A program made the translations under genes and the position numbers. A model generated the notes under the pieces. The model was given only the letters and a program-made list of their open reading frames with translations. It made no database searches and was not told the DNA's origin. Below, in pieces: positions 1 through 64,000 of a stretch of 64,000 bases of DNA (its first letter is position 1; each line of letters starts with the position of its first letter). Source of the stretch: Caldisericia bacterium (GTDB taxonomy: Bacteria; Caldisericota; Caldisericia; JAAYUI01); the NCBI GenBank assembly GCA_017992475.1, contig JAGOOO010000005.1:1-64000 (forward strand), read 5' to 3'.

Positions 1-26
1 TGAGCCAGGATCAAACTCTTCGAGCA
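1..26 (-). rRNA. 16S ribosomal RNA, 5' end only (partial)
   Basis: The first 19 bases are the reverse complement of the universal 16S 5' sequence (the 27F primer site, AGAGTTTGATCCTGGCTCA), so a 16S gene runs off the left edge on the minus strand. Base 19 corresponds to about E. coli position 8, which puts the mature 5' end near base 26. Only this fragment is present, so it cannot identify the organism. Confidence 0.95.
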
Positions 27-246
27 ACTTATGTGCTGACATCGAAGATGTCTTTAACACACCAATTATTTATCGAATTGAAGGGTTCCATCACTATCTA
101 GTTTTCAAACTGCCGCTCGCAAAAGGCCTCGGGGTTCCCCCTTTCGCCGCTTGCTCGTATCAGGTTAGCAGATTCAGGTCACTCTGTCAAGAGGCACTTC
201 ATCGCCAACGAGTTTGTAAGTCTACTGAAAACGGGGAGGATGTCAA
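27..246 (-). promoter_or_regulatory. rRNA operon leader with two tandem promoters
   Basis: On the minus strand an upstream promoter has TTGACA (246-241), 16 bases, then TAGACT (224-219). A second has TTGACA (190-185), 17 bases, then TAACCT (167-162). Both point into the 16S gene. The leader then carries a perfect hairpin GACATC-GAA-GATGTC (38-52) about 12 bases before the mature 16S end, and a TTTGAAAACTAGATAG stretch near 95-110 like those seen in Firmicutes rRNA leaders and spacers. Tandem promoters are usual for rRNA operons; the hairpin may be a processing or antitermination element (inference). Confidence 0.75.
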
Positions 247-468
247 CAAGGTATATTAAAGGGTCATAAATTGGCAAATAATATTGCACCATGCTTATAT
301 TTTTGGAATACAATCCTTTGCCTATTGGTTAAGGGCAAAAAGGACATGTGTTTCATCAAGCCGCAGAAATATTGTCTAATCCAATGTTTTTATCTTTGGT
401 TGCACTTAACTGTATAAATGTTATATTGATATTGCAAAATATTCGCAATATATAAAGAGGTAGATGAA
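247..468. other. Intergenic region between rRNA promoter and feoA
   Basis: AT-rich spacer without a gene. Just before feoA lies an inverted repeat, ATATTGC (429-435), nine bases, GCAATAT (445-451), with an AAAGAGG ribosome site after it at about 455-461. The repeat sits where the feo promoter should be and is a plausible operator for an iron regulator (Fur/DtxR/IdeR type). It does not match a textbook Fur box well, so the regulator is unassigned. Confidence 0.45.
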
Positions 469-756
469 ATGGAGATCGAAACTAGCTTGCCAAGGCCACT
501 GACAAGCTTCAGGCCAGGTGATGAAATAGAGATAGTAAGCATCCCTGGGTGTAGCATGCGTAAGAGACTCGCAGATCTTGGCATTACAGCAGGTGCTTGC
601 ATCAAGGTCCTAAGGTCCGACTTCTCTGGCCCCGTTCTTGTATTGGTAAAATGTGTCAGGCTGGCCATAGGAAGAGGCATGGCCTCAAAGATCATCTGCC
701 GGGAAACCTCCAAATGCCTGCTCCAGCAGCAAAAAGATGAAAACTGCCCCATTTGA
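469..756 (+). CDS. feoA: FeoA, ferrous iron transport accessory protein
   Basis: A 95-residue protein with a single FeoA SH3-like domain (about residues 8-85): the LTSFRPGDEIEIVSIPG start, a central RKRLADLGITAG turn and a C-terminal RLAIGRGMASKI segment are typical. FeoA is a small cytosolic partner of the FeoB ferrous iron permease. It heads a three-gene operon, followed by a heavy-metal ATPase and feoB. The ATG has an AAAGAGG site about 8 bases upstream. A Cys- and Gln-rich tail (residues 84-94) goes slightly beyond the usual domain. Iron control is suggested by the palindrome at 429-451. Confidence 0.9.
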   Translation: MEIETSLPRPLTSFRPGDEIEIVSIPGCSMRKRLADLGITAGACIKVLRSDFSGPVLVLVKCVRLAIGRGMASKIICRETSKCLLQQQKDENCPI

Positions 757-759
757 GAT

Positions 760-781
760 GTAGAATGTTCTACTGTATAAT
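760..781 (+). promoter_or_regulatory. Internal promoter with palindromic operator before the metal ATPase
   Basis: A perfect 14-base palindrome GTAGAATGTTCTAC (760-773) is directly followed by TGTATAAT, whose TATAAT (776-781) is a consensus -10 box. The palindrome fills the spacer side of the promoter, so a bound repressor would block it. It lies between feoA and the ATPase and would let the ATPase and feoB respond to a separate metal signal. The regulator cannot be named from the sequence. Confidence 0.5.
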
Positions 782-867
782 AAACATACATCTTTTAACT
801 GCTCCTCGTATGCGAATATCTTGCTCCCATGCTCAACAGGAGTACTCTTCTTTTGGTGACAAACATA

Positions 868-3159
868 ATGGCAAAACAAGAACAATCAAAAAATAAAATG
901 GAATTCAGGCTATCCGGTCTTTCTTGCCCGGATTGTGCAAAAGGTCTTGAAAAAACTGTTTCCAGAATAGATGGCGTCGACTCGTGCAGGCTTGTTTTCT
1001 CGGCTTCAAAAATAATAGTCGAAGGAACTATGCCTCACGAAGTGGTTGCAAAAACCATCAAGGATATGGGTTACGAAATAGTGGAGGAAGACAAAACCTC
1101 AAATACTCCCAAGAAAAATAAAAGATACAAGGGTTTTATCGGATTTATCCAGTTTCTCCTTGGAGACCGCGATACAATACTGGCGCTGATTGGATTTGTT
1201 CTTGTTTTTCCAGGACTCGTCTTTGACGAGTTGCTTCCCTTCCTGGGTATTGGCACACCGGTTTTCGAGTATATGGCCATAGCGGCTTTGATCATTGCGG
1301 GCTACCCGGTGTTTATCTCGGCATTCAAAAACCTCTTTTCAAATCACGAAATAACAATGAACCTGCTGATGGTTATTGCAGGTGTTGGCGGTGTTGTGAT
1401 CGGCGCATACACCGAGGCTGGACTGGTAATGGTCCTTTTCATGATCGGCGAGGCACTCGAAGGCTACACCATGGAGCAGTCGAGGGATGCAATCAGGAAG
1501 CTGATGGAAGTCGCTCCAAACGACGCTCTCGTATTGAGGCCATGCGTTGACTGTGAAGAACACATGGGGAAAGATGGCTATAATGGCGGCCCATGCCCAT
1601 TCTGTGGCCCTGAAGAAAAAAAGGTGCCAGTTGAAGAGCTTGTTGTTGGCGACAGAATTGTAGTGAAGCCTGGCGAGAAGATCCCAATGGATGGCATCGT
1701 TATATCAGGAAGCTCGTCAGTTGACCAGGCGCCGATAACAGGTGAAAGCATCCCGGTTTACAAGTGCGAGGAAGACCGTGTGTTTGCAGGAAGCATCAAT
1801 GGCGAGGGCGCCTTGACGATCGAAGTCACAAACATCTCGTCTGACAACACAATCAGCAGGATGATCAGGCTTGTTGAGGAAGCCCAGGAGAGAAAAGCAC
1901 CCGCCGAAAGGTTCGTAGACAGGTTTGCAAAATATTACACTCCGGTCGTCATCGTGCTGGCAATACTGGTTGCTTCTGTGCCTCCAATATTTTTTGGTGC
2001 GCCATTCCTCAACCTGGCCAATGGCACCCAGGGCTGGCTCTACAGGGCGCTGGAGCTGCTCGTTGTCGCCTGCCCCTGCTCGCTGGTCATAAGTGTTCCA
2101 GTAACAATTGTAAGCGCGATTAGTAATGCAGCCAGGAATGGCGTTTTGATAAAAGGCGGGGCCTACCTGGAAGAACTCTCCAGGACAAAAATAATTGCAT
2201 TTGACAAAACCGGGACATTGACGGAAGGCAAACCAAGAGTCATAAAAGTAAAATCTGAAAACTGCCTTAGCTGTGAGGGCGGCGACTGCAAGCATTGCAA
2301 CGATTTGCTTGCAATTGCATCATCAGTTGAAAGCAGGAGTGAACACCCCCTGGCACAGGCAATCCTGGAAGAAGCCAGGGCAAGGGGCATCCACGCCCAT
2401 TACAAGCCCGCAGAAAACGTAATGGCCCTGAGTGGAAAGGGTGTCAGTGGGAAGGTCAACGGCGACAGCGTTTTTGTAGGTAGCCATTCATTTTTTGACA
2501 GCAATGTCCCCCATGATCCTCTGACTTGCGAAGAGATCAATCTGGCAACAATCCAGGGTTACACCCCACTGCTTGTGAGCATTGAAGGAAAATATTCCGG
2601 ATTTATAACCGTCGCAGACACAGTTCGCGACACCAGCAAGGTGGCAGTCGACAAGCTAAAAAAGATGGGCATCGAAAATCTCGTCATGCTTACTGGTGAT
2701 GCAAAGGCAACAGCAAAACTGATTGCAGACCAGGTGGGAATAGAAAAGGTATATTCAGAGCTTCTCCCGGAGAAAAAACTTGATGCAATAAAAGATCTGA
2801 TGGGCTCAGAAAAACATGTCGCCATGGTTGGTGACGGAATAAATGATGCCCCTGCGCTTGCAGAGTCATCAGTTGGCATTGCAATGGGAAGCACTGGAAC
2901 AGGACAAGCAATGGAAACATCCGATGTTGTGCTTATGAGTGGCGATTTGAGCAAACTCCCGTTTACTTTTCGCATTTCCAGGCATGCCATGAGGACCATC
3001 TACCAGAACATAGCCTTTTCGCTTGCAGTAAAGGCAAGCTTTTTTGTCGTTGTGCTGCTTGGTTTTGGAACCATGTGGCTTGCCGTGCTGGCCGATGTTG
3101 GAGTGACATTCCTTGTTTCCCTTAATGGCATGCGGCTCCTCAGGTTCAGGGACAGATAA
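868..3159 (+). CDS. P1B-type heavy-metal ATPase (Zn/Cd/Pb group) with extra cysteine clusters
   Basis: A 763-residue cation-translocating ATPase. The start at 868 is chosen because GGTGA precedes it; an in-frame ATG at 829 has no ribosome site. In order: an HMA metal-binding domain with CPDC (20-23), membrane helices, actuator domain, the CPC transport motif (402-404), the phosphorylated aspartate in DKTGT (D446), GDGINDAP, and a last helix with ADVGVTFLVSLNG. The Asp-bearing last helix resembles the ZntA/CadA group (Zn2+, Cd2+, Pb2+), so the substrate is probably one of these, though the position between feoA and feoB leaves iron possible. Two insertions are odd: C226, C229, C243, C246 in the actuator domain, and C466, C469, C474, C477 just after the phosphorylation site. 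It ends 12 bases before feoB. Confidence 0.9.
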   Translation: MAKQEQSKNKMEFRLSGLSCPDCAKGLEKTVSRIDGVDSCRLVFSASKIIVEGTMPHEVVAKTIKDMGYEIVEEDKTSNTPKKNKRYKGFIGFIQFLLGDRDTILALIGFVLVFPGLVFDELLPFLGIGTPVFEYMAIAALIIAGYPVFISAFKNLFSNHEITMNLLMVIAGVGGVVIGAYTEAGLVMVLFMIGEALEGYTMEQSRDAIRKLMEVAPNDALVLRPCVDCEEHMGKDGYNGGPCPFCGPEEKKVPVEELVVGDRIVVKPGEKIPMDGIVISGSSSVDQAPITGESIPVYKCEEDRVFAGSINGEGALTIEVTNISSDNTISRMIRLVEEAQERKAPAERFVDRFAKYYTPVVIVLAILVASVPPIFFGAPFLNLANGTQGWLYRALELLVVACPCSLVISVPVTIVSAISNAARNGVLIKGGAYLEELSRTKIIAFDKTGTLTEGKPRVIKVKSENCLSCEGGDCKHCNDLLAIASSVESRSEHPLAQAILEEARARGIHAHYKPAENVMALSGKGVSGKVNGDSVFVGSHSFFDSNVPHDPLTCEEINLATIQGYTPLLVSIEGKYSGFITVADTVRDTSKVAVDKLKKMGIENLVMLTGDAKATAKLIADQVGIEKVYSELLPEKKLDAIKDLMGSEKHVAMVGDGINDAPALAESSVGIAMGSTGTGQAMETSDVVLMSGDLSKLPFTFRISRHAMRTIYQNIAFSLAVKASFFVVVLLGFGTMWLAVLADVGVTFLVSLNGMRLLRFRDR

Positions 3160-3171
3160 GGAAAAAAGGGT

Positions 3172-5163
3172 TTGGCAAACAACGACCTGACAATTGCACT
3201 GGCCGGAAACCCGAACACTGGCAAAACATCTGTTTTCAACGCATTGACAGGCTCAACGCAGGCCGTTGGCAACTGGCCGGGTGTCACTGTCGAAAAAAAG
3301 ACTGGCAGGATGCTTGTAGACGGTGTACAAGCTGAAATAGTAGACTTGCCAGGAACATACTCCTTATCTGCATTCACAGAGGATGAAATCGTTGCCAGGG
3401 ACTTTCTGGTCAAAAACACTCCCGATGTCGCAATCAACGTTGTCGACTCAACGGCCCTCGAACACAGTCTTTTCCTGACGCTCCAGCTCATAGAGCTTGA
3501 GGTACCACTTGTTATAGCACTTAATATGCAGGACGAGGCACAAAAAAAAGGCATAAAGATCGATTCCGCAAAACTGTCCAGGATACTTGGCGTGCCTGTC
3601 GTAGAGACTGTTGGCTCAACCGGGCGGGGCATGGCAGAATTAAAAAAAACCGCAATTCAAGTTGGCAAATCAAAACAAAAAAGCCACTACAGGGTTGATT
3701 TCGGCACAGACATAGAGGTCTCGGCCAAAAAAATAGAGTGCGCAATAAGCTCGGATGAAGTGTCAAAAACAAGCTACAAAACACACTTTTTCGCCCACAA
3801 ACTGCTGGAGAAAGACCCACAGGTAGAGCATGAACTAGATTCCATAGCACACAGCGAAAAAGTACACGAGATCGTGGCCATGGAAATAAAGAAACTCACA
3901 AAAATATATGGCGATGACATCGAAACCCTTGTTGCCGACAGGAGGTATGCTGCAGCAAACGGGTTGGCAAAAATGGTCACCATCTCTTCACCTCAGGGGA
4001 AGGCGGAGGTCACCGATGCCATTGATTCCGTCCTGATAAACAAATTCTTTGGCATTATCTTTTTTCTTGTGATCCTGTGGGGTGTTTTCCAGCTGACTTT
4101 CCTTTTGGGAAATCCCATCGGAGAGCTAATTGGCACTGGTTTGGACAAGCTGGGGGCATGGATACAACAGACCCTGCAGTCCGTGCCATGGCTTGGCGGA
4201 GTACTCCACGATGCAATAATAAATGGCGTTGGCGGAGTGCTTGCCCTATTTCCTAACATCTTCATCCTGTTTGTGTTTTTGAGTGCACTTGAAGACTCCG
4301 GTTACATGGCAAGGATAGCTTTCGTAATGGATGGCCTGATGTCGAGAATAGGTCTTTCCGGGAAGGCATTTGTGCCATTTGTGATAGGTTTTGGATGCTC
4401 AGTGCCGGCAGTCATGGCAACAAGGACACTGGAAAGCAAAAGGGACAGGATAATAACAATCCTGTCAGCGCCACTTGTGACCTGTTCTGCAAGGATGGAG
4501 GTACTCGTCTTTGTTGCCAGCGCATTTTTTGGTGCAAGCGCAGGCAATTTCGTCTGGGCCGTAGTTGCTCTCAGCATGACACTGTCTGTCGGAACAGCGA
4601 AATTCTTTGGATTAGTTTTGTTCAAAAACCAGCCACCGACCCCACTCCTCATTGAATTGCCTCCATATAGGGTGCCAACTGTGAGGAGCGTCCTGATCCA
4701 CACCTGGGACAGAGCAAAACATTTCATCAAGAAAGCTGGAGGAGTTATTCTCATTGGGTCGCTGGTTTTCTGGGTTGCATCAAACATCCCCTGGGGCGTC
4801 AGGCTTGAGAACACCATAATAGGCCAGATTGGCCACTTCATTTCATTTGCATTTACGCCACTTGGCCTCGACTGGCGTGCATCTGTTGCGCTTCTTTTCG
4901 GGATTGTGGCAAAAGAAGTCGTGATAGCAGTCTTTGGACAACTTGGTGATGGGAGCCATGATAATATAAGCAAGTGGTATTCTTCATCATCAGCACTTGG
5001 GCTCATGGTGTTTCTCAACCTCTACACGCCATGCCTTGCAACCATAGCCGCAACCAAAGCAGAAGCAGGATGGAAATGGGCCACCTTTCAGGTTGCATAC
5101 AGTCTTGCCCTGGCATGGATCATGGCATTTCTGGTGGTTAAGGTTTCAGTATTGTTTTTGTAA
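3172..5163 (+). CDS. feoB: FeoB, ferrous iron permease
   Basis: A 663-residue FeoB that moves Fe2+ across the inner membrane using an N-terminal G domain. Visible are the G1 loop GNPNTGKTS (12-20), G3 DLPG (58-61), a linker helical domain to about residue 280, and the two gate repeats with GFGCSVPA and ITILSAPLVTCSARM in a membrane part of about ten helices. It starts with TTG after AAGGAAAAAAGGG, 12 bases behind the ATPase, so the two are probably co-translated. It ends one base before the stop of the convergent gene at 5165. No separate terminator is seen. Confidence 0.95.
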   Translation: MANNDLTIALAGNPNTGKTSVFNALTGSTQAVGNWPGVTVEKKTGRMLVDGVQAEIVDLPGTYSLSAFTEDEIVARDFLVKNTPDVAINVVDSTALEHSLFLTLQLIELEVPLVIALNMQDEAQKKGIKIDSAKLSRILGVPVVETVGSTGRGMAELKKTAIQVGKSKQKSHYRVDFGTDIEVSAKKIECAISSDEVSKTSYKTHFFAHKLLEKDPQVEHELDSIAHSEKVHEIVAMEIKKLTKIYGDDIETLVADRRYAAANGLAKMVTISSPQGKAEVTDAIDSVLINKFFGIIFFLVILWGVFQLTFLLGNPIGELIGTGLDKLGAWIQQTLQSVPWLGGVLHDAIINGVGGVLALFPNIFILFVFLSALEDSGYMARIAFVMDGLMSRIGLSGKAFVPFVIGFGCSVPAVMATRTLESKRDRIITILSAPLVTCSARMEVLVFVASAFFGASAGNFVWAVVALSMTLSVGTAKFFGLVLFKNQPPTPLLIELPPYRVPTVRSVLIHTWDRAKHFIKKAGGVILIGSLVFWVASNIPWGVRLENTIIGQIGHFISFAFTPLGLDWRASVALLFGIVAKEVVIAVFGQLGDGSHDNISKWYSSSSALGLMVFLNLYTPCLATIAATKAEAGWKWATFQVAYSLALAWIMAFLVVKVSVLFL

Positions 5164-5164
5164 C

Positions 5165-6361
5165 TTAGCGACCAATGGTGTTGATATGGATCTTGTCAAA
5201 ATAATTCAGGTCCTCGCTGTCCGACCAAAGGAAAATTCCCTTTTTGAAATCTACAAGCCAATTATTGCTTGTTTTACCTGAAATAGCCTCAAATTCTATT
5301 CGATCTGATACACAATAACCCCAAATTGTATATTCTTCGAGAATAGGACGATTCTTTCTTTTATAGTCAACCCACAATAGGAAATCCCCATCAATCATAA
5401 GATTATCTTTTGGGGTTTCTGACGAGGAAAGCTTGATTGGCGTAATCGGATTGCTAGAGGTATCAGCCAGATAAATATAGGATGTGCTTTTCCGGTCAGG
5501 CGGCGATTCGTAGACTGCCCTATAAACAACGCAATTTCCTGAAATCTTTGGGGCATAGGTACAATATCTGGATGTATCAATTGTAAATACCAGGCCCTCA
5601 GAAATTCTATATCCATATATATCAGAATCCCATGAACCCTTCCTATGGTCCTCCCAAACAAGGATATCCCCCTTCAGATCAAGGTTTTTTTGGGCACCTA
5701 CTTCTGTGCAAACACTTTTTTGCTCAAGCGTCTCTAGGTTGAATGAGAAGATATCACTCCCATTCTTTTTATTGACTGTTGTGGAATAAAAAACCATTCT
5801 GCCATCGCTGATATACTCTATTGGATGGGTATACGGTACAGTTTGAGAAATCTGCATCTCACTCTCTTTTTCAATATTGTACGCCCATAGCTCATGGGAA
5901 ACCATATTATCTTTCGAAACAAACTTCCTGTATAAAAAATATTCTCCTGAAAGGGCATACGATACATTTCTGATCCTCAGGGAGTCGCGTACAATATATT
6001 TTTTATTTTTTGTTGTCCTATTCATAAAAACAACACGATCAGGGTCTGAACGCGACGACTCAAACCAGGCTATATATTTTTCACCTACCATTACTTCATA
6101 CTCGAGTTTATCGCTAGTATTGGTGATATTCTCCAGCTCGCCTGCATCAAGATTGAAGCAGTAGACATCTCGTTTTGTGAGTTTACAATTATCTTTTGTA
6201 GGCACAAAGTATAACTCTTTGCCATCAAATGATGAACTAACGATCATGCTTTTGCACAAGTCTTCAATTACAGACTCATTTTTTATGTATTTGCTCGTGG
6301 CAACCCCAAAGGAAGAGCAAGGCACGATGACTGACAGCAAAAACGCCAAGATACGCCCCAT
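5165..6361 (-). CDS. Secreted beta-propeller protein (TolB-like repeats), function unknown
   Basis: A 398-residue protein with a signal peptide (MGRILAFLLSVIVPCSSFG) and repeated strands of the kind DILVWEDHRKG..SDIYGYRI, where short W-D/S motifs recur about every 45-60 residues. This pattern fits a TolB-like six- or seven-bladed propeller facing the outside of the cell. There is no enzyme motif. GGAGG lies 8 bases before the ATG. It stands alone between feoB (convergent) and the methyltransferase. I cannot give it a role beyond a probable binding surface. Confidence 0.6.
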   Translation of the reverse strand: MGRILAFLLSVIVPCSSFGVATSKYIKNESVIEDLCKSMIVSSSFDGKELYFVPTKDNCKLTKRDVYCFNLDAGELENITNTSDKLEYEVMVGEKYIAWFESSRSDPDRVVFMNRTTKNKKYIVRDSLRIRNVSYALSGEYFLYRKFVSKDNMVSHELWAYNIEKESEMQISQTVPYTHPIEYISDGRMVFYSTTVNKKNGSDIFSFNLETLEQKSVCTEVGAQKNLDLKGDILVWEDHRKGSWDSDIYGYRISEGLVFTIDTSRYCTYAPKISGNCVVYRAVYESPPDRKSTSYIYLADTSSNPITPIKLSSSETPKDNLMIDGDFLLWVDYKRKNRPILEEYTIWGYCVSDRIEFEAISGKTSNNWLVDFKKGIFLWSDSEDLNYFDKIHINTIGR

Positions 6362-6458
6362 AATAATTACCTCCTTGAAGTATTTTTTACACTGTCAGAA
6401 ATTAAAAACAATCCCTCCGCAAAAGAAAAATGTGAATTATATATTTATTGCCTACAAA

Positions 6459-7046
6459 TTACCGCTTTACACCAAGCAAGAAATACATCCTGTCATCATC
6501 AACAATTTTTGCCACATCAAGTGAATTTATCCTCATAAGATCGGCAAGCTCTGCGCCCTTTGGCAGGTAATCCCCACCGATTTCAGGGCCAGCACCAGCA
6601 TGTATGTGATTTATTTCGTCGCGTGACTGTGAATGGCAGATGGCCAGTCTTCCACCTTTTTTCAAGAGCCTCGCAAAACTCGCAACAGCTCTCTTGCCAT
6701 CATCAAAATGTGGGAAAACCGAGTAACAGACAATGACATCAAACAGGTCGTTGCCAGGGACCTCTATGGCATCTGCACAGACAAATTTGAGGTTTTTGTG
6801 GGAGAATTTTCTGCTTGCCATTTCAAGCATCTTCTCTGCAATATCGTAGGCCTCCAGGGAGCCATTCTCGCCAATCTGGCCCATAATATGGGGCACCATG
6901 ACGCCTGTTCCAGTGCCAACATCCATGACCCTGTCACCAGCACAAAAACCAATCATTTCAACAATTTCATTCAGTTTTGCCTGGTCGTGCTTGGCATGGT
7001 TGTCCCAGTTTTCAGCGTGGTTGTTGAAAAATTCTGCCTTGCTCAT
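6459..7046 (-). CDS. Class I SAM-dependent methyltransferase
   Basis: A 195-residue cytosolic methyltransferase of the UbiE/Methyltransf_11 kind. Motif I is VMDVGTGTGVM (about 40-50), motif II has the acidic AYD end (66-68), and post-motif residues CADAIEVP (89-96) and FDVIVCYSVFPHF follow. Its ATG overlaps the TGA of the ECF S-component gene (ATGA), so the two are translated together. Pairing with a vitamin or metal importer suggests it modifies the imported compound or an intermediate of it, but the substrate cannot be read from sequence. Confidence 0.85.
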   Translation of the reverse strand: MSKAEFFNNHAENWDNHAKHDQAKLNEIVEMIGFCAGDRVMDVGTGTGVMVPHIMGQIGENGSLEAYDIAEKMLEMASRKFSHKNLKFVCADAIEVPGNDLFDVIVCYSVFPHFDDGKRAVASFARLLKKGGRLAICHSQSRDEINHIHAGAGPEIGGDYLPKGAELADLMRINSLDVAKIVDDDRMYFLLGVKR

Positions 7047-7582
7047 CCAGTCTGTTGCTCCTTTGGATGCAACCCAGCTTTTCTGACTATTTCAACAACA
7101 GCTGGTATAAGCACGAGCTGTATGAGAACACCCGGCCAGCCTGTTGCTAACCCACCCCAAACATACATTGCTGGATTTTGTTTATTAAAACCAAATGCAA
7201 CTACTAGCACAAAAACAACAAACCCCAAGACTATTCTTCCACAAACCATTGCCAGCACGAGGCTCAAGATTGAATTCATCCTCAATTTTTCGTAGAACAA
7301 GCCAGCAAAAAATCCATATGCTGCAAGCTCAAATGCCATAACAATAGCAACTGGGAAAGGACCAAAGGGCGGCATTCCGGTCATGGCCCCTGAAAGGATT
7401 GGGGTTATGGCACCAATTGCCATGGCATAAAATGGGCCCACAAAAAAACCTGCCAGAAGAACCGGGATGTGCATTGGTAGAAACATTGAACCACCAAGGT
7501 TCGTGGCATGGAAAACGTAGGGAAGCAGAATGCCAAGCGCAAGGAAAAGTGCTGAAAGAGTCAATCTTTTTGTATCGTTCAT
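7043..7582 (-). CDS. ECF transporter S component
   Basis: A 179-residue membrane protein with about six helices. The start is the ATG at 7582 with AGGAGG 6 bases upstream; ten extra in-frame residues upstream lack a site. The FLPMHIPVLLAGFFVGPFYA and TGMPPFGPFPVAIVMAFELA segments are typical of ECF_trnsprt substrate-binding S components, which bind a vitamin, cofactor precursor or metal and share an ATPase/EcfT module encoded elsewhere. No EcfA or EcfT genes are in the window. It overlaps the methyltransferase gene and runs divergently from the FeoC-like regulator, 114 bases away. Confidence 0.8.
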   Translation of the reverse strand: MNDTKRLTLSALFLALGILLPYVFHATNLGGSMFLPMHIPVLLAGFFVGPFYAMAIGAITPILSGAMTGMPPFGPFPVAIVMAFELAAYGFFAGLFYEKLRMNSILSLVLAMVCGRIVLGFVVFVLVVAFGFNKQNPAMYVWGGLATGWPGVLIQLVLIPAVVEIVRKAGLHPKEQQTG

Positions 7583-7684
7583 TGTTGTCCTCCTACCCAA
7601 AACGCAATCCATGATAATTTTTTGCTTATTAAAAAACCAGCCATTAAGAATTCCACAAAAACTCGCTTCTGCTGCTAAGATAGA

Positions 7685-7699
7685 TATAATTAGTCTATG
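7685..7699 (+). promoter_or_regulatory. Promoter of leaderless FeoC-like gene
   Basis: A consensus TATAAT (7685-7690) ends six bases before the ATG at 7697. Transcription would begin at or next to the start codon, and no Shine-Dalgarno sequence exists. No clear -35 box is seen, so activation may need a protein. Confidence 0.6.
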
Positions 7700-7945
7700 G
7701 TTTCCAGATTAATTAACCTGATCGAATCCAAAGGCTTTGTTTCGCTTGCGCAAGCGGCAAGGGAGTTGGGGACAACCCAAGAGGTTTTAAAGGAAATTGT
7801 GACCCTGCTTCTCAAAAAAGGCATATTGAAAAAAACAATCCCCGCAAAGGATTGCTCCTGCGGGGATTGTTCATCCTGCAAAAACTGCCCGATGTCAAAC
7901 TTTTCAGACGGTGAATCTTTTTATGTTCTTGGCAAAAGGGACTAA
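7697..7945 (+). CDS. FeoC-like winged-helix regulator with Cys cluster
   Basis: An 82-residue protein: an N-terminal winged helix (about 1-48, with LAQAARELGTTQEVLKEIV as the helix-turn-helix) followed by five cysteines, C53, C55, C58, C61, C64, in a CxCxxCxxCxxC pattern. This matches the FeoC-like family (PF09012), in which the cysteines hold an oxygen-sensitive Fe-S cluster. It is not in the feo operon but 2.5 kb away, next to the ECF S-component gene, which it may control. The mRNA appears leaderless. Its stop overlaps that of the convergent membrane-protein gene. Confidence 0.8.
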   Translation: MVSRLINLIESKGFVSLAQAARELGTTQEVLKEIVTLLLKKGILKKTIPAKDCSCGDCSSCKNCPMSNFSDGESFYVLGKRD

Positions 7946-9081
7946 AGGCTCTCCTGCGGCTGCCTGTCGAACATCATCAGTATTATTGCTCCACTACCTG
8001 CAATCGAGAATACTGCTTTGGCAAGCCACGCAATCCAGCCGACTCCAGGTATCATCCCAACCAGGAAGGTCAGCGCAAAGAACACGAACACGCCTGTTCC
8101 ATAAACAATGTATGTATTGGTCTGTTTACCAAAAGACCAGATGAATTTTCCAAGCCAGTAGCACGAGAACAACATTCCAAGATAAACAAATATTGTCACC
8201 ACGCCAAAAGCCGACATTCCAAGCACAAAGCCGAGGAAACCAAGGAAAGCTGTCAGGACAATCATCGCCATCAGCACGACAAAGAACGATGCCAGACCGG
8301 AGAGGAACGACCAATGGAAGACTGCCTTCATTTTGTTGATGGCCCTCTCTGTCCAGGACCTCCAGAACCTTAGCAGGAAGATACCTATCAAAAAGGCAAC
8401 AATCATCGAAAGGAATTGCCCCATAACTGGTGACCATGGATTTTTCTTGTCATCAGTGGTAAACGGCTTGATCTGCGCTTTCTCGGCAAGGTCTTTTGGT
8501 ATTATTGGCGAAACGTTCTTTGGAACAGAAACCACGAGTTCACCATTGACCTTTGCGCCTTCGGTTATTTCAATCTTCGTTCCACCAATGTTTGCCCATT
8601 CAGCACTGCCAGAAAAAACGACTCCATGCTCTCCACCAAACATTACATAAAGGCCACGGTATTGACCCTTTAGTATGGCACCGGACCCACCCATTGCCTT
8701 GAGGTCGCCTGAAAAAACAGAGTCTTCTTCCAGCGTATCGCACATTAGATAGCCCTGGCCCAATATTTTTGACCTGGCAATGTATATGTTGGCCGCCGCT
8801 ATAAACAAAGAACCTTTCACTTCCATATCTTCCATGCGGACAGACTGGGCCATTACAAAAACATTGCCTTCAATTTTGCCCCTCAGGGTACAAATACTGG
8901 TGACCACATAGAGATCGCCCTTATGGTCAAAAGATGGCTCAAGCATGACTGTCTGGCTTATTTTTGCCAGATTGCCAGTAGTCCTCTGTGGCTCCTTCTC
9001 GACTTCAGCAAAAGCTGGCGAGGAGAACATGAATGTTGCCAGCAAAATCACGATCAGGGCAGGAAGAAAACGCTTTTTCAT
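7942..9081 (-). CDS. Bactofilin-like membrane protein
   Basis: A 379-residue protein starting at the ATG at 9081 (GGGAGG 7 bases upstream). After a signal peptide (MKKRFLPALIVILLATFMF) comes a beta-helix-like part (about 50-210) with ranks such as GDLYVVTSICTLRGKIEGNVFVM, as in bactofilin/polymer-forming domains, here predicted outside the membrane. Four or five membrane helices follow (about 215-370). This combination occurs in envelope-stress genes near PspC. It is the last gene of the ileS / sigma-factor operon and starts one base after the PspC stop. Confidence 0.7.
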   Translation of the reverse strand: MKKRFLPALIVILLATFMFSSPAFAEVEKEPQRTTGNLAKISQTVMLEPSFDHKGDLYVVTSICTLRGKIEGNVFVMAQSVRMEDMEVKGSLFIAAANIYIARSKILGQGYLMCDTLEEDSVFSGDLKAMGGSGAILKGQYRGLYVMFGGEHGVVFSGSAEWANIGGTKIEITEGAKVNGELVVSVPKNVSPIIPKDLAEKAQIKPFTTDDKKNPWSPVMGQFLSMIVAFLIGIFLLRFWRSWTERAINKMKAVFHWSFLSGLASFFVVLMAMIVLTAFLGFLGFVLGMSAFGVVTIFVYLGMLFSCYWLGKFIWSFGKQTNTYIVYGTGVFVFFALTFLVGMIPGVGWIAWLAKAVFSIAGSGAIILMMFDRQPQESL

Positions 9082-9082
9082 A

Positions 9083-9298
9083 TTACGCCTCCCTTGGTGG
9101 TTCTTTATAAACGACAGGTTCTTCCGGTATAACAATCCACAATGCTATGTAAACCAGGAAACTCAGTCCCCCAACAAATATTGCCAATATTGCCACCAGC
9201 CTGACCATGCTTACATCAACATTCAAATAATCTGCAAGCCCCCCACAAATACCACCAAGGACTCTGCTCTTCCTTGATCTGTAGAGCCTTTTTTCCAT
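9083..9298 (-). CDS. PspC-domain membrane protein
   Basis: A 71-residue protein made of one PspC domain: LYRSRKSRVLGGICGGLADYLN, then a helix pair ending ALWIVIPEEP. PspC proteins sense or answer damage to the cytoplasmic membrane. The ATG at 9298 is favoured for family fit, with AAGGAG 13 bases upstream; a GTG at 9322 would add 8 residues and overlap the gene before. Its place behind a sigma factor and a LiaF-TM-like gene supports an envelope-stress role. Confidence 0.85.
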   Translation of the reverse strand: MEKRLYRSRKSRVLGGICGGLADYLNVDVSMVRLVAILAIFVGGLSFLVYIALWIVIPEEPVVYKEPPREA

Positions 9299-9302
9299 TT
9301 TA

Positions 9303-9830
9303 TTACTTGTTCTCCTTGTCACCTGTCGGACCCGAAATCTGGTCCGGTTTCTTAATAAAAACCTGGAAGATAATTACAACACCAACCAATATGATCACTG
9401 CTGGCACAAAATATGTGATAAATGACGAGCCTGAAAATTCCGTACCTAAAAATACGGAACCCGTTATGAGGCACGCTGCTGCCGGGACAAGAACTCCATA
9501 ATTGCGCACATTTGTCAGCCAGAGACCGATAAATGCCAACCCTGGTATTATTATGAAGAATGGCCAGAGGTTGCCAAGGTTGAATTCAGGGCCAAACATC
9601 TGTGTTTGCGTGATAAAAAATAACTTTCCAATTCCAATAAGAATAATGGCAGGGAAAATCACACCTTTGTCCTTGTCAATCCTGAACAGGAGTGAGCAAC
9701 CAATTAGTATCAATATCAATGGCCAGATTTGGCCCCAATCAAAACGCCAGCCAGTTACCTGGGCCGCAAACAGGATTATTCCTGCAAGAATAAGGATACC
9801 ACCAATTATAAAAGCATTTCTTTTCTCCAT
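9303..9830 (-). CDS. LiaI/LiaF-TM-like membrane protein
   Basis: A 175-residue protein of about six membrane helices arranged as repeats (IIGGILILAGIILF..WGQIWPLILILIGCSLLF, then NLGNLWPFFIIIPGLAFIG). The W-P-x-I-L-I-x-x-G pattern is the LiaF-TM / DUF5668 signature. In Firmicutes such proteins keep envelope-stress systems in check. The soluble LiaF C-terminal domain is missing here and is encoded separately at 45993-46787. A weak AAGGTG site precedes the ATG. Confidence 0.75.
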   Translation of the reverse strand: MEKRNAFIIGGILILAGIILFAAQVTGWRFDWGQIWPLILILIGCSLLFRIDKDKGVIFPAIILIGIGKLFFITQTQMFGPEFNLGNLWPFFIIIPGLAFIGLWLTNVRNYGVLVPAAACLITGSVFLGTEFSGSSFITYFVPAVIILVGVVIIFQVFIKKPDQISGPTGDKENK

Positions 9831-9843
9831 TTGGCACCTTCCC

Positions 9844-10197
9844 TCAATTGTTAATTACATTCCTCATTTTAAAGAGACGAAAGAACATGGTAACCATCAT
9901 TCCAAACGTCATAAGAATAATCGTAAAATCTCCAGTATATGAAACAAAATCAATGGACAGCATTTTTCTTAAGAGATAGAACGGATCAAAACCGGAAATC
10001 CATGTGAAAAAAGATATTGCTACGGCTATGAGGGGAATTGTAATCATCAACACCCAAAGCCACATGGTTCTTTGCCTTTTTTTTGCAGACTTGTGTGCAT
10101 CGTAAAGGGAGAGCGCCCTTAGTGCGAGCCCATCGGGTGTTGCGACCCTGCTTCCTTCCCTGGCGCACTCATCAAGCAACTGATCAAACAATTTCAT
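9844..10197 (-). CDS. Small membrane protein, probable anti-sigma factor
   Basis: A 117-residue protein with a hydrophilic N-terminus of about 45 residues (MKLFDQLLDECAREGSRVAT) and two membrane helices (about 48-68 and 90-110). GGAGG lies 6 bases before the ATG. It overlaps the sigma-factor gene by 14 bases, the usual arrangement for an ECF sigma and its membrane anti-sigma. There is no HxxxCxxC zinc motif, so assignment rests on position and topology. Confidence 0.6.
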   Translation of the reverse strand: MKLFDQLLDECAREGSRVATPDGLALRALSLYDAHKSAKKRQRTMWLWVLMITIPLIAVAISFFTWISGFDPFYLLRKMLSIDFVSYTGDFTIILMTFGMMVTMFFRLFKMRNVINN

Positions 10198-10744
10198 ATC
10201 CGTCCTCCGTTGGGGCCGAAACCCCATTTTTTTTGAAAAGTTCTTTTAATATCTCTTTGCCCTGATGAATCCTGTTTCGGACAGTTGTGACGGGAACACC
10301 GGTCGTATCGGCTATTTCCTCGTATGAAAGGTCTTGCAGGTATTTTAGGACAATAAAGGTCCTGTAATTGATTGGAAGCTGTGAGATGGCGCGTTTGATA
10401 GCATCTGTGTTTTCACACCTCATAGTCGTGTCTTCGGGTAATATCGAAGCGTCCATGGGCTCAAAACCGATCTGTTCTGATTCGGCTTCGATTGATGAGG
10501 TAGGATGCTTGTCTCTCCTGTAGTTTTTGACGAGATTAATGGCCACTGTTGTGACCCATGTTTTAAATGAGCAATTTCTCTTAAAAGATTTGAATGCGAG
10601 ATAGGCCTTTAGAAAAGCTTTTGCAGTGATGTCCTCGGCATCATCACGGTTTCCGACCATACCGAGGACAAAAGAGTACAGATAGCCCTGGTGTTCGTCC
10701 ACCAGGGCCGAAAATAACGCCCTATCAGATTCTTCTGCCGTCAA
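10184..10744 (-). CDS. RNA polymerase ECF sigma factor
   Basis: A 186-residue sigma-70 family member. Region 2 is LVDEHQGYLYSFVLGMVGNRDDAEDI..KAFLKAY..F and region 4 is AISQLPINYRTFIVLKYLQDLSYEEIADTTG with the helix-turn-helix. The long open frame extends far upstream inside ileS, but the likely start is TTG at 10744, which overlaps the ileS stop (TTGA) and has GAGAGG about 7 bases upstream. Coupling to ileS would tie sigma production to ileS translation. It probably directs the envelope-stress genes behind it. Confidence 0.88.
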   Translation of the reverse strand: MTAEESDRALFSALVDEHQGYLYSFVLGMVGNRDDAEDITAKAFLKAYLAFKSFKRNCSFKTWVTTVAINLVKNYRRDKHPTSSIEAESEQIGFEPMDASILPEDTTMRCENTDAIKRAISQLPINYRTFIVLKYLQDLSYEEIADTTGVPVTTVRNRIHQGKEILKELFKKNGVSAPTEDGYEIV

Positions 10745-13700
10745 GCAGTCCTCTCTGGTCTCAAGCTTTGCCCGGTTCCCTTGGCAAATAGCCAAATCGC
10801 CACAGTCAGCGTTTCGCCTTCTATCTGAAACTCCCTTTGCAGCAATGGGTCCTTGTCCAGGGCAAAGGATATTGATTGAGAGAGTGTCTCCTTCGATACG
10901 TAGTCTTTTAGGGAATGAACTGCTTCGCATATTGCATTAGACCCTGTGACCACTGTTTTGATTTTATCATCAATGGCAAGCCCGGCTTCCTTGCGCATAC
11001 CCTGGATTGCGTGAATTACTTCCCTTGCAAGGCCCTCCTTTTCAAGCTCTGGGGTGAGGGTTGTTGTAAGCATGACCTCGATTTGTCCGTCAGAATCAAC
11101 AAATGTACCCTCTTGGCTGTTTCTTTCAATCAGAAGGTCGTCTCTTGACAGCTCTTCATTGGCACCATCGACATTTAACAATATCTTTCCGTCTGACTCG
11201 AGCTTCGAGATGATGGCATGGCCATCTTCAGATTCTATCTTTTCTTTGACCGAGGTAAGTTTTGCGCCAAATCTCTTTCCAAGCGTCTTAAGGTTTGGCT
11301 TTACCTTTATCTGGCAGTAGCTGTTCATCGAATTGCAGGTTTCAACCTTTTTTACATTCAGTTCGTCAAGTATCAGCTCCGAGAATTCATTTATTGCCTC
11401 AATCTGGTATGGTTCGGTCGCCCTGATTGTTATCTTGCTAAGTGGCTGCCTGACCCTTATTTTGATGCTCTTCCTGGCCTTCAGGCCAACAGAGACGGCA
11501 TCTCTGACAAATTCCATCCTGCGCTCAAGTTCTTTGTCAATCTTGCTAGGGTCAGATTTCTGGAGATCACAAAGATGTACCGAGATTGGCGCTGTTTTGT
11601 CATATGGGACCACGAGCGTCTGGTAGAGCCTCTCGGCAAAATATGGGGTAAACGGCGCCAAAAGCTTTGACAGGGTGACAAGCACCTCGTAAAGAGTATG
11701 ATAGGCAGAAGCTTTATCTTGATCAGATTCGCTCTTCCAGAACCTTCTCCTTGACCTTCTGACATACCAGTTGGCAAGGGTGTCAGTAAATGCGGTTATT
11801 GCTCTTGTAGCCGACGTGATTCCAAACTTCTTCATCTCTTCATCGACATAACCGACAAGCGTGTTGAGCTCGGAAATTATCCACCTGTCCAGATAATGTC
11901 TTTCTTTAAGTGACACTTTTTGTTTGGTTGGATCAAATCCGTCGATGTTGGCATACATTGAGAAGAAGGAATATATGTTCCTCAAAAGGAGTATGAACTG
12001 CCTGAAACTTTCGGTTACGGTGTTCACGCCAAGCCTCGAAGGTGTCCACGGCGGAGACGCCGTATAGATGGTCCACCTGAGTGCATCGGCCCCCTGGTTG
12101 TTCAGCACAAGCCACGGGTCAAGGACATTGCCCCTGGATTTGCTCATCTTCTGCCCGTTCTCGTCCACAATCAGTTCAAGGCACAAAACGTTTTTGTATG
12201 GTGTTACGCCAAAAAGTATGGTTGAAACGGCCATAAGCGTGTAGAACCATCCTCTTGTCTGGTCAATGGCCTCGCAAATGTAGTCGGCCGGGAAATGTGT
12301 TTCAAACATTTCCTTGTTCTCAAACGGCCAGTGCCACTGGGCATAGGGCATCGATCCACTGTCAAACCAGCAATCAACAACCTCAGGCACCCTTTTCATC
12401 GTGCCACCGCATTCTGGGCATTTGTAGGTGATAGAATCGACATAGGGCCTGTGGAGTTCAATATTCTCTGGCGTTTCAGGCGATTTTTCCCTGAGCTCTT
12501 TTATCGATTCGATTGCCTCCTGGTGGCCACAAGAATCGCAAACCCAGATCGGAAGCGGTGTTCCCCAATACCTTTCACGGCTTATTGCCCAGTCCTTGAC
12601 TTCCCTGAGCCATTCACCAAATCTGCCCTCTTTGATGTGCTGGGGATACCAGTTCACCTGCGAGTTGTTTTCAAGGAGCTTGTCGCGGAGCTGGCTCATC
12701 TTGACGTACCATGATGGCTTTGCGAAATAGAGGAGTGGTGAGTCGCATCTCCAGCAGAACGGATAAGTGTGCGTCACCTTCTCTGATTTGTACAGCAAGC
12801 CCCTCTTCTTGATTTCGGTTATGATTTCCGGGTCAGCATCCTTTACGAAAATACCTTTCCAGGGATCGATCTGTGGCAGGAATTTCCCGGCATCGTCAAT
12901 CGTGATGATTACCGGAAGGTCATTTTGCCTGGCAACTTCCATATCATCAGCACCAAAAGCCGGTGCTATATGGACAATGCCTGTTCCGTCCTCCGTGCCG
13001 ACAAAATCGCCGGCCACAACATAGTGCGCGTTTTTGTCAGGTCTTATAAACGAATAGAGTGGCCTGTATTTTTTGCCAACAAGCTCTTTGCCAGACAAAG
13101 TTTTTATGATCTGATATTCCTTCTCAAGCACCTTCTGGGCCAAGGCCTCAACCAGAATGTACTTTTCGCCGTTTTTCTCTGCCAGGACGTAAGTTGCATC
13201 TGCTTTGACTGCAAGCGCAACATTTGCCGGCAATGTCCACGGGGTTGTTGTCCAGACGAGGAAATATGTTCCAGGCTCATCAAGGATTTCCATTTTCACG
13301 GTTATTGACGGATCTTTGGTTTCCTGGTAGCCCTGGGCGACCTCATGTGAAGACAGCGATGTACCACATCTCGGACAATAAGGCACAACTTTGTGGCCTT
13401 TGTAGAGGAGTCCTTTTTTCCATGTCTGGGCAAGTATCCACCAAAGGGATTCGACATAGGTGTTTGAAAGGGTCATGTACTGGTGTTCAAAATCCAGCCA
13501 GAACGCTATCCTTTCGGTCAGTTTTACCCATTCCTTCTCGTATGTGAACACCGATTCCTTGCATTTTTTGATAAATGCCTCGATGCCGTAATCTTCAATC
13601 TCTTTCTTGTTATGCAGGCCAAGCTTTTTCTCAACCTCAAGCTCGACGGGCAGTCCATGCGTGTCCCAGCCCGCCTTGCGGTCAACAATAAAACCTTCCA

Positions 13701-13917
13701 TGGCCTTATATCTGCAGACTGTGTCTTTGTAAATCCTCGATAGGCAATGGTGAATGCCAGGCATTCCATTTGCCGTTGGAGGGCCTTCAAAGAAGACGTA
13801 ATGGGGTCTGCCTTCTCTCTGGCTTATCGATTTCTTGAAGATGTCATTTTTTTTCCAGAACTCCAGGGTCTCCATCTCCTCGGAGACTATGGATTTTTCA
13901 CCTAACTCCTCAAACAT
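10741..13917 (-). CDS. ileS: Isoleucyl-tRNA synthetase
   Basis: A 1058-residue class I synthetase that charges tRNA-Ile. The HIGH-equivalent segment GIHH is at 54-57, the editing domain follows with TTTPWTLPANVAL, and the KMSKS motif appears as QKMSKSRGN near residue 600. Zinc-type cysteines PYCPRCG and CPECGG are present. Length and C-terminal layout fit the eukaryote-like IleRS group that includes mupirocin-resistant enzymes, rather than the E. coli type. GGAGG precedes the ATG. It is the first gene of the operon that continues into the sigma factor; no T-box is present in the 137-base gap to ddl. Confidence 0.95.
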   Translation of the reverse strand: MFEELGEKSIVSEEMETLEFWKKNDIFKKSISQREGRPHYVFFEGPPTANGMPGIHHCLSRIYKDTVCRYKAMEGFIVDRKAGWDTHGLPVELEVEKKLGLHNKKEIEDYGIEAFIKKCKESVFTYEKEWVKLTERIAFWLDFEHQYMTLSNTYVESLWWILAQTWKKGLLYKGHKVVPYCPRCGTSLSSHEVAQGYQETKDPSITVKMEILDEPGTYFLVWTTTPWTLPANVALAVKADATYVLAEKNGEKYILVEALAQKVLEKEYQIIKTLSGKELVGKKYRPLYSFIRPDKNAHYVVAGDFVGTEDGTGIVHIAPAFGADDMEVARQNDLPVIITIDDAGKFLPQIDPWKGIFVKDADPEIITEIKKRGLLYKSEKVTHTYPFCWRCDSPLLYFAKPSWYVKMSQLRDKLLENNSQVNWYPQHIKEGRFGEWLREVKDWAISRERYWGTPLPIWVCDSCGHQEAIESIKELREKSPETPENIELHRPYVDSITYKCPECGGTMKRVPEVVDCWFDSGSMPYAQWHWPFENKEMFETHFPADYICEAIDQTRGWFYTLMAVSTILFGVTPYKNVLCLELIVDENGQKMSKSRGNVLDPWLVLNNQGADALRWTIYTASPPWTPSRLGVNTVTESFRQFILLLRNIYSFFSMYANIDGFDPTKQKVSLKERHYLDRWIISELNTLVGYVDEEMKKFGITSATRAITAFTDTLANWYVRRSRRRFWKSESDQDKASAYHTLYEVLVTLSKLLAPFTPYFAERLYQTLVVPYDKTAPISVHLCDLQKSDPSKIDKELERRMEFVRDAVSVGLKARKSIKIRVRQPLSKITIRATEPYQIEAINEFSELILDELNVKKVETCNSMNSYCQIKVKPNLKTLGKRFGAKLTSVKEKIESEDGHAIISKLESDGKILLNVDGANEELSRDDLLIERNSQEGTFVDSDGQIEVMLTTTLTPELEKEGLAREVIHAIQGMRKEAGLAIDDKIKTVVTGSNAICEAVHSLKDYVSKETLSQSISFALDKDPLLQREFQIEGETLTVAIWLFAKGTGQSLRPERTA

Positions 13918-14020
13918 GTTTCCTCCAGGTATTCATCTTATCCGTAAGATTATATGTTTATAAGAATTTGTCGCAAGTTAGGAGTGGTGCGGGTGCAAAA
14001 ACATGCCGCTTGGATATGGG

Positions 14021-14057
14021 TTGCAACTTGCAAGCTGGAATGTAGAATCATGTCATG
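14021..14057 (+). promoter_or_regulatory. Promoter of leaderless ddl
   Basis: TTGCAA (14021-14026), 16 bases, TAGAAT (14043-14048), then six bases to the ATG at 14055. No Shine-Dalgarno sequence lies before ddl, so the transcript should start at the ATG. Confidence 0.65.
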
Positions 14058-15038
14058 CGTGACAACTCGATCAAGGTTGGGGTGGCCTTCGGAGGGCCAA
14101 GCCCAGAATATGAAATTTCGCTCAACTCAGGACAAAATGTCTGCAAGGAAATACCTGATGACAAATATGCTGTCTACCCTGTCCATATAACAAACGAAGG
14201 ATTTTTCCAGATAGCGGACAGGCCTTCGAGCAATTCTCTGGCGGCTTTTTCCCAGCCAGAAATCCCTGCACACAAAGCTTGCCGCTACCTGAAGAATTTT
14301 GATGTAATCTTCAACACTGTGCATGGCCCTTATGGTGAAGACGGCAATTTCCAGGGTTTTCTTGAAGTACTGGGGATACCATGCACCGGTTCCAACACGG
14401 CCGCATCAGCATTGGCAATCGACAAGATGAGGGCAAGAATGATCATGAAAGAGCATGGAATACCAGTTCCTGAATCCGTCTACCTGCACTCTCCATTTGA
14501 CAAAATCCCCTTCATGCCAGCCGTCATAAAACCAAATGCTCAGGGATCTTCTGTCGGTGTCACAATAGCAAAATCACCTGTTGAATTAAGCAGTGCAATA
14601 GAACTGGCTTTTTCTTACGGAAACATAGTGATAGCCGAAGAATACCTGGAAGGGCAAGAAATAACATGTTCTGTCCTTCAGAGAAAAAACTCAAAAGCCG
14701 AGGCACTGCCTGTCACTCTCATCGTCCCAAAAACCTCAGAGTTTTTTGACATCAAGGCCAAATATGAAGTTGGTGCATCCGACGAAATAACGCCTGCACC
14801 AATACCCGAAAACTCTTTCAAGCTGGCTCAAGAATTGGCCGTCAGGTGTCATGAAGCACTTGGATGTTCCGGAGTGACAAGGACCGACATATTTTTAATG
14901 ACTGACGGGTCAATGAAAGTTATCGAGATTAACACGTTACCGGGAATGACAAACACATCGCTGGTTCCACAGGCCGCCAAGCATGTGGGAATCAGCTTTG
15001 GGCAACTGCTTGATATCATGATAGAGGGAGCGTTGTGA
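14055..15038 (+). CDS. ddl: D-alanine--D-alanine ligase
   Basis: A 327-residue ATP-grasp enzyme that makes the D-Ala-D-Ala end of the peptidoglycan stem peptide. The N-terminal VGVAFGGPSPEYEISLNSG, the HGPYGEDGNFQGFLE and GIPCTGS motifs, the ATP-grasp K-P-N-x-x-G-S-S-V-G loop and the C-terminal EINTLPGMT are all present at normal length. Its stop overlaps the GTG of the next gene. It shows that the cell makes peptidoglycan. Confidence 0.95.
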   Translation: MRDNSIKVGVAFGGPSPEYEISLNSGQNVCKEIPDDKYAVYPVHITNEGFFQIADRPSSNSLAAFSQPEIPAHKACRYLKNFDVIFNTVHGPYGEDGNFQGFLEVLGIPCTGSNTAASALAIDKMRARMIMKEHGIPVPESVYLHSPFDKIPFMPAVIKPNAQGSSVGVTIAKSPVELSSAIELAFSYGNIVIAEEYLEGQEITCSVLQRKNSKAEALPVTLIVPKTSEFFDIKAKYEVGASDEITPAPIPENSFKLAQELAVRCHEALGCSGVTRTDIFLMTDGSMKVIEINTLPGMTNTSLVPQAAKHVGISFGQLLDIMIEGAL

Positions 15039-16201
15039 GGGAAAAAGCAATAACCAGGGCAACCCTCGGCATAATTCTACCCCTTGCAATCATAGCATAT
15101 CTATCAAACATAAGTCCCGAAGATGTTTATTTGAGAGTCTGTTCAGTAGTGGATGGCAAAGAAGTTTGCTGCGACATAACGCTTGTCGATCGTGGTGGCA
15201 AAAAAACCAAGATCAAAAGCGACGGCTCCGACGCGGTAAAGCTCCCTGTTGGACAATACCAGGTTTCTGTGGAATCACCAGGCTTTGAGGAGATTTCCGC
15301 AATAATTGATGTAAGCCAGAGTTCCCACCAGCATGTAAATTTTGGCGTCATACAACAGGGGCAGATGTTTGGCAGGCTGCTCAACGGAGCAACGCTGAAA
15401 CCTATAACTGGCCTTGAAGTCAGGATGGAGGGGAAAGAAGGCAAGTTTTTCTCAAGATCAGACCTCGACGGGGTCTTCAGCATAACAGTCCCGCCCGGCC
15501 AGTACATGCTGTTTATTGACAACCCGATGGTAAATGGCTACAGCTCCAGTTATTTTTTCTCTACAGGGCAAAGGATTTCCGAAGAAATCTATCTTCTGCC
15601 TGCCAATCTCTCTGGAATCAAACTCTCCGATTATTACTCATACTCGCTTAGCGCCAAGCGCAAGGGTCATGTTGCAGGTTTCCCACAAGATTTTTTGGTC
15701 AGAATAGATCGGAATAATGATGGAACGGCAGTCATGAGACAGTCGTTTACCGCCAATGATTACGGCGGAGAGCTGACCTTTGTCTACAATGGAGACCAGG
15801 TCTGGTGGTCTGAAGGAAATGATTACAAAGTATTCAATCCTGAAGGTGTCCAGGCCGCAATAAAGGCAATGAAAGTCAATGAAGACCTTTTTGATTTTTT
15901 AAACGAGACAAGCACAGACAGAAGATTTTCAAAAACCACCAATCGAGGCATCGAAAAAGCCAATGGCGTCCTCTGCGATAAGACTGATGTATCATACGCC
16001 GATTTCGACAACTGGATGGGCAACAACATTTTTGAATACACAACCTGGACCATGAAAGAAGGCAAATTGAGGGGGATGCCAACCAGAATTGCCGGAAAAA
16101 TGAGCGGAAGGGACGAACAATATCACTCATACAATATTCAATTTGACATCTCGGTTACCGATGTTGGAAAACAATTCAAAATTCCCGAAATAAAAAAATA
16201 A
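15035..16201 (+). CDS. Membrane-anchored protein with carboxypeptidase-regulatory-like domains
   Basis: A 388-residue protein that starts with GTG inside the ddl stop (GTGA). An N-terminal membrane helix (about 9-25) is followed by two small beta-sandwich domains, at about 40-100 (VKLPVGQYQVSVESPGFEE) and 105-170 (GRLLNGATLKPITGLEV..DLDGVFSITVPPGQY), typical of CarboxypepD_reg-like domains. The C-terminal 210 residues match nothing I know. Coupling to ddl suggests an envelope role (inference). Confidence 0.6.
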   Translation: MREKAITRATLGIILPLAIIAYLSNISPEDVYLRVCSVVDGKEVCCDITLVDRGGKKTKIKSDGSDAVKLPVGQYQVSVESPGFEEISAIIDVSQSSHQHVNFGVIQQGQMFGRLLNGATLKPITGLEVRMEGKEGKFFSRSDLDGVFSITVPPGQYMLFIDNPMVNGYSSSYFFSTGQRISEEIYLLPANLSGIKLSDYYSYSLSAKRKGHVAGFPQDFLVRIDRNNDGTAVMRQSFTANDYGGELTFVYNGDQVWWSEGNDYKVFNPEGVQAAIKAMKVNEDLFDFLNETSTDRRFSKTTNRGIEKANGVLCDKTDVSYADFDNWMGNNIFEYTTWTMKEGKLRGMPTRIAGKMSGRDEQYHSYNIQFDISVTDVGKQFKIPEIKK

Positions 16202-16246
16202 CCTTTCCGCTTGATTGTTTTTGCTTATCGGATAACCTATTCGCAT

Positions 16247-16819
16247 ATGAGGAAGCTCATTCCAATTTTGTGCTTTTTTTTGCTATCGGTAGAACCCGTA
16301 TATGCCGAGATTTCAATTGCAATTGGGGAAAGAAAGGTTGAAGTGAAAGGCCTTTCCTGCATGATTGACATTCCCGTGTATGTCGAGGACGGAACGGCAA
16401 TGGTCCCTGCACAACTCCTGGCAATCGAATCCGGACTGGAGCTGAAAAAAGACCTTGGCAGATGGAAATTTTTTGACAATCTGGGCAACCCGGTCGTCAC
16501 ATTTTTTGACGGATTCAAACGAATTGAATACAAAGACACCGAAAAGTTCCTGACAAGACCTGCCACATACAACTCCGGATACCTCTGGGTTCCTGCAAAG
16601 GATTGTGCGGAACTGCTTGGACTTGAACTGACCTTTGACAAGGAAACAAAAAAAATAATAATCCAGAAACCAGAAGTACATGCTTCCTGGGTAGATAGAC
16701 TCACAGAAACTGTTGGGACCAAAAATCTCGTTCTCTCATGTTTGGGGATCGCAATATTTTTCATACTGATGTTCTTTGTCCTCACCCCGATAAGGCGGGG
16801 GTGGCGTTCTTTTAAGTAA
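16247..16819 (+). CDS. Copper-amine-oxidase-N domain membrane protein
   Basis: A 190-residue exported protein: signal peptide (MRKLIPILCFFLLSVEPVYA), one copper amine oxidase N-terminal-like domain (about 30-145, with GTAMVPAQLLAIESGLEL and GYLWVPAKDCAELLGLEL) and a C-terminal membrane helix (about 160-180) ending in basic residues. This domain is a beta-rich module thought to bind cell-wall sugars; no enzyme function is implied. The ATG at 16247 is chosen for the signal peptide; no strong ribosome site is seen. Confidence 0.7.
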   Translation: MRKLIPILCFFLLSVEPVYAEISIAIGERKVEVKGLSCMIDIPVYVEDGTAMVPAQLLAIESGLELKKDLGRWKFFDNLGNPVVTFFDGFKRIEYKDTEKFLTRPATYNSGYLWVPAKDCAELLGLELTFDKETKKIIIQKPEVHASWVDRLTETVGTKNLVLSCLGIAIFFILMFFVLTPIRRGWRSFK

Positions 16820-16832
16820 AAGGAGGGGGCTA

Positions 16833-17510
16833 ATGAACTCAAGGAACAAGATTCTTGCCAGTTTTGCCCTTGGCGTCCTTGCCGGTCTGGTTCTTTCGGC
16901 AAAAAAGGGGCAGAGGTTACCAATCTCTCACAGGTTCCAGGAACCACTCTCGCAAAAATTCGGGCTTGCGTATTCGGGTGTACTGGCAGGAAAGGTCGAT
17001 AAAAAAATCAGGGAATTTTCAAAAAGGAAACCAGTCTTCAAAAATCCCGCCCTGAACAGACACCTCGACGAATGGATATTGCCAGGTCTTTCGCTCTACC
17101 ACGTTCTCCTTGATGAAATGGTCGACCAGAAGGCAGCACTCCAGGAAACAGAAAGGGTGTTGAGGGCCATTGTCTCGCAGGACAAAAAAATGGTCCTCTT
17201 CAAGAATGCTCCTTCGCCATTTGCAATTCTCAGGGCCTACGTTATTTCCAAGCTCAAGAGCTCCTTCCCGAAAGGCGCATGGGATATAAAAATTGTCTCT
17301 TTCGAAAAAAATGTTGTTGCATTCGACATTTCAAAGTGCTTTTATCAGGAGATGCTCGACTATTTCGGTTCCCCTGAGCTGACAAAAGTCTTCTGCGCGC
17401 TGGATGAAGAGTTGGCCACTCATTTCCCAAAATCAATCACCTTCAAAAGAAAAGGCACCATTGGCAGGGGTGACAAAATCTGCGATTTCAGGTACGAATA
17501 CAGGCAGTAA
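16833..17510 (+). CDS. ATC hydrolase-like protein (L-2-amino-thiazoline-4-carboxylate hydrolase family)
   Basis: A 225-residue protein whose C-terminal half has the family pattern FDISKCFYQEMLDYFGSPEL..VFCALDEELATHFP and GTIGRGDKICDFRY, with conserved cysteines and a final DF(R/H) motif. The family opens thiazoline rings in some species, but most members have unknown substrates. A hydrophobic N-terminus (8-24) may anchor it. It has a strong AAGGAGGG site and is immediately followed, with no gap, by the beta-CASP gene. Confidence 0.7.
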   Translation: MNSRNKILASFALGVLAGLVLSAKKGQRLPISHRFQEPLSQKFGLAYSGVLAGKVDKKIREFSKRKPVFKNPALNRHLDEWILPGLSLYHVLLDEMVDQKAALQETERVLRAIVSQDKKMVLFKNAPSPFAILRAYVISKLKSSFPKGAWDIKIVSFEKNVVAFDISKCFYQEMLDYFGSPELTKVFCALDEELATHFPKSITFKRKGTIGRGDKICDFRYEYRQ

Positions 17511-19112
17511 ATGGTAAAACTTTCCTTCTTTGGTGGCCAAAACGAAATTGGCGGAAACAAGATATTGCTTGAGGACGGTGACACGCGCCTTTTCCTGGAT
17601 TTCGGGCAATCATTCACTGCAGAGGGCAACTTCTTCGATCAGCCTTTCCTTTCCCCGCAAAACACAGATGACCTGAGGCTTGTAGGGGCGATTCCAGATG
17701 TTGACGGCCTCTACAAAAATGCCGGCTACAGAACAATGTATGATGATGAAGGTTTTGTTGGCGTTTGTGGCACCGGCGAACCCAAAAAAATAATGGCCGT
17801 TCTGGTTTCACACGCACACACCGACCACGCCGGTTATCTTGGCATCATCAGGAAAGACATGAAATTTTACGGTTCCAAGATCACAAAAACCTTCCTTGGC
17901 AGGAGAAGGGACATCTCCGAAGGCTGGATGATGAAGTATGATGACGACTCGTTCACAGGCCTTGACGACGGGGAAACATTTGAAGTCGGCTCTGCAAAAA
18001 TAAAACACATTTCTGTTGACCACTCGATCCCAGGTGCTTCAGCGTTCATAATCGAAATGGGCGGGCTCCTGATCGGATACACCGGAGACCTCAGGCTCCA
18101 CGGAAGGCGAAGGGAGCTGACCGAGAAATTTGTCAAAGAGGCTCAAAACGCAAAACTGGACTACCTCTTTTGCGAAGGAACAAGGGTCGATGACGGCAGG
18201 ACTGCCGACCCTGAACTGCAAGCCGAGGAGGCGCATTCACTGCACTCCGAGGAGCAGGTGGCCTCAAAACTCGAAACCATACTGGACAGGGCGAAGGGCA
18301 TGGTCATATATGACGCGTCCCCGGCCGACATGGACAGGATGGACATGGTCATAAGGATTGCATCCCAAAAAGGCAGAAATGTGTTGATTGACGCCAAGAA
18401 GGCGTATCTTGTCCACGGCATCAACCTGCTTTCCGGCCTGTATCCAGAGCTGGAGAAATTTGACAACTGCTCACTCCTGCTGTCCAGAAAAAAAGAGAGA
18501 ATGCCAAAATCTGAAACGACCTCAAAACCTAGGAAAGGGGCCGATCCAGAAAAAGAGGCACGCAAAGATACGCTAAGGGAAGCAGATTTCAACAATCCAG
18601 ACATCTACATCGAAACAAAATACAATGGACGTCTCCCATATGAGAAAGAAATATCCTCTATTTTTGAGGAGTTTCCAAACAACTGCATCCTGCCAAGGAT
18701 CGTCTGGGGGCCAGCGCTCCGCGATGAAATAATAAGGAACCAGGACAACCTCCTGATCTACACAAGCATGGGACCACTCTCCATGATGCATGCCGGAAAG
18801 GGACTAAAGGGCACTTATGTCTACGGCAAGGCGGAACCGTTCAACGAAGAAATGGAAATAAGCTTCAGGAAGCTCGAAAACTGGATCAACCTGTTCGGGA
18901 TGGAGCTGGACTATGCCCACACATCCGGCCACGCAAACAGGCGCGACCTTGAATATATTGTCAACAAGATTGCCCCAAGGTGGTTGCTCCCAATCCACAC
19001 ATGCCACGCAGAAATATTTGACAAATTCTATAAAAGTGCCTGTCACTGGCCCAACGGGGCAAAGGTGGAGCTGGCCAAAGACGGGCCAAGGCTGATAGAA
19101 TCGGAGATCTAG
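17511..19112 (+). CDS. RNase J-like metallo-beta-lactamase / beta-CASP protein
   Basis: A 533-residue hydrolase. The zinc-binding HAHTDHAG is at 101-108, followed by VDHSIPGA, YTGDLRLHG, a beta-CASP domain from about 235, TSGHANRRDLEYIVNKI and a late LLPIHTCH. These are the RNase J / Rv2752c ribonuclease motifs. A charged insertion (about 330-360, rich in K, R and E) is unusual. It could be a second RNase J paralogue or a DNA/RNA hydrolase of unknown target. It directly abuts the ATC-hydrolase-like gene. Confidence 0.8.
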   Translation: MVKLSFFGGQNEIGGNKILLEDGDTRLFLDFGQSFTAEGNFFDQPFLSPQNTDDLRLVGAIPDVDGLYKNAGYRTMYDDEGFVGVCGTGEPKKIMAVLVSHAHTDHAGYLGIIRKDMKFYGSKITKTFLGRRRDISEGWMMKYDDDSFTGLDDGETFEVGSAKIKHISVDHSIPGASAFIIEMGGLLIGYTGDLRLHGRRRELTEKFVKEAQNAKLDYLFCEGTRVDDGRTADPELQAEEAHSLHSEEQVASKLETILDRAKGMVIYDASPADMDRMDMVIRIASQKGRNVLIDAKKAYLVHGINLLSGLYPELEKFDNCSLLLSRKKERMPKSETTSKPRKGADPEKEARKDTLREADFNNPDIYIETKYNGRLPYEKEISSIFEEFPNNCILPRIVWGPALRDEIIRNQDNLLIYTSMGPLSMMHAGKGLKGTYVYGKAEPFNEEMEISFRKLENWINLFGMELDYAHTSGHANRRDLEYIVNKIAPRWLLPIHTCHAEIFDKFYKSACHWPNGAKVELAKDGPRLIESEI

Positions 19113-19158
19113 GTTTTGTTGGTTACATTTCGTTAACTACGTTTTAGTCTTCTCGTTG

Positions 19159-19174
19159 TATAGTTTTGACTATG
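19159..19174 (+). promoter_or_regulatory. -10 box close to the start of the first M6 protease
   Basis: TATAGT (19159-19164) ends seven bases before the ATG at 19172, and no ribosome site is present, so a leaderless mRNA is likely. No good -35 box is seen. Confidence 0.5.
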
Positions 19175-20914
19175 AGAGGGAAACAAACAGTAACAGCAAT
19201 CATTTGTCTCGTCGTTGTCTTAATTACACCATCCCATATTGGGAATGCAAAAAAAATTGACATTTCACACATGCCTTTACCGCAGCTTAGAGAAGCAATC
19301 CTTCAAAATAATGGCCAGTTGCCACCAGAACTTATATCAACACCCCACAAACAGTTTAGGAGTGTTGGCACACAAAAAATCCTTGTCCTTCCTTTGATGT
19401 TTGAAGATCTTAAGCCAGTATTATCATTGGATATCATCAGGGACATAATGCTGACTGGCAAAAATTCGATAGATAAATTTTACCAAGCCTCTTCTTATGG
19501 AAAATCCTTTGTCAGTTTTGGCAAACCGCAGGTGCCAGACTGGATGATGATGCCATCGTCCCTTTTTTCATATTCTGATATAGAGGACTTATTTAAAGAT
19601 GGGTTGGAAACTGCCAAGGAAAATGGCATTGATTTCACAGAGTTCGATGAGGATGAAAACGGGTATCCTGATCTTGTTATTTTTTTGTGGCCTGGCGTTT
19701 CATACACATGCGGTGGTTACATGCCGGGCAACTTTTCAGTTGATCTGGACAATTACACAGCAATTAGTTGCTGCGAGGATGCAGGAGAAAGTAGATCCAG
19801 TTTTCCAGTGATAGTAATGTACCACGAGATTTTTCATGGAATGGGTGATCTTTTCGATCTCTATGATTATAACTACAAGAACGTAAATGCAGGCGGATGG
19901 GACCTGATGGGTGAGGGCGTCTACATGGGTTATTGCGGTCTTAGTGCGTTTTCAAGATGGAAGGCTGGCTGGCTTGATATAGAAACAATAGACAAACCTG
20001 GAACCTATATGGTTGATGATCTGAATGGTGATGGCCAACACAAGGCATACAGAATAAACATGCCTGGGTCAAAAACAGAGTGGTTGCTTGTTGAAAATCG
20101 GCAAAAGACAGGTGGAGATTCATTTCACCAGGGAGTCCCAAACCAGGGTCTTGTTTTCTGGCATGTGGATGATAGCAGACCATATGAACATCGCTTTAAC
20201 ACCACAAAAGGTGCGCTTATAACACCAGGGATATGTGTCCTTTGCCCAGAGCCAGATGATTTTTACAAACAAAACTCGGCTTATGGTTCAAACTATTCAA
20301 GAACTTCCCTGACATTCCAGACTCCAGCGAAACCATTGCCATACAGCCTAGATCCAACTGCCCCAATGATTAAGATTACCAACATATCAAAATCAGGGCC
20401 AACAATGACTTTTGATCTTGATTATGAAAGACCTATAAAATCTGTTCTCGTGACCCAAAAAGAGGTATCTTTCGGAAAAGTTAGAAAAGGTGAAATAGTT
20501 ACATCATCTATAAATTTCAAAAATGCAGGAAGAGGCAATCTTGTAGTAAGGCTTAATGTTTACGAGGCCGATTGGTTAAAAATTGACAGAAACAGCTTTA
20601 TCGGCAATGATGAGGACATTATAATGACTTGTAACACCAAGCGGTTAGAAATTGGAACACATAAAGGTTCGATTGAATATTCAGGCAAAGATGTCGATGG
20701 AAGCATAATTGTAAAAGTTGAAGTCATCCCAGAACTCGGCGATGTTAATGCTGATGGGTACGTTAATTCCAAAGACGTTGAATTGATGGAAAAAGCTTTC
20801 GGCAAAACAAAAGATGACCTTAAGTTTGACCCAAAATGTGATCTGAATGAGGATGGAATAATTAATGGCTTTGATTTAATTATACTGGCAAAACATATGC
20901 CCATAACAGCATAA
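19172..20914 (+). CDS. Secreted M6-type metalloprotease with dockerin (paralogue 1)
   Basis: A 580-residue secreted protein: signal peptide, short propeptide (MPLPQLREAI..NNGQLPPEL), M6 (immune inhibitor A-like) catalytic domain with HEIFH at 218-222 followed by GMGDLFDLYDY and GGWDLMGEG, a BACON/HYDIN-like beta domain (about 415-500, EVSFGKVRKGEIV), and a C-terminal type I dockerin with two calcium loops, DVNADGYVNSKD and DLNEDGIINGFD. It should degrade external proteins and dock to a cohesin, though none is in the window. Shares order and motifs with the genes at 26064 and 27924. Confidence 0.85.
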   Translation: MRGKQTVTAIICLVVVLITPSHIGNAKKIDISHMPLPQLREAILQNNGQLPPELISTPHKQFRSVGTQKILVLPLMFEDLKPVLSLDIIRDIMLTGKNSIDKFYQASSYGKSFVSFGKPQVPDWMMMPSSLFSYSDIEDLFKDGLETAKENGIDFTEFDEDENGYPDLVIFLWPGVSYTCGGYMPGNFSVDLDNYTAISCCEDAGESRSSFPVIVMYHEIFHGMGDLFDLYDYNYKNVNAGGWDLMGEGVYMGYCGLSAFSRWKAGWLDIETIDKPGTYMVDDLNGDGQHKAYRINMPGSKTEWLLVENRQKTGGDSFHQGVPNQGLVFWHVDDSRPYEHRFNTTKGALITPGICVLCPEPDDFYKQNSAYGSNYSRTSLTFQTPAKPLPYSLDPTAPMIKITNISKSGPTMTFDLDYERPIKSVLVTQKEVSFGKVRKGEIVTSSINFKNAGRGNLVVRLNVYEADWLKIDRNSFIGNDEDIIMTCNTKRLEIGTHKGSIEYSGKDVDGSIIVKVEVIPELGDVNADGYVNSKDVELMEKAFGKTKDDLKFDPKCDLNEDGIINGFDLIILAKHMPITA

Positions 20915-20938
20915 CCAATTTCAATCACCTGTATTTAA

Positions 20939-20972
20939 TTAAAAAGGCCCCTTTTCAGGGGCCTTTTTAATT
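20939..20972. terminator. Bidirectional intrinsic terminator
   Basis: Stem AAAAAGGCCCC (20941-20951), loop TTTTCA, GGGGCCTTTTT (20958-20968). It lies between the convergent ends of the protease gene and the giant surface-protein gene and has a T-tract in both directions. Confidence 0.92.
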
Positions 20973-20990
20973 ATTTGAATACAATAAAGT

Positions 20991-23900
20991 CTACTTTATA
21001 CGGAGCTTTCTCCTGACAATAGTTGTCCTGGCCTGGAAATCAACGCACTTTATCAGGACCTCGTAGTCTCCTGGTGTCTGGTAGGTGTGTTTCACCGTGG
21101 TCACAGATTCCCCGTCAAGACCGTTTGTTGAAGTTTTTGGAGAGCCGTCGCCCCAATCAACCATCACGTCATAGGGTGAAACTCCACCCTGCGGTTTGTA
21201 GGAAAGCTCGATCTCTCCACCGATTTTGCCCTCGTTTGTTTTCAGGTCTATTCCCTTCCACGATGTCCAGAGATAGAGTTCCTTTGAAGAAACCTCTTTT
21301 GGCAATATAAGCACTGAGGCCTGGTCAATAACTGGCTCAAGCTCTTTGGAAGTGGCCGTTGCGATATTTGTGATGACAAGGCCGGAGGATGGTACAACGA
21401 TCCCTGGCTTGAGTTTGAAGACAAGCTCATACTGTCTGGATTCACCTGGTGATAGGACACCAACAATAAAGATGGCCCTTGTTGTGGAAATGACACCGGT
21501 CGGTATGGACGAGACAAACTGGAGGTTGTTCGGGAAAACATCATAAAGTGTGACGTCTGTTGAAGGCAGTTTGCCACTATTCCTGACAGTTATTGTATAT
21601 ACAATAAATTCATTTGAGAAGGCCTGAGATTTTCTGGCTCTTTTTACTACTTCGATTATCGGCTGATTCTCCGATATAGTTGCTATTATACAACATTCAT
21701 TGCTGGTTGCCGAACCATTTGTTGTGTTGCCAGCAAAATACGCTGTATTACAAATTGTTTTGTCCCTGAGTGAATAACCAATTTTGGCCTGGAATTGAAA
21801 AGTCTGTTCGGTCGGAACACCAAGTGTTACATACATGATTGCGTAAATACCGCCGTAATTATTGTCAAACCATGTGAGATGCGGTGTACCAGCTGAATCG
21901 ATCTGCATCATTGGTGCTCTAGTGAAACCACTACTCTTTGAGACAATGACCCCAGGGGAGTTTTTGTGGTGGTTTGCACCTGTAATGTATGGTGAATTGT
22001 CTGCGCCAACCCACTTGCTGTTTGCATTGTCCCACTTAACAAACACAATTGTGTCACCATAATTTGAAGAGAGTGAGTAATCCATCCAAGTGATGTATGG
22101 TCTGTTTGCAGAATCCAGTTTGAGATTCGGTTGCACCGATGCAGCAAGCGTTCTTGAGACCTCTATGTCAAAAGGCTGAACAGAAGCAAGCGGCCAGTAA
22201 ACCGAGCCATTGGCACCCATCCAGTTTCCATATCCTGGATTGTACTCCACATAGAAAATCCCTGCCAAACCATATGTGTCATCAGTCCAAGCAATATGAG
22301 GCCTTCCATCAGAGCCAATGTCAAGCGAGGCTTGATCAGAATATCCAGAGTTCCTGCTCACATTGGCATTTCCAACTAGTGGATTGAAGGTGGTGCCACC
22401 TGCCGTCACCCAATTGCCAACAATAGTACTCCAACTGACATAATAAATGTCTCCGTATTCCACACATGTATTGTCAGTCCAGGCAATATGTGGAAGATTT
22501 TGATACAATTCAAAGGATGGATCGAAAGAGTGGCATGTATTTCTGCTAACGTTAATGTCCAATGGCTGGATTCCTGCTGGATTGTAAATAGATCCTGCTG
22601 CACCCACCCAGTTCATGATCGATTGGTCCCACTTCACATACATGATTTCTTCATTCAGGTAAGATGCATCCGACCACACGATGTTAGGTATCCCAAAGCT
22701 ATCAAGTCTAAGCTGTGGGGAAACCGAATAGTTCGAATTCCTGGAAACATTTATATCCAGAGGTTGTCCACCACCAGGGTTGTAAACAGAATTCCCAGCA
22801 CCCACCCAGTCTTTTATTGTATCATTCCAGTGCACATAAAAAATATCTTTGTACTGGGAGGAATAGGAGTTCTCTTCCCATGCGATATACGGCATATCAT
22901 TCGAGTCAAGAACAAGAGAGGGTTTTTTGGAATCAAGAGGGTTGCGGCTAATATTTATGTCTAATGGCTGGACGGCATTGCCAGGTATGTAAATAGACCC
23001 ATTGGCTCCCACCCATTGCAATTTTATATGATCCCACTTTACATAATAAATATCAAAATTGCCATTGACTTTGCATGCCCAACAGAGATGCGGCACACCT
23101 TTAGAGTCTATGGCAATCGAAGGGTCTTCGGAACTCCAAATATCTTCACTAATATTGATTTCTTTTGGCTGCGTCGATTTCTTTGGATCAAAGAACATGT
23201 TCTCGGTTCCAACCCATTTCAAACCAGCATTCCATCTCAATTTAGTGCCACCAGGCGCAAGATGCGGAGGATCGCCCCAAATCCAATTGGAACTTCCATT
23301 TGGGGAATAGGCAAGACCACTTTGGGTGGCAGAATCACCAACATAAAAAGTGTCCTGCGGGATCGTATCATATATGAAACCACCGACTGGGACATCGTCT
23401 GGATTATCCATTTTCCAGTTGATCTGATAGGTTATTGTAGAGCCTGAATTGACCTTTTTGCCACAATCATCAAACGATCCATCACCATTCACATCTACAG
23501 ACTTTATAAGATTGACTGTATACGGACGCGGGGTCCCCCCGCTACTACCGCCACCGCCATCACCGCCATCATCGCCTCCACCATCATCAGGATTTTTCTC
23601 ACTTACAACATACACTGTATTTGTATAGATCGGTATACCCTCATCTTGGCTGTGGGTGAAGCTTCCTTTGTTCTCAATCTGTATCGTATCTTCACCATCA
23701 AGCAGTTTAACTGAGAAAAATACGTCAATTGAAGTGGTACCATCCGCAATAAACCACCTGAGAACCGTACCGGCTGGTGTTCCATCTGCAGGTTCACCAG
23801 GAACCCAGTTAGCACCACCATCTAATGAGTAGGACATGCTTGTAACTGGGACTGCCCCCTGAACATATTCAGTACCATTGGGCACAACATCAAAAACATA

Positions 23901-25670
23901 AGCATCTACAAGATTTTCCCCATTTGGATTTTCAAAGATCCAAGACAATCTGAAGTGTATAGTCGTCCCAAAGTAAACAGCTTCGCCTGTATCATCATAA
24001 ATGCCGTCACCATCAGTATCTACACCTTTTGTAAAAGTGAAGGTGCCAGTAAAAGCATCATGCCAGTGCACATACATTGTCTCAAACTTGTTTTGGGTTG
24101 AGCAAGATTCATCTTCATCTTCCTCGTTGCCACAATCAAATCTTGGAGGTGCCACAACAGAATTTGGTGAATCACTCAAGCTATTTTGTGAGGCAACCTC
24201 TTTATTGCCAATGTTCTTTTTCAGACATTCATTATCAAGTGGATACGATCTGTCCTCCCACACAATGTGCGGTGCATCCGATGAATCAAGCGCAAGGCAC
24301 GGGAAAAGTGAACTACCCTTATTCTTGCTCACATTTGAATTTGTGTTTGTGTACTGGTCCCCATCTGGATAGTACCAGCCCGAGAGAGATGGTTTCCAGT
24401 AGGTATAAATGATTTCGGAAACACCATCATTGGTATTTACATACCAGACCAGGTGTGGGTCATTTTTGGAATCAAGCACCAATTTTGGGTGTTTTGATCC
24501 GACTGAGCTGTCCGAAACCAATGCATTCGCACAATTGATAGGATTGTAAGTGCTCCCGTTTGCGCCCACCCAGCTATTTCCATTCCAACGCGCATAAAGA
24601 ATTTCACCAATACCAACCGTGCAGGTCGCCTCCTGCCATGCGATATTTGGTCTGCCATTTGAATCCAAGTCAAGTGACGGAGCCCTGGAATCACCAATAT
24701 TGTTGCTCATATTGGCATTTGCACCCGTTGAAGCATCATAGGCAGAACCGTTTGCACCTACCCAGGAGGCCCCATTCCATCTTGCATACATTATCTCATA
24801 GTTGGTTTTTGAATTTGTTTGATATGACTGATCGGCCCATGCAAGGTGAAGTGTATTTGTTGATTTGTCTATCTTTAGTGATGGCTCCACCGAAAGACCG
24901 CTGTTGTTTGACACGATCCCATGGCAGAAGGGACCATTTGCCTTATACTCGCTTCCATCAACGCAGGCCCATCTATGATTTGTCTCGTCCCATTTTACAC
25001 AAAGAATCTCGGCATTGCCATATTCAGTGTCTGTCCATGCAATAAAGGGGATATTATTTGAATCGAGATCGAAAGTTGGCTGACAGGATGTCCCGGTATT
25101 CAAACAAACATCAGCGTTGCTTCCATTATACTTGGTGTGATCTGCCCTTGCCCAGCCTGGACCAGACGGAAGACCCGGTTCCCAATATACATAGAATATA
25201 TCAGCATCATTACCTGTTTCATCGACCCACACAATGTGCGGACGGTCATTTGTGTCCAGAACGATCTTTGGCATTACAGAATCTTTTATATTGTAGCTGA
25301 CGTTTATATCTGCCGGCTGATCTTCAGGCTCCACTGATGGGTCATAAACAGACCCGCTGGCACCAACCCAGTTCTTTTTGACGGGGTCCCATTTAACATA
25401 CATGATTTCATAAGTGCCAAATTTGGTTTCATGGTTATCCTGCCAAACAACGTGTGGTATACCATGAGAATCTACCGCAATACATGGGCGTTTTGAATTA
25501 CCAATATTCCTGCTGATATTTATATCATAAGGCTGGGTATTATTCGTAGGAATGTACTTGGAATTATTCGCACCTGCCCAACCCAAAAAAGCAGATGAAA
25601 TAGGTACAAAAACCGTAGTCGAAACAGTGGCCACGATAAAAGACATCATCGCCACAATAAGCTTTTTCAT
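20991..25670 (-). CDS. Giant secreted surface protein with two propellers, DUF11-like and PKD domains
   Basis: A 1559-residue exported protein. After the signal peptide come 14 copies of a repeat of about 65 residues, of the form WVGAnGSxYnP...DINVSRN...PsLxLDSnxxPHIAWxD..EIxYVKWD, in two groups of seven: about residues 28-500 and 817-1283. Seven repeats fit one seven-bladed propeller each. Between and after them are DUF11-like domains (about 543-700, from 715, and 1336-1460), a Gly/Asp-rich linker near 705, and a C-terminal PKD-like domain (about 1467-1559, VMVDWGDGSP). The second propeller interrupts the second DUF11-like domain. The last 220 residues resemble the end of the broken gene at 35909-38472. 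It probably binds surfaces or polymers. Confidence 0.75.
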   Translation of the reverse strand: MKKLIVAMMSFIVATVSTTVFVPISSAFLGWAGANNSKYIPTNNTQPYDINISRNIGNSKRPCIAVDSHGIPHVVWQDNHETKFGTYEIMYVKWDPVKKNWVGASGSVYDPSVEPEDQPADINVSYNIKDSVMPKIVLDTNDRPHIVWVDETGNDADIFYVYWEPGLPSGPGWARADHTKYNGSNADVCLNTGTSCQPTFDLDSNNIPFIAWTDTEYGNAEILCVKWDETNHRWACVDGSEYKANGPFCHGIVSNNSGLSVEPSLKIDKSTNTLHLAWADQSYQTNSKTNYEIMYARWNGASWVGANGSAYDASTGANANMSNNIGDSRAPSLDLDSNGRPNIAWQEATCTVGIGEILYARWNGNSWVGANGSTYNPINCANALVSDSSVGSKHPKLVLDSKNDPHLVWYVNTNDGVSEIIYTYWKPSLSGWYYPDGDQYTNTNSNVSKNKGSSLFPCLALDSSDAPHIVWEDRSYPLDNECLKKNIGNKEVASQNSLSDSPNSVVAPPRFDCGNEEDEDESCSTQNKFETMYVHWHDAFTGTFTFTKGVDTDGDGIYDDTGEAVYFGTTIHFRLSWIFENPNGENLVDAYVFDVVPNGTEYVQGAVPVTSMSYSLDGGANWVPGEPADGTPAGTVLRWFIADGTTSIDVFFSVKLLDGEDTIQIENKGSFTHSQDEGIPIYTNTVYVVSEKNPDDGGGDDGGDGGGGSSGGTPRPYTVNLIKSVDVNGDGSFDDCGKKVNSGSTITYQINWKMDNPDDVPVGGFIYDTIPQDTFYVGDSATQSGLAYSPNGSSNWIWGDPPHLAPGGTKLRWNAGLKWVGTENMFFDPKKSTQPKEINISEDIWSSEDPSIAIDSKGVPHLCWACKVNGNFDIYYVKWDHIKLQWVGANGSIYIPGNAVQPLDINISRNPLDSKKPSLVLDSNDMPYIAWEENSYSSQYKDIFYVHWNDTIKDWVGAGNSVYNPGGGQPLDINVSRNSNYSVSPQLRLDSFGIPNIVWSDASYLNEEIMYVKWDQSIMNWVGAAGSIYNPAGIQPLDINVSRNTCHSFDPSFELYQNLPHIAWTDNTCVEYGDIYYVSWSTIVGNWVTAGGTTFNPLVGNANVSRNSGYSDQASLDIGSDGRPHIAWTDDTYGLAGIFYVEYNPGYGNWMGANGSVYWPLASVQPFDIEVSRTLAASVQPNLKLDSANRPYITWMDYSLSSNYGDTIVFVKWDNANSKWVGADNSPYITGANHHKNSPGVIVSKSSGFTRAPMMQIDSAGTPHLTWFDNNYGGIYAIMYVTLGVPTEQTFQFQAKIGYSLRDKTICNTAYFAGNTTNGSATSNECCIIATISENQPIIEVVKRARKSQAFSNEFIVYTITVRNSGKLPSTDVTLYDVFPNNLQFVSSIPTGVISTTRAIFIVGVLSPGESRQYELVFKLKPGIVVPSSGLVITNIATATSKELEPVIDQASVLILPKEVSSKELYLWTSWKGIDLKTNEGKIGGEIELSYKPQGGVSPYDVMVDWGDGSPKTSTNGLDGESVTTVKHTYQTPGDYEVLIKCVDFQARTTIVRRKLRIK

Positions 25671-26063
25671 AACTCCTCCATATATAAATTAAAATCTTTA
25701 ACCATATTATTGAATATAGTAATTTTTGTCAACTATTTTTTTATATTTTTTCAATGTTTAATCATATAAATAATACGTATTAAATCAGATTTATGTGAAG
25801 GTTATTATATATAATATTCATTATCTATATGAATAATATAGACCCAATGAATGTTTTAATATTTTAGATATATTTATTTAGAATAATTTAATGTATTATT
25901 TTTTCGGTATTTACCAGAAATTGATAAAAAATGATTTTTTCTTTTCCAGAAGCATTTTATCCAGTTTTTTCAGTTACCTTCGACCTGTATATTTGTTATT
26001 TTCGACAAATTGACTTAACAATCATTGGTTTTCAAAAAAACGCCCAAGGGGTAAATTGGAGTT
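25671..26063. other. AT-rich divergent intergenic region
   Basis: 393 bases of extremely AT-rich DNA between the divergent giant surface gene and the second protease. An inverted repeat TATTCAT (25815-25821) / ATGAATA (25829-25835) is present, and many TATAAT-like boxes, none of which stands out. TAAATT (26052-26057) ends six bases before the protease ATG. No gene is seen. Confidence 0.5.
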
Positions 26064-27782
26064 ATGTGGGAGAAAACGAAAATATCATTGATGGTTTTTC
26101 TGTCTTTCATGCTTGCTTCTAATTACTGGTTGCCGCCAGAATCCGCAACCTCAAAACAGCCTCCCCAGCTGCCAAAACTGGCCCATCCACTCAAACCTGC
26201 TTCCGCAATAAAGAGCGTTGGGGTGCAAAAAGTTTTGGTGCTTCTGATGGAGTTTCCTGACCAAAAAGGTGTCATGACCTATAAGAGCGCCGAGGAGAAA
26301 TTCGTTTCTGACAAGGTAAAAAGCCTTAAAAACTACTTTGACACTGCCTCAGGCGGAAAACTCAAAATTGATTTTGGCTCATTTTTCCTGCATGACTGGA
26401 TAAAAATGCCAAAAACAATAGAAGAATACAATCAAATGGAAGTTCCGGACTATGTAATGGTTTTAAGCATGGGACCAGACGCATACAAAGCTGCACAGGA
26501 AAAAGGGCTCAAAATCGAGGAATATGATGAAGATGGGAATGGCTACCCGGACCTGACAATCTTCATCTGGGCCGGGAACAGCTATGGAGACGGGACGAAG
26601 AGCGTCCCAGGGGATTTCTATCGCGGCGACGTTCCATTTCCACTCATAAGCATTGGTGAGAACATACGTGAAGGAGGCTTCCCACTTGGAACAACACTAC
26701 ACGAATTCTTTCACGGGATGGGCGGACTTTACGATCTCTATGATTATTCACACATAGTTGATCCGGTTGGGGGCTGGGACCTCATGGGATCTGGTCTTGA
26801 GGAAAATTATTGGGGAATGTCATCTTTCAGTCGTTTTAATGCTGGCTGGGTCGATATAGAAACAATAACAGAACCCGGCACCTATGAGATTGATGATCTT
26901 AACGGGGATGGGGAACACAAAGCATACAAAATCCAGATACCCGGATCAATAGATGAATGGGTACTTGTAGAAAACAGGCAAAAACATGGGGCAGACGGAT
27001 ACTACAATGGTTGTCCAGGAAATGGCATTGTAATGTATCATGTAGACGATAGGAGGCCGTATGGAGGAAGATTCAACACCATCACCTCAGAATGGAGCAC
27101 GCCTGGAATTGTCATTCTTGATCCTGGTGGTGCCCCTTTGCACAAAACCGCCAATTTTGGGGCTGATATCGGAAAAACAAAAATTAGCGGTACCACCATT
27201 CCGAACACCCTGCCATATGTTACAAATAGCTCCAGAGAAACTCTCTGCATAAGCGATATTTCAAATGTAGGATCCAAAATGACTTTCAAGGTCACATTTG
27301 AAAGTCCACAGATCCCACTTGTCAGAGTAAACGAACAATTGCCTTTTGACCAGGTTGAAAAAGGTACCACTAAAACACAGGAACTCAAATTTACAAATGC
27401 TGGTGCAGGAAAACTCCAGGCTTTCCTGAAAACCGACTGCAAATGGATAACTCTCGACAGAACAAGCTTTATTGGCAATGATGAAGCCATCATCGTGACT
27501 ATTGATACGTCACAACTCCCCTATGGAATAAACAAAGGTCAAATATCATTCAATTGCTCATCAACGTTAGGAAAAGTTATCGTTTCGGTTGAGGTGGTGC
27601 CTATAATGGGTGACATCAATCTTGACCAAAAAGTTGACGAAAAAGATTTTGACGAATTGGTTGCTTGCTTTGGAAAAAGCGAAGGTCAAGAGGGGTACAA
27701 GAAGGAGGCTGACCTAAACAAAGATGGAATTATTGATTGGTTGGACTTAATGCTCCTTGCGAGAAATATTGGCAGAAAGTAA
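26064..27782 (+). CDS. Secreted M6-type metalloprotease with dockerin (paralogue 2)
   Basis: A 572-residue paralogue of the proteins at 19172 and 27924. It has a signal peptide (about 1-28), a proline-rich linker, an M6 catalytic domain with HEFFH at 213-217 followed by GMGGLYDLYDY and GGWDLMGSG, a beta domain (about 415-505, LPFDQVEKGTTKTQELKF) and a type I dockerin (DINLDQKVDEKD and DLNKDGIIDWLD). DEDGNGYPDLTIFIWAG, a calcium-loop-like stretch, is shared by all three. A GGAG is only two bases from the ATG, too close to be typical, so the start may be read leaderless or from an internal ATG. Confidence 0.85.
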   Translation: MWEKTKISLMVFLSFMLASNYWLPPESATSKQPPQLPKLAHPLKPASAIKSVGVQKVLVLLMEFPDQKGVMTYKSAEEKFVSDKVKSLKNYFDTASGGKLKIDFGSFFLHDWIKMPKTIEEYNQMEVPDYVMVLSMGPDAYKAAQEKGLKIEEYDEDGNGYPDLTIFIWAGNSYGDGTKSVPGDFYRGDVPFPLISIGENIREGGFPLGTTLHEFFHGMGGLYDLYDYSHIVDPVGGWDLMGSGLEENYWGMSSFSRFNAGWVDIETITEPGTYEIDDLNGDGEHKAYKIQIPGSIDEWVLVENRQKHGADGYYNGCPGNGIVMYHVDDRRPYGGRFNTITSEWSTPGIVILDPGGAPLHKTANFGADIGKTKISGTTIPNTLPYVTNSSRETLCISDISNVGSKMTFKVTFESPQIPLVRVNEQLPFDQVEKGTTKTQELKFTNAGAGKLQAFLKTDCKWITLDRTSFIGNDEAIIVTIDTSQLPYGINKGQISFNCSSTLGKVIVSVEVVPIMGDINLDQKVDEKDFDELVACFGKSEGQEGYKKEADLNKDGIIDWLDLMLLARNIGRK

Positions 27783-27836
27783 TATTTACAATAGTTAAAC
27801 CATTCTAATCAATTCTTAAAAAGTACTAGGGGGGTA

Positions 27837-27872
27837 AGCGTGATCATTTAGATAAAAACACGCTTCTTTCAG
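27837..27872 (+). terminator. Probable intrinsic terminator
   Basis: AAGCGTG (27837-27843), a 16-base loop and CACGCTT (27860-27866), then CTTTCAGGTTTTG. It follows the second protease gene. The large loop makes it weaker than the others. Confidence 0.55.
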
Positions 27873-27923
27873 GTTTTGTCTTTTTGTTTACATGCCATCA
27901 ACCCGTGGTATTCTAGTTTGTAA

Positions 27924-29660
27924 ATGAAAAAATTATTGACTTTCGCGCTGATCCTGTCTTTGGTTTCACCGATATGGATTGTTGCCAAAGCTTCAGAGTG
28001 TGACACAACCTGTGACATCATGAAAATGCCACTTTCCAAGGTAAAAAACATCGCCATGTCGAATGGTGGGAAAATACCGCCATCAATGGTGCACTCGACC
28101 ATAAGGCCAACGAAACATCTTGGTGACCAAAAGGTCCTTGTTCTCCCAATGGAATTCCCCGATTGCAGATGGACCATTGCCGCAGGCAGTATAAGGGAAA
28201 AATTCATCTCACAGACTCAAAGAAGCCTCCTCAATTTTTACGAGATATCCTCGTATGGCAAATACAGGCCAACCTACGGTGAAAAAGGCATTCCAGAGTG
28301 GATGATGATGCCAAAACCATACAATGATTATGAAGACATGGACTCCCTCTTCAATGATGCCTTTGCAACAGCAATAAAATATGGCATCGACCCACTCGAA
28401 TACGATGAGGATGGGAACGGGTTCCCTGATCTGACAATAGTTATTTGGGCCGGCAATTCCTACACTGTAGGTGGAGACAAGCCTGGGGATTTCACAATGC
28501 CAATGGAAATAGGCAACATCATAAGCATTGGCGAAGATGTCAGAGTTGGTGGTTTTCCGTTGATTACACTCCTTCACGAATATTTCCATGCAATGGGCGA
28601 ACTTTACGATCTGTATGATTATTCATACACATCTGACCCCGTTGGTGGCTGGGACCTCATGGCCGCAGGTGTATGGGACGGATATTGCGGGATCAACTCC
28701 TACCAGAGATGGAAAGCCAACTGGATAGAACCAGAAACAATCACCGAGCCAGGGACTTATGAAGTCGATGACCTGAATGGTGATGGCCCACACAAAATGT
28801 ACAAAATCCCGCTTCCAGGCTCCGATGTCGAGTGGCTTCTTGTTGAAAATAGGCAAAGGCACGGAGGAGATGGCTATTTCCAGGGTTGTCCCGGAAATGG
28901 CATGATTGTTTACCATGTCGATGATCGCAGAGAGTACAAACATCTTTTCAACACAAGAACAAAAGAGTGGAAAACTGTTGGCATAGAGGTTCTTGATCCA
29001 GGTGGATCACCACTCCACAAAACAGCAATGTACGGGGACAACTATGGAAAAGTCGCCATCAGCGCCGACTCGATACCCAACACTCTGCCATATGAGAAAA
29101 ACGACTCCAAAAAGACTTTGAGGATTGACAAGATCTCTTCAGTCGGTGAAAAGATGACCTTCAGGCTAAGCTATGACACCCCACAGGTTCCAATCATGCA
29201 AGTGCTGGACACCCTGTCTTTCGGAAGGGTAGTCAAAGGTGAAATGGCCAGCCAGGACCTCACATTCTACAACATCGGCCCAAAAAAACTCCAGGCAATG
29301 CTCAAGTCTGACTCCCAATGGATCAACATTGACAGAACAAGCTTTATTGGCAATGAAGAGCCGATAAATGTAACAATTAATACGGCTTCACTCAAGTACG
29401 GCTTCAACAGTGGATACATCAAATACGACGGCAACGCCGGCACCGGAAGGGTGAAGGTAGTTGTTGACGTGGCCCCGATCCCGGGAGATGTAAACCTCGA
29501 CGGGGTCGTGGACGATGCAGATGTCGAACTGTTTGCGAAGTACTTCAACAGCTCGCTTGGCGACCCAAACTACTACAAGGATGCAGACTTCAACAACGAC
29601 CAGAAGGTCGACCTCATGGATTTCCTCATGATGTCAAAAAACTACAAGTCAAAAATTTGA
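27924..29660 (+). CDS. Secreted M6-type metalloprotease with dockerin (paralogue 3)
   Basis: A 578-residue paralogue. Signal peptide (MKKLLTFALILSLVSPIW), propeptide with IMKMPLSKVKNIAMSNGGKI, M6 domain with HEYFH at 218-222 then AMGELYDLYDY and GGWDLMAAG, BACON/HYDIN-like domain (LSFGRVVKGEMASQDLTF) and dockerin (DVNLDGVVDDADVE and DFNNDQKVDLMD). It is closest to paralogue 2 in the catalytic and beta domains. A TATTCT box ends nine bases before the ATG and there is no ribosome site, again suggesting a leaderless or nearly leaderless mRNA. Confidence 0.85.
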   Translation: MKKLLTFALILSLVSPIWIVAKASECDTTCDIMKMPLSKVKNIAMSNGGKIPPSMVHSTIRPTKHLGDQKVLVLPMEFPDCRWTIAAGSIREKFISQTQRSLLNFYEISSYGKYRPTYGEKGIPEWMMMPKPYNDYEDMDSLFNDAFATAIKYGIDPLEYDEDGNGFPDLTIVIWAGNSYTVGGDKPGDFTMPMEIGNIISIGEDVRVGGFPLITLLHEYFHAMGELYDLYDYSYTSDPVGGWDLMAAGVWDGYCGINSYQRWKANWIEPETITEPGTYEVDDLNGDGPHKMYKIPLPGSDVEWLLVENRQRHGGDGYFQGCPGNGMIVYHVDDRREYKHLFNTRTKEWKTVGIEVLDPGGSPLHKTAMYGDNYGKVAISADSIPNTLPYEKNDSKKTLRIDKISSVGEKMTFRLSYDTPQVPIMQVLDTLSFGRVVKGEMASQDLTFYNIGPKKLQAMLKSDSQWINIDRTSFIGNEEPINVTINTASLKYGFNSGYIKYDGNAGTGRVKVVVDVAPIPGDVNLDGVVDDADVELFAKYFNSSLGDPNYYKDADFNNDQKVDLMDFLMMSKNYKSKI

Positions 29661-29678
29661 TTGACTCACCAGTCATCG

Positions 29679-29712
29679 AAAAAAGGGCGGCCCAAAAGGT
29701 CGCCCTTTTTTG
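29679..29712 (+). terminator. Intrinsic terminator
   Basis: AAAAAAGGGCGGCC (29679-29692), loop CAAAA, then GGTCGCCCTTTTTT (29698-29711). It ends the third protease gene. Confidence 0.9.
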
Positions 29713-29756
29713 TTTCCACCGGCAATGATAGAATTGGCAGACAAAAGAGGTGAAAC

Positions 29757-30791
29757 ATGGCAAACATTGACTACGCGGTAAAATTTCTTGAAGAGATCTG
29801 CAAGACCCCAAGCCCGACAGGCTTTGCCATGGCGGCAATAGACAGGTGCGAGCGCGAGGCAAGATCGCTCGGGTTTGCAACAAGAAGAAACAACAAGGGT
29901 GGGCTGCTGGTTGATGTTCCCGGCAAGGACGCGTCCTTCAGGAGGCTCGTCTCCGGCCATGTTGACACCCTCGGCGCAATGGTGCGCTCCATAGATTCAA
30001 ACGGCTGGCTGAAATTTACGCCAATCGGCGGCTACATGATGCAGACAGTGGAAGGCGAGTACTGCCAGATTTTCACAAGGAGCGGGAAAACCTACACCGG
30101 AACATGCCTGACAACCGACCCTTCGGTGCACGTCCACCCAAACGCCAGGGAACTCGAGAGAAAACCCGAGAACATGGTGATAAGGCTCGACGAGCGCGTC
30201 TGTTCCAAGGAAGACACCGAAAAACTGGGCATCTCGGCAGGAGATTTCATAGCCTGGGACCCAAGGACAATCGTCACAGAATCTGGCTTCATAAAAACCA
30301 GACATCTGGACGACAAGGCTGGAACGGCCTGTATTTTTTGTGCCCTTCAGGCAATCTCCGAGGAAAAAATAACGCCAGCACACCCCTTCACGGCAATCAT
30401 AACCAACTACGAAGAAGTCGGCCATGGCGCAAGCTTTGTCCCAGAGGCCAACGAAATCCTGGCCGTGGACATGGGCGCAATCGGGCTCGACCTCTCAACC
30501 GACGAATACTGCGTCTCGATCTGCGCCAAGGACTCTTCCGGCCCCTACGACTACGCCCTGACAAACCAGCTGGTCGACCTTGCAAAAGCAAACAAAATCA
30601 AATACGCGGTGGACATCTACCCGTTCTACGGGAGCGATGCATCTGCGGCCCTCCACGGCGGCCATGACCTGAGGGCCGGCCTCATCGGGCCGGGTGTTCA
30701 GGCCAGCCATTCGATGGAGCGCACCCACAAGGACGCAATCGAGGCCACTTCGAAATTGCTGGTGGAGTATTTGAAGACCGAAAAAGTGTAA
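29757..30791 (+). CDS. M42 family aminopeptidase
   Basis: A 344-residue cytosolic metallo-aminopeptidase of the M42 (PepA/FrvX/YsdC) family, which forms dodecamers and trims peptides. Metal ligands can be seen in SGHVDTLG (65-72), HLDDKAGTA, the catalytic NYEEVGHGA, AVDMGA and a late HSMERTHKD. GAGGTGA precedes the ATG by 5 bases. Base composition is more GC-rich than its neighbours, which gives long meaningless frames on both strands. It would use peptides released by the proteases upstream. Confidence 0.92.
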   Translation: MANIDYAVKFLEEICKTPSPTGFAMAAIDRCEREARSLGFATRRNNKGGLLVDVPGKDASFRRLVSGHVDTLGAMVRSIDSNGWLKFTPIGGYMMQTVEGEYCQIFTRSGKTYTGTCLTTDPSVHVHPNARELERKPENMVIRLDERVCSKEDTEKLGISAGDFIAWDPRTIVTESGFIKTRHLDDKAGTACIFCALQAISEEKITPAHPFTAIITNYEEVGHGASFVPEANEILAVDMGAIGLDLSTDEYCVSICAKDSSGPYDYALTNQLVDLAKANKIKYAVDIYPFYGSDASAALHGGHDLRAGLIGPGVQASHSMERTHKDAIEATSKLLVEYLKTEKV

Positions 30792-30869
30792 AAATGAGAA
30801 TACTCATATTATTTGTATAATTAGAGTGTTCTACCTATCAGATGCGCCTTATTGTGTTATTTTAGCTAC

Positions 30870-30897
30870 TTGACAAAATTATATTTTATGATATAAT
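30870..30897 (+). promoter_or_regulatory. Near-consensus sigma-70 promoter
   Basis: TTGACA (30870-30875), 16 bases, TATAAT (30892-30897) with TG one base before the -10. This is the closest match to consensus in the window and drives the 109-residue gene at 30959. Confidence 0.85.
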
Positions 30898-30958
30898 GTT
30901 TTCATAAATCCCCAAGGGAATATGGAATAAATTAATACAAAATATTAGGAGGACAACA

Positions 30959-31288
30959 TTGAAAACAAACAAGGAATTCTTTGATAAATTGGTGAAAATT
31001 GTTGAAGATGGTGGAGTATCGGCATTTGCTTTTATGGAAACCTTGAAGAGAGCTAGAATCCCTGTCTATAAAGGGGTATGCGGCGGGTCAGGTATGCAAC
31101 CTGTGCTGGAATTACTTTATAGCCTTGTTGGTTTAGAGCCAGATGATTCACGGGTATCAAGGCTTGCAACACAAATAAGGAATTTACCTGATTACAATAA
31201 TCCGAACCTCATAACATACAATTTTGAGCAATCAAACGCTATTGCAGATAAAATTGAAAAATTAATTCAAGAACAAAAGGGGAAATAA
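30959..31288 (+). CDS. Hypothetical protein, 109 residues
   Basis: I do not recognise this protein. It is soluble and mostly helical by eye, with FDKLVKIVEDGGVSAFAFMETLKRARIPVYKG at the start, a GVCGGSGMQP turn and a charged C-terminal helix. It starts with TTG after a perfect AGGAGG 7 bases upstream, and stands alone between a near-consensus promoter and a terminator, which predicts high expression. Function unknown. Confidence 0.75.
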   Translation: MKTNKEFFDKLVKIVEDGGVSAFAFMETLKRARIPVYKGVCGGSGMQPVLELLYSLVGLEPDDSRVSRLATQIRNLPDYNNPNLITYNFEQSNAIADKIEKLIQEQKGK

Positions 31289-31303
31289 AACGTTGAGCTT
31301 GAA

Positions 31304-31340
31304 ATGCCCCCAAGTTTATCACTCAGGGGCATATTTTTTC
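31304..31340 (+). terminator. Intrinsic terminator
   Basis: ATGCCCC (31304-31310), loop, GGGGCAT (31326-31332), then ATTTTTTC. It ends the single-gene unit at 30959. Confidence 0.85.
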
Positions 31341-31375
31341 TCAATTCTATCTAATCTCTAGAAAAAACTACAATT

Positions 31376-32407
31376 TTATATTCCCAACCTCTTCAAAGCC
31401 TCCTCAACACAAATCTTGTAGCTGATTTGGGTCTTGTGTTTTTTGAAACCCAGTCTGGAGTTAATCCCAAGCATCGGGGCATTCAGATCATTGTTGCCTG
31501 TTGTGATCATCTTGACCTGGGGATTGTTCTGCCTGATGTGGTCGAGCATCAGGGCCTTGAGCAGTTTGCCAATGCCGCTTCCGCGATGTCCTGCATCAAC
31601 AGCTGTCACATACTGTATGAATCTGTAAGTGTTTTCATTGTCGATGCCACCCTCGGTAAAGCCGATGACCACCCCGTTTGCATCTTTGACCAGAAAACAG
31701 CGATACTGCCTGAATTTTTCAAGAAACTCCTTGGAATCCTGCCACTTCTTTTTCTCTGCCTCCCTCAGGTCTATTGTTTCCTGGTTGTTCATTTTCTTGA
31801 ATTCAACCGCTGTGGCGAAAGACAGGTCGCTGACATCATCGATAAACTGGTCCGTTATTTTGGTGTGCAGTTCAATTTTCCAGTTGTTTTCAGATTTTTC
31901 TGCAATCTTAAGCCATCCGTCAACAATGTTCCAGTCAAACCCGTCAAGCTCGAGCCTCATGTCAGAAAAAACCGAGGAAGGCACACCAAATTTTTGAAGA
32001 AACCTGTTGCCCTCTTCCGAATAAGAGTGTGAGCTAATCGTGTGGACACAACTGTCTTTGATGTCCAGAAAAGCTTTTTTGGCCAAACTTGTACCAATGC
32101 CTCTGTTCCTATATTTGGGCTCCACATAACCAAATATATAACCAAGACCTTTGTTCAGTTCATATTCTGGATCATCCGGTTTTCTTAAATATATTTCCGC
32201 ATCGCCAACAATTTTCTCGCTTTCAAAGGCATAATTTCTTATGGATACTTCATACTTGTCATCAAGCCACTGCATCGCCATCTCGTCCGATATCGGTTTC
32301 ATTTCAGGCTCCGCCTCGTGGAGCATCATGGTTGCATGCGCTTTGTACTGCAAAAACAATGTTGTCCTTAACTCTTCGTTTTCAACTTTTCTGATTTGAA
32401 TGTTCAT
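31376..32407 (-). CDS. Double-domain GNAT acetyltransferase
   Basis: A 343-residue protein with two GNAT folds in tandem. The first has GYVEPKYRNRGIGTSLAKKAF (about 105-125) and the second VDAGHRGSGIGKLLKALML (about 275-295); both show the R/Q-x-x-G-x-G/A acetyl-CoA loop. The start at 32407 is set by GGGAG 6 bases upstream; 33 residues of open frame before it lack a site. Such twin-GNAT proteins resemble mycothiol synthase and antibiotic or polyamine acetyltransferases. Substrate unknown. Confidence 0.8.
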   Translation of the reverse strand: MNIQIRKVENEELRTTLFLQYKAHATMMLHEAEPEMKPISDEMAMQWLDDKYEVSIRNYAFESEKIVGDAEIYLRKPDDPEYELNKGLGYIFGYVEPKYRNRGIGTSLAKKAFLDIKDSCVHTISSHSYSEEGNRFLQKFGVPSSVFSDMRLELDGFDWNIVDGWLKIAEKSENNWKIELHTKITDQFIDDVSDLSFATAVEFKKMNNQETIDLREAEKKKWQDSKEFLEKFRQYRCFLVKDANGVVIGFTEGGIDNENTYRFIQYVTAVDAGHRGSGIGKLLKALMLDHIRQNNPQVKMITTGNNDLNAPMLGINSRLGFKKHKTQISYKICVEEALKRLGI

Positions 32408-32484
32408 TTTGTCTCCCATGTTGTTTTCATCAATTTTCGAGTAGACCAGGGCCCCTGCTTTGTGAGGGACCCTGGATGTTTTCC

Positions 32485-33330
32485 TCAAATCTTCCCGGTC
32501 TCCCACTCCAGCCAGAGCGAATCGGCAATTTCCCTTGCCTCTTCCTCCCTCTTGAAGTGGCGCCCCAGGATTGCCATGTCCCTTTTGAAGAACAACTCGG
32601 CATTGGGGTTTGACCTTGGGTCAACGGCTTGCGCCATGTCTATGATGATCGCCTTCCCGCCCCACCATAGCACGTTGAATGCGGAAAGATCGCCGTGGAC
32701 AACATTGAGCCCGAGCATGTTCCTGATGTTTGTCAGCATCCGCCTGAATGCCCTGTCCATGTCCTTGTCTGGAATTTTCACTTTCCTCAAAAGCGGTGCT
32801 GGCCCGTTCTCATCACCGATGTATTCCATGAGTATTGTGTTGCCCTTAATCGCAATTGGCTTCGGGACATCAACGCCATTGTTCCAGAGGAGCCTCTGGA
32901 CGCTGAATTCGTCCTCAATCCACCGCTCGAACATGAACTGGTGGCCCATCGTGGACCTCCTGTTTATGGCCCTTTGCACGCTTTTCTGGGAAACCCACCT
33001 GCCCTCCCTGTAGAGGGCATCATTGCTCAGGCTCCGGAAGATCCTTGGCCTGTAAACCTTGGCCGCAAGGAGCGGGAACCCTGACTTTTTTGTCCCCAGG
33101 CAACTGTAGACTGTCGCCTCCTTGCCCGATGAGACTTCCATAATCACGTCTTCGATCAGCCCCTGCTGTTTGAAAGCAGTCAGTGAAGGCAGTATCCACT
33201 CGCGCAGGTGGCTCTCTCTCAGGAAATCTGGGTCAAATTCACCAGTCCTGATGGCCTTTCTTTCGAGCCAGAGCCGGACTGAAGCGTCCGACTCGTGGCT
33301 TGTCTTCATTTTGGAGATTTTTTCTTCCAA
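32485..33330 (-). CDS. RIO-type atypical serine/threonine kinase
   Basis: A 281-residue RIO kinase. The glycine-rich-like loop is SSGKEATVY (67-75), the catalytic lysine is K91 in AAKVYR, the catalytic loop is HGDLSAFN (212-219) and the metal aspartate is D231 in IIIDMAQ. RIO1/RIO2 kinases act in ribosome maturation in archaea and eukaryotes; bacterial members are scattered and little studied. It starts with TTG after AAGGAGGAG, inside the upstream microprotein gene, which implies translational coupling. It is the last gene of a short operon with two microproteins and an Asn-rich leader. Confidence 0.88.
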   Translation of the reverse strand: MEEKISKMKTSHESDASVRLWLERKAIRTGEFDPDFLRESHLREWILPSLTAFKQQGLIEDVIMEVSSGKEATVYSCLGTKKSGFPLLAAKVYRPRIFRSLSNDALYREGRWVSQKSVQRAINRRSTMGHQFMFERWIEDEFSVQRLLWNNGVDVPKPIAIKGNTILMEYIGDENGPAPLLRKVKIPDKDMDRAFRRMLTNIRNMLGLNVVHGDLSAFNVLWWGGKAIIIDMAQAVDPRSNPNAELFFKRDMAILGRHFKREEEAREIADSLWLEWETGKI

Positions 33331-33434
33331 AACTCCTCCTTGGAATTTTTTGCTTTTGGCACCGTTATTTTTGGTGTCATCTTTGGTTTTATCTGCGTCA
33401 ACTTCATAACTTTGAATCCTTTGCCATTTTTCAT
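33306..33434 (-). CDS. Lysine-rich 42-residue microprotein upstream of the RIO kinase
   Basis: A 42-codon gene with a GGGAGG site 8-9 bases before its ATG. The product is very basic (14 lysines, with K-P-K repeats: KLTQIKPKMTPKITVPKAK) and looks unstructured, as RNA- or ribosome-binding tails do. It overlaps the RIO kinase start by 25 bases. I know no family. A real gene is supported by the ribosome site, the exact fit between the neighbouring genes and the coupling. Confidence 0.65.
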   Translation of the reverse strand: MKNGKGFKVMKLTQIKPKMTPKITVPKAKNSKEEFWKKKSPK

Positions 33435-33437
33435 AAA

Positions 33438-33581
33438 TTAATGCCTCCCTTCTTCATTTGTTTGATCGGCTTTTCCAGCCGCTGACACTTTCCCGCCCTC
33501 GTATCGTTCGAGCTTTATCTTGTATGCGCGGACGACGGCCGGTGTGAGTGCTTGTGCGAGCTTGTCAAATAGCGTGGTCAT
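33438..33581 (-). CDS. 47-residue microprotein
   Basis: A 47-codon gene with AAAGGAGG 6 bases before its ATG and a stop three bases before the next microprotein gene. The product starts MTTLFDKLAQALTPAVVRAY, a likely amphipathic helix, followed by a charged, flexible tail. No family is recognised. It is the first gene after two tandem terminator hairpins, so its expression should depend on read-through or antitermination. Confidence 0.65.
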   Translation of the reverse strand: MTTLFDKLAQALTPAVVRAYKIKLERYEGGKVSAAGKADQTNEEGRH

Positions 33582-33605
33582 TGTGTTCCTCCTTTGCGGG
33601 AAATT

Positions 33606-33640
33606 AAAAAGGCCCCTTTGCCTTTTTGTGCGCTGGGGCC
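33606..33640 (-). terminator. Second terminator hairpin in the leader of the RIO operon
   Basis: On the minus-strand RNA, GGCCCC (33640-33635), an 18-base loop, GGGGCC (33616-33611), then TTTTTAATTT. It lies directly before the ribosome site of the 47-residue gene. Its 5' arm can also pair with the 3' arm of the first hairpin. Confidence 0.7.
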
Positions 33641-33645
33641 CTGGA

Positions 33646-33681
33646 ATTAAAAAGGCCCGTTCCCTGTTTTGAACGGGCCTT
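33646..33681 (-). terminator. First terminator hairpin after the Asn-rich leader
   Basis: On the minus-strand RNA, AAGGCCCGTTC (33681-33671), loop AAAACAGG, GAACGGGCCTT (33662-33652), then TTTAATT. A strong intrinsic terminator 27 bases after the leader stop codon. Confidence 0.88.
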
Positions 33682-33708
33682 CTAGTTTATTTTATGGTTT
33701 GGTATTGC

Positions 33709-33768
33709 TTAGACTGAGGCTCCGCCCAAAAGATGCGCATTGTTGTTATTGTTTCTCACTCTCATCAT
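33709..33768 (-). CDS. Asn-rich 19-residue leader peptide (candidate attenuator)
   Basis: With AAAGGAGG 4-5 bases before ATGATG, a 20-codon frame encodes MMRVRNNNNNAHLLGGASV. Five Asn codons in a row (AAC AAT AAC AAC AAT) are followed, 27 bases after the stop, by two tandem terminators and then the microprotein and RIO-kinase genes. This is the layout of ribosome-mediated attenuation, as in trp and his leaders with runs of the sensed residue. Asparagine, or tRNA-Asn charging, would be the signal (inference). It could instead be a tiny secreted or signalling peptide. Confidence 0.6.
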   Translation of the reverse strand: MMRVRNNNNNAHLLGGASV

Positions 33769-33801
33769 CGCACCTCCTTTGGCGGAATTTGTTTTGAGGT
33801 G

Positions 33802-33829
33802 ATTCTAGGCGTATTCTCAAGGTTGTCAA
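33802..33829 (-). promoter_or_regulatory. Promoter of the leader peptide / RIO operon
   Basis: On the minus strand, TTGACA (33829-33824), 16 bases, TAGAAT (33807-33802). It gives a leader of about 28 bases before the 19-residue peptide. It runs back-to-back with the rarA promoter. Confidence 0.8.
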
Positions 33830-33849
33830 GACGGGCGCTCTGGCAAGTG

Positions 33850-33887
33850 TTGAAAAATACCGGTTTGTCCAATACAATTGCCGCATG
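33850..33887 (+). promoter_or_regulatory. Promoter of leaderless rarA
   Basis: TTGAAA (33850-33855), 17 bases, TACAAT (33873-33878), then six bases to the ATG at 33885. There is no ribosome site; the transcript should begin at the A of the start codon. Confidence 0.8.
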
Positions 33888-35141
33888 TCAGAACCGCTTG
33901 CTTACAGGATGAGGCCACAAACGATAGAAGAATTTGTTGGCCAGAAGCATCTGCTCGGAAAAGACGGCCTGCTCTCAAAATCCCTGTCGGGCAAGCCAAC
34001 TTCGCTTTTGCTGTGGGGGCCACCCGGAACAGGTAAAACCACACTTGCGCACCTGATCGGGAAAGCGACATCAAGGCAAACGATTGTCATCAATGCTGTA
34101 ACAACAGGCATTCCAGACCTGAAAAAACTGCTTGCGCAGGCCGACCACCCTGTCCTTTTTGTGGACGAGATCCACAGATGGTCAAAGTCCCAGCAGGACT
34201 TTCTGCTCCCCTTTGTCGAGTCTGGCGAAGTCCTGCTCGTCGGCTCCACAACAGAAAACCCTTACTACGAGGTAATTGGCCCGCTCCTCTCAAGGCTCAG
34301 GGTGCTGAGGCTGGAGCCACTCTCCGACGAGGACATAAAGGAAATCCTCAAAAAAGCAATCATCGATCCAAAGGGCCTCGGTGAGTTTACCATAGAAATG
34401 CCAGAAGAGGTGATGGACTTTGTCGCCCAGGTGTCGGCAGGAGATGCGAGGTCGGCGCTCAACCTTCTGGAAGACCTTTTCAATCTCTCGGTTCCTGTGG
34501 ATGGCAAATATACCCTTCAGATACCATCAGAAGATGTTTTGCGAAGATTGCCGTATGACAAGACAGGTGATGAGCACTATCAGGTCATATCAGCCTTTAT
34601 AAAGTGTATCAGGGGCTCAGACCCAGATGCGGCCGTCTACTGGCTTTCAAGGATGCTGAAGTCCGGGGAAGATCCGACCTTCATTGCAAGGAGACTCGTC
34701 ATTCTGGCCGCAGAGGACATCGGGCTTGCAGATCCATGGGCATTGCTGATTGCCCAATCAGGATTTTCGGCCGTCGAACAGATAGGCATCCCGGAATGCG
34801 GGTTGATCCTGTCCGAGGTGGCTGTGTACCTGGCGCAGGCCCCAAAAAGCAACAGCACGGCCAGGGCGCTCTGGGCCGCACAGGAAACGGTCGAGAAAAC
34901 AACTCCGCCGGTGCCAATCCATCTCAGGAACGCTAATTTCAGGGGACTGAAAAACCTTGGCTGGGGCAGAGACTACAAATATCCACACGACCACAAAAGT
35001 GGGTTTGTGAAACAAGAATATCTACCAAAAGAGCTGCTGGATTCGAAATTTTTTGAGCCAACAGACATCGGCTTTGAAAAACGCATCAAGGAGCGGATGG
35101 AATCCAGGGGGCAGGTTGAAAAAGATGACAAAAACGAATGA
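33885..35141 (+). CDS. rarA: Replication-associated recombination protein A (RarA/MgsA)
   Basis: A 418-residue AAA+ ATPase acting at stalled replication forks. Walker A is GPPGTGKT (45-52), Walker B LFVDEIHRW (about 90-98), sensor 1 STTENP, then the C-terminal MgsA domain with DPDAAVYWLSRML and AAEDIGLADP and the AQAPKSNSTARALWAA tetramer region. Length and motifs are normal. It has a leaderless promoter and overlaps the start of the small membrane protein behind it. Confidence 0.95.
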   Translation: MSEPLAYRMRPQTIEEFVGQKHLLGKDGLLSKSLSGKPTSLLLWGPPGTGKTTLAHLIGKATSRQTIVINAVTTGIPDLKKLLAQADHPVLFVDEIHRWSKSQQDFLLPFVESGEVLLVGSTTENPYYEVIGPLLSRLRVLRLEPLSDEDIKEILKKAIIDPKGLGEFTIEMPEEVMDFVAQVSAGDARSALNLLEDLFNLSVPVDGKYTLQIPSEDVLRRLPYDKTGDEHYQVISAFIKCIRGSDPDAAVYWLSRMLKSGEDPTFIARRLVILAAEDIGLADPWALLIAQSGFSAVEQIGIPECGLILSEVAVYLAQAPKSNSTARALWAAQETVEKTTPPVPIHLRNANFRGLKNLGWGRDYKYPHDHKSGFVKQEYLPKELLDSKFFEPTDIGFEKRIKERMESRGQVEKDDKNE

Positions 35142-35517
35142 AAATAAACTGATGGCTATCTATGCTGTCTTTTTTACATTCCAGGTGCTCCACATTTTTG
35201 AGGAAATCTGGGGCAGAACTTATGAAATACCTATCTTGCCATTCCACAGGCTTGAAAATTACCTGATTGCAGCATCAATGGTTGTGCTGGCTTCAGGTCT
35301 GGCCATGGTGCTCATGGCGCTTGGAAGACCGCTCGGGAAGAAGCTTGCATTCATAATCGCCATAGCTTCTGGAATATTAAATTTCTTCGTGCATTCCATC
35401 GGCTGGATTGCAACCGGAAATTATTTTGCAGGCCCTGGGGCAGGAACAATAACCGGCATTCCGCTGTTTATTTCAGCCCTGTATTTTGTTATATCTGTAT
35501 GGAAAGCGTTTGATTAA
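35125..35517 (+). CDS. HXXEE-domain membrane protein
   Basis: A 130-residue protein with about four membrane helices. FQVLHIFEEIWG carries the HxxEE motif and FFVHSIGWIATGNYFAGPGAGTI a second conserved His, as in the HXXEE family (PF13787), whose function is unknown. The ATG overlaps the end of rarA by 17 bases, so co-expression with rarA is likely, though a functional link is not evident. Confidence 0.7.
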   Translation: MTKTNENKLMAIYAVFFTFQVLHIFEEIWGRTYEIPILPFHRLENYLIAASMVVLASGLAMVLMALGRPLGKKLAFIIAIASGILNFFVHSIGWIATGNYFAGPGAGTITGIPLFISALYFVISVWKAFD

Positions 35518-35908
35518 AACAAATTCTGGTTTTAATGATTTTATACCAATCCCTAATAATTATTCTACTTATTGAAATTATCAGAGAGGACTCAAGAAAT
35601 AATAAATATATTCCATATAATCATATAATGATATAATGATATAAAATATTATCGTATTGTTTGTGGTTTCACACAACTTCATAAAATATTTTACGCACGA
35701 CATCTCTTGTTAGGAACGCCATCAACGGGGTTAAATGTTTATCGTTAAATATAGATGAAACATAAGCTTGCCAACCCCGGTTGTTTACAATTTTATTACA
35801 TTATAAAATAATTAATAATTGATTATTACCTTAATATACATTATAAATTTTCTCTAATAAGAAGGTGGATTTATTTATTTTTGTATTTCATCTTCTAAGG
35901 AGGACATG
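35518..35908. other. AT-rich intergenic region with a structured leader candidate
   Basis: About 390 bases. It has short near-repeats of ATATAATGAT around 35618-35645. It then contains a nested hairpin: CAACGGGGTT (35723-35732) pairs with AACCCCGGTTG (35773-35783, one bulge), enclosing ATGTTTATC / GATGAAACAT (35735-35763, one bulge). A T-rich stretch follows. It could be a terminator-like attenuator or an unknown riboregulator of the beta-helix gene. It did not match any riboswitch I know. Confidence 0.45.
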
Positions 35909-38472
35909 ATGAGAAAAAATGGCCTTATGGCTATATTTGTTATTGCTCTACTTTTCCTATCCTCTCCCATATACGCTGCTGTACCAGCTGATAAGGGACC
36001 GAAAACTTCAAGCGCAGATCTGCAGATCACTTTTAGTCTGCCCGGATACGTGCGTTGATGACGACTGGGCTGATCCTATTTTATTTCCACCTGGAACCAA
36101 TGTCACCTTCCCTGGCGATCCGGACCCCCACACTATAGGGACTGATGCATTCCCAACAATCAATGCGGCATTTGCGGCAACTTCCGCAAATGCGACCATT
36201 TACGTGGCCCCTGGCGCATACAGCGAGAGTCTAACCATTACAAAAGCAATAAGAATAATTGGTTCAGGAAAGGGGACAGATCCAACCCAGGATACAGTGA
36301 TTACCTCCTTGGTAAGCCATGCTTTTATCCTCCAGTCTGGCAATGTCACCATCGAGAACCTCTCCATAACAACCAACAACAGGCCCACCAACGGCAACGC
36401 CATTCACAGCGCAATGGCGACCTCCAACCTTACCTTCAGGAACCTTTATATCTACCGCTGCAGCTATGGCATGTTCTTTGACTACACCGCAAGCACCGCA
36501 AATGTGGTTGTTGTTGATTGTGATATGATAAATAACATCAACACCGGCATATATTTTTTCAAAAATGACGCATTACGCCAGAGTGTTGCCTGTAACAATT
36601 TCCTTGTGGAAAGATGCAATTTCATCAACATGGGGTATGGCTTCTATGTTTGCACCCCGCATCTTCCACCACCCCCAATGAGAATAAACGATTTTACCAA
36701 TCTCACTATAAGAAACTGTGTTTATCAGAATCTGTCTTACAAGGCCATGTATTTCGAGAAACTCTCGAATGCAATTTTTGACTCCCTGACAATTACCAAT
36801 ACAGGTTACTGGCCAGGATATGGAAGCCCGTTTGGAATCGATATAAACCTGAAATATGGCGATTTTACAAACATCCTCTTCAACAATTGCGTGTTTACAA
36901 GGTGCGGTAACACCCACGCAATAAATGGCATGGCCCTGGGAATAAAGGGAAGGTCTGACAATGCTTATTCGGCCAACCCAGCAACACTGACCGGCGTGAC
37001 CATATTAGGATGCGTGATCCAGGACTCCATAAGGGGCATTTATATTGACAACTCAGTTTACAACGTGTCTATTATTGACACCATTGTTCGTAATTGCTCT
37101 TATGGATTAAATGCAATAGGCACGGTAGGTCTGGTTGTAAGACGCTGTGCATTCCTTTCCAATATGATCGCATATCCCCCATATTCAAGCTACGCAAATA
37201 CCTATGGCATTGGTATTTCCGGAAGGCGTTATCCAAACTCAACCACTGGCCCTCTGTGGCAACCAACAGATGCAGTAATTGAAAGCTGCATTTTCTGTGG
37301 GAACACAAATGCTGCCCTCGTGAATATTGATGAAGTGCTCAATGTTGCCCAGTATGGCTATGAGTCCAGCAAGATAGACGCAAGGCGCAACTGGTGGGGA
37401 TCGAACAGTGGCCCGTCAGGATTTGGGCCTGGTAATGGGGACCCGATTGGGCCCTCAGGAATCAAATACAGACCATGGATTGTGATGAGGATCAGGGCAC
37501 TATCGTCATCTATTGTTGTCGGTGGATATTTCAACACCAGTAATGGTAGATTTCCACAGTGATCTGGATGGTGGAACAGTTTCACCGGACATTCTCGACG
37601 GTATCCTGACAGTTGAGCTTTCTACAAACCTTGGTCTTATCAATGGAGGTACCTCTACAATACTGCTCATAAACGGCGGTGGGGCAAGCGCAACTCTGAC
37701 CTCTGGCGAGATAATCGGCATAGCAGACCTGAGAGCAGTCAGCATCCAGTCTCCTTCTGGAGAACCTGCCCAGGGAGAAGTCCAGATCGTTGGAGAAGTC
37801 AATTTGCAGTTGCGTAAATGGGTGAAAAAATCCACTTGCAATGTAGATGAAAAGGCAGTGTTCTACATAAGCGTTTCAAACGCAGGGACTGTTGATGCCA
37901 TAAATGTTGTTCTCTACGACAATTTCCCCAATGAGCTTGTTTACGACACTTCAAGGCCAACTGGAGCGCAAGGCATCAATGGCGTCAAATTTGAGATTGG
38001 AAGACTTAAGGTTGGCGAGACAAGGACTTTCGAGATTGCATTCAAGCTTAACAAGAACATCCAGTTCCCTGGCAACAGCCTGACAGTGATAAATAACACC
38101 TCATGTACAGCCACAAACTCATATACCGGCAAGATAACAGGTGCAAAAGCATCTGCCTCGATGTTGTATGTAAAAGCAATTCCTTCCCCGGATTTCACAA
38201 TAACCGCAAAATGGAACGGGCTTGATACGAAGGCCAGCACGATTGAGTCTGGGAAAGAACTCGAACTTGGCGTCAAAGTGGAAGGCGGACAGTTCCCATG
38301 TGATGTGACAGTTGACTGGGGTGATGGAAAAGATGACATGAACACGCTTGATGGCAGCACTGAAACAAGCTTCAAGCACTCCTGGACCTCAGGCGAATAT
38401 GTGGTCACGATAACGGCAACGGATGCCTACGCAAGGACCAAGACAATCACGAGGAAGATAACTGTAAAATAA
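35909..38472 (+). pseudogene. Beta-helix surface protein with DUF11-like and PKD domains, broken by two frameshifts
   Basis: AAGGAGG and ATGATG (35906/35909) start a clear signal peptide (MRKNGLMAIFVIALLFLSS), but that frame stops at 36058. Translation continues one base shifted, from about 36030 to 37562, as a parallel beta-helix domain of the pectate-lyase type with WWGSNSGPSGFGPGNGDPIG near its end. It then shifts again by one base near 37533 into a frame ending at 38472, with a DUF11-like domain (VFYISVSNAGTVDAINVVLYD) and PKD domain (VTVDWGDGKDD). Removing one T from the TTTT run at about 36031 and one from the TTT run at about 37533 would restore a single protein of about 850 residues. 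The gene is either decayed or contains two sequence errors. Confidence 0.8.
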
Positions 38473-38503
38473 GCTCAACTTTTTGACTAACTGGAGCGTT
38501 TGA

Positions 38504-38539
38504 AGCCCCGAGGCCATTAAGCCTCGGGGCTTTTGTTTT
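38504..38539 (+). terminator. Strong intrinsic terminator
   Basis: AGCCCCGAGGC (38504-38514), loop CATTAA, GCCTCGGGGCT (38521-38531), TTTGTTTT. It ends the beta-helix gene. Confidence 0.93.
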
Positions 38540-38615
38540 AAGTTCACTCTTTGCAAGTATTAAAAAACATAAGAACAAAACAGAGGTTTTTCGTGTATTC
38601 TATATTTGGAAGAAA

Positions 38616-41165
38616 ATGAAAAACAAAAGATTTTTGAAATATTTTAAGGATTCATTACTGATAATGCTTTCAGCTCTGTTTGTGATTGGGAGTTTTGGTG
38701 GTGCAAAGGCGCAAGAAAAATTCCTGAGAATCGAGCCAGGTGAGCTGGTCATCAATCTTGGCGAGAATGCAAAACTGAACGCCATCGCAACCGATGAAAA
38801 TGGAAACAAAGTTTCACAGCCTGATATTGAATGGTCTGTCGAAGGCGATGCCGTTTCAATCGAAAAAACGTCCGGCACCCAAATCATGGTAAACGCCAAA
38901 GATTACGGTTTCTCGACAATAACGGCTAGATGGGGTAACACCACTGCCACCTCAAGGGTCATGGTCTACATGGCCCAGGAGATTCAGCTTGAAAAAAACC
39001 TGAAACTCACCCCATCAGGCGAGGTGACCATAAAGGTGGGCCAAAAGCTAGACATATCATGCAAAATTAGCGACGAGAACGGGAAGGATGTCCCATACGC
39101 AAGGGTCCAGTGGAGCAGCGCCTGCAGCGGGACAACCAAGGAAACTGGGGCCAACAGATTGGGATTCTCAAGCGACAAACCGACAGTGTGCCAGATAAGG
39201 GCAAGCTACATGGGACTGGAGGCGACACTCACCGTCAAGGTTGTCGAAATGTGCCTGAAGATCACGCCAAACCCGGTAATCCTTGGCTGGCTGGAATCCT
39301 ATGGGAAATCTGAAATAACACTTGCCAACTGCTCGCCGCTCCCGCTTGCCGTAAACCTCTCCGAGCAAGCGGCGTGGGCATCGCTCTCGGAAACAAAGTT
39401 CACCATACCGGCAAATGGCACAAAAAAGATATACGTTTCTTCAACAAAGCCAACACCTGCCCCTGGAGGGGTCTATAACTTCGACGTCACAGCCGCATGG
39501 GAAAACAAAAAGACACCGGTTGCTGTTATCGGCTACACAAGACCGCTTGAACAGGCAAAACCAAAACAGACATTCACTCAGGGCTGGATAAACAATGGTT
39601 CAAACCACAACAGGAGTTATGCCGTGCCAGAAGGAAACGGCACAGAAACAAATGCCCTTTCTGTCCAGTGGGCGCAGAACCTCGGCTTGAGCGGCAACAT
39701 GATGATGCTGGACAAGAAGCTCTACCTTGTTTCGGCAAACTACGACTTTGTCGGCGTAAACTGCTACAATCTCGAAACTGGAGGCAGGATTTGGACCTCC
39801 ACTAATGTGCGCGACAAACTGGGTTTTCCACTGGATCCAAAAACCAACGCTATGATTGCGGAAGGCAAGGAATTTTTCTGCATTGGAGGATCTCTGTTTG
39901 CTGTTTCGCTTGCAGATGGGAAACTCTTGTGGTCATGGCAACCAAACGGATCTGAATGGGTAGGTCTATTTATGACCTATGCCAACGGGCTCGTCTGGAC
40001 TGGCGGCAGTAGTCTCCACTGCTTCGACCCAAAAACCGGCCTGAAGCTGGGTTCTTATGGCGAGAATACAACAATGTATCCAGCCTACATGGACGGAAAA
40101 ATTTACTTTGTTTCTGTAAGTAGCAGTTTATTTGGTACTGAATACTCCCTCGAAATGCTTGATCCAGCAACAGAAAAAATAACAACAAAATACAGATGGG
40201 ATGAAAATGCAACTGGTGCAAGTGGCGGAAAAATAGATGGAATTTATTGTAGTGAAGGATATATCTGTATAGCTACCTATAAAAATATTAAAATATTCAA
40301 CACAAAAAGCAAAAATGGTTTTGATCCAACCATTCTTTATGATTTTACCACGTCTCTCGAAGATAGAATCAATGTTTCTATCATTGGAGGCAAGGCATAT
40401 TTTCACGATGACAACGAACTTTACTGTTTCGATCTGTCAAGTGCAACCTATCTCTGGAGAGTAAAGTCGTCTGACCCATTTGTAGGGCTTTTTTCAATAA
40501 GCGGCAGCAGGATTTTTATCTCCACCAGAAGGACAGGATTGAAAATCTACGACACGCGCAACGGAAAACTGCTTTCAAAACCCATTGATTACACCAATCT
40601 TGGCTATCTGGACGGGCAGTGGCAGACAGCAGTTTCAATCTATGGAAAGGTCATCTCGCTTTTCCATAAAAACGGTGCGGCAAAAAATGAACATCTCTTT
40701 GTGTGCCTGGATGATGTAAAGGACGTGCCAAGGATCCCGAAAGTTCTCAGCATGTCTCTCGGGCAAAACACCATCTACAGCCAGGAGGAGAAAAAACCTG
40801 CCACCACAATAAGAACAGATTCACCCGTCCAGTCGATTGGCGGAACAACCTACGTTCCGGCAAAATATATTGTGGAGCCTTTTGGTGGAAGGGTCACATG
40901 GTCGCAAACCGAAAGAAAAGTAACGGCAGAGCTGCATGGCCGGACCATCGAGATGTGGATTGGCAGAAACTGGGTGCTTGTCGATGGGCAAAGGGTCAAT
41001 ATTGACCCAGGCAATGCCATGCCAAAGGTGATAGGGGGCAGGACAATGGTGCCGGCAAAATTCCTGGCCACTGTCCTGGACTGCCAGGTCTACTGGGTGG
41101 CCTCGTCCAAAACGGTTGTCATTACAAACTTTCAAAAAACCACAACAGAAGTGATCAATAAATGA
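38616..41165 (+). CDS. Exported PQQ-like propeller protein with Ig-like and copper-amine-oxidase-N domains
   Basis: An 849-residue secreted protein. After the signal peptide (about 1-32) come two Big-2-like bacterial Ig domains (about 35-110 and 115-205, EPGELVINLGENAKLNAIA..ITARWGN), a further beta domain (205-305), a PQQ-type propeller (about 335-690, with repeats such as NLETGGRIWTS and FDLSSATYLWRV), and a C-terminal copper amine oxidase N-like domain (about 725-835, GGTTYVPAKYIVEPFGGRVTW and GGRTMVPAKFLATVL). The last domain may anchor it to the cell wall. The 3' end overlaps the convergent gene at 41155 by 11 bases. Confidence 0.75.
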   Translation: MKNKRFLKYFKDSLLIMLSALFVIGSFGGAKAQEKFLRIEPGELVINLGENAKLNAIATDENGNKVSQPDIEWSVEGDAVSIEKTSGTQIMVNAKDYGFSTITARWGNTTATSRVMVYMAQEIQLEKNLKLTPSGEVTIKVGQKLDISCKISDENGKDVPYARVQWSSACSGTTKETGANRLGFSSDKPTVCQIRASYMGLEATLTVKVVEMCLKITPNPVILGWLESYGKSEITLANCSPLPLAVNLSEQAAWASLSETKFTIPANGTKKIYVSSTKPTPAPGGVYNFDVTAAWENKKTPVAVIGYTRPLEQAKPKQTFTQGWINNGSNHNRSYAVPEGNGTETNALSVQWAQNLGLSGNMMMLDKKLYLVSANYDFVGVNCYNLETGGRIWTSTNVRDKLGFPLDPKTNAMIAEGKEFFCIGGSLFAVSLADGKLLWSWQPNGSEWVGLFMTYANGLVWTGGSSLHCFDPKTGLKLGSYGENTTMYPAYMDGKIYFVSVSSSLFGTEYSLEMLDPATEKITTKYRWDENATGASGGKIDGIYCSEGYICIATYKNIKIFNTKSKNGFDPTILYDFTTSLEDRINVSIIGGKAYFHDDNELYCFDLSSATYLWRVKSSDPFVGLFSISGSRIFISTRRTGLKIYDTRNGKLLSKPIDYTNLGYLDGQWQTAVSIYGKVISLFHKNGAAKNEHLFVCLDDVKDVPRIPKVLSMSLGQNTIYSQEEKKPATTIRTDSPVQSIGGTTYVPAKYIVEPFGGRVTWSQTERKVTAELHGRTIEMWIGRNWVLVDGQRVNIDPGNAMPKVIGGRTMVPAKFLATVLDCQVYWVASSKTVVITNFQKTTTEVINK

Positions 41166-42543
41166 CTAATGAGGCAAAGGCATCTTCGCGCCTGTCTCCA
41201 ACAGTCACCGATATTTTTATGATTCCGCAATAGGGAATATTTTTTGTTTTTATTTTGAGTGAAGCGTAGTCTCCATGGGACACGATTTCTGCTTGAAAAT
41301 ATTCGGTTTCTTTTGGAAAAATTTCAAATACAACATCTTTCCCCTTGCAGACTGCTTTTGGCTTTATCTCTACAGAAAATGATTTGATGTCGTCCCTGCC
41401 TATCGCAAGCAGCACACCGGAGTTTATGACAACCCCGTACTGGCCAGTCTCATACGCTTTTACCTCCAGGCTGGCATCAACGCAAACGGTGTTGCAGGAA
41501 TCTTTGCAGCACAATTTGAAAGCCACTTTCCCTGTTTGTGCATCTTTGGGCGGTTCGAACATTATCAACGCGCTCTGCTTGCCCTTCTTTTCAATGGTGC
41601 ACCATGGCGGTGCACCAAGAACAGAGAACTCGACCGGATCATTTTCCTCGTCACTGCATGCAACCCCAAAAGCTGTCTTCGTTCCCCTGACCACAGAAAA
41701 GGTCTGGCTACCTTCAAGCAAAGGTGGCATGTTCGAAAGAAGCGTAACGCTGCATAACGGAACATCAATAACAGGTGTTCTCGAAAGATCACGGATAAAA
41801 ACTGGGAGCATGACCTTGCGGTCCCTCATTCTTACTGCAAGGCCGTCGATTGCGACCATAGTAACAGACTTCCCCTTGCCCTCTTCCCTCTGGGCAATAT
41901 CCACTGGAAATATATGGCTTTTCTCAAGAAATTTACACTCGCCAAACACTATCTGGCCCTTCATCCCGCAACCAAAATTCTCAACTGGAATACCAAACTT
42001 TGATATAGCGCCATCAGAACAAACCGATTTTACAACAACATCTTCGGCTTTTATTTTTGGGCCAGGGATTGTCATGGTGGTTTTGTAAATCAGGTTTTTT
42101 GTGACTTTTTTGCCGGCAATCACCCAGGTCATGGCAAAAACCAGCCTACCTTTTGACATCTCACCGACTTTGAGCATGTGCCACTTGATGTTAAGCGCAA
42201 TCTTGATTGTTGCGTCTTCTTCAAGCTGGAATTGCTTTGGGGTCGGGTCCATCCATGAACCGTTCCAGTCCCTGGGTGAAACATTGTCTGGCGGCAACCA
42301 TAAAACCTCAACACTTGCAGTGCCGCCCGATGTGACAGTCAGGTCGACCCAAAGGTCATTTTTGTCACCCGGGCAACCCTCAAGATCGAGTTCCTTTACC
42401 TTGTCTTCTTCACCAGAAATTCTTGCCTGACCGCACCCAGTTGAACCAGCATGCGAATAAAAGCATGGCTCTGCCTTAAGCCCTCGAACAGGCAACAACA
42501 ATTGTGACACAAGCACAATCACAACCAGCAAAGCTCTTCCCAT
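41155..42543 (-). CDS. Secreted Ig-like protein, function unknown
   Basis: A 462-residue protein with a signal peptide (MGRALLVVIVLVSQLLLPVRG) and many cysteines, probably disulphide-paired outside the cell. Residues about 270-370 look like a cadherin/Ig-type domain (ACSDEENDPVEFSVLGAPPWCTIE). The rest is all-beta by pattern but unassigned. GGGAG precedes the ATG. Confidence 0.6.
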   Translation of the reverse strand: MGRALLVVIVLVSQLLLPVRGLKAEPCFYSHAGSTGCGQARISGEEDKVKELDLEGCPGDKNDLWVDLTVTSGGTASVEVLWLPPDNVSPRDWNGSWMDPTPKQFQLEEDATIKIALNIKWHMLKVGEMSKGRLVFAMTWVIAGKKVTKNLIYKTTMTIPGPKIKAEDVVVKSVCSDGAISKFGIPVENFGCGMKGQIVFGECKFLEKSHIFPVDIAQREEGKGKSVTMVAIDGLAVRMRDRKVMLPVFIRDLSRTPVIDVPLCSVTLLSNMPPLLEGSQTFSVVRGTKTAFGVACSDEENDPVEFSVLGAPPWCTIEKKGKQSALIMFEPPKDAQTGKVAFKLCCKDSCNTVCVDASLEVKAYETGQYGVVINSGVLLAIGRDDIKSFSVEIKPKAVCKGKDVVFEIFPKETEYFQAEIVSHGDYASLKIKTKNIPYCGIIKISVTVGDRREDAFASLVIY

Positions 42544-42571
42544 TGTAAACTCCCGTCAATCGTTTGCAGGA

Positions 42572-42598
42572 ATTATATCACAAGTAGCATTTTTTCAA
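42572..42598 (-). promoter_or_regulatory. Extended -10 promoter
   Basis: On the minus strand, TTGAAA (42598-42593), 15 bases, TATAAT (42577-42572) preceded by TGA, an extended -10 that makes up for the short spacer. It drives the gene ending at 41155. Confidence 0.65.
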
Positions 42599-42605
42599 AA
42601 TTTGA

Positions 42606-43724
42606 CTAGAGTTTTTTCTGGAATATCCTGTATTTTTTGTACACCTGCCCGCCAAACCTCTTCATCTCTGCCTGGACCAGCGTGTTTGATTCAAGCTCAA
42701 GATGGCTGTCCATGAATTTGATGCCAGAATCATGCGCAGATTTCATCAGTGACGAGCCAAGAAGTACATCAATACCCCTATCCCTGTACTCCCTGTCAAT
42801 TCCACCAAGCAGGAGATCAAGCTGCCTGGACTTTTTTGATGCGGAGAGAATGTGGTAGAAACCAAATGGAAGCAGCCTTCCTCTTGCCTTCCTGAAACCC
42901 TCGTCCATATTGGGGATTCCAAGGATAAAACCAACAAGTTTGCTGTCTTTTTCAACAACCTTGAGGAATTTTGGGTTTAGGGCTGGCAGATATTGCTTTG
43001 CAAGGTCTTCCATTTCTTCCATCGCCAATGGGACGTAGCCATAAAGGTGCGAAAATACATCGTTTACCAGTGAGAGCACAGGCACAATGTAAGGCTTGAT
43101 TTGAGAGGTGGAGCTAAATTCCACAAGTTTGAATTCATTTTTCTTGGACAATCTTTCCAGCACCTTTTTGTAAATTGGCGGATACTCGCTTGTAACTGGG
43201 ATTTTATAGACTACGTAGTCAACCTCTTTGCCATATCCAAGTTTCTCAATGTGTTCTGGTATAAACTCGTAGTTGTAATAAGTCGCCAATGTTGGTTCAT
43301 TCCCAAAACCATCGATGAGGAAACCCTCGGGGTCTTGATCAGTAAATCCCATTGGTCCAACAATTTTGTTCATGTTTCTGGATTTGGCCCATTTTTCCAC
43401 ATGTGTTACCAACGCTTTTGTCACCTCAATGTCGTCTGTGGATTCAAGATAGCCAAACCTGGCCGTTTTTTCACCGGATATCTCAAGGAACCGTTTGTTT
43501 ATGATTCCCATGCACCTGCCAACAATTCTCCCGCGTTTTTTTGCCAGAACCATCACTGTGTCGCTGTGGTTGAAGTTTTTGTTTTTCCTCCTCGAAAAAA
43601 ACTTCCACTCGTCTGAGTACAGCGGTGTTGCCCAACCTTCATGCCCCCTGTGCAATTTTGTGGGTGCATGAATAAACTCCTTCAATTCTCTTTTCTGTGA
43701 AACTTCAATAATCTCGGTGGACAT
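42606..43724 (-). CDS. GNAT-superfamily-like protein
   Basis: A 372-residue cytosolic protein. The N-terminal half has the FARLHRGHEGWATPL-like start (FIHAPTKLHRGHEGWATPL) and a GRCMGIINKRF strand, the middle KIVGPMGFTDQDPEGFLIDGF, and the C-terminal half a second acyltransferase-like core (KLVGFILGIPNMDEG). This matches a group of uncharacterised bacterial proteins usually labelled N-acetyltransferase or GTP-cyclohydrolase-like. AAGGAGAG lies 5 bases before the ATG. Substrate unknown. Confidence 0.7.
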   Translation of the reverse strand: MSTEIIEVSQKRELKEFIHAPTKLHRGHEGWATPLYSDEWKFFSRRKNKNFNHSDTVMVLAKKRGRIVGRCMGIINKRFLEISGEKTARFGYLESTDDIEVTKALVTHVEKWAKSRNMNKIVGPMGFTDQDPEGFLIDGFGNEPTLATYYNYEFIPEHIEKLGYGKEVDYVVYKIPVTSEYPPIYKKVLERLSKKNEFKLVEFSSTSQIKPYIVPVLSLVNDVFSHLYGYVPLAMEEMEDLAKQYLPALNPKFLKVVEKDSKLVGFILGIPNMDEGFRKARGRLLPFGFYHILSASKKSRQLDLLLGGIDREYRDRGIDVLLGSSLMKSAHDSGIKFMDSHLELESNTLVQAEMKRFGGQVYKKYRIFQKKL

Positions 43725-43830
43725 TTTTTCTCTCCTTAAACAAAATTATTAAACAGATAAATCCAGGACCATTATCATCTATTTGATATTTTTTCTGACA
43801 ACAAGGTTACGGTTGCATTTGAAAAAGTGT

Positions 43831-45207
43831 TTACTTGCTTGCCTTTTTTAGGACACACTCAAAGATATGACCTTCTTGTGAAGATTTGGTCGCATGCAAA
43901 CCATAAACCTCAACTTGATCTTCATAATTGAACGATAGCAAATCAACCACTTCTGGTCGTATGTGGGTTGTTGTTTTCTCTCCTGCAACACTCTCAATAG
44001 TTGCAGTCTGAAGTTCGTAGTCGATGTCTATTATCATGCCAGAGATTTTGACAACATCTGACGTTTTGCAGCCAATAAGCCTTCTTTGCAAATACGATGA
44101 AGATGAAACCTTTAGCATTGTTCCCAATGGCACACTCTTTGATCTCGACTTCTCAGAAAGCTGGATATTCCATCTAATATTGACTTCTGGTTCAATGCCA
44201 CGGAGATCACGGCTTACTGGGTCTCTTTCAAAAACCGTACAGATTATTGCCGGGTTGGTCAAAGTTATCGAACTTGGAATACAAAGTCTTTCCTTCAGAG
44301 AGTAACTTCCCTTGACCTTGACCCAGTTCCCAATTGAAGATTTACCATTTGGACCATCATATTCAAAATTGATGACTGAATCGCACTCCCTGATGCTATA
44401 TTTGTTTCCATTAATCTTTGATGGCACATCAAGCACTTCCCCGACAAATTCAACGCTGACAGTTTCTGGGCAAGGATTTTTCGTGCATATGGATGCAAAC
44501 AGTATCGGGCCATAACTGTCTTTTACGTCTTGATAGCCCTCGACTCTTATAAAATCATCTTTTTTCATGTTGGCGAGGTTTTCAGCTGCGTCAGTACTGT
44601 AAACCCGGATGTCATTGTCAGAGGTATTCTTGGTTTCAAGCCACCCTGTTTTGGCATCTACCGAAACAACTTTCAGAAGGGATATTTTACGCCTCACAGT
44701 GTCATAAACAGATGCATTATTGATTGTTTGTGAGAGGTGATGGTCCTGTGCACCCCTGAAAGTATAATATGTTTCAGATTTTAGCCCGGCTGTCCCCTCA
44801 CCCGATATGAAATTGACCTGCCAGTATTCATCATTAGATGTTAGCACCCTGAAGAGGCCATCATGCCATCCGCCACTGGAAAGTTTTGCCCACAAAACAG
44901 TTGTTACTGTCTTGTCATAGACAATTTTGAACGTTGCATCATGAAGGACAAATTTTCTATTGGCATCCTGAATGGCGGTAAGGACCAGGGAATCTCCGGA
45001 ACGCAACCTTTCCATTTCATTGGCATTCTTTGGGGAAAATTTATAAAGGCAGTCGCCACTTTTGAGAATAAACAAATTCTTCTCTGTATTTTTCGTGTAA
45101 AGCACGCCTTCAAGGCGTATCTCATTTGAGCCGGAGAGGCATGCTGGAGCAAATTGTCCAGCAAGCCCCATCACGACAAGGATGATAATTACTAATTTAT
45201 CCCTCAT
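43831..45207 (-). CDS. Exported protein of tandem OB-like beta domains, function unknown
   Basis: A 458-residue protein with an N-terminal signal peptide or anchor (MRDKLVIIILVVMGLAGQF). The remainder is a chain of short beta-barrel-like units of about 80-100 residues, each with a pattern of the type V..DAKTGWLETKN.......NLANMKKDDFIRVEGYQ, reminiscent of OB folds. There is no enzyme motif. No ribosome site is seen before the ATG. Confidence 0.55.
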   Translation of the reverse strand: MRDKLVIIILVVMGLAGQFAPACLSGSNEIRLEGVLYTKNTEKNLFILKSGDCLYKFSPKNANEMERLRSGDSLVLTAIQDANRKFVLHDATFKIVYDKTVTTVLWAKLSSGGWHDGLFRVLTSNDEYWQVNFISGEGTAGLKSETYYTFRGAQDHHLSQTINNASVYDTVRRKISLLKVVSVDAKTGWLETKNTSDNDIRVYSTDAAENLANMKKDDFIRVEGYQDVKDSYGPILFASICTKNPCPETVSVEFVGEVLDVPSKINGNKYSIRECDSVINFEYDGPNGKSSIGNWVKVKGSYSLKERLCIPSSITLTNPAIICTVFERDPVSRDLRGIEPEVNIRWNIQLSEKSRSKSVPLGTMLKVSSSSYLQRRLIGCKTSDVVKISGMIIDIDYELQTATIESVAGEKTTTHIRPEVVDLLSFNYEDQVEVYGLHATKSSQEGHIFECVLKKASK

Positions 45208-45256
45208 CTTTTGTTAAAAAAGATAAAGGATTTAACCTAAATATGCAAGTACCAGA

Positions 45257-45649
45257 TTACTTTGCGTTGATTGTAATTTCGAAAGTATCGTAAGGTGGCC
45301 CTTCTTCAGCAATATGCTTGGATTCCCAAACCATCTTTGCTGTTCCAGCCGCTGTGACTTCAAACGTGTATATCCTCCAGCCGCCAACTCCAACCATTCC
45401 TTCTGGATTTTCTTCGGTTTTGTATTCAGAATTCACGGTTCCAATTATTGCGTCGCCCTCGATCTTCGGGCCGGTCCACTGAACTGGCGTTGTTTCGTTG
45501 GCCTTGAGTGTTACCTCAAACTTCTGACCAACTGTTGCCTCAAAGGTTTTTCCCTTGTCTTCCTTGGTAACTTTGGTTGGGCCAGCAGCTGCACCACCAC
45601 AACCCGCAAAAAGAATAGCGACACAAGCTAAAGCAAGAATTTTTTTCAT
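45257..45649 (-). CDS. Chagasin-like cysteine protease inhibitor lipoprotein (I42)
   Basis: A 130-residue lipoprotein with lipobox LFAGC (Cys at 17). The mature part has the chagasin loops: NETTPVQW in place of NPTTGYxW, GVGGWRIYTF for the GxGG loop, and a late WESKH in place of RPW. Chagasins block papain-type proteases. As a surface lipoprotein it could protect the cell from foreign or its own secreted cysteine proteases. GGAGG precedes the ATG. Confidence 0.8.
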   Translation of the reverse strand: MKKILALACVAILFAGCGGAAAGPTKVTKEDKGKTFEATVGQKFEVTLKANETTPVQWTGPKIEGDAIIGTVNSEYKTEENPEGMVGVGGWRIYTFEVTAAGTAKMVWESKHIAEEGPPYDTFEITINAK

Positions 45650-45738
45650 TTAATCCTCCAAGTTTCAATTTTTTGTAAATCCCTAAACTAATACAATAAT
45701 AAGGTGTCAAATTTTTGCAAAGGGAAAGGAGAAACAAC

Positions 45739-45996
45739 ATGCCAGAAAAATGCCGAACAGAAGAATTCCAGGTTTCAGGTGAAAAAGTCATCGAAAAAAT
45801 CAAGGAACTCGTCCATGAGGGCAACATTAGAAGAATCATCATAAAAAATGACCATGGTTCAACGCTGATTGAAATACCATTGACGCTTGGCGTCATTGGT
45901 GCAGTGTTGTTGCCAGTATGGGCAGCAATTGGAGCAATAGCCGCACTGGTTACAAAAATGACAATTGTTGTCGAGAGGGTCGAGGAGGAGCAATGA
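45739..45996 (+). CDS. DUF4342 membrane protein
   Basis: An 85-residue protein with EKIKELVHEGNIRRIIIKN, EIPLTLGVIGAVL and AAIGAIAALVTKMTIVVER, the whole length of a DUF4342 domain: a short amphipathic part and one hydrophobic stretch. AAAGGAG lies before the ATG at 45739. Its stop overlaps the start of the LiaF-like gene (ATGA). DUF4342 genes often sit by envelope-stress genes; function unknown. Confidence 0.85.
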   Translation: MPEKCRTEEFQVSGEKVIEKIKELVHEGNIRRIIIKNDHGSTLIEIPLTLGVIGAVLLPVWAAIGAIAALVTKMTIVVERVEEEQ

Positions 45997-46787
45997 AAAC
46001 CCCAATTTCAATACCATTCCCAGCTAGCGAGAAGCCAAAACTCAAGTTTTCAATAGGCGCTTGCAAGTTCAATCTGAGACCAGGCGATGGCACATCGTGG
46101 GTGGAAGGGACCTATGATGACCCTACTGACAACCTGCCGTGCGTTATAGAACAATCTGGCAATGAAGTGAGCGTCTCGCAATCAAGAAACATCTCGGGAC
46201 TTATAAATGTCTTCAACAGGACGCCAACATTTGACCTTGTGCTTTCCTCACAAAATCCTTTCGATCTTGTGATAGAGGGAGGGGCAAGCGAGAACTGCAT
46301 CGAGCTGGGCGGACTGCCGCTCTCGTCAGTTGCCGTCTCCTTTGGCGCAGGCAAATTCGAGATGTCATTCCTGAAACCCAATCCCATCCTAATGGATTCA
46401 TTCAGGGTCTCTACCGGGGCCGGTTCGATGACACTGTCAAAACTCTTGAATGCAGGATTTAAAAATCTCAAGGTGGAGGGCGGGGCCGCCTCGTACAAGA
46501 TTGACTTCACCGGCAAGCTTGGTCAGGATTGCAATGCAAACATCCAGATAGGTGTTGCATCGCTCGACCTTGATGTTCCGTCAGATGTCCCGGTTGCAGT
46601 GAAAAGTGAAACAACGCTTGGTGGAGTAGAAATGGGCAGTGGTTTCACCACAAAAGATGGCCGGCTGGTAAACCAGGCGTATCTTGCCAATCCTTCGCCA
46701 GCGTTGTCCATTTCTACCTCCATTGCACTAGGTTCGCTCAAGCTCAGGATCGCAAATAGCACAGGGGGCTTGAGGGCAGTCCCCTAA
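45993..46787 (+). CDS. LiaF C-terminal-domain-like protein (DUF2154)
   Basis: A 264-residue soluble beta-rich protein. It resembles the C-terminal half of LiaF: LKFSIGACKFNLRPG, later SVSFGAGKFEMSF-like and GVASLDLDVPSDVPV repeats, which form a beta-helix-like sheet. It lacks the LiaF membrane part, which seems to be the separate gene at 9303. GAGGAGGAG precedes the ATG. Co-translated with the DUF4342 gene, it probably belongs to the same envelope-stress response. Confidence 0.75.
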   Translation: MKTPISIPFPASEKPKLKFSIGACKFNLRPGDGTSWVEGTYDDPTDNLPCVIEQSGNEVSVSQSRNISGLINVFNRTPTFDLVLSSQNPFDLVIEGGASENCIELGGLPLSSVAVSFGAGKFEMSFLKPNPILMDSFRVSTGAGSMTLSKLLNAGFKNLKVEGGAASYKIDFTGKLGQDCNANIQIGVASLDLDVPSDVPVAVKSETTLGGVEMGSGFTTKDGRLVNQAYLANPSPALSISTSIALGSLKLRIANSTGGLRAVP

Positions 46788-46808
46788 AAGGCTACCATCT
46801 GGCCCATG
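46770..46808 (+). promoter_or_regulatory. Promoter of GH106-like gene, leaderless
   Basis: TTGAGG (46770-46775), 17 bases, TACCAT (46793-46798), then seven bases to the ATG at 46806. No ribosome site is present. The promoter lies over the end of the LiaF-like gene. Confidence 0.5.
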
Positions 46809-48623
46809 GAACCATACTCAGATAGCAAGCCCCTGACCAGATGGTGGTGGTTTTCAGGCCCCATCAACGAGAAAGACATTGATTTCCAGCTCTCGTGGCT
46901 AAAGAACAATGGCTTCGGTGGAGTGGAGATAGCATGGGTCTATCCGCTTCCGGAGAGTCCGGAAGGCCCTGCGTGGCTTTCAAGAGAACTCTCCGATAAA
47001 ATCCGCCATACAAAAGAAAGGGCCAGATCATTGGGGCTCGCATGTGATTTCACCTTTGGCACCCTCTGGCCCTTTGGCGGGTCGATGGTGAGTGAGGAGG
47101 ATGCCTCAAAAGATTTCTATGGCACATCGAAACAGCGGATAAGAAAATCATGGGAGGCAAGAACTTATCCTGAAACGTTTGTTCTTGACCACATGAACGA
47201 GGGCGCGTTCCTTCGCTACGCAGAAAAGATGGGCAACTTCCTGCCGCTTGATGGCAAAAAACAATGCCTGTTCTGCGACTCATTCGAGGTCGCTACCGAA
47301 GACCTCTGGGCAAAAGGTTTTGAAAATGACTTCAAGTCTGCTTTCGGATATGACATAGTCCCATTCATGGATGATCTGGATTCCAGCCCGGGGGCAAGAT
47401 ACGACTACAGGAAACTCGTATCAGAAATGCTCCTGGAAAATTTTTTCAGTCCATTTGCCAGATGGTGCAGGGAACATAATTCTTTCTCAAGAGTGCAGGT
47501 CCATGGGGCACCAGTCGACATACTCGAGGGATACGCAACATGTGACGTTCCAGAGAGTGAGGCAGTCCTCTTTGATCCGCATTTCTCACAGCTTGCCGCA
47601 AGCTCTGCCGCGCTGGCTGGCAAAAAATATGTAACGGCCGAAACCTTTACCTGCCTCTACGGATGGAAGGGGTGGCCAGGCCCGGGTCAGCACCAGAGGG
47701 AAGAAAAAACCGGCGACCTGAAGCTGCTTGCAGACGCCATGCTGGCAAACGGCACCAACAAGGTCATCTGGCACGGCATGCCATACAATCCGGAGGGTGG
47801 CAAAAATTCTTTCTATGCAAGCGTCCACGTTGGCCCAGACGCAAGCTTTGCAGAAGACTTGCCAGCATTAAATGGCTATATGAAAAAAATCTCCGATTTT
47901 CTGCTCGAGGGCAAACCATATTTCCAGTGTGCCGTCATGCTTCCGGTCGAGGACGCATGGATGGAAGGCGAGCTTGAAGACAAACTGAAGAGGCCGTCTG
48001 CAAAATACCACTGGGAATTCCACTACCAGAGGATGTCGGAAGAACTCTGGGGCCATCGCCCGTGCTGGATAACAGCACCATTCTTGAAAAGAGCAGAGGT
48101 CAGGGACGGCTTTACCGTCATTGGCAACCTGGAGTTTGATTTCATCTATGTCGACTGCCAGTATATGGACTTTGAAGAGCTTGATGCACTTATCAGCCTG
48201 GCACAGAAGGGTGCGAGGATATGCCTGAAACAAATTCCGGAACAACCAGGTTTTATTGCTTCTCCTGCTTACGAAAAGGCAATAACGAAGCTGGCCTCAT
48301 TTGAAAACGTATCAGATAACATCAAAAAATCGTCCACATTACTGCCACTTTTCACCGCAACAAATAAGCTAAAGCCCGAATACTGGTGCAGAAAAACAGG
48401 TGACGGGATAAACGTTTTCATGGCAAATCCAGCGACAAGGGCAATCTCATACCCGATGCCTTATGGGTTGTCAGATGGAACCACAGAGGTCAAAATGGAG
48501 CTCGATGCAGCATTTTTGGGCCAAAAAAAGACCATTGACATTAGTTTCAAGAAGGGGGCCTCCATAATGCTCCAGCTCTCCAAGGGAGGAATTATTTGCG
48601 AAGAGACCAATTTGTTAAATTAA
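46806..48623 (+). CDS. GH106-like glycoside hydrolase (alpha-L-rhamnosidase family)
   Basis: A 605-residue protein whose start RWWWFSGPINEKDIDFQLSWLKNNGFGGVEI is typical of the Glyco_hydro_106 group: a TIM-barrel with LACDFTFGTLWPFGG, a catalytic-region AETFTCLYGWKGWPG and NGTNKVIWHGMPYNP. It is shorter than many GH106 enzymes (often 900 or more) and has no signal peptide, so it would act inside the cell on imported oligosaccharides. Substrate not proven. Confidence 0.7.
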   Translation: MEPYSDSKPLTRWWWFSGPINEKDIDFQLSWLKNNGFGGVEIAWVYPLPESPEGPAWLSRELSDKIRHTKERARSLGLACDFTFGTLWPFGGSMVSEEDASKDFYGTSKQRIRKSWEARTYPETFVLDHMNEGAFLRYAEKMGNFLPLDGKKQCLFCDSFEVATEDLWAKGFENDFKSAFGYDIVPFMDDLDSSPGARYDYRKLVSEMLLENFFSPFARWCREHNSFSRVQVHGAPVDILEGYATCDVPESEAVLFDPHFSQLAASSAALAGKKYVTAETFTCLYGWKGWPGPGQHQREEKTGDLKLLADAMLANGTNKVIWHGMPYNPEGGKNSFYASVHVGPDASFAEDLPALNGYMKKISDFLLEGKPYFQCAVMLPVEDAWMEGELEDKLKRPSAKYHWEFHYQRMSEELWGHRPCWITAPFLKRAEVRDGFTVIGNLEFDFIYVDCQYMDFEELDALISLAQKGARICLKQIPEQPGFIASPAYEKAITKLASFENVSDNIKKSSTLLPLFTATNKLKPEYWCRKTGDGINVFMANPATRAISYPMPYGLSDGTTEVKMELDAAFLGQKKTIDISFKKGASIMLQLSKGGIICEETNLLN

Positions 48624-48732
48624 CAATTAAATGTTAATCTAATTAATATCATTTTTTTGCAATAAGCCTAATATTTGACAAACTTTCTGGGTTGTTTATA
48701 ATAGGTCTTACGAAAGGAGGAATTTAGGTTAA

Positions 48733-48900
48733 ATGTCAAAAATTACGTTGATTATAGTTGGTATTTTGCTGGTGATTATGGGCCTTTCGGGGATATGGTC
48801 ATGGTTCGGGCTTGGTGTTGAGCCAATGTGGCATGCAATTTTGAAAATCGCAATTGGAATAATCGCCGTTCTCATCGGTGCAATGGACAAAACAGCTTGA
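48733..48900 (+). CDS. Small membrane protein, 55 residues
   Basis: A 55-codon gene giving two membrane helices, MSKITLIIVGILLVIMGLSG and ILKIAIGIIAVLIGAM, joined by WSWFGLGVEPMWH. AGGAGG is present but 12 bases from the ATG. TATAAT at about 48698-48703 offers a promoter and a terminator follows directly, so it forms its own unit. No family is recognised. Confidence 0.7.
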   Translation: MSKITLIIVGILLVIMGLSGIWSWFGLGVEPMWHAILKIAIGIIAVLIGAMDKTA

Positions 48901-48928
48901 TCTAACAAGAAAAATCTGTTTTTAATTC

Positions 48929-48959
48929 TAAAGCCTCTGGTTTTCCCAGGGGCTTTTTA
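48929..48959 (+). terminator. Intrinsic terminator
   Basis: AAAGCCTCTGG (48930-48940), loop, CCAGGGGCTTTTT (48946-48958). It ends the 55-residue gene. Confidence 0.88.
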
Positions 48960-48988
48960 TTTATGAGATTTATAAAATAAGAAACTTC

Positions 48989-49489
48989 CTACTTTATCTC
49001 GCTATCAAATATCTTCCACTCGCCAGTAAGATCGCTGAGTGTATAAGAGCCAATGGGTGTGTCATCCTGTTTTTTGAGCTTGTCATAAACGTATAGCATG
49101 AAACCAACTTTGACCATTCTCACATTGGCATTTTTTTTCATGATCGAGAGGGAGATGACCCTTGCGCTTTTGTAGTCCACCTCGGCCTTGGCTTTTTCAA
49201 ACATCTCGACCATCTGTTCCTTGCTGACCCTTGCAGTCTGAAATGGCGAGTTCTTTTCTATCTGTGACCAGGCCTCGTCATATTTGCCAGAAAAAAGGTT
49301 TTCAAAATACGAAATCACGACCTTTGATGCAGGGTGGTTTTCTGGGCCGGCTTGTTTTATGGCCTCATCAATCTTTGATTTGTATTCTCCACCATCCACC
49401 ATGGCATTGATTTCATCCCATGTTGGTACATTGGCACCACAGCCTGCAACAACAGCAACTAGCAGCATAAAACAAATAATCTTTCTCAT
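48989..49489 (-). CDS. Lipoprotein of unknown function
   Basis: A 166-residue lipoprotein, lipobox VVAGC (Cys at 17). The mature domain is an alpha/beta fold of the DUF4878/NTF2-like kind: ASKVVISYFENLFSGKYDEAWSQI, then beta strands ending LTGEWKIFDSEIK. The ATG at 49489 is used for the signal peptide; TAGAAT lies eight bases upstream and there is no ribosome site. Confidence 0.65.
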   Translation of the reverse strand: MRKIICFMLLVAVVAGCGANVPTWDEINAMVDGGEYKSKIDEAIKQAGPENHPASKVVISYFENLFSGKYDEAWSQIEKNSPFQTARVSKEQMVEMFEKAKAEVDYKSARVISLSIMKKNANVRMVKVGFMLYVYDKLKKQDDTPIGSYTLSDLTGEWKIFDSEIK

Positions 49490-49580
49490 CTTTATGAATT
49501 CTACCACTTATGGCCATCTTTGGAAGGGGGTGGTGTTTCCAAAACATCCAAAACTTGTATAATCCAGCAAGGAGGTTGCA

Positions 49581-49832
49581 ATGGAAAACAGAAAAATTGG
49601 GTGGTTGCCGGTTATTGTAGTTTTGATTATTGGCGTGCCATCACTCTGGATTGGCATCGACAAATCAAATGTCGCATTCATAATCTTTGGTGCTTTCGAG
49701 TTGGTTGTTGGCATTATTGGTATCTGGGCAATACTCCGGAATTCAAAAGTGCCAAGAACAATTTGTCCAAACTGCAAGGAACCAATTGGCCCAGGGATGG
49801 AATCATGCCCGAATTGCGGAATCAAACTCTAG
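49581..49832 (+). CDS. Small membrane protein with zinc ribbon
   Basis: An 83-residue protein: two membrane helices (about 8-22 and 32-52), then a zinc ribbon CPNCKEPIGPGMESCPNCG (63-81). AAGGAGG lies 6 bases before the ATG. Function unknown. Confidence 0.8.
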   Translation: MENRKIGWLPVIVVLIIGVPSLWIGIDKSNVAFIIFGAFELVVGIIGIWAILRNSKVPRTICPNCKEPIGPGMESCPNCGIKL

Positions 49833-49837
49833 GGTGA

Positions 49838-50620
49838 CTAATAGCATGTAAGCTGAACACCTATTCTGTTTGCTTTTTCTATTGCCCTGAGTTTTTGGGC
49901 TTTTCTGAAATCAGCATTGGAGAGCAATCTCATTGCGTCATCGAAATTTAGACCGAGCTTTCCGTACGAAATAGCAAGGCTTCTTAATACCCTCGGATAG
50001 GGATTCAAAAAATCCATCGAGAGGCCACAACCGATTGTTGCAGCAATCTCGATTATCCTGTCAACATTTGTAACGAGTGGTAATATCGGAGACATAAAGA
50101 TCCATGTTGACACGCCTCTCTGTTTAAACATCTTCAAGGCATCAATTCTGGCGAGTATCGGTGCAGAGTCATCCTCAAAGGCTGCCCTGAGGCGCTCGTC
50201 ATGGTAGGACATCGAAAATCCGACAGTTGGTCCGTCAAATTTTGCGATAAGATCGACATCTCTGACCACAAGGGCAGATTTTGTCAGGATGTCTACTCTG
50301 CAATCGACCTTTGAAAGCAGCTCCAGGCACGCTCTTGTTACCCCGAATTTTGCCTCAAGGGGTTGATAGGCATCTGTGGCTGTCGAAAAAACCACAGATT
50401 TGCCACCTGCCTTTTTGACCTGCTTCATCAAAACATCCGGCAGGTTTATTTTCGGATATACAAATCTTCCCCAGCGCTCCTTCTCGTCAAGAAATCGGCA
50501 CATGAAAGTTGCATAACAAAAAGAACACGCATGAGAACAACCATAATAAGGATTTATCGAGTAATCACAGCCCTGGACCTTCGACTTTACAAGTGCCGAT
50601 TTTGTAAGCCTGGCCTCTAT
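49838..50620 (-). CDS. Radical SAM protein (SPL-like), apparent ATA start
   Basis: The radical SAM motif GCSHACSFCYA (C28, C32, C35) is in frame upstream of the first ATG (50503), so that ATG cannot be the start. The frame is open back to an in-frame stop near 50655 and contains no ATG, GTG or TTG before the motif. The best start is ATA at 50620, which overlaps the TAG of the gene before it (ATAG) and has GGAG 8 bases upstream; ATC at 50626 is another choice. Gives 260 residues. The family (SplB/Rv2578c-like) shares DYSINPYYGC, FSTATDAYQP and MSPILPLV. Function unknown; a DNA or tRNA role is possible. Confidence 0.75.
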   Translation of the reverse strand: MEARLTKSALVKSKVQGCDYSINPYYGCSHACSFCYATFMCRFLDEKERWGRFVYPKINLPDVLMKQVKKAGGKSVVFSTATDAYQPLEAKFGVTRACLELLSKVDCRVDILTKSALVVRDVDLIAKFDGPTVGFSMSYHDERLRAAFEDDSAPILARIDALKMFKQRGVSTWIFMSPILPLVTNVDRIIEIAATIGCGLSMDFLNPYPRVLRSLAISYGKLGLNFDDAMRLLSNADFRKAQKLRAIEKANRIGVQLTCY

Positions 50621-51171
50621 TTTGATCGCTCCACCCTGTCCTTTATCTCTCTGGAGGCTTTCTCAAAATTTTCAAACTGGCGCCAGTTATAGATGCAATA
50701 GATCATGAAAAGTAATGTTGAAACAAAGATCGCCCAGCCGGAGAAGTCACGGCTGAACCAGAGTGAGAACGCAGAAGCAACAAAGAGCATTCCGAACACT
50801 ATCGAAGCAAGACCCCAGGCAAATCTTGGAAAAGACTGCAATTCATAAGCATGGGCAGACAATATTCTGGCCGCCTTGATTGCCTGGTTCATGGTTGGGG
50901 CTCCCTCAGGAAGTTCAAAAGAATACTCCTTGTTCATTGTTGCACCGATGGCATCAAAAAAAGCATCCACGAAATCCCTTGATATCTTGGCTTCCTTTGC
51001 CTTTGGATGGTTCACAAGATATTGCTTACAGGCATTCTTATACTTTGTGGCTATTGCCTCGCAGGCAATCAGTGCCCACTGCCTGACCTTTGACACGTCA
51101 GCAGATTTTATTGCCAGCTCACCTTTATAGGCAAGGATCAGGTATTCTGTAACTTCCGGGTTTGTATTCAT
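50617..51171 (-). CDS. Membrane protein of unknown function
   Basis: A 184-residue protein. A soluble helical N-terminal part (1-115, EYLILAYKGELAIKSADVSKVRQWALIACEAIA) is followed by two membrane helices (about 118-160) and a charged tail. No family is recognised. It is co-translated with the radical SAM gene, with which it shares a leaderless promoter. Confidence 0.65.
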   Translation of the reverse strand: MNTNPEVTEYLILAYKGELAIKSADVSKVRQWALIACEAIATKYKNACKQYLVNHPKAKEAKISRDFVDAFFDAIGATMNKEYSFELPEGAPTMNQAIKAARILSAHAYELQSFPRFAWGLASIVFGMLFVASAFSLWFSRDFSGWAIFVSTLLFMIYCIYNWRQFENFEKASREIKDRVERSK

Positions 51172-51206
51172 GACTCAAGGATAAGGTTTTTTGTGGAAAG
51201 ATTCAA
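51169..51206 (-). promoter_or_regulatory. Promoter of leaderless gene at 51171
   Basis: On the minus strand, TTGAAT (51206-51201), 17 bases, TATCCT (51183-51178), six bases, ATG at 51171. No ribosome site. Confidence 0.7.
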
Positions 51207-51451
51207 ACCTGAATGGGTTACACTTTTGGTTATGTAAATATTAATCTGTGCATTATTTCGACTATAATTCGTATAGAATTAAACCAATCGATTTTGTGTC
51301 CAATTTCACTGTTAATCTGTTTCAACTTTGATAATAGAAAATGTATTTCACAAATGTGCACAAAAACATTTACAAAACATCCTCTTACATCGTGAGACCG
51401 TAAATAAAACAAATTTAATAAAACGTCTGTTTGACATTAGCAACCCCATAA
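51207..51451. other. AT-rich intergenic region between divergent leaderless genes
   Basis: About 245 bases without a gene. Apart from the two promoters at its ends I see only AT-rich DNA and an additional TTGACA at 51431-51436 without a properly spaced -10. Confidence 0.5.
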
Positions 51452-51488
51452 TTGACTTGCCCTGGTGCAAGGTTATGGTGACGATGTG
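51452..51488 (+). promoter_or_regulatory. Promoter of leaderless decarboxylase operon
   Basis: TTGACT (51452-51457), 16 bases, TATGGT (51474-51479), six bases, then GTG at 51486. This spacing decides the start of the carboxyltransferase gene, whose frame is open further upstream. Confidence 0.6.
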
Positions 51489-53033
51489 AAGAATCTAGAT
51501 GATCTTATAAGAGAAAAAGATGAATTGCTTGCAAAAGCAAGCAATGAAACGCCACAGGCCAGAGAATTCCAGGAGAAGAGGGGGAAATTGACGGCCAGAG
51601 ACAGGGTCAAGCTGTTCCTTGACCCAGAAAGTTTTGTCGAAACAGACACTCTGGTCCAACACAGAAAGGACTATCCGCAATCAGAGAAATTCGTCCCAGG
51701 GGAGGGTGTTATAACAGGCTATGGCACAGTAAACGGCAGGCTTATTTTTGTCTTCTCCCAGGATTTTTCAATCATGGGCGGTTCCTTGTCAAAGATGCAG
51801 GGTGCAAAAATTGGCAAAGTCATGGAAATGGCCTATCGCTCCGGTGCTCCGGTAGTTGGATTCAACGATTCCGGCGGGGCAAGGGTGCAAGAGGGTGTGG
51901 ATGCTCTTTCAGGATATGGAAAGGTGTTCTACAGAAATTCCATATACTCAGGCGTCATCCCGCAGATAGCCATCATTGCAGGGCCATCCGCTGGCGGTGC
52001 AGCCTACTCTCCTGCCCTCACTGATTTCATCTTCACAATTGACGGGCTTACTGAGATGTTCATAACTGGCCCCCAAGTTATCGAATCTGTAACTGGTGAA
52101 AAACCCGACAAACAAACCCTCGGTGGCGCAAGGATCCATGCCTCAAAATCTGGCGTGACACATTTTATTTACAAATCAGAACAGGAATGCATCCAGTCAG
52201 TCAGGAGGCTCCTGTCATTCCTCCCACAAAACTGCAGGCAGATGCCACCACGCATCAAGGGCAATGACGATCCGAACAGGGCTTCAATGGCACTCAGACA
52301 GATTGTTCCAGTGGAAGCAAACAAGTCCTACGATGTTCGCAAGGTCATCGCGGAAATAGTCGATGATGGCGATTTCATGGAAGTCCAACCAGATTTTGCC
52401 AGAAACCTCACCATCGGTTTTGCAAGAGTGGACGGATTCCCGATAGGCATTGTCGCCAACCAGCCGATGTACCTCGCTGGTTGTCTGGACATTGATTCTT
52501 CCGACAAAGCTTCGAGGTTTATCAGAACATGCGATTCCTTCAATATACCGCTCCTGAATCTCGTGGATGTTCCAGGCTTCCTCCCGGGAGTCAACCAGGA
52601 ACATGGCGGGATCATAAGGCACGGTGCCAAGATGCTCTATGCCTACGCTGAAGCCACAGTCCCAAAAATAACAATCATTACCAGAAGATCTTATGGCGGC
52701 GCCTATCTCGCCATGTGCTCGAAAGACATGGGGGCTGACGTCGCATTTGCCTGGCCACAAGCCAATATAGCCGTCATGGGTGCCGATGGGGCAGTCAAAA
52801 TACTCTATCATGACGAAATCAAAAACGCCCCGAATCCCGAAGAGAAGACCAAAGAGCTCGTCCAGGAATATGAAAGCTACCATTGCAATCCCTACGTGGC
52901 CGCTGAAAGGGGATACATTGACTCGGTAATCAACCCTGAAGAAACAAGGGCAAGGGTGGCTTCATCACTGCACATGCTCCAGACAAAACAGCAGAGCATG
53001 CCGGAAAGAAAACACGGCAACATGCCGCTTTGA
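51486..53033 (+). CDS. mmdA: Methylmalonyl-CoA decarboxylase / propionyl-CoA carboxylase carboxyltransferase subunit
   Basis: A 515-residue carboxyltransferase of the MmdA/PccB family that moves CO2 from a carboxylated CoA ester to biotin. Both crotonase-like halves are present, with SGGARVQEGVDAL and AGPSAGGAAYSPA in the first and DVPGFLPGVNQEHGG and RRSYGGAYLAMCSKDMGAD in the second. With the small membrane subunit, the biotin protein and the sodium-pump beta subunit it forms a complete sodium-translocating decarboxylase. GTG at 51486 is chosen from the promoter spacing. Acceptor (methylmalonyl-, glutaconyl- or malonyl-CoA) is inferred from family only. Confidence 0.9.
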   Translation: MKNLDDLIREKDELLAKASNETPQAREFQEKRGKLTARDRVKLFLDPESFVETDTLVQHRKDYPQSEKFVPGEGVITGYGTVNGRLIFVFSQDFSIMGGSLSKMQGAKIGKVMEMAYRSGAPVVGFNDSGGARVQEGVDALSGYGKVFYRNSIYSGVIPQIAIIAGPSAGGAAYSPALTDFIFTIDGLTEMFITGPQVIESVTGEKPDKQTLGGARIHASKSGVTHFIYKSEQECIQSVRRLLSFLPQNCRQMPPRIKGNDDPNRASMALRQIVPVEANKSYDVRKVIAEIVDDGDFMEVQPDFARNLTIGFARVDGFPIGIVANQPMYLAGCLDIDSSDKASRFIRTCDSFNIPLLNLVDVPGFLPGVNQEHGGIIRHGAKMLYAYAEATVPKITIITRRSYGGAYLAMCSKDMGADVAFAWPQANIAVMGADGAVKILYHDEIKNAPNPEEKTKELVQEYESYHCNPYVAAERGYIDSVINPEETRARVASSLHMLQTKQQSMPERKHGNMPL

Positions 53034-53042
53034 GGTGACAAA

Positions 53043-53483
53043 TTGAAAAAAACATCAACTGGGCAAATAATTGCAAACATAATAACCGGGTTGATTCTGG
53101 TTGGGCTGATGGTTTTTGTTGTTGTGAGCTACATCCTCGACCCGGCAAAATATAGTGAAGGTGTCACGAAAGGGCTTGTTGCCTTTACAACCACATTCAT
53201 CATTCTCCTTGTTGTCACAGCTTCAATCTATCTCATCAAAACCATAACGGAGCGCTTTTCTGGCAACGGTTCATCGGCAAAAAGTTCCGGCCTCACATCG
53301 CAAAACAAGGGGAAATCGGACAAACTCATGGCCGCAGTGATTGCTACCGCAGTCCACCAGTTCCAGCTCGATTCAAACGGGCAGATTGCTGTAGGTTTCA
53401 GGGTAAGGGAATTGCTGGATGTCAATACCCCATGGACAACATTTTTCAAAAATGATTACCACAAATCCGGAGGATCAAGATGA
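53043..53483 (+). CDS. Decarboxylase small membrane subunit (OadG/MmdD-like)
   Basis: A 146-residue protein with two membrane helices (about 10-32 and 44-66), a Ser/Gly/Lys linker and the soluble end VIATAVHQFQLDSNGQIAV. TTG start with GAGGTGA upstream. It occupies the gamma/delta subunit position that assembles the sodium-pump complex. Longer than usual, with weak family similarity, so the call rests mainly on the operon. Confidence 0.65.
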   Translation: MKKTSTGQIIANIITGLILVGLMVFVVVSYILDPAKYSEGVTKGLVAFTTTFIILLVVTASIYLIKTITERFSGNGSSAKSSGLTSQNKGKSDKLMAAVIATAVHQFQLDSNGQIAVGFRVRELLDVNTPWTTFFKNDYHKSGGSR

Positions 53484-53869
53484 CCAGAAGATACAGAATA
53501 ACTGTTGAAGGAAAAACATTCGAGGTTGAAGTTGAATCTATTGATTCAGTGCCAACGACACAGGCAATTCCACAACCACAAGTACAAGTTACGCCGACAC
53601 CACCTCCACCACCACAGGAACCATCGGCAGGCCCTGTAATGGCAAAACCGGTTTCTGCAAAAGACGTCATCTCCCCGATCCCTGGAAAAATAAAACAGAT
53701 AGCTGTAAAACCAGGTCAGACAGTCGCTCCGGGAGACCTTCTCATGGTCATCGAGGCCATGAAAATGGACAACGAAATCCTTTGCGATGTCAACGCCACA
53801 GTGTCAGAGCTCCTGGTCAAAGAGGGCGACTCAGTATCCATCGGCCAGCCAATAGTGAGGTATGCCTAG
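53480..53869 (+). CDS. Biotin carboxyl carrier subunit
   Basis: A 129-residue protein: a short N-terminal fold, a proline-rich linker (about 30-50, TPTPPPPPQEP) and a biotinyl domain with the biotin lysine K95 in EAMKM. It carries CO2 between the carboxyltransferase and the membrane pump. The ATG overlaps the stop of the preceding gene (ATGA), and its stop touches the start of the beta subunit gene. Confidence 0.93.
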   Translation: MTRRYRITVEGKTFEVEVESIDSVPTTQAIPQPQVQVTPTPPPPPQEPSAGPVMAKPVSAKDVISPIPGKIKQIAVKPGQTVAPGDLLMVIEAMKMDNEILCDVNATVSELLVKEGDSVSIGQPIVRYA

Positions 53870-55018
53870 ATGGAATTTGTAACCGGGTTAAAAGGCATTT
53901 TCGACACATCGGGACTCCCCCTTTTCCTTCCAAGCTGGGGAAACTGGATAATGATCGTGGTTGGACTCATCCTTATCGTCCTGGCCGTAAAATTCAAGTT
54001 TGAACCACTCCTTCTCATTCCAATATCCCTTGGTTGCATACTGGTCAACATTCCTCTACCAAAAGAACTTGCCTCTGCGTGGATAGGTCAGCCCGGTGTC
54101 GGTTTTCTAAGCATTATCTATGATGCCATAACAAAAACTGAGATAACACCAATAATAATGTTCCTGTGCCTGGGAGCACTGACGGACTTTAGCCCACTCC
54201 TTGAGCGTCCGATAACATTTCTTCTTGGCGCCGCGGCACAATTTGGTGTTTTTGTAGCCATATTCCTTGCTCTTACCCTCGGCTTTAACATCAAGGAAGC
54301 AGCTGCCATTGGAATCATTGGTGGAGCCGATGGCCCGACCGCAATTTTCATCGCGCAGAAAATGGCACCCCAGATTCTCGGTGCGATAGCAGTATCGGCT
54401 TATTCCTACATGTCACTGGTTCCCATAATATTGCCTCCTGTCATCAGGTGTATGACTACCAAAAAAGAACGTACAACACGTATGGAACTAGCAAAACCAG
54501 TCTCGAAAACAACCAAGATGCTGTTCCCAATTGTCGTCACACTCGTTGTTGGAATCCTTCTCCCATCGTCTGTACAGCTCATCGGAATGCTCATGGCCGG
54601 CAATTTCATAAAGGAATGCGGGCTTGTCGAAAGGCTTTCAAATACCCTGCAGAACGAGCTTGTAAATATCAACACAGTATTTCTTGGACTGACTGTTGGC
54701 TCCACAATGGCCGCCCAGCAATTCCTCACCCCGGCGACCCTAAAAATCATCCTTCTCGGCTTCCTCGCCTTTGCCTTCTCGGCTGCAGGCGGAGTTGCCC
54801 TTGGAAAACTGATGTACCTGCTTTCTGGCGGCAAGATCAACCCAATGATCGGCGCGGCAGGTGTTTCAGCCGTCCCGATGAGCGCAAGAACTGTTCAAAA
54901 AGAAGGCCAGAGGGAAGACCCAGGCAACTTCCTCCTCATGCCAGCGATGGGCCCAAACGTTGCCGGCGTCCTCGGAACAGCAGTTGCTGCAGCAGCTCTT
55001 ATTGCACTTCTCTCCTAA
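53870..55018 (+). CDS. Sodium-pumping decarboxylase beta subunit
   Basis: A 382-residue membrane protein of the OadB/MmdB/GcdB family with about nine or ten helices. The conserved GIIGGADGPTAIFIA loop (with the Na+-linked Asp) and NINTVFLGLTVGSTM and AGVSAVPMSARTVQ segments are present. It couples decarboxylation of biotin to Na+ export, giving the cell a sodium gradient that could serve the symporter at 60390. Confidence 0.95.
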   Translation: MEFVTGLKGIFDTSGLPLFLPSWGNWIMIVVGLILIVLAVKFKFEPLLLIPISLGCILVNIPLPKELASAWIGQPGVGFLSIIYDAITKTEITPIIMFLCLGALTDFSPLLERPITFLLGAAAQFGVFVAIFLALTLGFNIKEAAAIGIIGGADGPTAIFIAQKMAPQILGAIAVSAYSYMSLVPIILPPVIRCMTTKKERTTRMELAKPVSKTTKMLFPIVVTLVVGILLPSSVQLIGMLMAGNFIKECGLVERLSNTLQNELVNINTVFLGLTVGSTMAAQQFLTPATLKIILLGFLAFAFSAAGGVALGKLMYLLSGGKINPMIGAAGVSAVPMSARTVQKEGQREDPGNFLLMPAMGPNVAGVLGTAVAAAALIALLS

Positions 55019-55041
55019 GCGACAACCCAAATATAACTTTC

Positions 55042-55072
55042 AAAAGGCCTGCATGATTGCAGGCCTTTTTTG
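55042..55072 (+). terminator. Strong intrinsic terminator
   Basis: AAAAGGCCTGCA (55042-55053), loop TGAT, TGCAGGCCTTTTTT (55058-55071). It ends the decarboxylase operon. Confidence 0.95.
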
Positions 55073-55137
55073 TTTGCCTTTGCCAACAATGCACCTTTAA
55101 CTGAGATTTTGAAATTATGTTGCTATGTTGTATCCGT

Positions 55138-55938
55138 ATGAAAAAGCCAACTTTGACCCAGACAATGAGATATGTGACCCAGTGGGGAATGCTCCTTTAC
55201 CTTGCCAGCATATCAACGACCCACATGTACAGATGGCCCGGCACCTCTGCAGGTCCCCTTGATGCCTACTGCCCGATGGGTGGCCTTGAAACACTGCTCC
55301 CATTTGTAACATCAGGCCAGATAGTCAGGGGAACCAATTTCAACGCCATCCTCCTGCTTGGTGCCCTAACCATACTTGTTCTCATCTTCTCCGGTGGTTT
55401 TTGTGGCTACATGTGCCCGTTTGGCACCGTGCTTGAATGGGTCTACAAAATAAGAAAACTGTTCTGGAAAAAAACTGTAAGAGTACCAAACAAGCTCAGC
55501 TCTGCCCTGTCTCATGCCAGATACGGAGTCCTCATCCTCATCGTACTAATCACCTTTGCAATTGACACAGAGCTCCATTTCGCCCACATCGATCCCTATA
55601 GGGCATTTTTCCATTTTGGCCGTGAGATGACCACAGAGCTGTGGGTTGTACTTGGCGTTGTTTTTGGCCTGTCAATCGTCCTTGAGAGGGGTTTTTGCGC
55701 TTACCTCTGCCCACTTGGCGGATATGTTGGCCTGGTTTCACTGGCCGGGTTCACAAAAATCAAAAACAATGGCGAAAAATGCATTGATTGCAAGCTGTGC
55801 GACAGGGCATGCCCGGTAAACCTCACGCCATCGGGAAAACTAGAACACCACAGGTGCATAATGTGCTTCAGATGTGTGGATGCCTGCGTTGGCACAAAAA
55901 GCCTTCGCGTGTCGCTTGCCGACAAGGAATGGAGATAA
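55138..55938 (+). CDS. NapH-like iron-sulphur membrane protein
   Basis: A 266-residue membrane protein: several helices, two CxxxCP motifs (FCGYMCPFG and FCAYLCPLGG), and a C-terminal pair of 4Fe-4S sites, CIDCKLCDRACP and CIMCFRCVDAC. This is the NapH/NosR/CcoG layout, which hands electrons from a quinol or ferredoxin across the membrane. No partner oxidoreductase is next to it. The ATG at 55138 starts the conserved part; 21 bases upstream another in-frame ATG has no support. Confidence 0.85.
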   Translation: MKKPTLTQTMRYVTQWGMLLYLASISTTHMYRWPGTSAGPLDAYCPMGGLETLLPFVTSGQIVRGTNFNAILLLGALTILVLIFSGGFCGYMCPFGTVLEWVYKIRKLFWKKTVRVPNKLSSALSHARYGVLILIVLITFAIDTELHFAHIDPYRAFFHFGREMTTELWVVLGVVFGLSIVLERGFCAYLCPLGGYVGLVSLAGFTKIKNNGEKCIDCKLCDRACPVNLTPSGKLEHHRCIMCFRCVDACVGTKSLRVSLADKEWR

Positions 55939-56033
55939 TTATTAATCGAAGATTTTCGCAAAATACCAGGGATTGGAAAAGGTGGGGAAGGAATATATCA
56001 TATTTGGAGGAATGCAAGGAACGGGGGGCTTAA

Positions 56034-57269
56034 ATGAATAAAAAAGCACGGATCATAATTGAGACAGTGGCCGTGGTATTGGCGCTCATCGTATTGGTAT
56101 TTTTTGCCACATTCAACTTCGATCTCTTCGCCATTAATACCTTTGGAAAGAAATCTGACATGACCTTCATCATCAATCGAACCAGCCACCTTGGGAATAC
56201 TAGTACAGAAAAAGAAATCAAGGAAATCTATAAACGAAATTATCCATATTATTTTTACAACAACAAAATCTCAAAACTCAAAATAGAAGATGATGGTTAT
56301 ATAACTAAAGAACTTCTGGATGCCATCACAAACGAAAATAATTACCTTGAATTTCCAGGTGAAGTAATATCACAATTAGGTCATTATTTCCTGGTCAAAA
56401 AAGATGATGGTAATTATATTTATGAGATAGACGAGCAAGACTATAAAACTACTATTTCAAAATATGTAAAAACTCCCTGCAACCGTTTGGTGTGCATTAA
56501 TGATTATTTGTGTTGTGCAACACCAAATAATGACATGATTTACATGTATCCAGGGTTGGATCTGAGAAGCACTCCAAAGATACTGAATTTTAAAAAACCT
56601 TCGTTCATCTCAGGGCCTGAAGAACAATCCATTAGCTATGAACTGTACGTCTTCGATGGCCAATTCCTCACCCACTACAATGATGATGGCTCTGTTGATG
56701 GGAAAGTCGAACTGGGCAATATTCCCGTTAATGACAAAATGCTGGTATTTGGATCATTCTCTATCTGTTATTCCAATGAAGTCCTCTTCTATGATGGCTC
56801 CAATGCCTGGGGCGTCTCCTTCAAAGATAAAAAAGTTCTATGGAAGAAACAAATCGACATCATCGGTCAGGGAACAGACAGAGTCGGATGTTACTTTGCA
56901 CCAACAAAGCAAGGCATAATGGCCATATCCTCCAGCACCGGAGAAACAAAGCTAATTATTGATGGTGATGGATGGAAGCTGACAGACAGCGTAAATGACA
57001 ACTTGAATAATTCCTTCTCCTCTGGTAATGCAATCCTCTTCCTTAGACAACTTGGCAATAACAAATATGAACCTGTCCTTATCCTTGTCACAGAAGGCAA
57101 AGCCCAGGTTGTCACCTGTGCACCCTTCGAGGGTGAATACAAAGGATACTTTTTCCTCCAGGATGCAAGGATTAGTTTGGAGAAAAGCGTATTTAATTTT
57201 GTTTTCCTCACCAGTAACCGTGTTTACCAATACGGCATCAAGCGTCCATTCAAGATCGTGTTTAAATGA
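56034..57269 (+). CDS. Membrane-anchored propeller-like protein
   Basis: A 411-residue protein with one N-terminal membrane helix (about 8-30) and an external part of beta repeats of the PQQ-propeller type (FKDKKVLWKKQIDI, SSSTGETKLIIDG). Higher AT content than its neighbours. Followed 25 bases later by a tiny membrane-protein gene. Function unknown. Confidence 0.6.
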   Translation: MNKKARIIIETVAVVLALIVLVFFATFNFDLFAINTFGKKSDMTFIINRTSHLGNTSTEKEIKEIYKRNYPYYFYNNKISKLKIEDDGYITKELLDAITNENNYLEFPGEVISQLGHYFLVKKDDGNYIYEIDEQDYKTTISKYVKTPCNRLVCINDYLCCATPNNDMIYMYPGLDLRSTPKILNFKKPSFISGPEEQSISYELYVFDGQFLTHYNDDGSVDGKVELGNIPVNDKMLVFGSFSICYSNEVLFYDGSNAWGVSFKDKKVLWKKQIDIIGQGTDRVGCYFAPTKQGIMAISSSTGETKLIIDGDGWKLTDSVNDNLNNSFSSGNAILFLRQLGNNKYEPVLILVTEGKAQVVTCAPFEGEYKGYFFLQDARISLEKSVFNFVFLTSNRVYQYGIKRPFKIVFK

Positions 57270-57294
57270 TTTTTCAAAGGAGATAGAATAAAAA

Positions 57295-57444
57295 ATGAAA
57301 AGAGCAGTAACTTACCCGATAATACTTGTCTTTGTCGCAATCGTTCTGGTAATACTCTTCAGGGCCATCGGCTATTTCATGTCGCCGGCAACACCGGACG
57401 GCCAGCCCCCGGCAATTGTCAGCCCGATAGAAAACCAGCCGTAA
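57295..57444 (+). CDS. Small membrane protein, 49 residues
   Basis: A 49-codon gene with AAGGAGA 8-9 bases before its ATG: MKRAVTYPIILVFVAIVLVI as a single membrane helix, then a Pro-rich outer tail (SPATPDGQPPAIVSPIENQP). Co-transcribed with the preceding propeller-like gene. No family is known to me. Confidence 0.65.
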   Translation: MKRAVTYPIILVFVAIVLVILFRAIGYFMSPATPDGQPPAIVSPIENQP

Positions 57445-57555
57445 GAATACCCTTGTGTAATCAATCTACGATCTTATTATAAACATAAGCCTGGAGCGAC
57501 TCTTCAGGACAAATTGTTAAGAATTAATATCACCTAGTAAAAGCAACCTTTAAAC

Positions 57556-57592
57556 TTGCCAAAATTTCCATAAGCGTTACATTTGTGTCATG
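57556..57592 (+). promoter_or_regulatory. Promoter of leaderless gene at 57590
   Basis: TTGCCA (57556-57561), 16 bases, TACATT (57578-57583), six bases, ATG at 57590, with no ribosome site. Confidence 0.7.
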
Positions 57593-59665
57593 GAAAAAAG
57601 AACAGTTATCGCATTGGCTGCGGTAAGTATTCTGCTTGCCTCTGCAATCGCATACGCACGACCTGCTTACTATGACCAATTAATAAAAACCTACCCCTCT
57701 ATAAAAGGGAGCAGAATAGATTTCTGCCTCTGTCACGAGAGACACGGCGGTGGAGGGCCAAGAAATATGTTCGGCCAAGACTGGGCCAAGAGCGGCTACA
57801 ATTTCAAGACAATCGAGCAAACGGACTCTGACGGAGACGGTTTTTCAAACATCAATGAAATCATCGCCCAGACAAACCCTGGCGACCCGAATGATTTTCC
57901 AACCGACAAAGTTCCACCAATAATCGCAATAACCAGCCCAAAATTTGAAGAAGTGATCACCACCAACACCGTAAAAATAACAGGAACCGCAACAGACAAT
58001 GAGAGAATAAAAGAAATAAAGGTAAATCTTCAGGGAGATTTCAAGAAGGCAAATATCACTGCCACTGGCTGGGAAGCAGAATTTTTTGTAGAGAGAGGTG
58101 GCAGGAAGGTAGTAAAGGCAGTTGCCTGGGACATGGCGGGCAATTCGGCAGAGGCAACCGTTGAGTTTATTGTCAAACTTACAGACAAATCTCCACCAAA
58201 AATCGTTTTTCTGTTCCCATCCGAGGGCGTGACCGTCGACGGCCTGCCAATAGTCATCACTGGCACAGCAGATGATGACAATGAAGTAACACTTGTGGAA
58301 TATTCCATCGATGGTGGCAAAACATGGAACAAAGCGCAAGGAACATATAGCTGGACAGTACCGATACCACTTGCGCCAGAGGGCGAAATAAAAGTAATGG
58401 TCAGGGCAACTGATGATTCAGGGAATGTCAGCCAGATCTATACAAGAAGGTTTTATCTCAAATTTCCTGAAGTGCCAGCTCCAACAATATCCTATCCACA
58501 GGATGGGATGGTCCTGGACACAGGCACAGTAACTATTTCCGGAACAATCATGCCACCGGCAACCAGGGTTTCGGTAAGGGTTGACGGGGCGGTGAGTATG
58601 GACGCCAAGATAGAAGACAATTTCTGGACTACAGACATATCCGGGCTACCACCAGGCGAACACACAATCGAGGCTTGTTCATTTGACAAATACAACAGAA
58701 AATCCAAGGAATGCGTACAGGTAAAGTTTGTATTCAAGCTAAGAGACACAGAACCCCCAAGGGTGCAAATAGATTCACCGCCCGATAATGCAGAGGTCGA
58801 AATAGGGAAAATATCTATCACAGGCACCGCAAGCGACAATGGCGACATTGACAGGGTGGAGATTTCTTTTGATGGCACAAACTGGATGAGGGCCAAGGGC
58901 ACCACAAAATGGTCTTACGACTATGTTGTCAATAAATCACAATTGTTGAGGGTGATGGCAAGGGCATTTGACAAGTCTGGGAATTTCACAAAAGAACCTG
59001 CCACTTCAACTGTCAGGGTCATGGGGCCCATGGAAGTGCAATTTGTTGGGCCAGATGCACAGATGCTTGGCGATGGGTTGCTGAAAATCACAGTGAAACT
59101 GACAAGGAGGCCAGACAGCACGCCAGAAATAAAAATGACCGGCTCAACGGAAACGATAAGCATTGAATCCAAAGACCAGCAAACATTCGAAATCAGCGCA
59201 ATGCTTGGCGGGGGATCGTCCTATCTGTCGGTAAAAGCTGAAATGAAGGGCAAGATATATAATGCCACAAAACGGATAGATTATGTTGTGACAGTCAAAA
59301 TGGCCATTGGAAGCACGACCATGATTGTCAATGGAATGCAGAAATCAATACCAGCCGCTGCCACGATAATATCTGGCAGAACATATATTCCTTTCAGATC
59401 AATTGGCGAGGCACTGAGGGCAACTGTTGAATGGGATGACAAGCGGAAACAGGCCACATACAAGCTGGGCACAAATACATATTACCTGACCCTTGGACAA
59501 ACAAAGGCCTATGTTAACAAAACAGAGGTGAAACTTTCGTCGGCACCGCTTCTTGTCGGTGGAAGGCTGATGGTCCCGGTAAGGGCAATGGCAGAATTGA
59601 TGGGTGCCAAAGTGGACTACGATGCCCCAACCAGGGTGGTAACTTTCGTGTTGCCCGCATTATAA
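57590..59665 (+). CDS. Exported protein with calcium-loop, Ig-like and copper-amine-oxidase-N domains
   Basis: A 691-residue secreted protein. After the signal peptide it has FCLCHERH (45-51), which looks like a cytochrome c site but with only one residue between the cysteines, then a thrombospondin-3-like calcium loop DSDGDGFSNINEI (79-91). Four Ig-like domains follow (about 107-190, 198-285, 292-380, 386-475, each starting PP or AP..I.SP), and a C-terminal copper amine oxidase N-like domain (about 575-690, GRTYIPFRSIGEAL and GGRLMVPVRAMAELMGA). Probably wall-bound. Function unknown. Confidence 0.7.
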   Translation: MEKRTVIALAAVSILLASAIAYARPAYYDQLIKTYPSIKGSRIDFCLCHERHGGGGPRNMFGQDWAKSGYNFKTIEQTDSDGDGFSNINEIIAQTNPGDPNDFPTDKVPPIIAITSPKFEEVITTNTVKITGTATDNERIKEIKVNLQGDFKKANITATGWEAEFFVERGGRKVVKAVAWDMAGNSAEATVEFIVKLTDKSPPKIVFLFPSEGVTVDGLPIVITGTADDDNEVTLVEYSIDGGKTWNKAQGTYSWTVPIPLAPEGEIKVMVRATDDSGNVSQIYTRRFYLKFPEVPAPTISYPQDGMVLDTGTVTISGTIMPPATRVSVRVDGAVSMDAKIEDNFWTTDISGLPPGEHTIEACSFDKYNRKSKECVQVKFVFKLRDTEPPRVQIDSPPDNAEVEIGKISITGTASDNGDIDRVEISFDGTNWMRAKGTTKWSYDYVVNKSQLLRVMARAFDKSGNFTKEPATSTVRVMGPMEVQFVGPDAQMLGDGLLKITVKLTRRPDSTPEIKMTGSTETISIESKDQQTFEISAMLGGGSSYLSVKAEMKGKIYNATKRIDYVVTVKMAIGSTTMIVNGMQKSIPAAATIISGRTYIPFRSIGEALRATVEWDDKRKQATYKLGTNTYYLTLGQTKAYVNKTEVKLSSAPLLVGGRLMVPVRAMAELMGAKVDYDAPTRVVTFVLPAL

Positions 59666-59708
59666 CTTTTTTTCACAAGTTGTCGTATATTGGTTATATG
59701 ATACTAAA

Positions 59709-59728
59709 AAAACACTAGGAGGTGTTTT
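59709..59728 (+). promoter_or_regulatory. Hairpin presenting the ribosome site of the gene at 59731
   Basis: AAAACAC (59709-59715) and GTGTTTT (59722-59728) pair perfectly around TAGGAG, so the Shine-Dalgarno AGGAGG lies in the loop and last stem position. This could act as a temperature- or protein-sensitive switch (inference). Confidence 0.45.
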
Positions 59729-59730
59729 AG

Positions 59731-60315
59731 ATGATGATAGTTTGGGGTTTTGTGATGTTCGCCCTTCTTATTGGCTTCCCATTCTTTGTACTCGTGGTTG
59801 CCAAAAAACAGGAAGGCTGGATGAAATATGCTGGATGGATACTTGCAGGTCTTTTCACACTTTTCCTTCTTGTAAGCAGTGTTTTTGTCATTGCTAGAAT
59901 AGGCAATGGCGGCTGCGCCGGTGGCAGGATGGGTTGCCAGATGATGGGCGGACAAGGAATGATGATGGGAAGAGGCGGCATGTGCGGCGGCAATGGTATG
60001 TGCAATGGCCAGAACCCAGCAAATTGCACCGGTAGTTGTCCAACAATGGGTAAAAATGGAACTGGATGGAACAAGCTCGGGATTGATGGAAATGGAAGAA
60101 ACACATGCGAAGACCAGGGCCCAAGAATGATGATAAAGATGCTCGACAATGAACCCTTCCAGGATGAAAAGAACATGGATTCCTTTATCGAAAATCTGAG
60201 GAAAGACCAGAAGGTGTTTGACCAGTTCAAGACCAAAATCAATGCTCCAGCTCCAAAGAAGGAAACCACTACCAAGACACCAACAACACCCACTCCAACA
60301 CCGAAAAACCCCTGA
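59731..60315 (+). CDS. Membrane protein with Met/Cys/Gly-rich region, possible metal binder
   Basis: A 194-residue protein: two membrane helices (about 4-24 and 33-54), then a stretch (58-110) rich in Gly, Met and Cys (GGRMGCQMMGGQGMMMGRGG, several CxxG repeats), a charged helix and a Thr/Pro/Lys tail. Met/Cys clusters of this kind often bind Cu(I) or other soft metals. AGGAGG is 8 bases before the ATG and lies in a hairpin loop. No family is known. Confidence 0.7.
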   Translation: MMIVWGFVMFALLIGFPFFVLVVAKKQEGWMKYAGWILAGLFTLFLLVSSVFVIARIGNGGCAGGRMGCQMMGGQGMMMGRGGMCGGNGMCNGQNPANCTGSCPTMGKNGTGWNKLGIDGNGRNTCEDQGPRMMIKMLDNEPFQDEKNMDSFIENLRKDQKVFDQFKTKINAPAPKKETTTKTPTTPTPTPKNP

Positions 60316-60340
60316 TCACTGAAATAAAACACTAGAAATA

Positions 60341-60374
60341 AAAAAAAGGCCACTTAAAGTGGCCTTTTTTTTAT
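60341..60374. terminator. Bidirectional intrinsic terminator
   Basis: AAAAAAAGGCCACTT (60341-60355) pairs with AAGTGGCCTTTTTTTT (60357-60372). It lies between the convergent genes at 59731 and 60390 and can serve both. Confidence 0.92.
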
Positions 60375-60389
60375 TGGATCAGACAGTTA

Positions 60390-61952
60390 TCAATTTACTG
60401 CACTTTTCGCAAACTCATTGTAATCATCTACAGGTTTATTCTTCACATTGTCAAGCAATTCCTTTGGAGTTGGTTTTGTGGCCAGACTGACTGCTATTAT
60501 GACAATGACCGAGAGCAAAACTCCAAAAGCGATGTAATTGTAGCCAAACGACTGCTTGAAGGGACCAGGCAGGTAATCAATGGCATTTGCAATTTTATAT
60601 TCGAGGAAGTATCCACCAACAGTCCCCACAAAACCAACTACCGATGATGTAATGATCGCCGGGAGTGTCGTTCTCTTCCAGAAAATAAACATCACCTGGA
60701 CCGCAATTGAGGCCGATAGCACACCAGACGAGATGTAATAGACATCATTCAGGGATTCGCTTATAAATGAAAGTAACAATGCAACCATAATGACAACGGC
60801 CGATACAATTTTCGACATATTTGTACGAACAACATCGGCAACTTTTTTCCTGGCAAGTATTGGATCAATGATGTCATATGCTATTGGCATCGCCGAAACA
60901 TTTGCAAACGTATCAATTGTTGACATCTGTGAAGCCAGGATTCCAACAACCATAAATGCCGCGAGCCAGACAGGGAGTTTACCAATGAAAGCTGAAATAA
61001 TGCCAAGGGCATTTGGCCCGATTGCCGCATTTACTCCAGCTGCATCTGGGGGATAAACAACGAGCGAGCAAAAAGCAACAATTGCTGGAAGTATGATGAC
61101 AAACACTCCTATCAGAAGGAAACCAAGCCAGGCAGCTTTTCTGGCATCTTTAGTACTTTTTGCAGCCTGCATCCTGATAGAGAGGTCTTGTTCAATGAGC
61201 CAGCCTGGCAAATAGCCAATCAAGAGTATCAGAGGGAATAACCACCCCAAAAACCCCAGATTAAAAGTATTCCCAGGACCAGCCCATGGTGTAGCTGTAT
61301 TCACTAATGCAGAAATAACATTACCACCTGTAACATTAACAGCAGAAACGATTGCCGTGACAGCCAGGATTATCATGAATACAGCCATAATCGAGAACTG
61401 ATACACATCCGTAGTTACAACTGCCCTGAACCCTCCAAGATAAGTGTAGATCACTACAGGTATGGCTACTAAAAGCATGCACAGTTTAGGATCTATACCA
61501 AGGAAAGGTGAAAGAAGGGTACCTGCCATGAAAATCTCTGCTTCTGTCCAGATGATGAACACAAAAAATGAAAATACTGCAAGTAAAGGTCTAGCACTTT
61601 TGCCAAAGCGTTTTTCAATCATTTGTGGGAGACTGACTGCACCAATTTTCCTGTACAGTGGCGCTGCCAGGATAATAATGATGCACAAAATAAACCAAGG
61701 AATTGGAAGTATCCACAATCCTGTTGCGCCATACATGTAAACCTGGGACATTCCAAAACCAATCCATCCAAGCATCAACCATCCGGCAGTCAAGGAAGCT
61801 GCAAGCCACCATGATGGTAATTGACGTTGGGCAATCCAAAACTCGAGTTGGGAAAGACCCTTCTTTTTGTAATTCCTAGCTATCATATAGCCAATCCATA
61901 TCATCGCAGCACAATACAATAAAGTAGCAACCCAGAACCATACTGAATCCAT
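60390..61952 (-). CDS. Sodium:solute symporter (SSS family)
   Basis: A 520-residue permease with about 13 helices. FWIAQRQLPSWWLAASLTAGWLMLG, TYLGGFRAVVTTDVYQF and GILASQMSTIDTFANVSA are typical SSS (PutP/SGLT) segments. The start at 61952 follows a GGGGAG site; upstream codons are open but unsupported. The sodium gradient from the decarboxylase could drive it. The substrate (an organic acid, amino acid or sugar) cannot be told. Confidence 0.9.
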   Translation of the reverse strand: MDSVWFWVATLLYCAAMIWIGYMIARNYKKKGLSQLEFWIAQRQLPSWWLAASLTAGWLMLGWIGFGMSQVYMYGATGLWILPIPWFILCIIIILAAPLYRKIGAVSLPQMIEKRFGKSARPLLAVFSFFVFIIWTEAEIFMAGTLLSPFLGIDPKLCMLLVAIPVVIYTYLGGFRAVVTTDVYQFSIMAVFMIILAVTAIVSAVNVTGGNVISALVNTATPWAGPGNTFNLGFLGWLFPLILLIGYLPGWLIEQDLSIRMQAAKSTKDARKAAWLGFLLIGVFVIILPAIVAFCSLVVYPPDAAGVNAAIGPNALGIISAFIGKLPVWLAAFMVVGILASQMSTIDTFANVSAMPIAYDIIDPILARKKVADVVRTNMSKIVSAVVIMVALLLSFISESLNDVYYISSGVLSASIAVQVMFIFWKRTTLPAIITSSVVGFVGTVGGYFLEYKIANAIDYLPGPFKQSFGYNYIAFGVLLSVIVIIAVSLATKPTPKELLDNVKNKPVDDYNEFAKSAVN

Positions 61953-62007
61953 TTTCCACTCCCCTTTTTGGCCACAATATATTTGATTTGATGGCAAAAT
62001 TCACAAA

Positions 62008-62028
62008 TGCCACAAAACCTTTGTGGCA
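62008..62028. promoter_or_regulatory. Palindromic operator before the symporter
   Basis: A perfect inverted repeat TGCCACAAA (62008-62016), ACC, TTTGTGGCA (62020-62028). It lies 16 bases downstream of the -10 box, over the start of the transcript, a good place for a repressor. It could instead fold as an RNA hairpin. Confidence 0.6.
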
Positions 62029-62043
62029 ACAAGTTTTGATAGA

Positions 62044-62072
62044 AGTATATCAAATAGTGCTTATTTTGACAA
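62044..62072 (-). promoter_or_regulatory. Promoter of the symporter gene
   Basis: On the minus strand, TTGTCA (62072-62067), 17 bases, TATACT (62049-62044), with TGA before the -10 (extended type). Confidence 0.75.
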
Positions 62073-62152
62073 TATGCGCTTATTTATTCCAATTTTTTAA
62101 GAAAGAGAGTTTATTAAAAATATAACAATATCAATAATTCATATGATAAATT

Positions 62153-62188
62153 AACAAAGGCCGGCCCCTTCAGGCCGGCCTTTGTTTT
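62153..62188. terminator. Strong intrinsic terminator
   Basis: AACAAAGGCCGGCC (62153-62166), loop CCTTCA, GGCCGGCCTTTGTT (62173-62186). On the minus strand it ends the gene at 62212-64000. Confidence 0.9.
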
Positions 62189-62211
62189 GACCATACAAAA
62201 CTCAGACTATC

Positions 62212-64000
62212 CTACCACTGCGCCTCTGGTACAATGCCCTTCTCAACATCAAGGCCAAACCCGAGAGACTTTGCCGGGTTGCCCGGCTGTGTCACTTCGC
62301 GCCAGACAGAATTATTTGCTGGAACTGGCCAGCCATCTGGAACATTCGGTTCGAGTGTTCTTGTGTAGGTGTCGTTGCCACCCTTGTCTATCATGAGCCC
62401 CAGCGTCCATTCCTCATACCTGTAGTTGTCCGGAACAGCGCCGGTTCTCATCAGGCAATAGCCGAGAGTCGATGAATTGACCAGATCGTATTTGTCATCA
62501 CCAGCCATGTCAACGTGGAGCCCAAGTGAATTCGTGATTGCGGCGCCGATCAAAACGCCACCTGATGTTTTCTGGCCGTTTTCTTCCTCATAACACAAAT
62601 AATTGTCGTTGCCTTCCTTGTCTATGAACCATGAGACCGAGAAATCATGCGCACCACCTTGGGAAATGGCCTTCCACACCTTGTAGGTGTCATTTCCGCT
62701 GTCATCAACTAATTCGGTCAGGCCCATGTGTGCAGTTCCGCTCTGGACAAAGAAGCTACCTTCATAATGATCATCACCCTCGAGGTCATTGAGGATACCA
62801 GTGCCAAACCAGTAGCCAGTTGCCTGGCCATAAACACCGCACTCGTACCAGTCATTACCAGTCACGTCAACTAGAACGCCTACTCCACCACCCCAGCCGT
62901 GGCCGTCAGACATATCGCCCCTTCTTCCCCATCCAGCACCCTGGACAAAGCTGTAGTTGCGGTTGTTGTCGTGGCCACCTGTTGCCGGATTGATGAGATT
63001 GTCTTTCGGGTTGGATTTGCCTGGCTCGCCAACATACTTGTCGTCACCATCTGTGTCAACAAGAACGCCGCACCCGCCAGAAAAACCGAATGCCTGGCCA
63101 ACCTGGAAGCAGTAGTAGGAGTCGTTTCCACCGATATTGACAAGGTTTCCGACACCAAAGCTGGCCGCGCCCTGGTTCATGTTCCTTCCGGAGAAAGAAT
63201 CATTGCCACTCTCGTCCCAGAGAAGGCCGATGCCAAAGAAACACCCGCCCTGGGAATTGTCATAGGATTTGTAGGTGTCATTGCCTTCGTGGTCAGTCAC
63301 AAAACCATAGCCAAGCATTCCAAAACCCTGTGAACACGGATCATCTTTGGTCGAGGTGTATTTGTCACTGCCCTTCCAGTCGATAATTGATGCGGCTGGC
63401 CTTCCAGGAAGAGTACCACCAGCAGGGCCAGTGTAGGTGTCGTTGCCATTGTAATCCACAATTGCAAAATACTTGTTGCCATCGTAGGTGTTGTCATCCT
63501 GGCCACCATTGAAAGCGAAAAGCCCGAATGGTGTTTCAAGCTCAAACTTGTATTTTGTGATGTTCATGATCGGGCCAAGAAGCTCCCTGCCCTGGTCATC
63601 TTTTTTGCCTTCGTCTCTTGGTTCGTTCAGGAACTGTTTCATCTTTATCGTGGACATCACAAGCGGCATTCCACCATAATAAAGGTCGTTGAAATCAAAA
63701 TCGTGCGCGATGTCGTCCTGGAGCTGTGTTGCGTCCTCTGGGAACGTTTTGTTCAGCATGTCCACGAGTTCCTTACTCCGGTAGTCCCTGTCGGAGAGGA
63801 ACTGGTACCTGCCAAGATTATAGAGGTCATTAAAGCGCTCTTTTGGGAGCTTGCGCAGGGCAAGCTTCTGGTACTTTGCGGCATACAGGTGAGAAAGCAT
63901 GTATTCCGCAACCAGTTTTTGGAGCTTTAACGGGACATCTTTTAGCTGTTCAACAGATTTTTTTATGACTGTATCAATGTCATCATACCCAATCGTAAAT
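62212..64000 (-). CDS. Repeat protein with calcium-loop-like GND motifs (5' end outside the window)
   Basis: The last 595 codons of a longer gene; the frame is open to the window edge, so the ATG at 63900 is not necessarily the start. After a helical part (to about 63650) come about twelve repeats of 25-40 residues of the form GGxGVLVDxxGNDxYxxG, with Asp/Gly-rich turns like those of calcium-binding beta-roll proteins and runs of Gly and aromatic residues. Probably an extracellular solenoid. No enzyme motif is seen. GC-richer than the flanking spacers. Confidence 0.7.
   Translation of the reverse strand, partial: FTIGYDDIDTVIKKSVEQLKDVPLKLQKLVAEYMLSHLYAAKYQKLALRKLPKERFNDLYNLGRYQFLSDRDYRSKELVDMLNKTFPEDATQLQDDIAHDFDFNDLYYGGMPLVMSTIKMKQFLNEPRDEGKKDDQGRELLGPIMNITKYKFELETPFGLFAFNGGQDDNTYDGNKYFAIVDYNGNDTYTGPAGGTLPGRPAASIIDWKGSDKYTSTKDDPCSQGFGMLGYGFVTDHEGNDTYKSYDNSQGGCFFGIGLLWDESGNDSFSGRNMNQGAASFGVGNLVNIGGNDSYYCFQVGQAFGFSGGCGVLVDTDGDDKYVGEPGKSNPKDNLINPATGGHDNNRNYSFVQGAGWGRRGDMSDGHGWGGGVGVLVDVTGNDWYECGVYGQATGYWFGTGILNDLEGDDHYEGSFFVQSGTAHMGLTELVDDSGNDTYKVWKAISQGGAHDFSVSWFIDKEGNDNYLCYEEENGQKTSGGVLIGAAITNSLGLHVDMAGDDKYDLVNSSTLGYCLMRTGAVPDNYRYEEWTLGLMIDKGGNDTYTRTLEPNVPDGWPVPANNSVWREVTQPGNPAKSLGFGLDVEKGIVPEAQW

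Follow-up and report, generated by a model that had tools for sequence, protein, structure and literature searches.

Genes and Features at the Locus

The window, i.e., the whole stretch of DNA analysed here, comprises 64 kb of a 79.8-kb contig in the 1.59-Mb draft genome of a Caldisericia bacterium (58 contigs, 74% complete). On its minus strand a promoter, a short leader ORF, two hairpins (H1 and H2), genes for a 47-aa and a 42-aa protein, a RIO kinase gene and a GNAT gene follow one another in this order, and rarA runs from 33885 in the opposite direction to the leader and kinase operon. In one Caldisericia genus, 4/4 sequenced species possess the complete set of promoter, 19-codon leader, both terminators and RIO-kinase operon. 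All coordinates of the window given below lie on the minus strand.

The first structural gene (33581-33438) encodes a microprotein 91-96% identical in three congeners, with nothing significant elsewhere; the second (33434-33306), Lys-rich and with its frame conserved in the four species, overlaps the kinase start, and neither product matches a Pfam or NCBIfam family. The kinase gene (33330-32485, TTG start) encodes 281 aa with a match to PF01163 (E 3.7e-33, 115 bits vs. a cut-off of 22), and the frames of 47 and 42 aa followed by this match bear out the two microprotein genes and RIO kinase that a previous inspection of the letters alone (hereafter, the sequence-only reading) had described. 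The GNAT acetyltransferase gene (32407-31376), which contains two GNAT stretches and is alignable downstream in the four species, is an uncertain member of the operon. The gap between it and the kinase (32485-32407) is highly variable among congeners and holds a hairpin, CCAGGGtCCC...GGGGCCCTGG, devoid of a clear T-run.

Promoter and Leader ORF

The promoter (33829-33802, TTGACA-16 nt-TAGAAT) had been called good, and in fact it matches the consensus at 11 of 12 positions, with hexamers invariant in the four species and a spacer variable at 4/16 sites. Transcription is predicted to start near 33796. Between the -10 box and this predicted start lies CACCTC (33801-33796), likewise invariant in the four species. 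It is similar to the anti-SD core of 16S rRNA and forms the complement of GAGGTG in the leader SD; pairing of CACCTC with that SD was set aside as a regulatory element, since CACCTC is probably upstream of the start site.

The leader ORF (33768-33709) encodes MMRVRNNNNNAHLLGGASV and is led by the SD AAAGGAGG at 33780-33773, followed by ATGATG, the second ATG (giving 18 codons) having the better SD spacing. The frame and the perfect SD had been recognized before, although the length of 20 codons then given counted the stop: there are 19 codons plus stop. The five consecutive Asn codons (AAC AAT AAC AAC AAT, 33753-33739) are confirmed, with 15/15 bases invariant in the four species, all of which also have an unchanged SD and ATG and keep the TAA. 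The peptide itself changes at codon 5 (R/K) and otherwise at codons 18-19 only. The four frame-0 substitutions (R/K, S/P, V/I, and V/S) are all nonsynonymous and none is synonymous, so that selection at the peptide level cannot be claimed. Two hallmarks of the attenuator class are present, namely a short leader ORF with its own SD, situated between the promoter and the first gene, and a cluster of one control codon (the five Asn codons) within it. In genome-wide scans of the host, which covered ~1.56 of the 1.59 Mb, the leader was the sole case among 4,820 SD-preceded short ORFs where a run of at least four identical residues precedes a terminator and a gene.

A further ORF in the +1 frame (MRIFWAEPQSKQYxTIK and stop, 33687-33740) has its start within the last Asn codon and is uninterrupted in 4/4 species. 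It terminates 6 nt upstream of H1, and H1 could not form with a ribosome standing at this stop; lacking an SD, this frame was set aside as a candidate for the true leader.

Terminators and Ribosome Binding Site

As the sequence-only reading had proposed, two intrinsic terminators are predicted directly after the leader, each ending in TTTTT. H1 (33684-33646, segments 3:4) is a hairpin of 13 bp with -22 kcal/mol and z -7.0, whose 13/13 pairs are kept in the four species. H2 (33642-33606, segments 5:6) has 8 bp + 2 bp, -16.7 kcal/mol and z -1.9, and all its pairs are kept as well, two of them via one-sided changes. Judged by sequence and folding model, both would terminate transcription between the leader and the first gene. 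The RBS of that gene (33605-33582) contains AAAGGAGG at 33595-33588 and is invariant at 24/24 bases. The U-tract of H2 ends ~11 nt from this SD, and hence no ordinary promoter fits between them; the operon would then hardly be transcribed except through both terminators, unless these do not terminate. An Rfam scan of the window gave no match at the gathering score to the T-box or other described leader RNAs, on which ground a T-box or other known RNA was ruled out.

Alternative Pairings and Ribosome Position

Segment 1 (33787-33763), which spans the leader SD and start codons, pairs in the untranslated RNA with segment 2 (33731-33710), formed by the last leader codons. The resulting 1:2 hairpin (33787-33720; -24.6 kcal/mol and z -3.1 on free folding) places the SD and start in its 5' arm, the Asn codons in its apical loop and the end of the leader ORF in its 3' arm; one of its 22 pairs is variable, being retained as G-U in one species (L005). 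Segment 2, with an invariant core of 14 bases (33731-33718), has an alternative partner in segment 3 (33684-33667), i.e., the H1 5' arm together with the AAAA of the H1 loop. This 2:3 antiterminator (UUUUGGGCGG(a)GCCU...UCUA with UAGAAGGCCCGUUCAAAA, -18.1 kcal/mol) takes the whole H1 5' arm; its 12-pair core is invariant, and outer pairs are broken in some species. It was overlooked by the sequence-only reading, which had assigned the switch to pairing of the H1 3' arm (33658-33652) with the H2 5' arm (33642-33636), supposed to break both hairpins. That second, 4:5 antiterminator (33658-33636; -10.8 to -12.4 kcal/mol, 7/7 pairs kept) is plausible as a second step disarming H2, but it is too weak to disrupt H1 wherever the ribosome stands on the leader frame, and was therefore rejected as the sole switch.

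Equilibrium folds of the finished RNA with the ribosome footprint masked gave no switch, H1 always being formed and H1 and H2 winning; the E. coli trp leader used as a control fails this test likewise, so that the test was discounted as being without power and replaced by folds of shortened, growing transcripts, in which the RNA ended just before the terminator 3' arm and everything up to the leading edge of the ribosome was masked. Under these conditions, the H1 5' arm is sequestered with a probability of 0.95/0.82/0.87/0.91 in the four species with the first Asn codon in the A site, and of 0.05-0.08 with the stop codon in the A site; the E. coli trp leader, folded likewise as a positive control, yields 0.62 and 0.00-0.03. 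The codon profile shows an ON state that is flat as far as codon 9 in the P site, where the last Asn is the hungry codon, and drops over codons 10-13. The control codons are accordingly placed as in an attenuator, a stall freeing segment 2 and completion covering it, and the mutually exclusive 2:3 antiterminator and 1:2 protector are predicted in all four species. Before H2 is complete, the 4:5 probability is 0.39-0.82 in the stalled state vs. 0.01-0.06 at the stop codon; as H2 is clearly the stronger of the two structures, this second step can work only kinetically. In the absence of a ribosome, about half of the H1 5' arm is sequestered (0.46-0.64, vs. 0.06 in trp), and in this model the operon may be leakier than trp when the leader is not translated.

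Proposed Mechanism and the Nature of the Signal

From this anatomy we consider it likely that ribosome-mediated attenuation governs the operon of the two microproteins and the RIO kinase; that asparagine is, in addition, the natural signal appears somewhat less assured, yet still probable. The Asn-sensing attenuator of the sequence-only reading can thus be retained as far as attenuation with Asn control codons is concerned, for which anatomy, conservation and folding controls give good support, whereas Asn sensing, termination and induction at the leader are what we infer. With ample Asn-tRNA, the ribosome would reach the stop codon and cover segment 2, H1 and then H2 would form, and transcription would end upstream of the operon. 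With scarce Asn-tRNA, the ribosome would halt on an Asn codon, cover segment 1 and release segment 2, which would capture the H1 5' arm (2:3); the H1 3' arm, thus freed, would capture the H2 5' arm (4:5), and the polymerase would read into the kinase operon.

The ON state is equally favourable with the ribosome at any of codons 1-9, and other slowdowns in codons 1-10 would consequently throw the same switch. The sole change in codons 1-14 is from R to K, which retains the +X+ character of the R-V-R/K stretch, and +X+ is a ribosome arrest motif. The same attenuator might hence respond to another signal, such as drug-bound arrest at R-V-R/K, the Asn run then being mainly an unstructured loop; attenuator leaders that sense drugs are known for bmrCD, yxjB and mef/mel, as the respective papers describe (PMC4191407; PMC6851288; PMC4335068). 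We regard this as unlikely, given that drug sensing needs no five identical codons ending exactly at the start of the switch, and that neither the kinase nor the microproteins match a resistance family.

Conservation and Statistical Controls

Among the four species, 15/220 leader sites are variable vs. 126/297 fourfold sites in kinase plus rarA (kinase, 37/106; rarA, 89/191; binomial P ~1e-32). Variation is concentrated in one stretch, picked post hoc, that comprises the leader tail and the spacer to H1 (8/33 vs. 7/187 sites, P 3e-4). All pair cells of the predicted OFF state are kept (188/188), and where pairs vary, four in all, one standard pair is replaced by another. The check suggested earlier, conservation with compensatory changes, came out in part: Asn codons, stop and both hairpins are kept in the four species, but the whole leader is conserved among these four close genomes and there are no compensatory double changes, for which reason covariation speaks neither for nor against the model. 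The loss of the Asn run or of the hairpins by relatives that keep the kinase, previously named as evidence against the reading, is not seen in the three congeners.

Conservation of the entire leader at the nucleotide level, unpaired bases included (paired and unpaired sites are similarly conserved; Fisher P 0.43, not significant), together with a leader frame lacking any synonymous change, would also be expected if the attenuator were controlled by something that binds the leader RNA, perhaps the kinase or the 47-aa protein, with the ORF being incidental. Such control by a protein or RNA seems quite unlikely to us in view of the perfect SD, the conserved start and stop, the Asn run and the ribosome-position geometry, and of the lack of any Rfam family match in the window.

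The 2:3 pairing on which ribosome-mediated attenuation depends was set against 1,000 shuffles per species of the stretch separating the Asn run from H1. The observed 2:3 probability was reached 0-14 times per 1,000 shuffles in each species, and none of the 1,000 per species attained this probability together with the 1:2 energy observed. In the ~1.56 Mb scanned, H1 also ranks first of 239 strong terminator-like hairpins in the degree to which the 57 bases upstream sequester the 5' arm. Unregulated expression, with a short transcript (a small RNA or the 19-aa peptide), tandem terminators and an operon served by constant leak-through, is very unlikely: both terminators are strong at equilibrium and tandem terminators are common, but this leaves unexplained the 2:3 pairing (first of 239 terminators; joint shuffle 0/1,000) and the position of the terminators directly against the RBS of a conserved operon.

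The Kinase and Its Distribution

The kinase carries the RIO signatures SSGKEATVY (P-loop SxGKEA), HGDLSxxN and IDxxQ, which place it among the RIO kinases, and matches RIO3/RIO1 structures at E ~1e-18. Against the model of the PA4780-family RIO1-like proteins (NF041645), it scores 147 bits, below the cut-off of 350. On sequence grounds, it is a genuine, archaeal-like RIO-domain protein, related to the PA4780 RIO1-like family but outside its cut-off.

In a homologue search of 61 genomes (the host's own and relatives), the kinase was found in the three congeners only (94-96% identical) and neither in the sister genus nor in the rest of the class. Its best matches beyond the genus are distant (39% in Armatimonadota, 33% in Patescibacteria, and 28-35% in archaea), and this distribution suggests lateral acquisition. 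The Armatimonadota relative starts inside the end of the preceding gene and has no such leader. Within the same 61 genomes, the full arrangement of promoter, leader, terminators and kinase operon is absent outside the genus, and the leader DNA, the kinase and the 47-aa protein yielded nothing convincing beyond it, the leader DNA giving the four genus loci and otherwise short chance matches only. A search of these genomes for further Asn-run leaders retrieved only the four orthologues, the other matches inspected being ordinary protein starts.

Asparagine Supply

A single tRNA-Asn (GTT) was found in the host genome, and it would read both Asn codons used. AsnRS is present in the genus, its gene lying on a different contig from the operon, and the genus also encodes GatB and a GatE-like protein; AsnA/AsnB were not found over the cut-off in the genus, whose drafts are 69-95% complete. 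Taken together, these data indicate that the supply of Asn-tRNA may rely on asparagine import or tRNA-dependent amidation. The Gat loci (G000 C28:3028-4917 and C50:55166-56584) encode a GatB of bacterial type and, in a frame of 658 aa, a piecewise match to GatB, as expected of an archaeal-type GatE and unusual in a bacterium.

The genes that biosynthetic attenuators control serve in the synthesis, import or tRNA charging of the amino acid being sensed; the present operon contains no Asn-related gene. With no recognisable asparagine synthetase either, we put at about even the chances that the leader is an Asn-tRNA-sensing attenuator with a two-terminator domino that acts as a starvation sensor for a kinase of a ribosome-associated type and not as biosynthetic feedback.

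Comparison With Known Attenuators

In textbook leader-peptide attenuation of trp and his, the genes under control produce the amino acid that is sensed. The Asn leader shares with E. coli trp the four-segment logic (1:2, 2:3, 3:4) in which a ribosome stalled on control codons frees segment 2, and differs from it in the added 4:5 and 5:6 step, in an untranslated state less firmly OFF and in the absence of biosynthetic genes. Drug-sensing leaders such as those of bmrCD, mef/mel and yxjB have, to our knowledge, no homopolymeric control codons. They resemble the Asn leader in that a stall in the leader relieves a terminator before genes unrelated to amino acid synthesis (PMC4191407; PMC4335068; PMC6851288), whereas the Asn-leader operon has no resistance gene. 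A closer likeness is found in the his attenuator of Salmonella/E. coli, for which A-B, B:C, D:E and E:F pairings have been described (PMC4046918): its leader of 16 codons also bears a control-codon run (7 His codons), its six-segment domino (A:B, C:D, E:F vs. B:C, D:E) is alike, and it has the same untranslated, translated and stalled states. Unlike in his, the middle hairpin H1 possesses its own U-tract, leaving two terminators to pass, the control codon is Asn, the gene downstream is a RIO kinase instead of those of its own pathway, and the phylum is different.

The system is a predicted variant of ribosome-mediated attenuation, with the attenuation logic apparently attached to a RIO kinase. 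In a 2010 survey, leader-peptide systems were known only from Proteobacteria and Actinobacteria before the survey itself added Firmicutes (PMC2965389). In the open-licence literature, we found no description of an Asn leader attenuator, of an Asn signal paired with a RIO kinase, or of a leader-peptide attenuator in the Caldisericia phylum.

RIO kinases of archaea and eukaryotes serve in small-subunit maturation. Bacterial RIO1-like kinases (PA4780 family, RIOB) share the RIO fold and signatures with the present kinase, which has IDMAQ in place of the IDxPQ of RIOB (PMC7749174); the function of RIOB is still to be determined, and bacterial RIO kinases have no known role (PMC7749174). If true, the proposed attenuation would give a first clue to how a bacterial RIO kinase is regulated, its synthesis taking place when Asn-tRNA is in short supply, and would point to a role of the kinase in translation stress or ribosome maturation; that Asn starvation induces a ribosome-directed kinase is an attractive but unproven idea.

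Terminators abutting an RBS are rare, the scan of the host genome giving 36 loose matches, of which ~10 were convincing on inspection. A terminator at the leucyl-tRNA synthetase gene was rejected as a second attenuator in the host genome because it lies directly 3' of a tRNA gene. Other strong terminators right against an RBS were observed at G000 C50 ~75376 (minus; pyrB-like), C33 ~58716 (minus) and L105:6185, and the genes at these three places may be attenuator-controlled.
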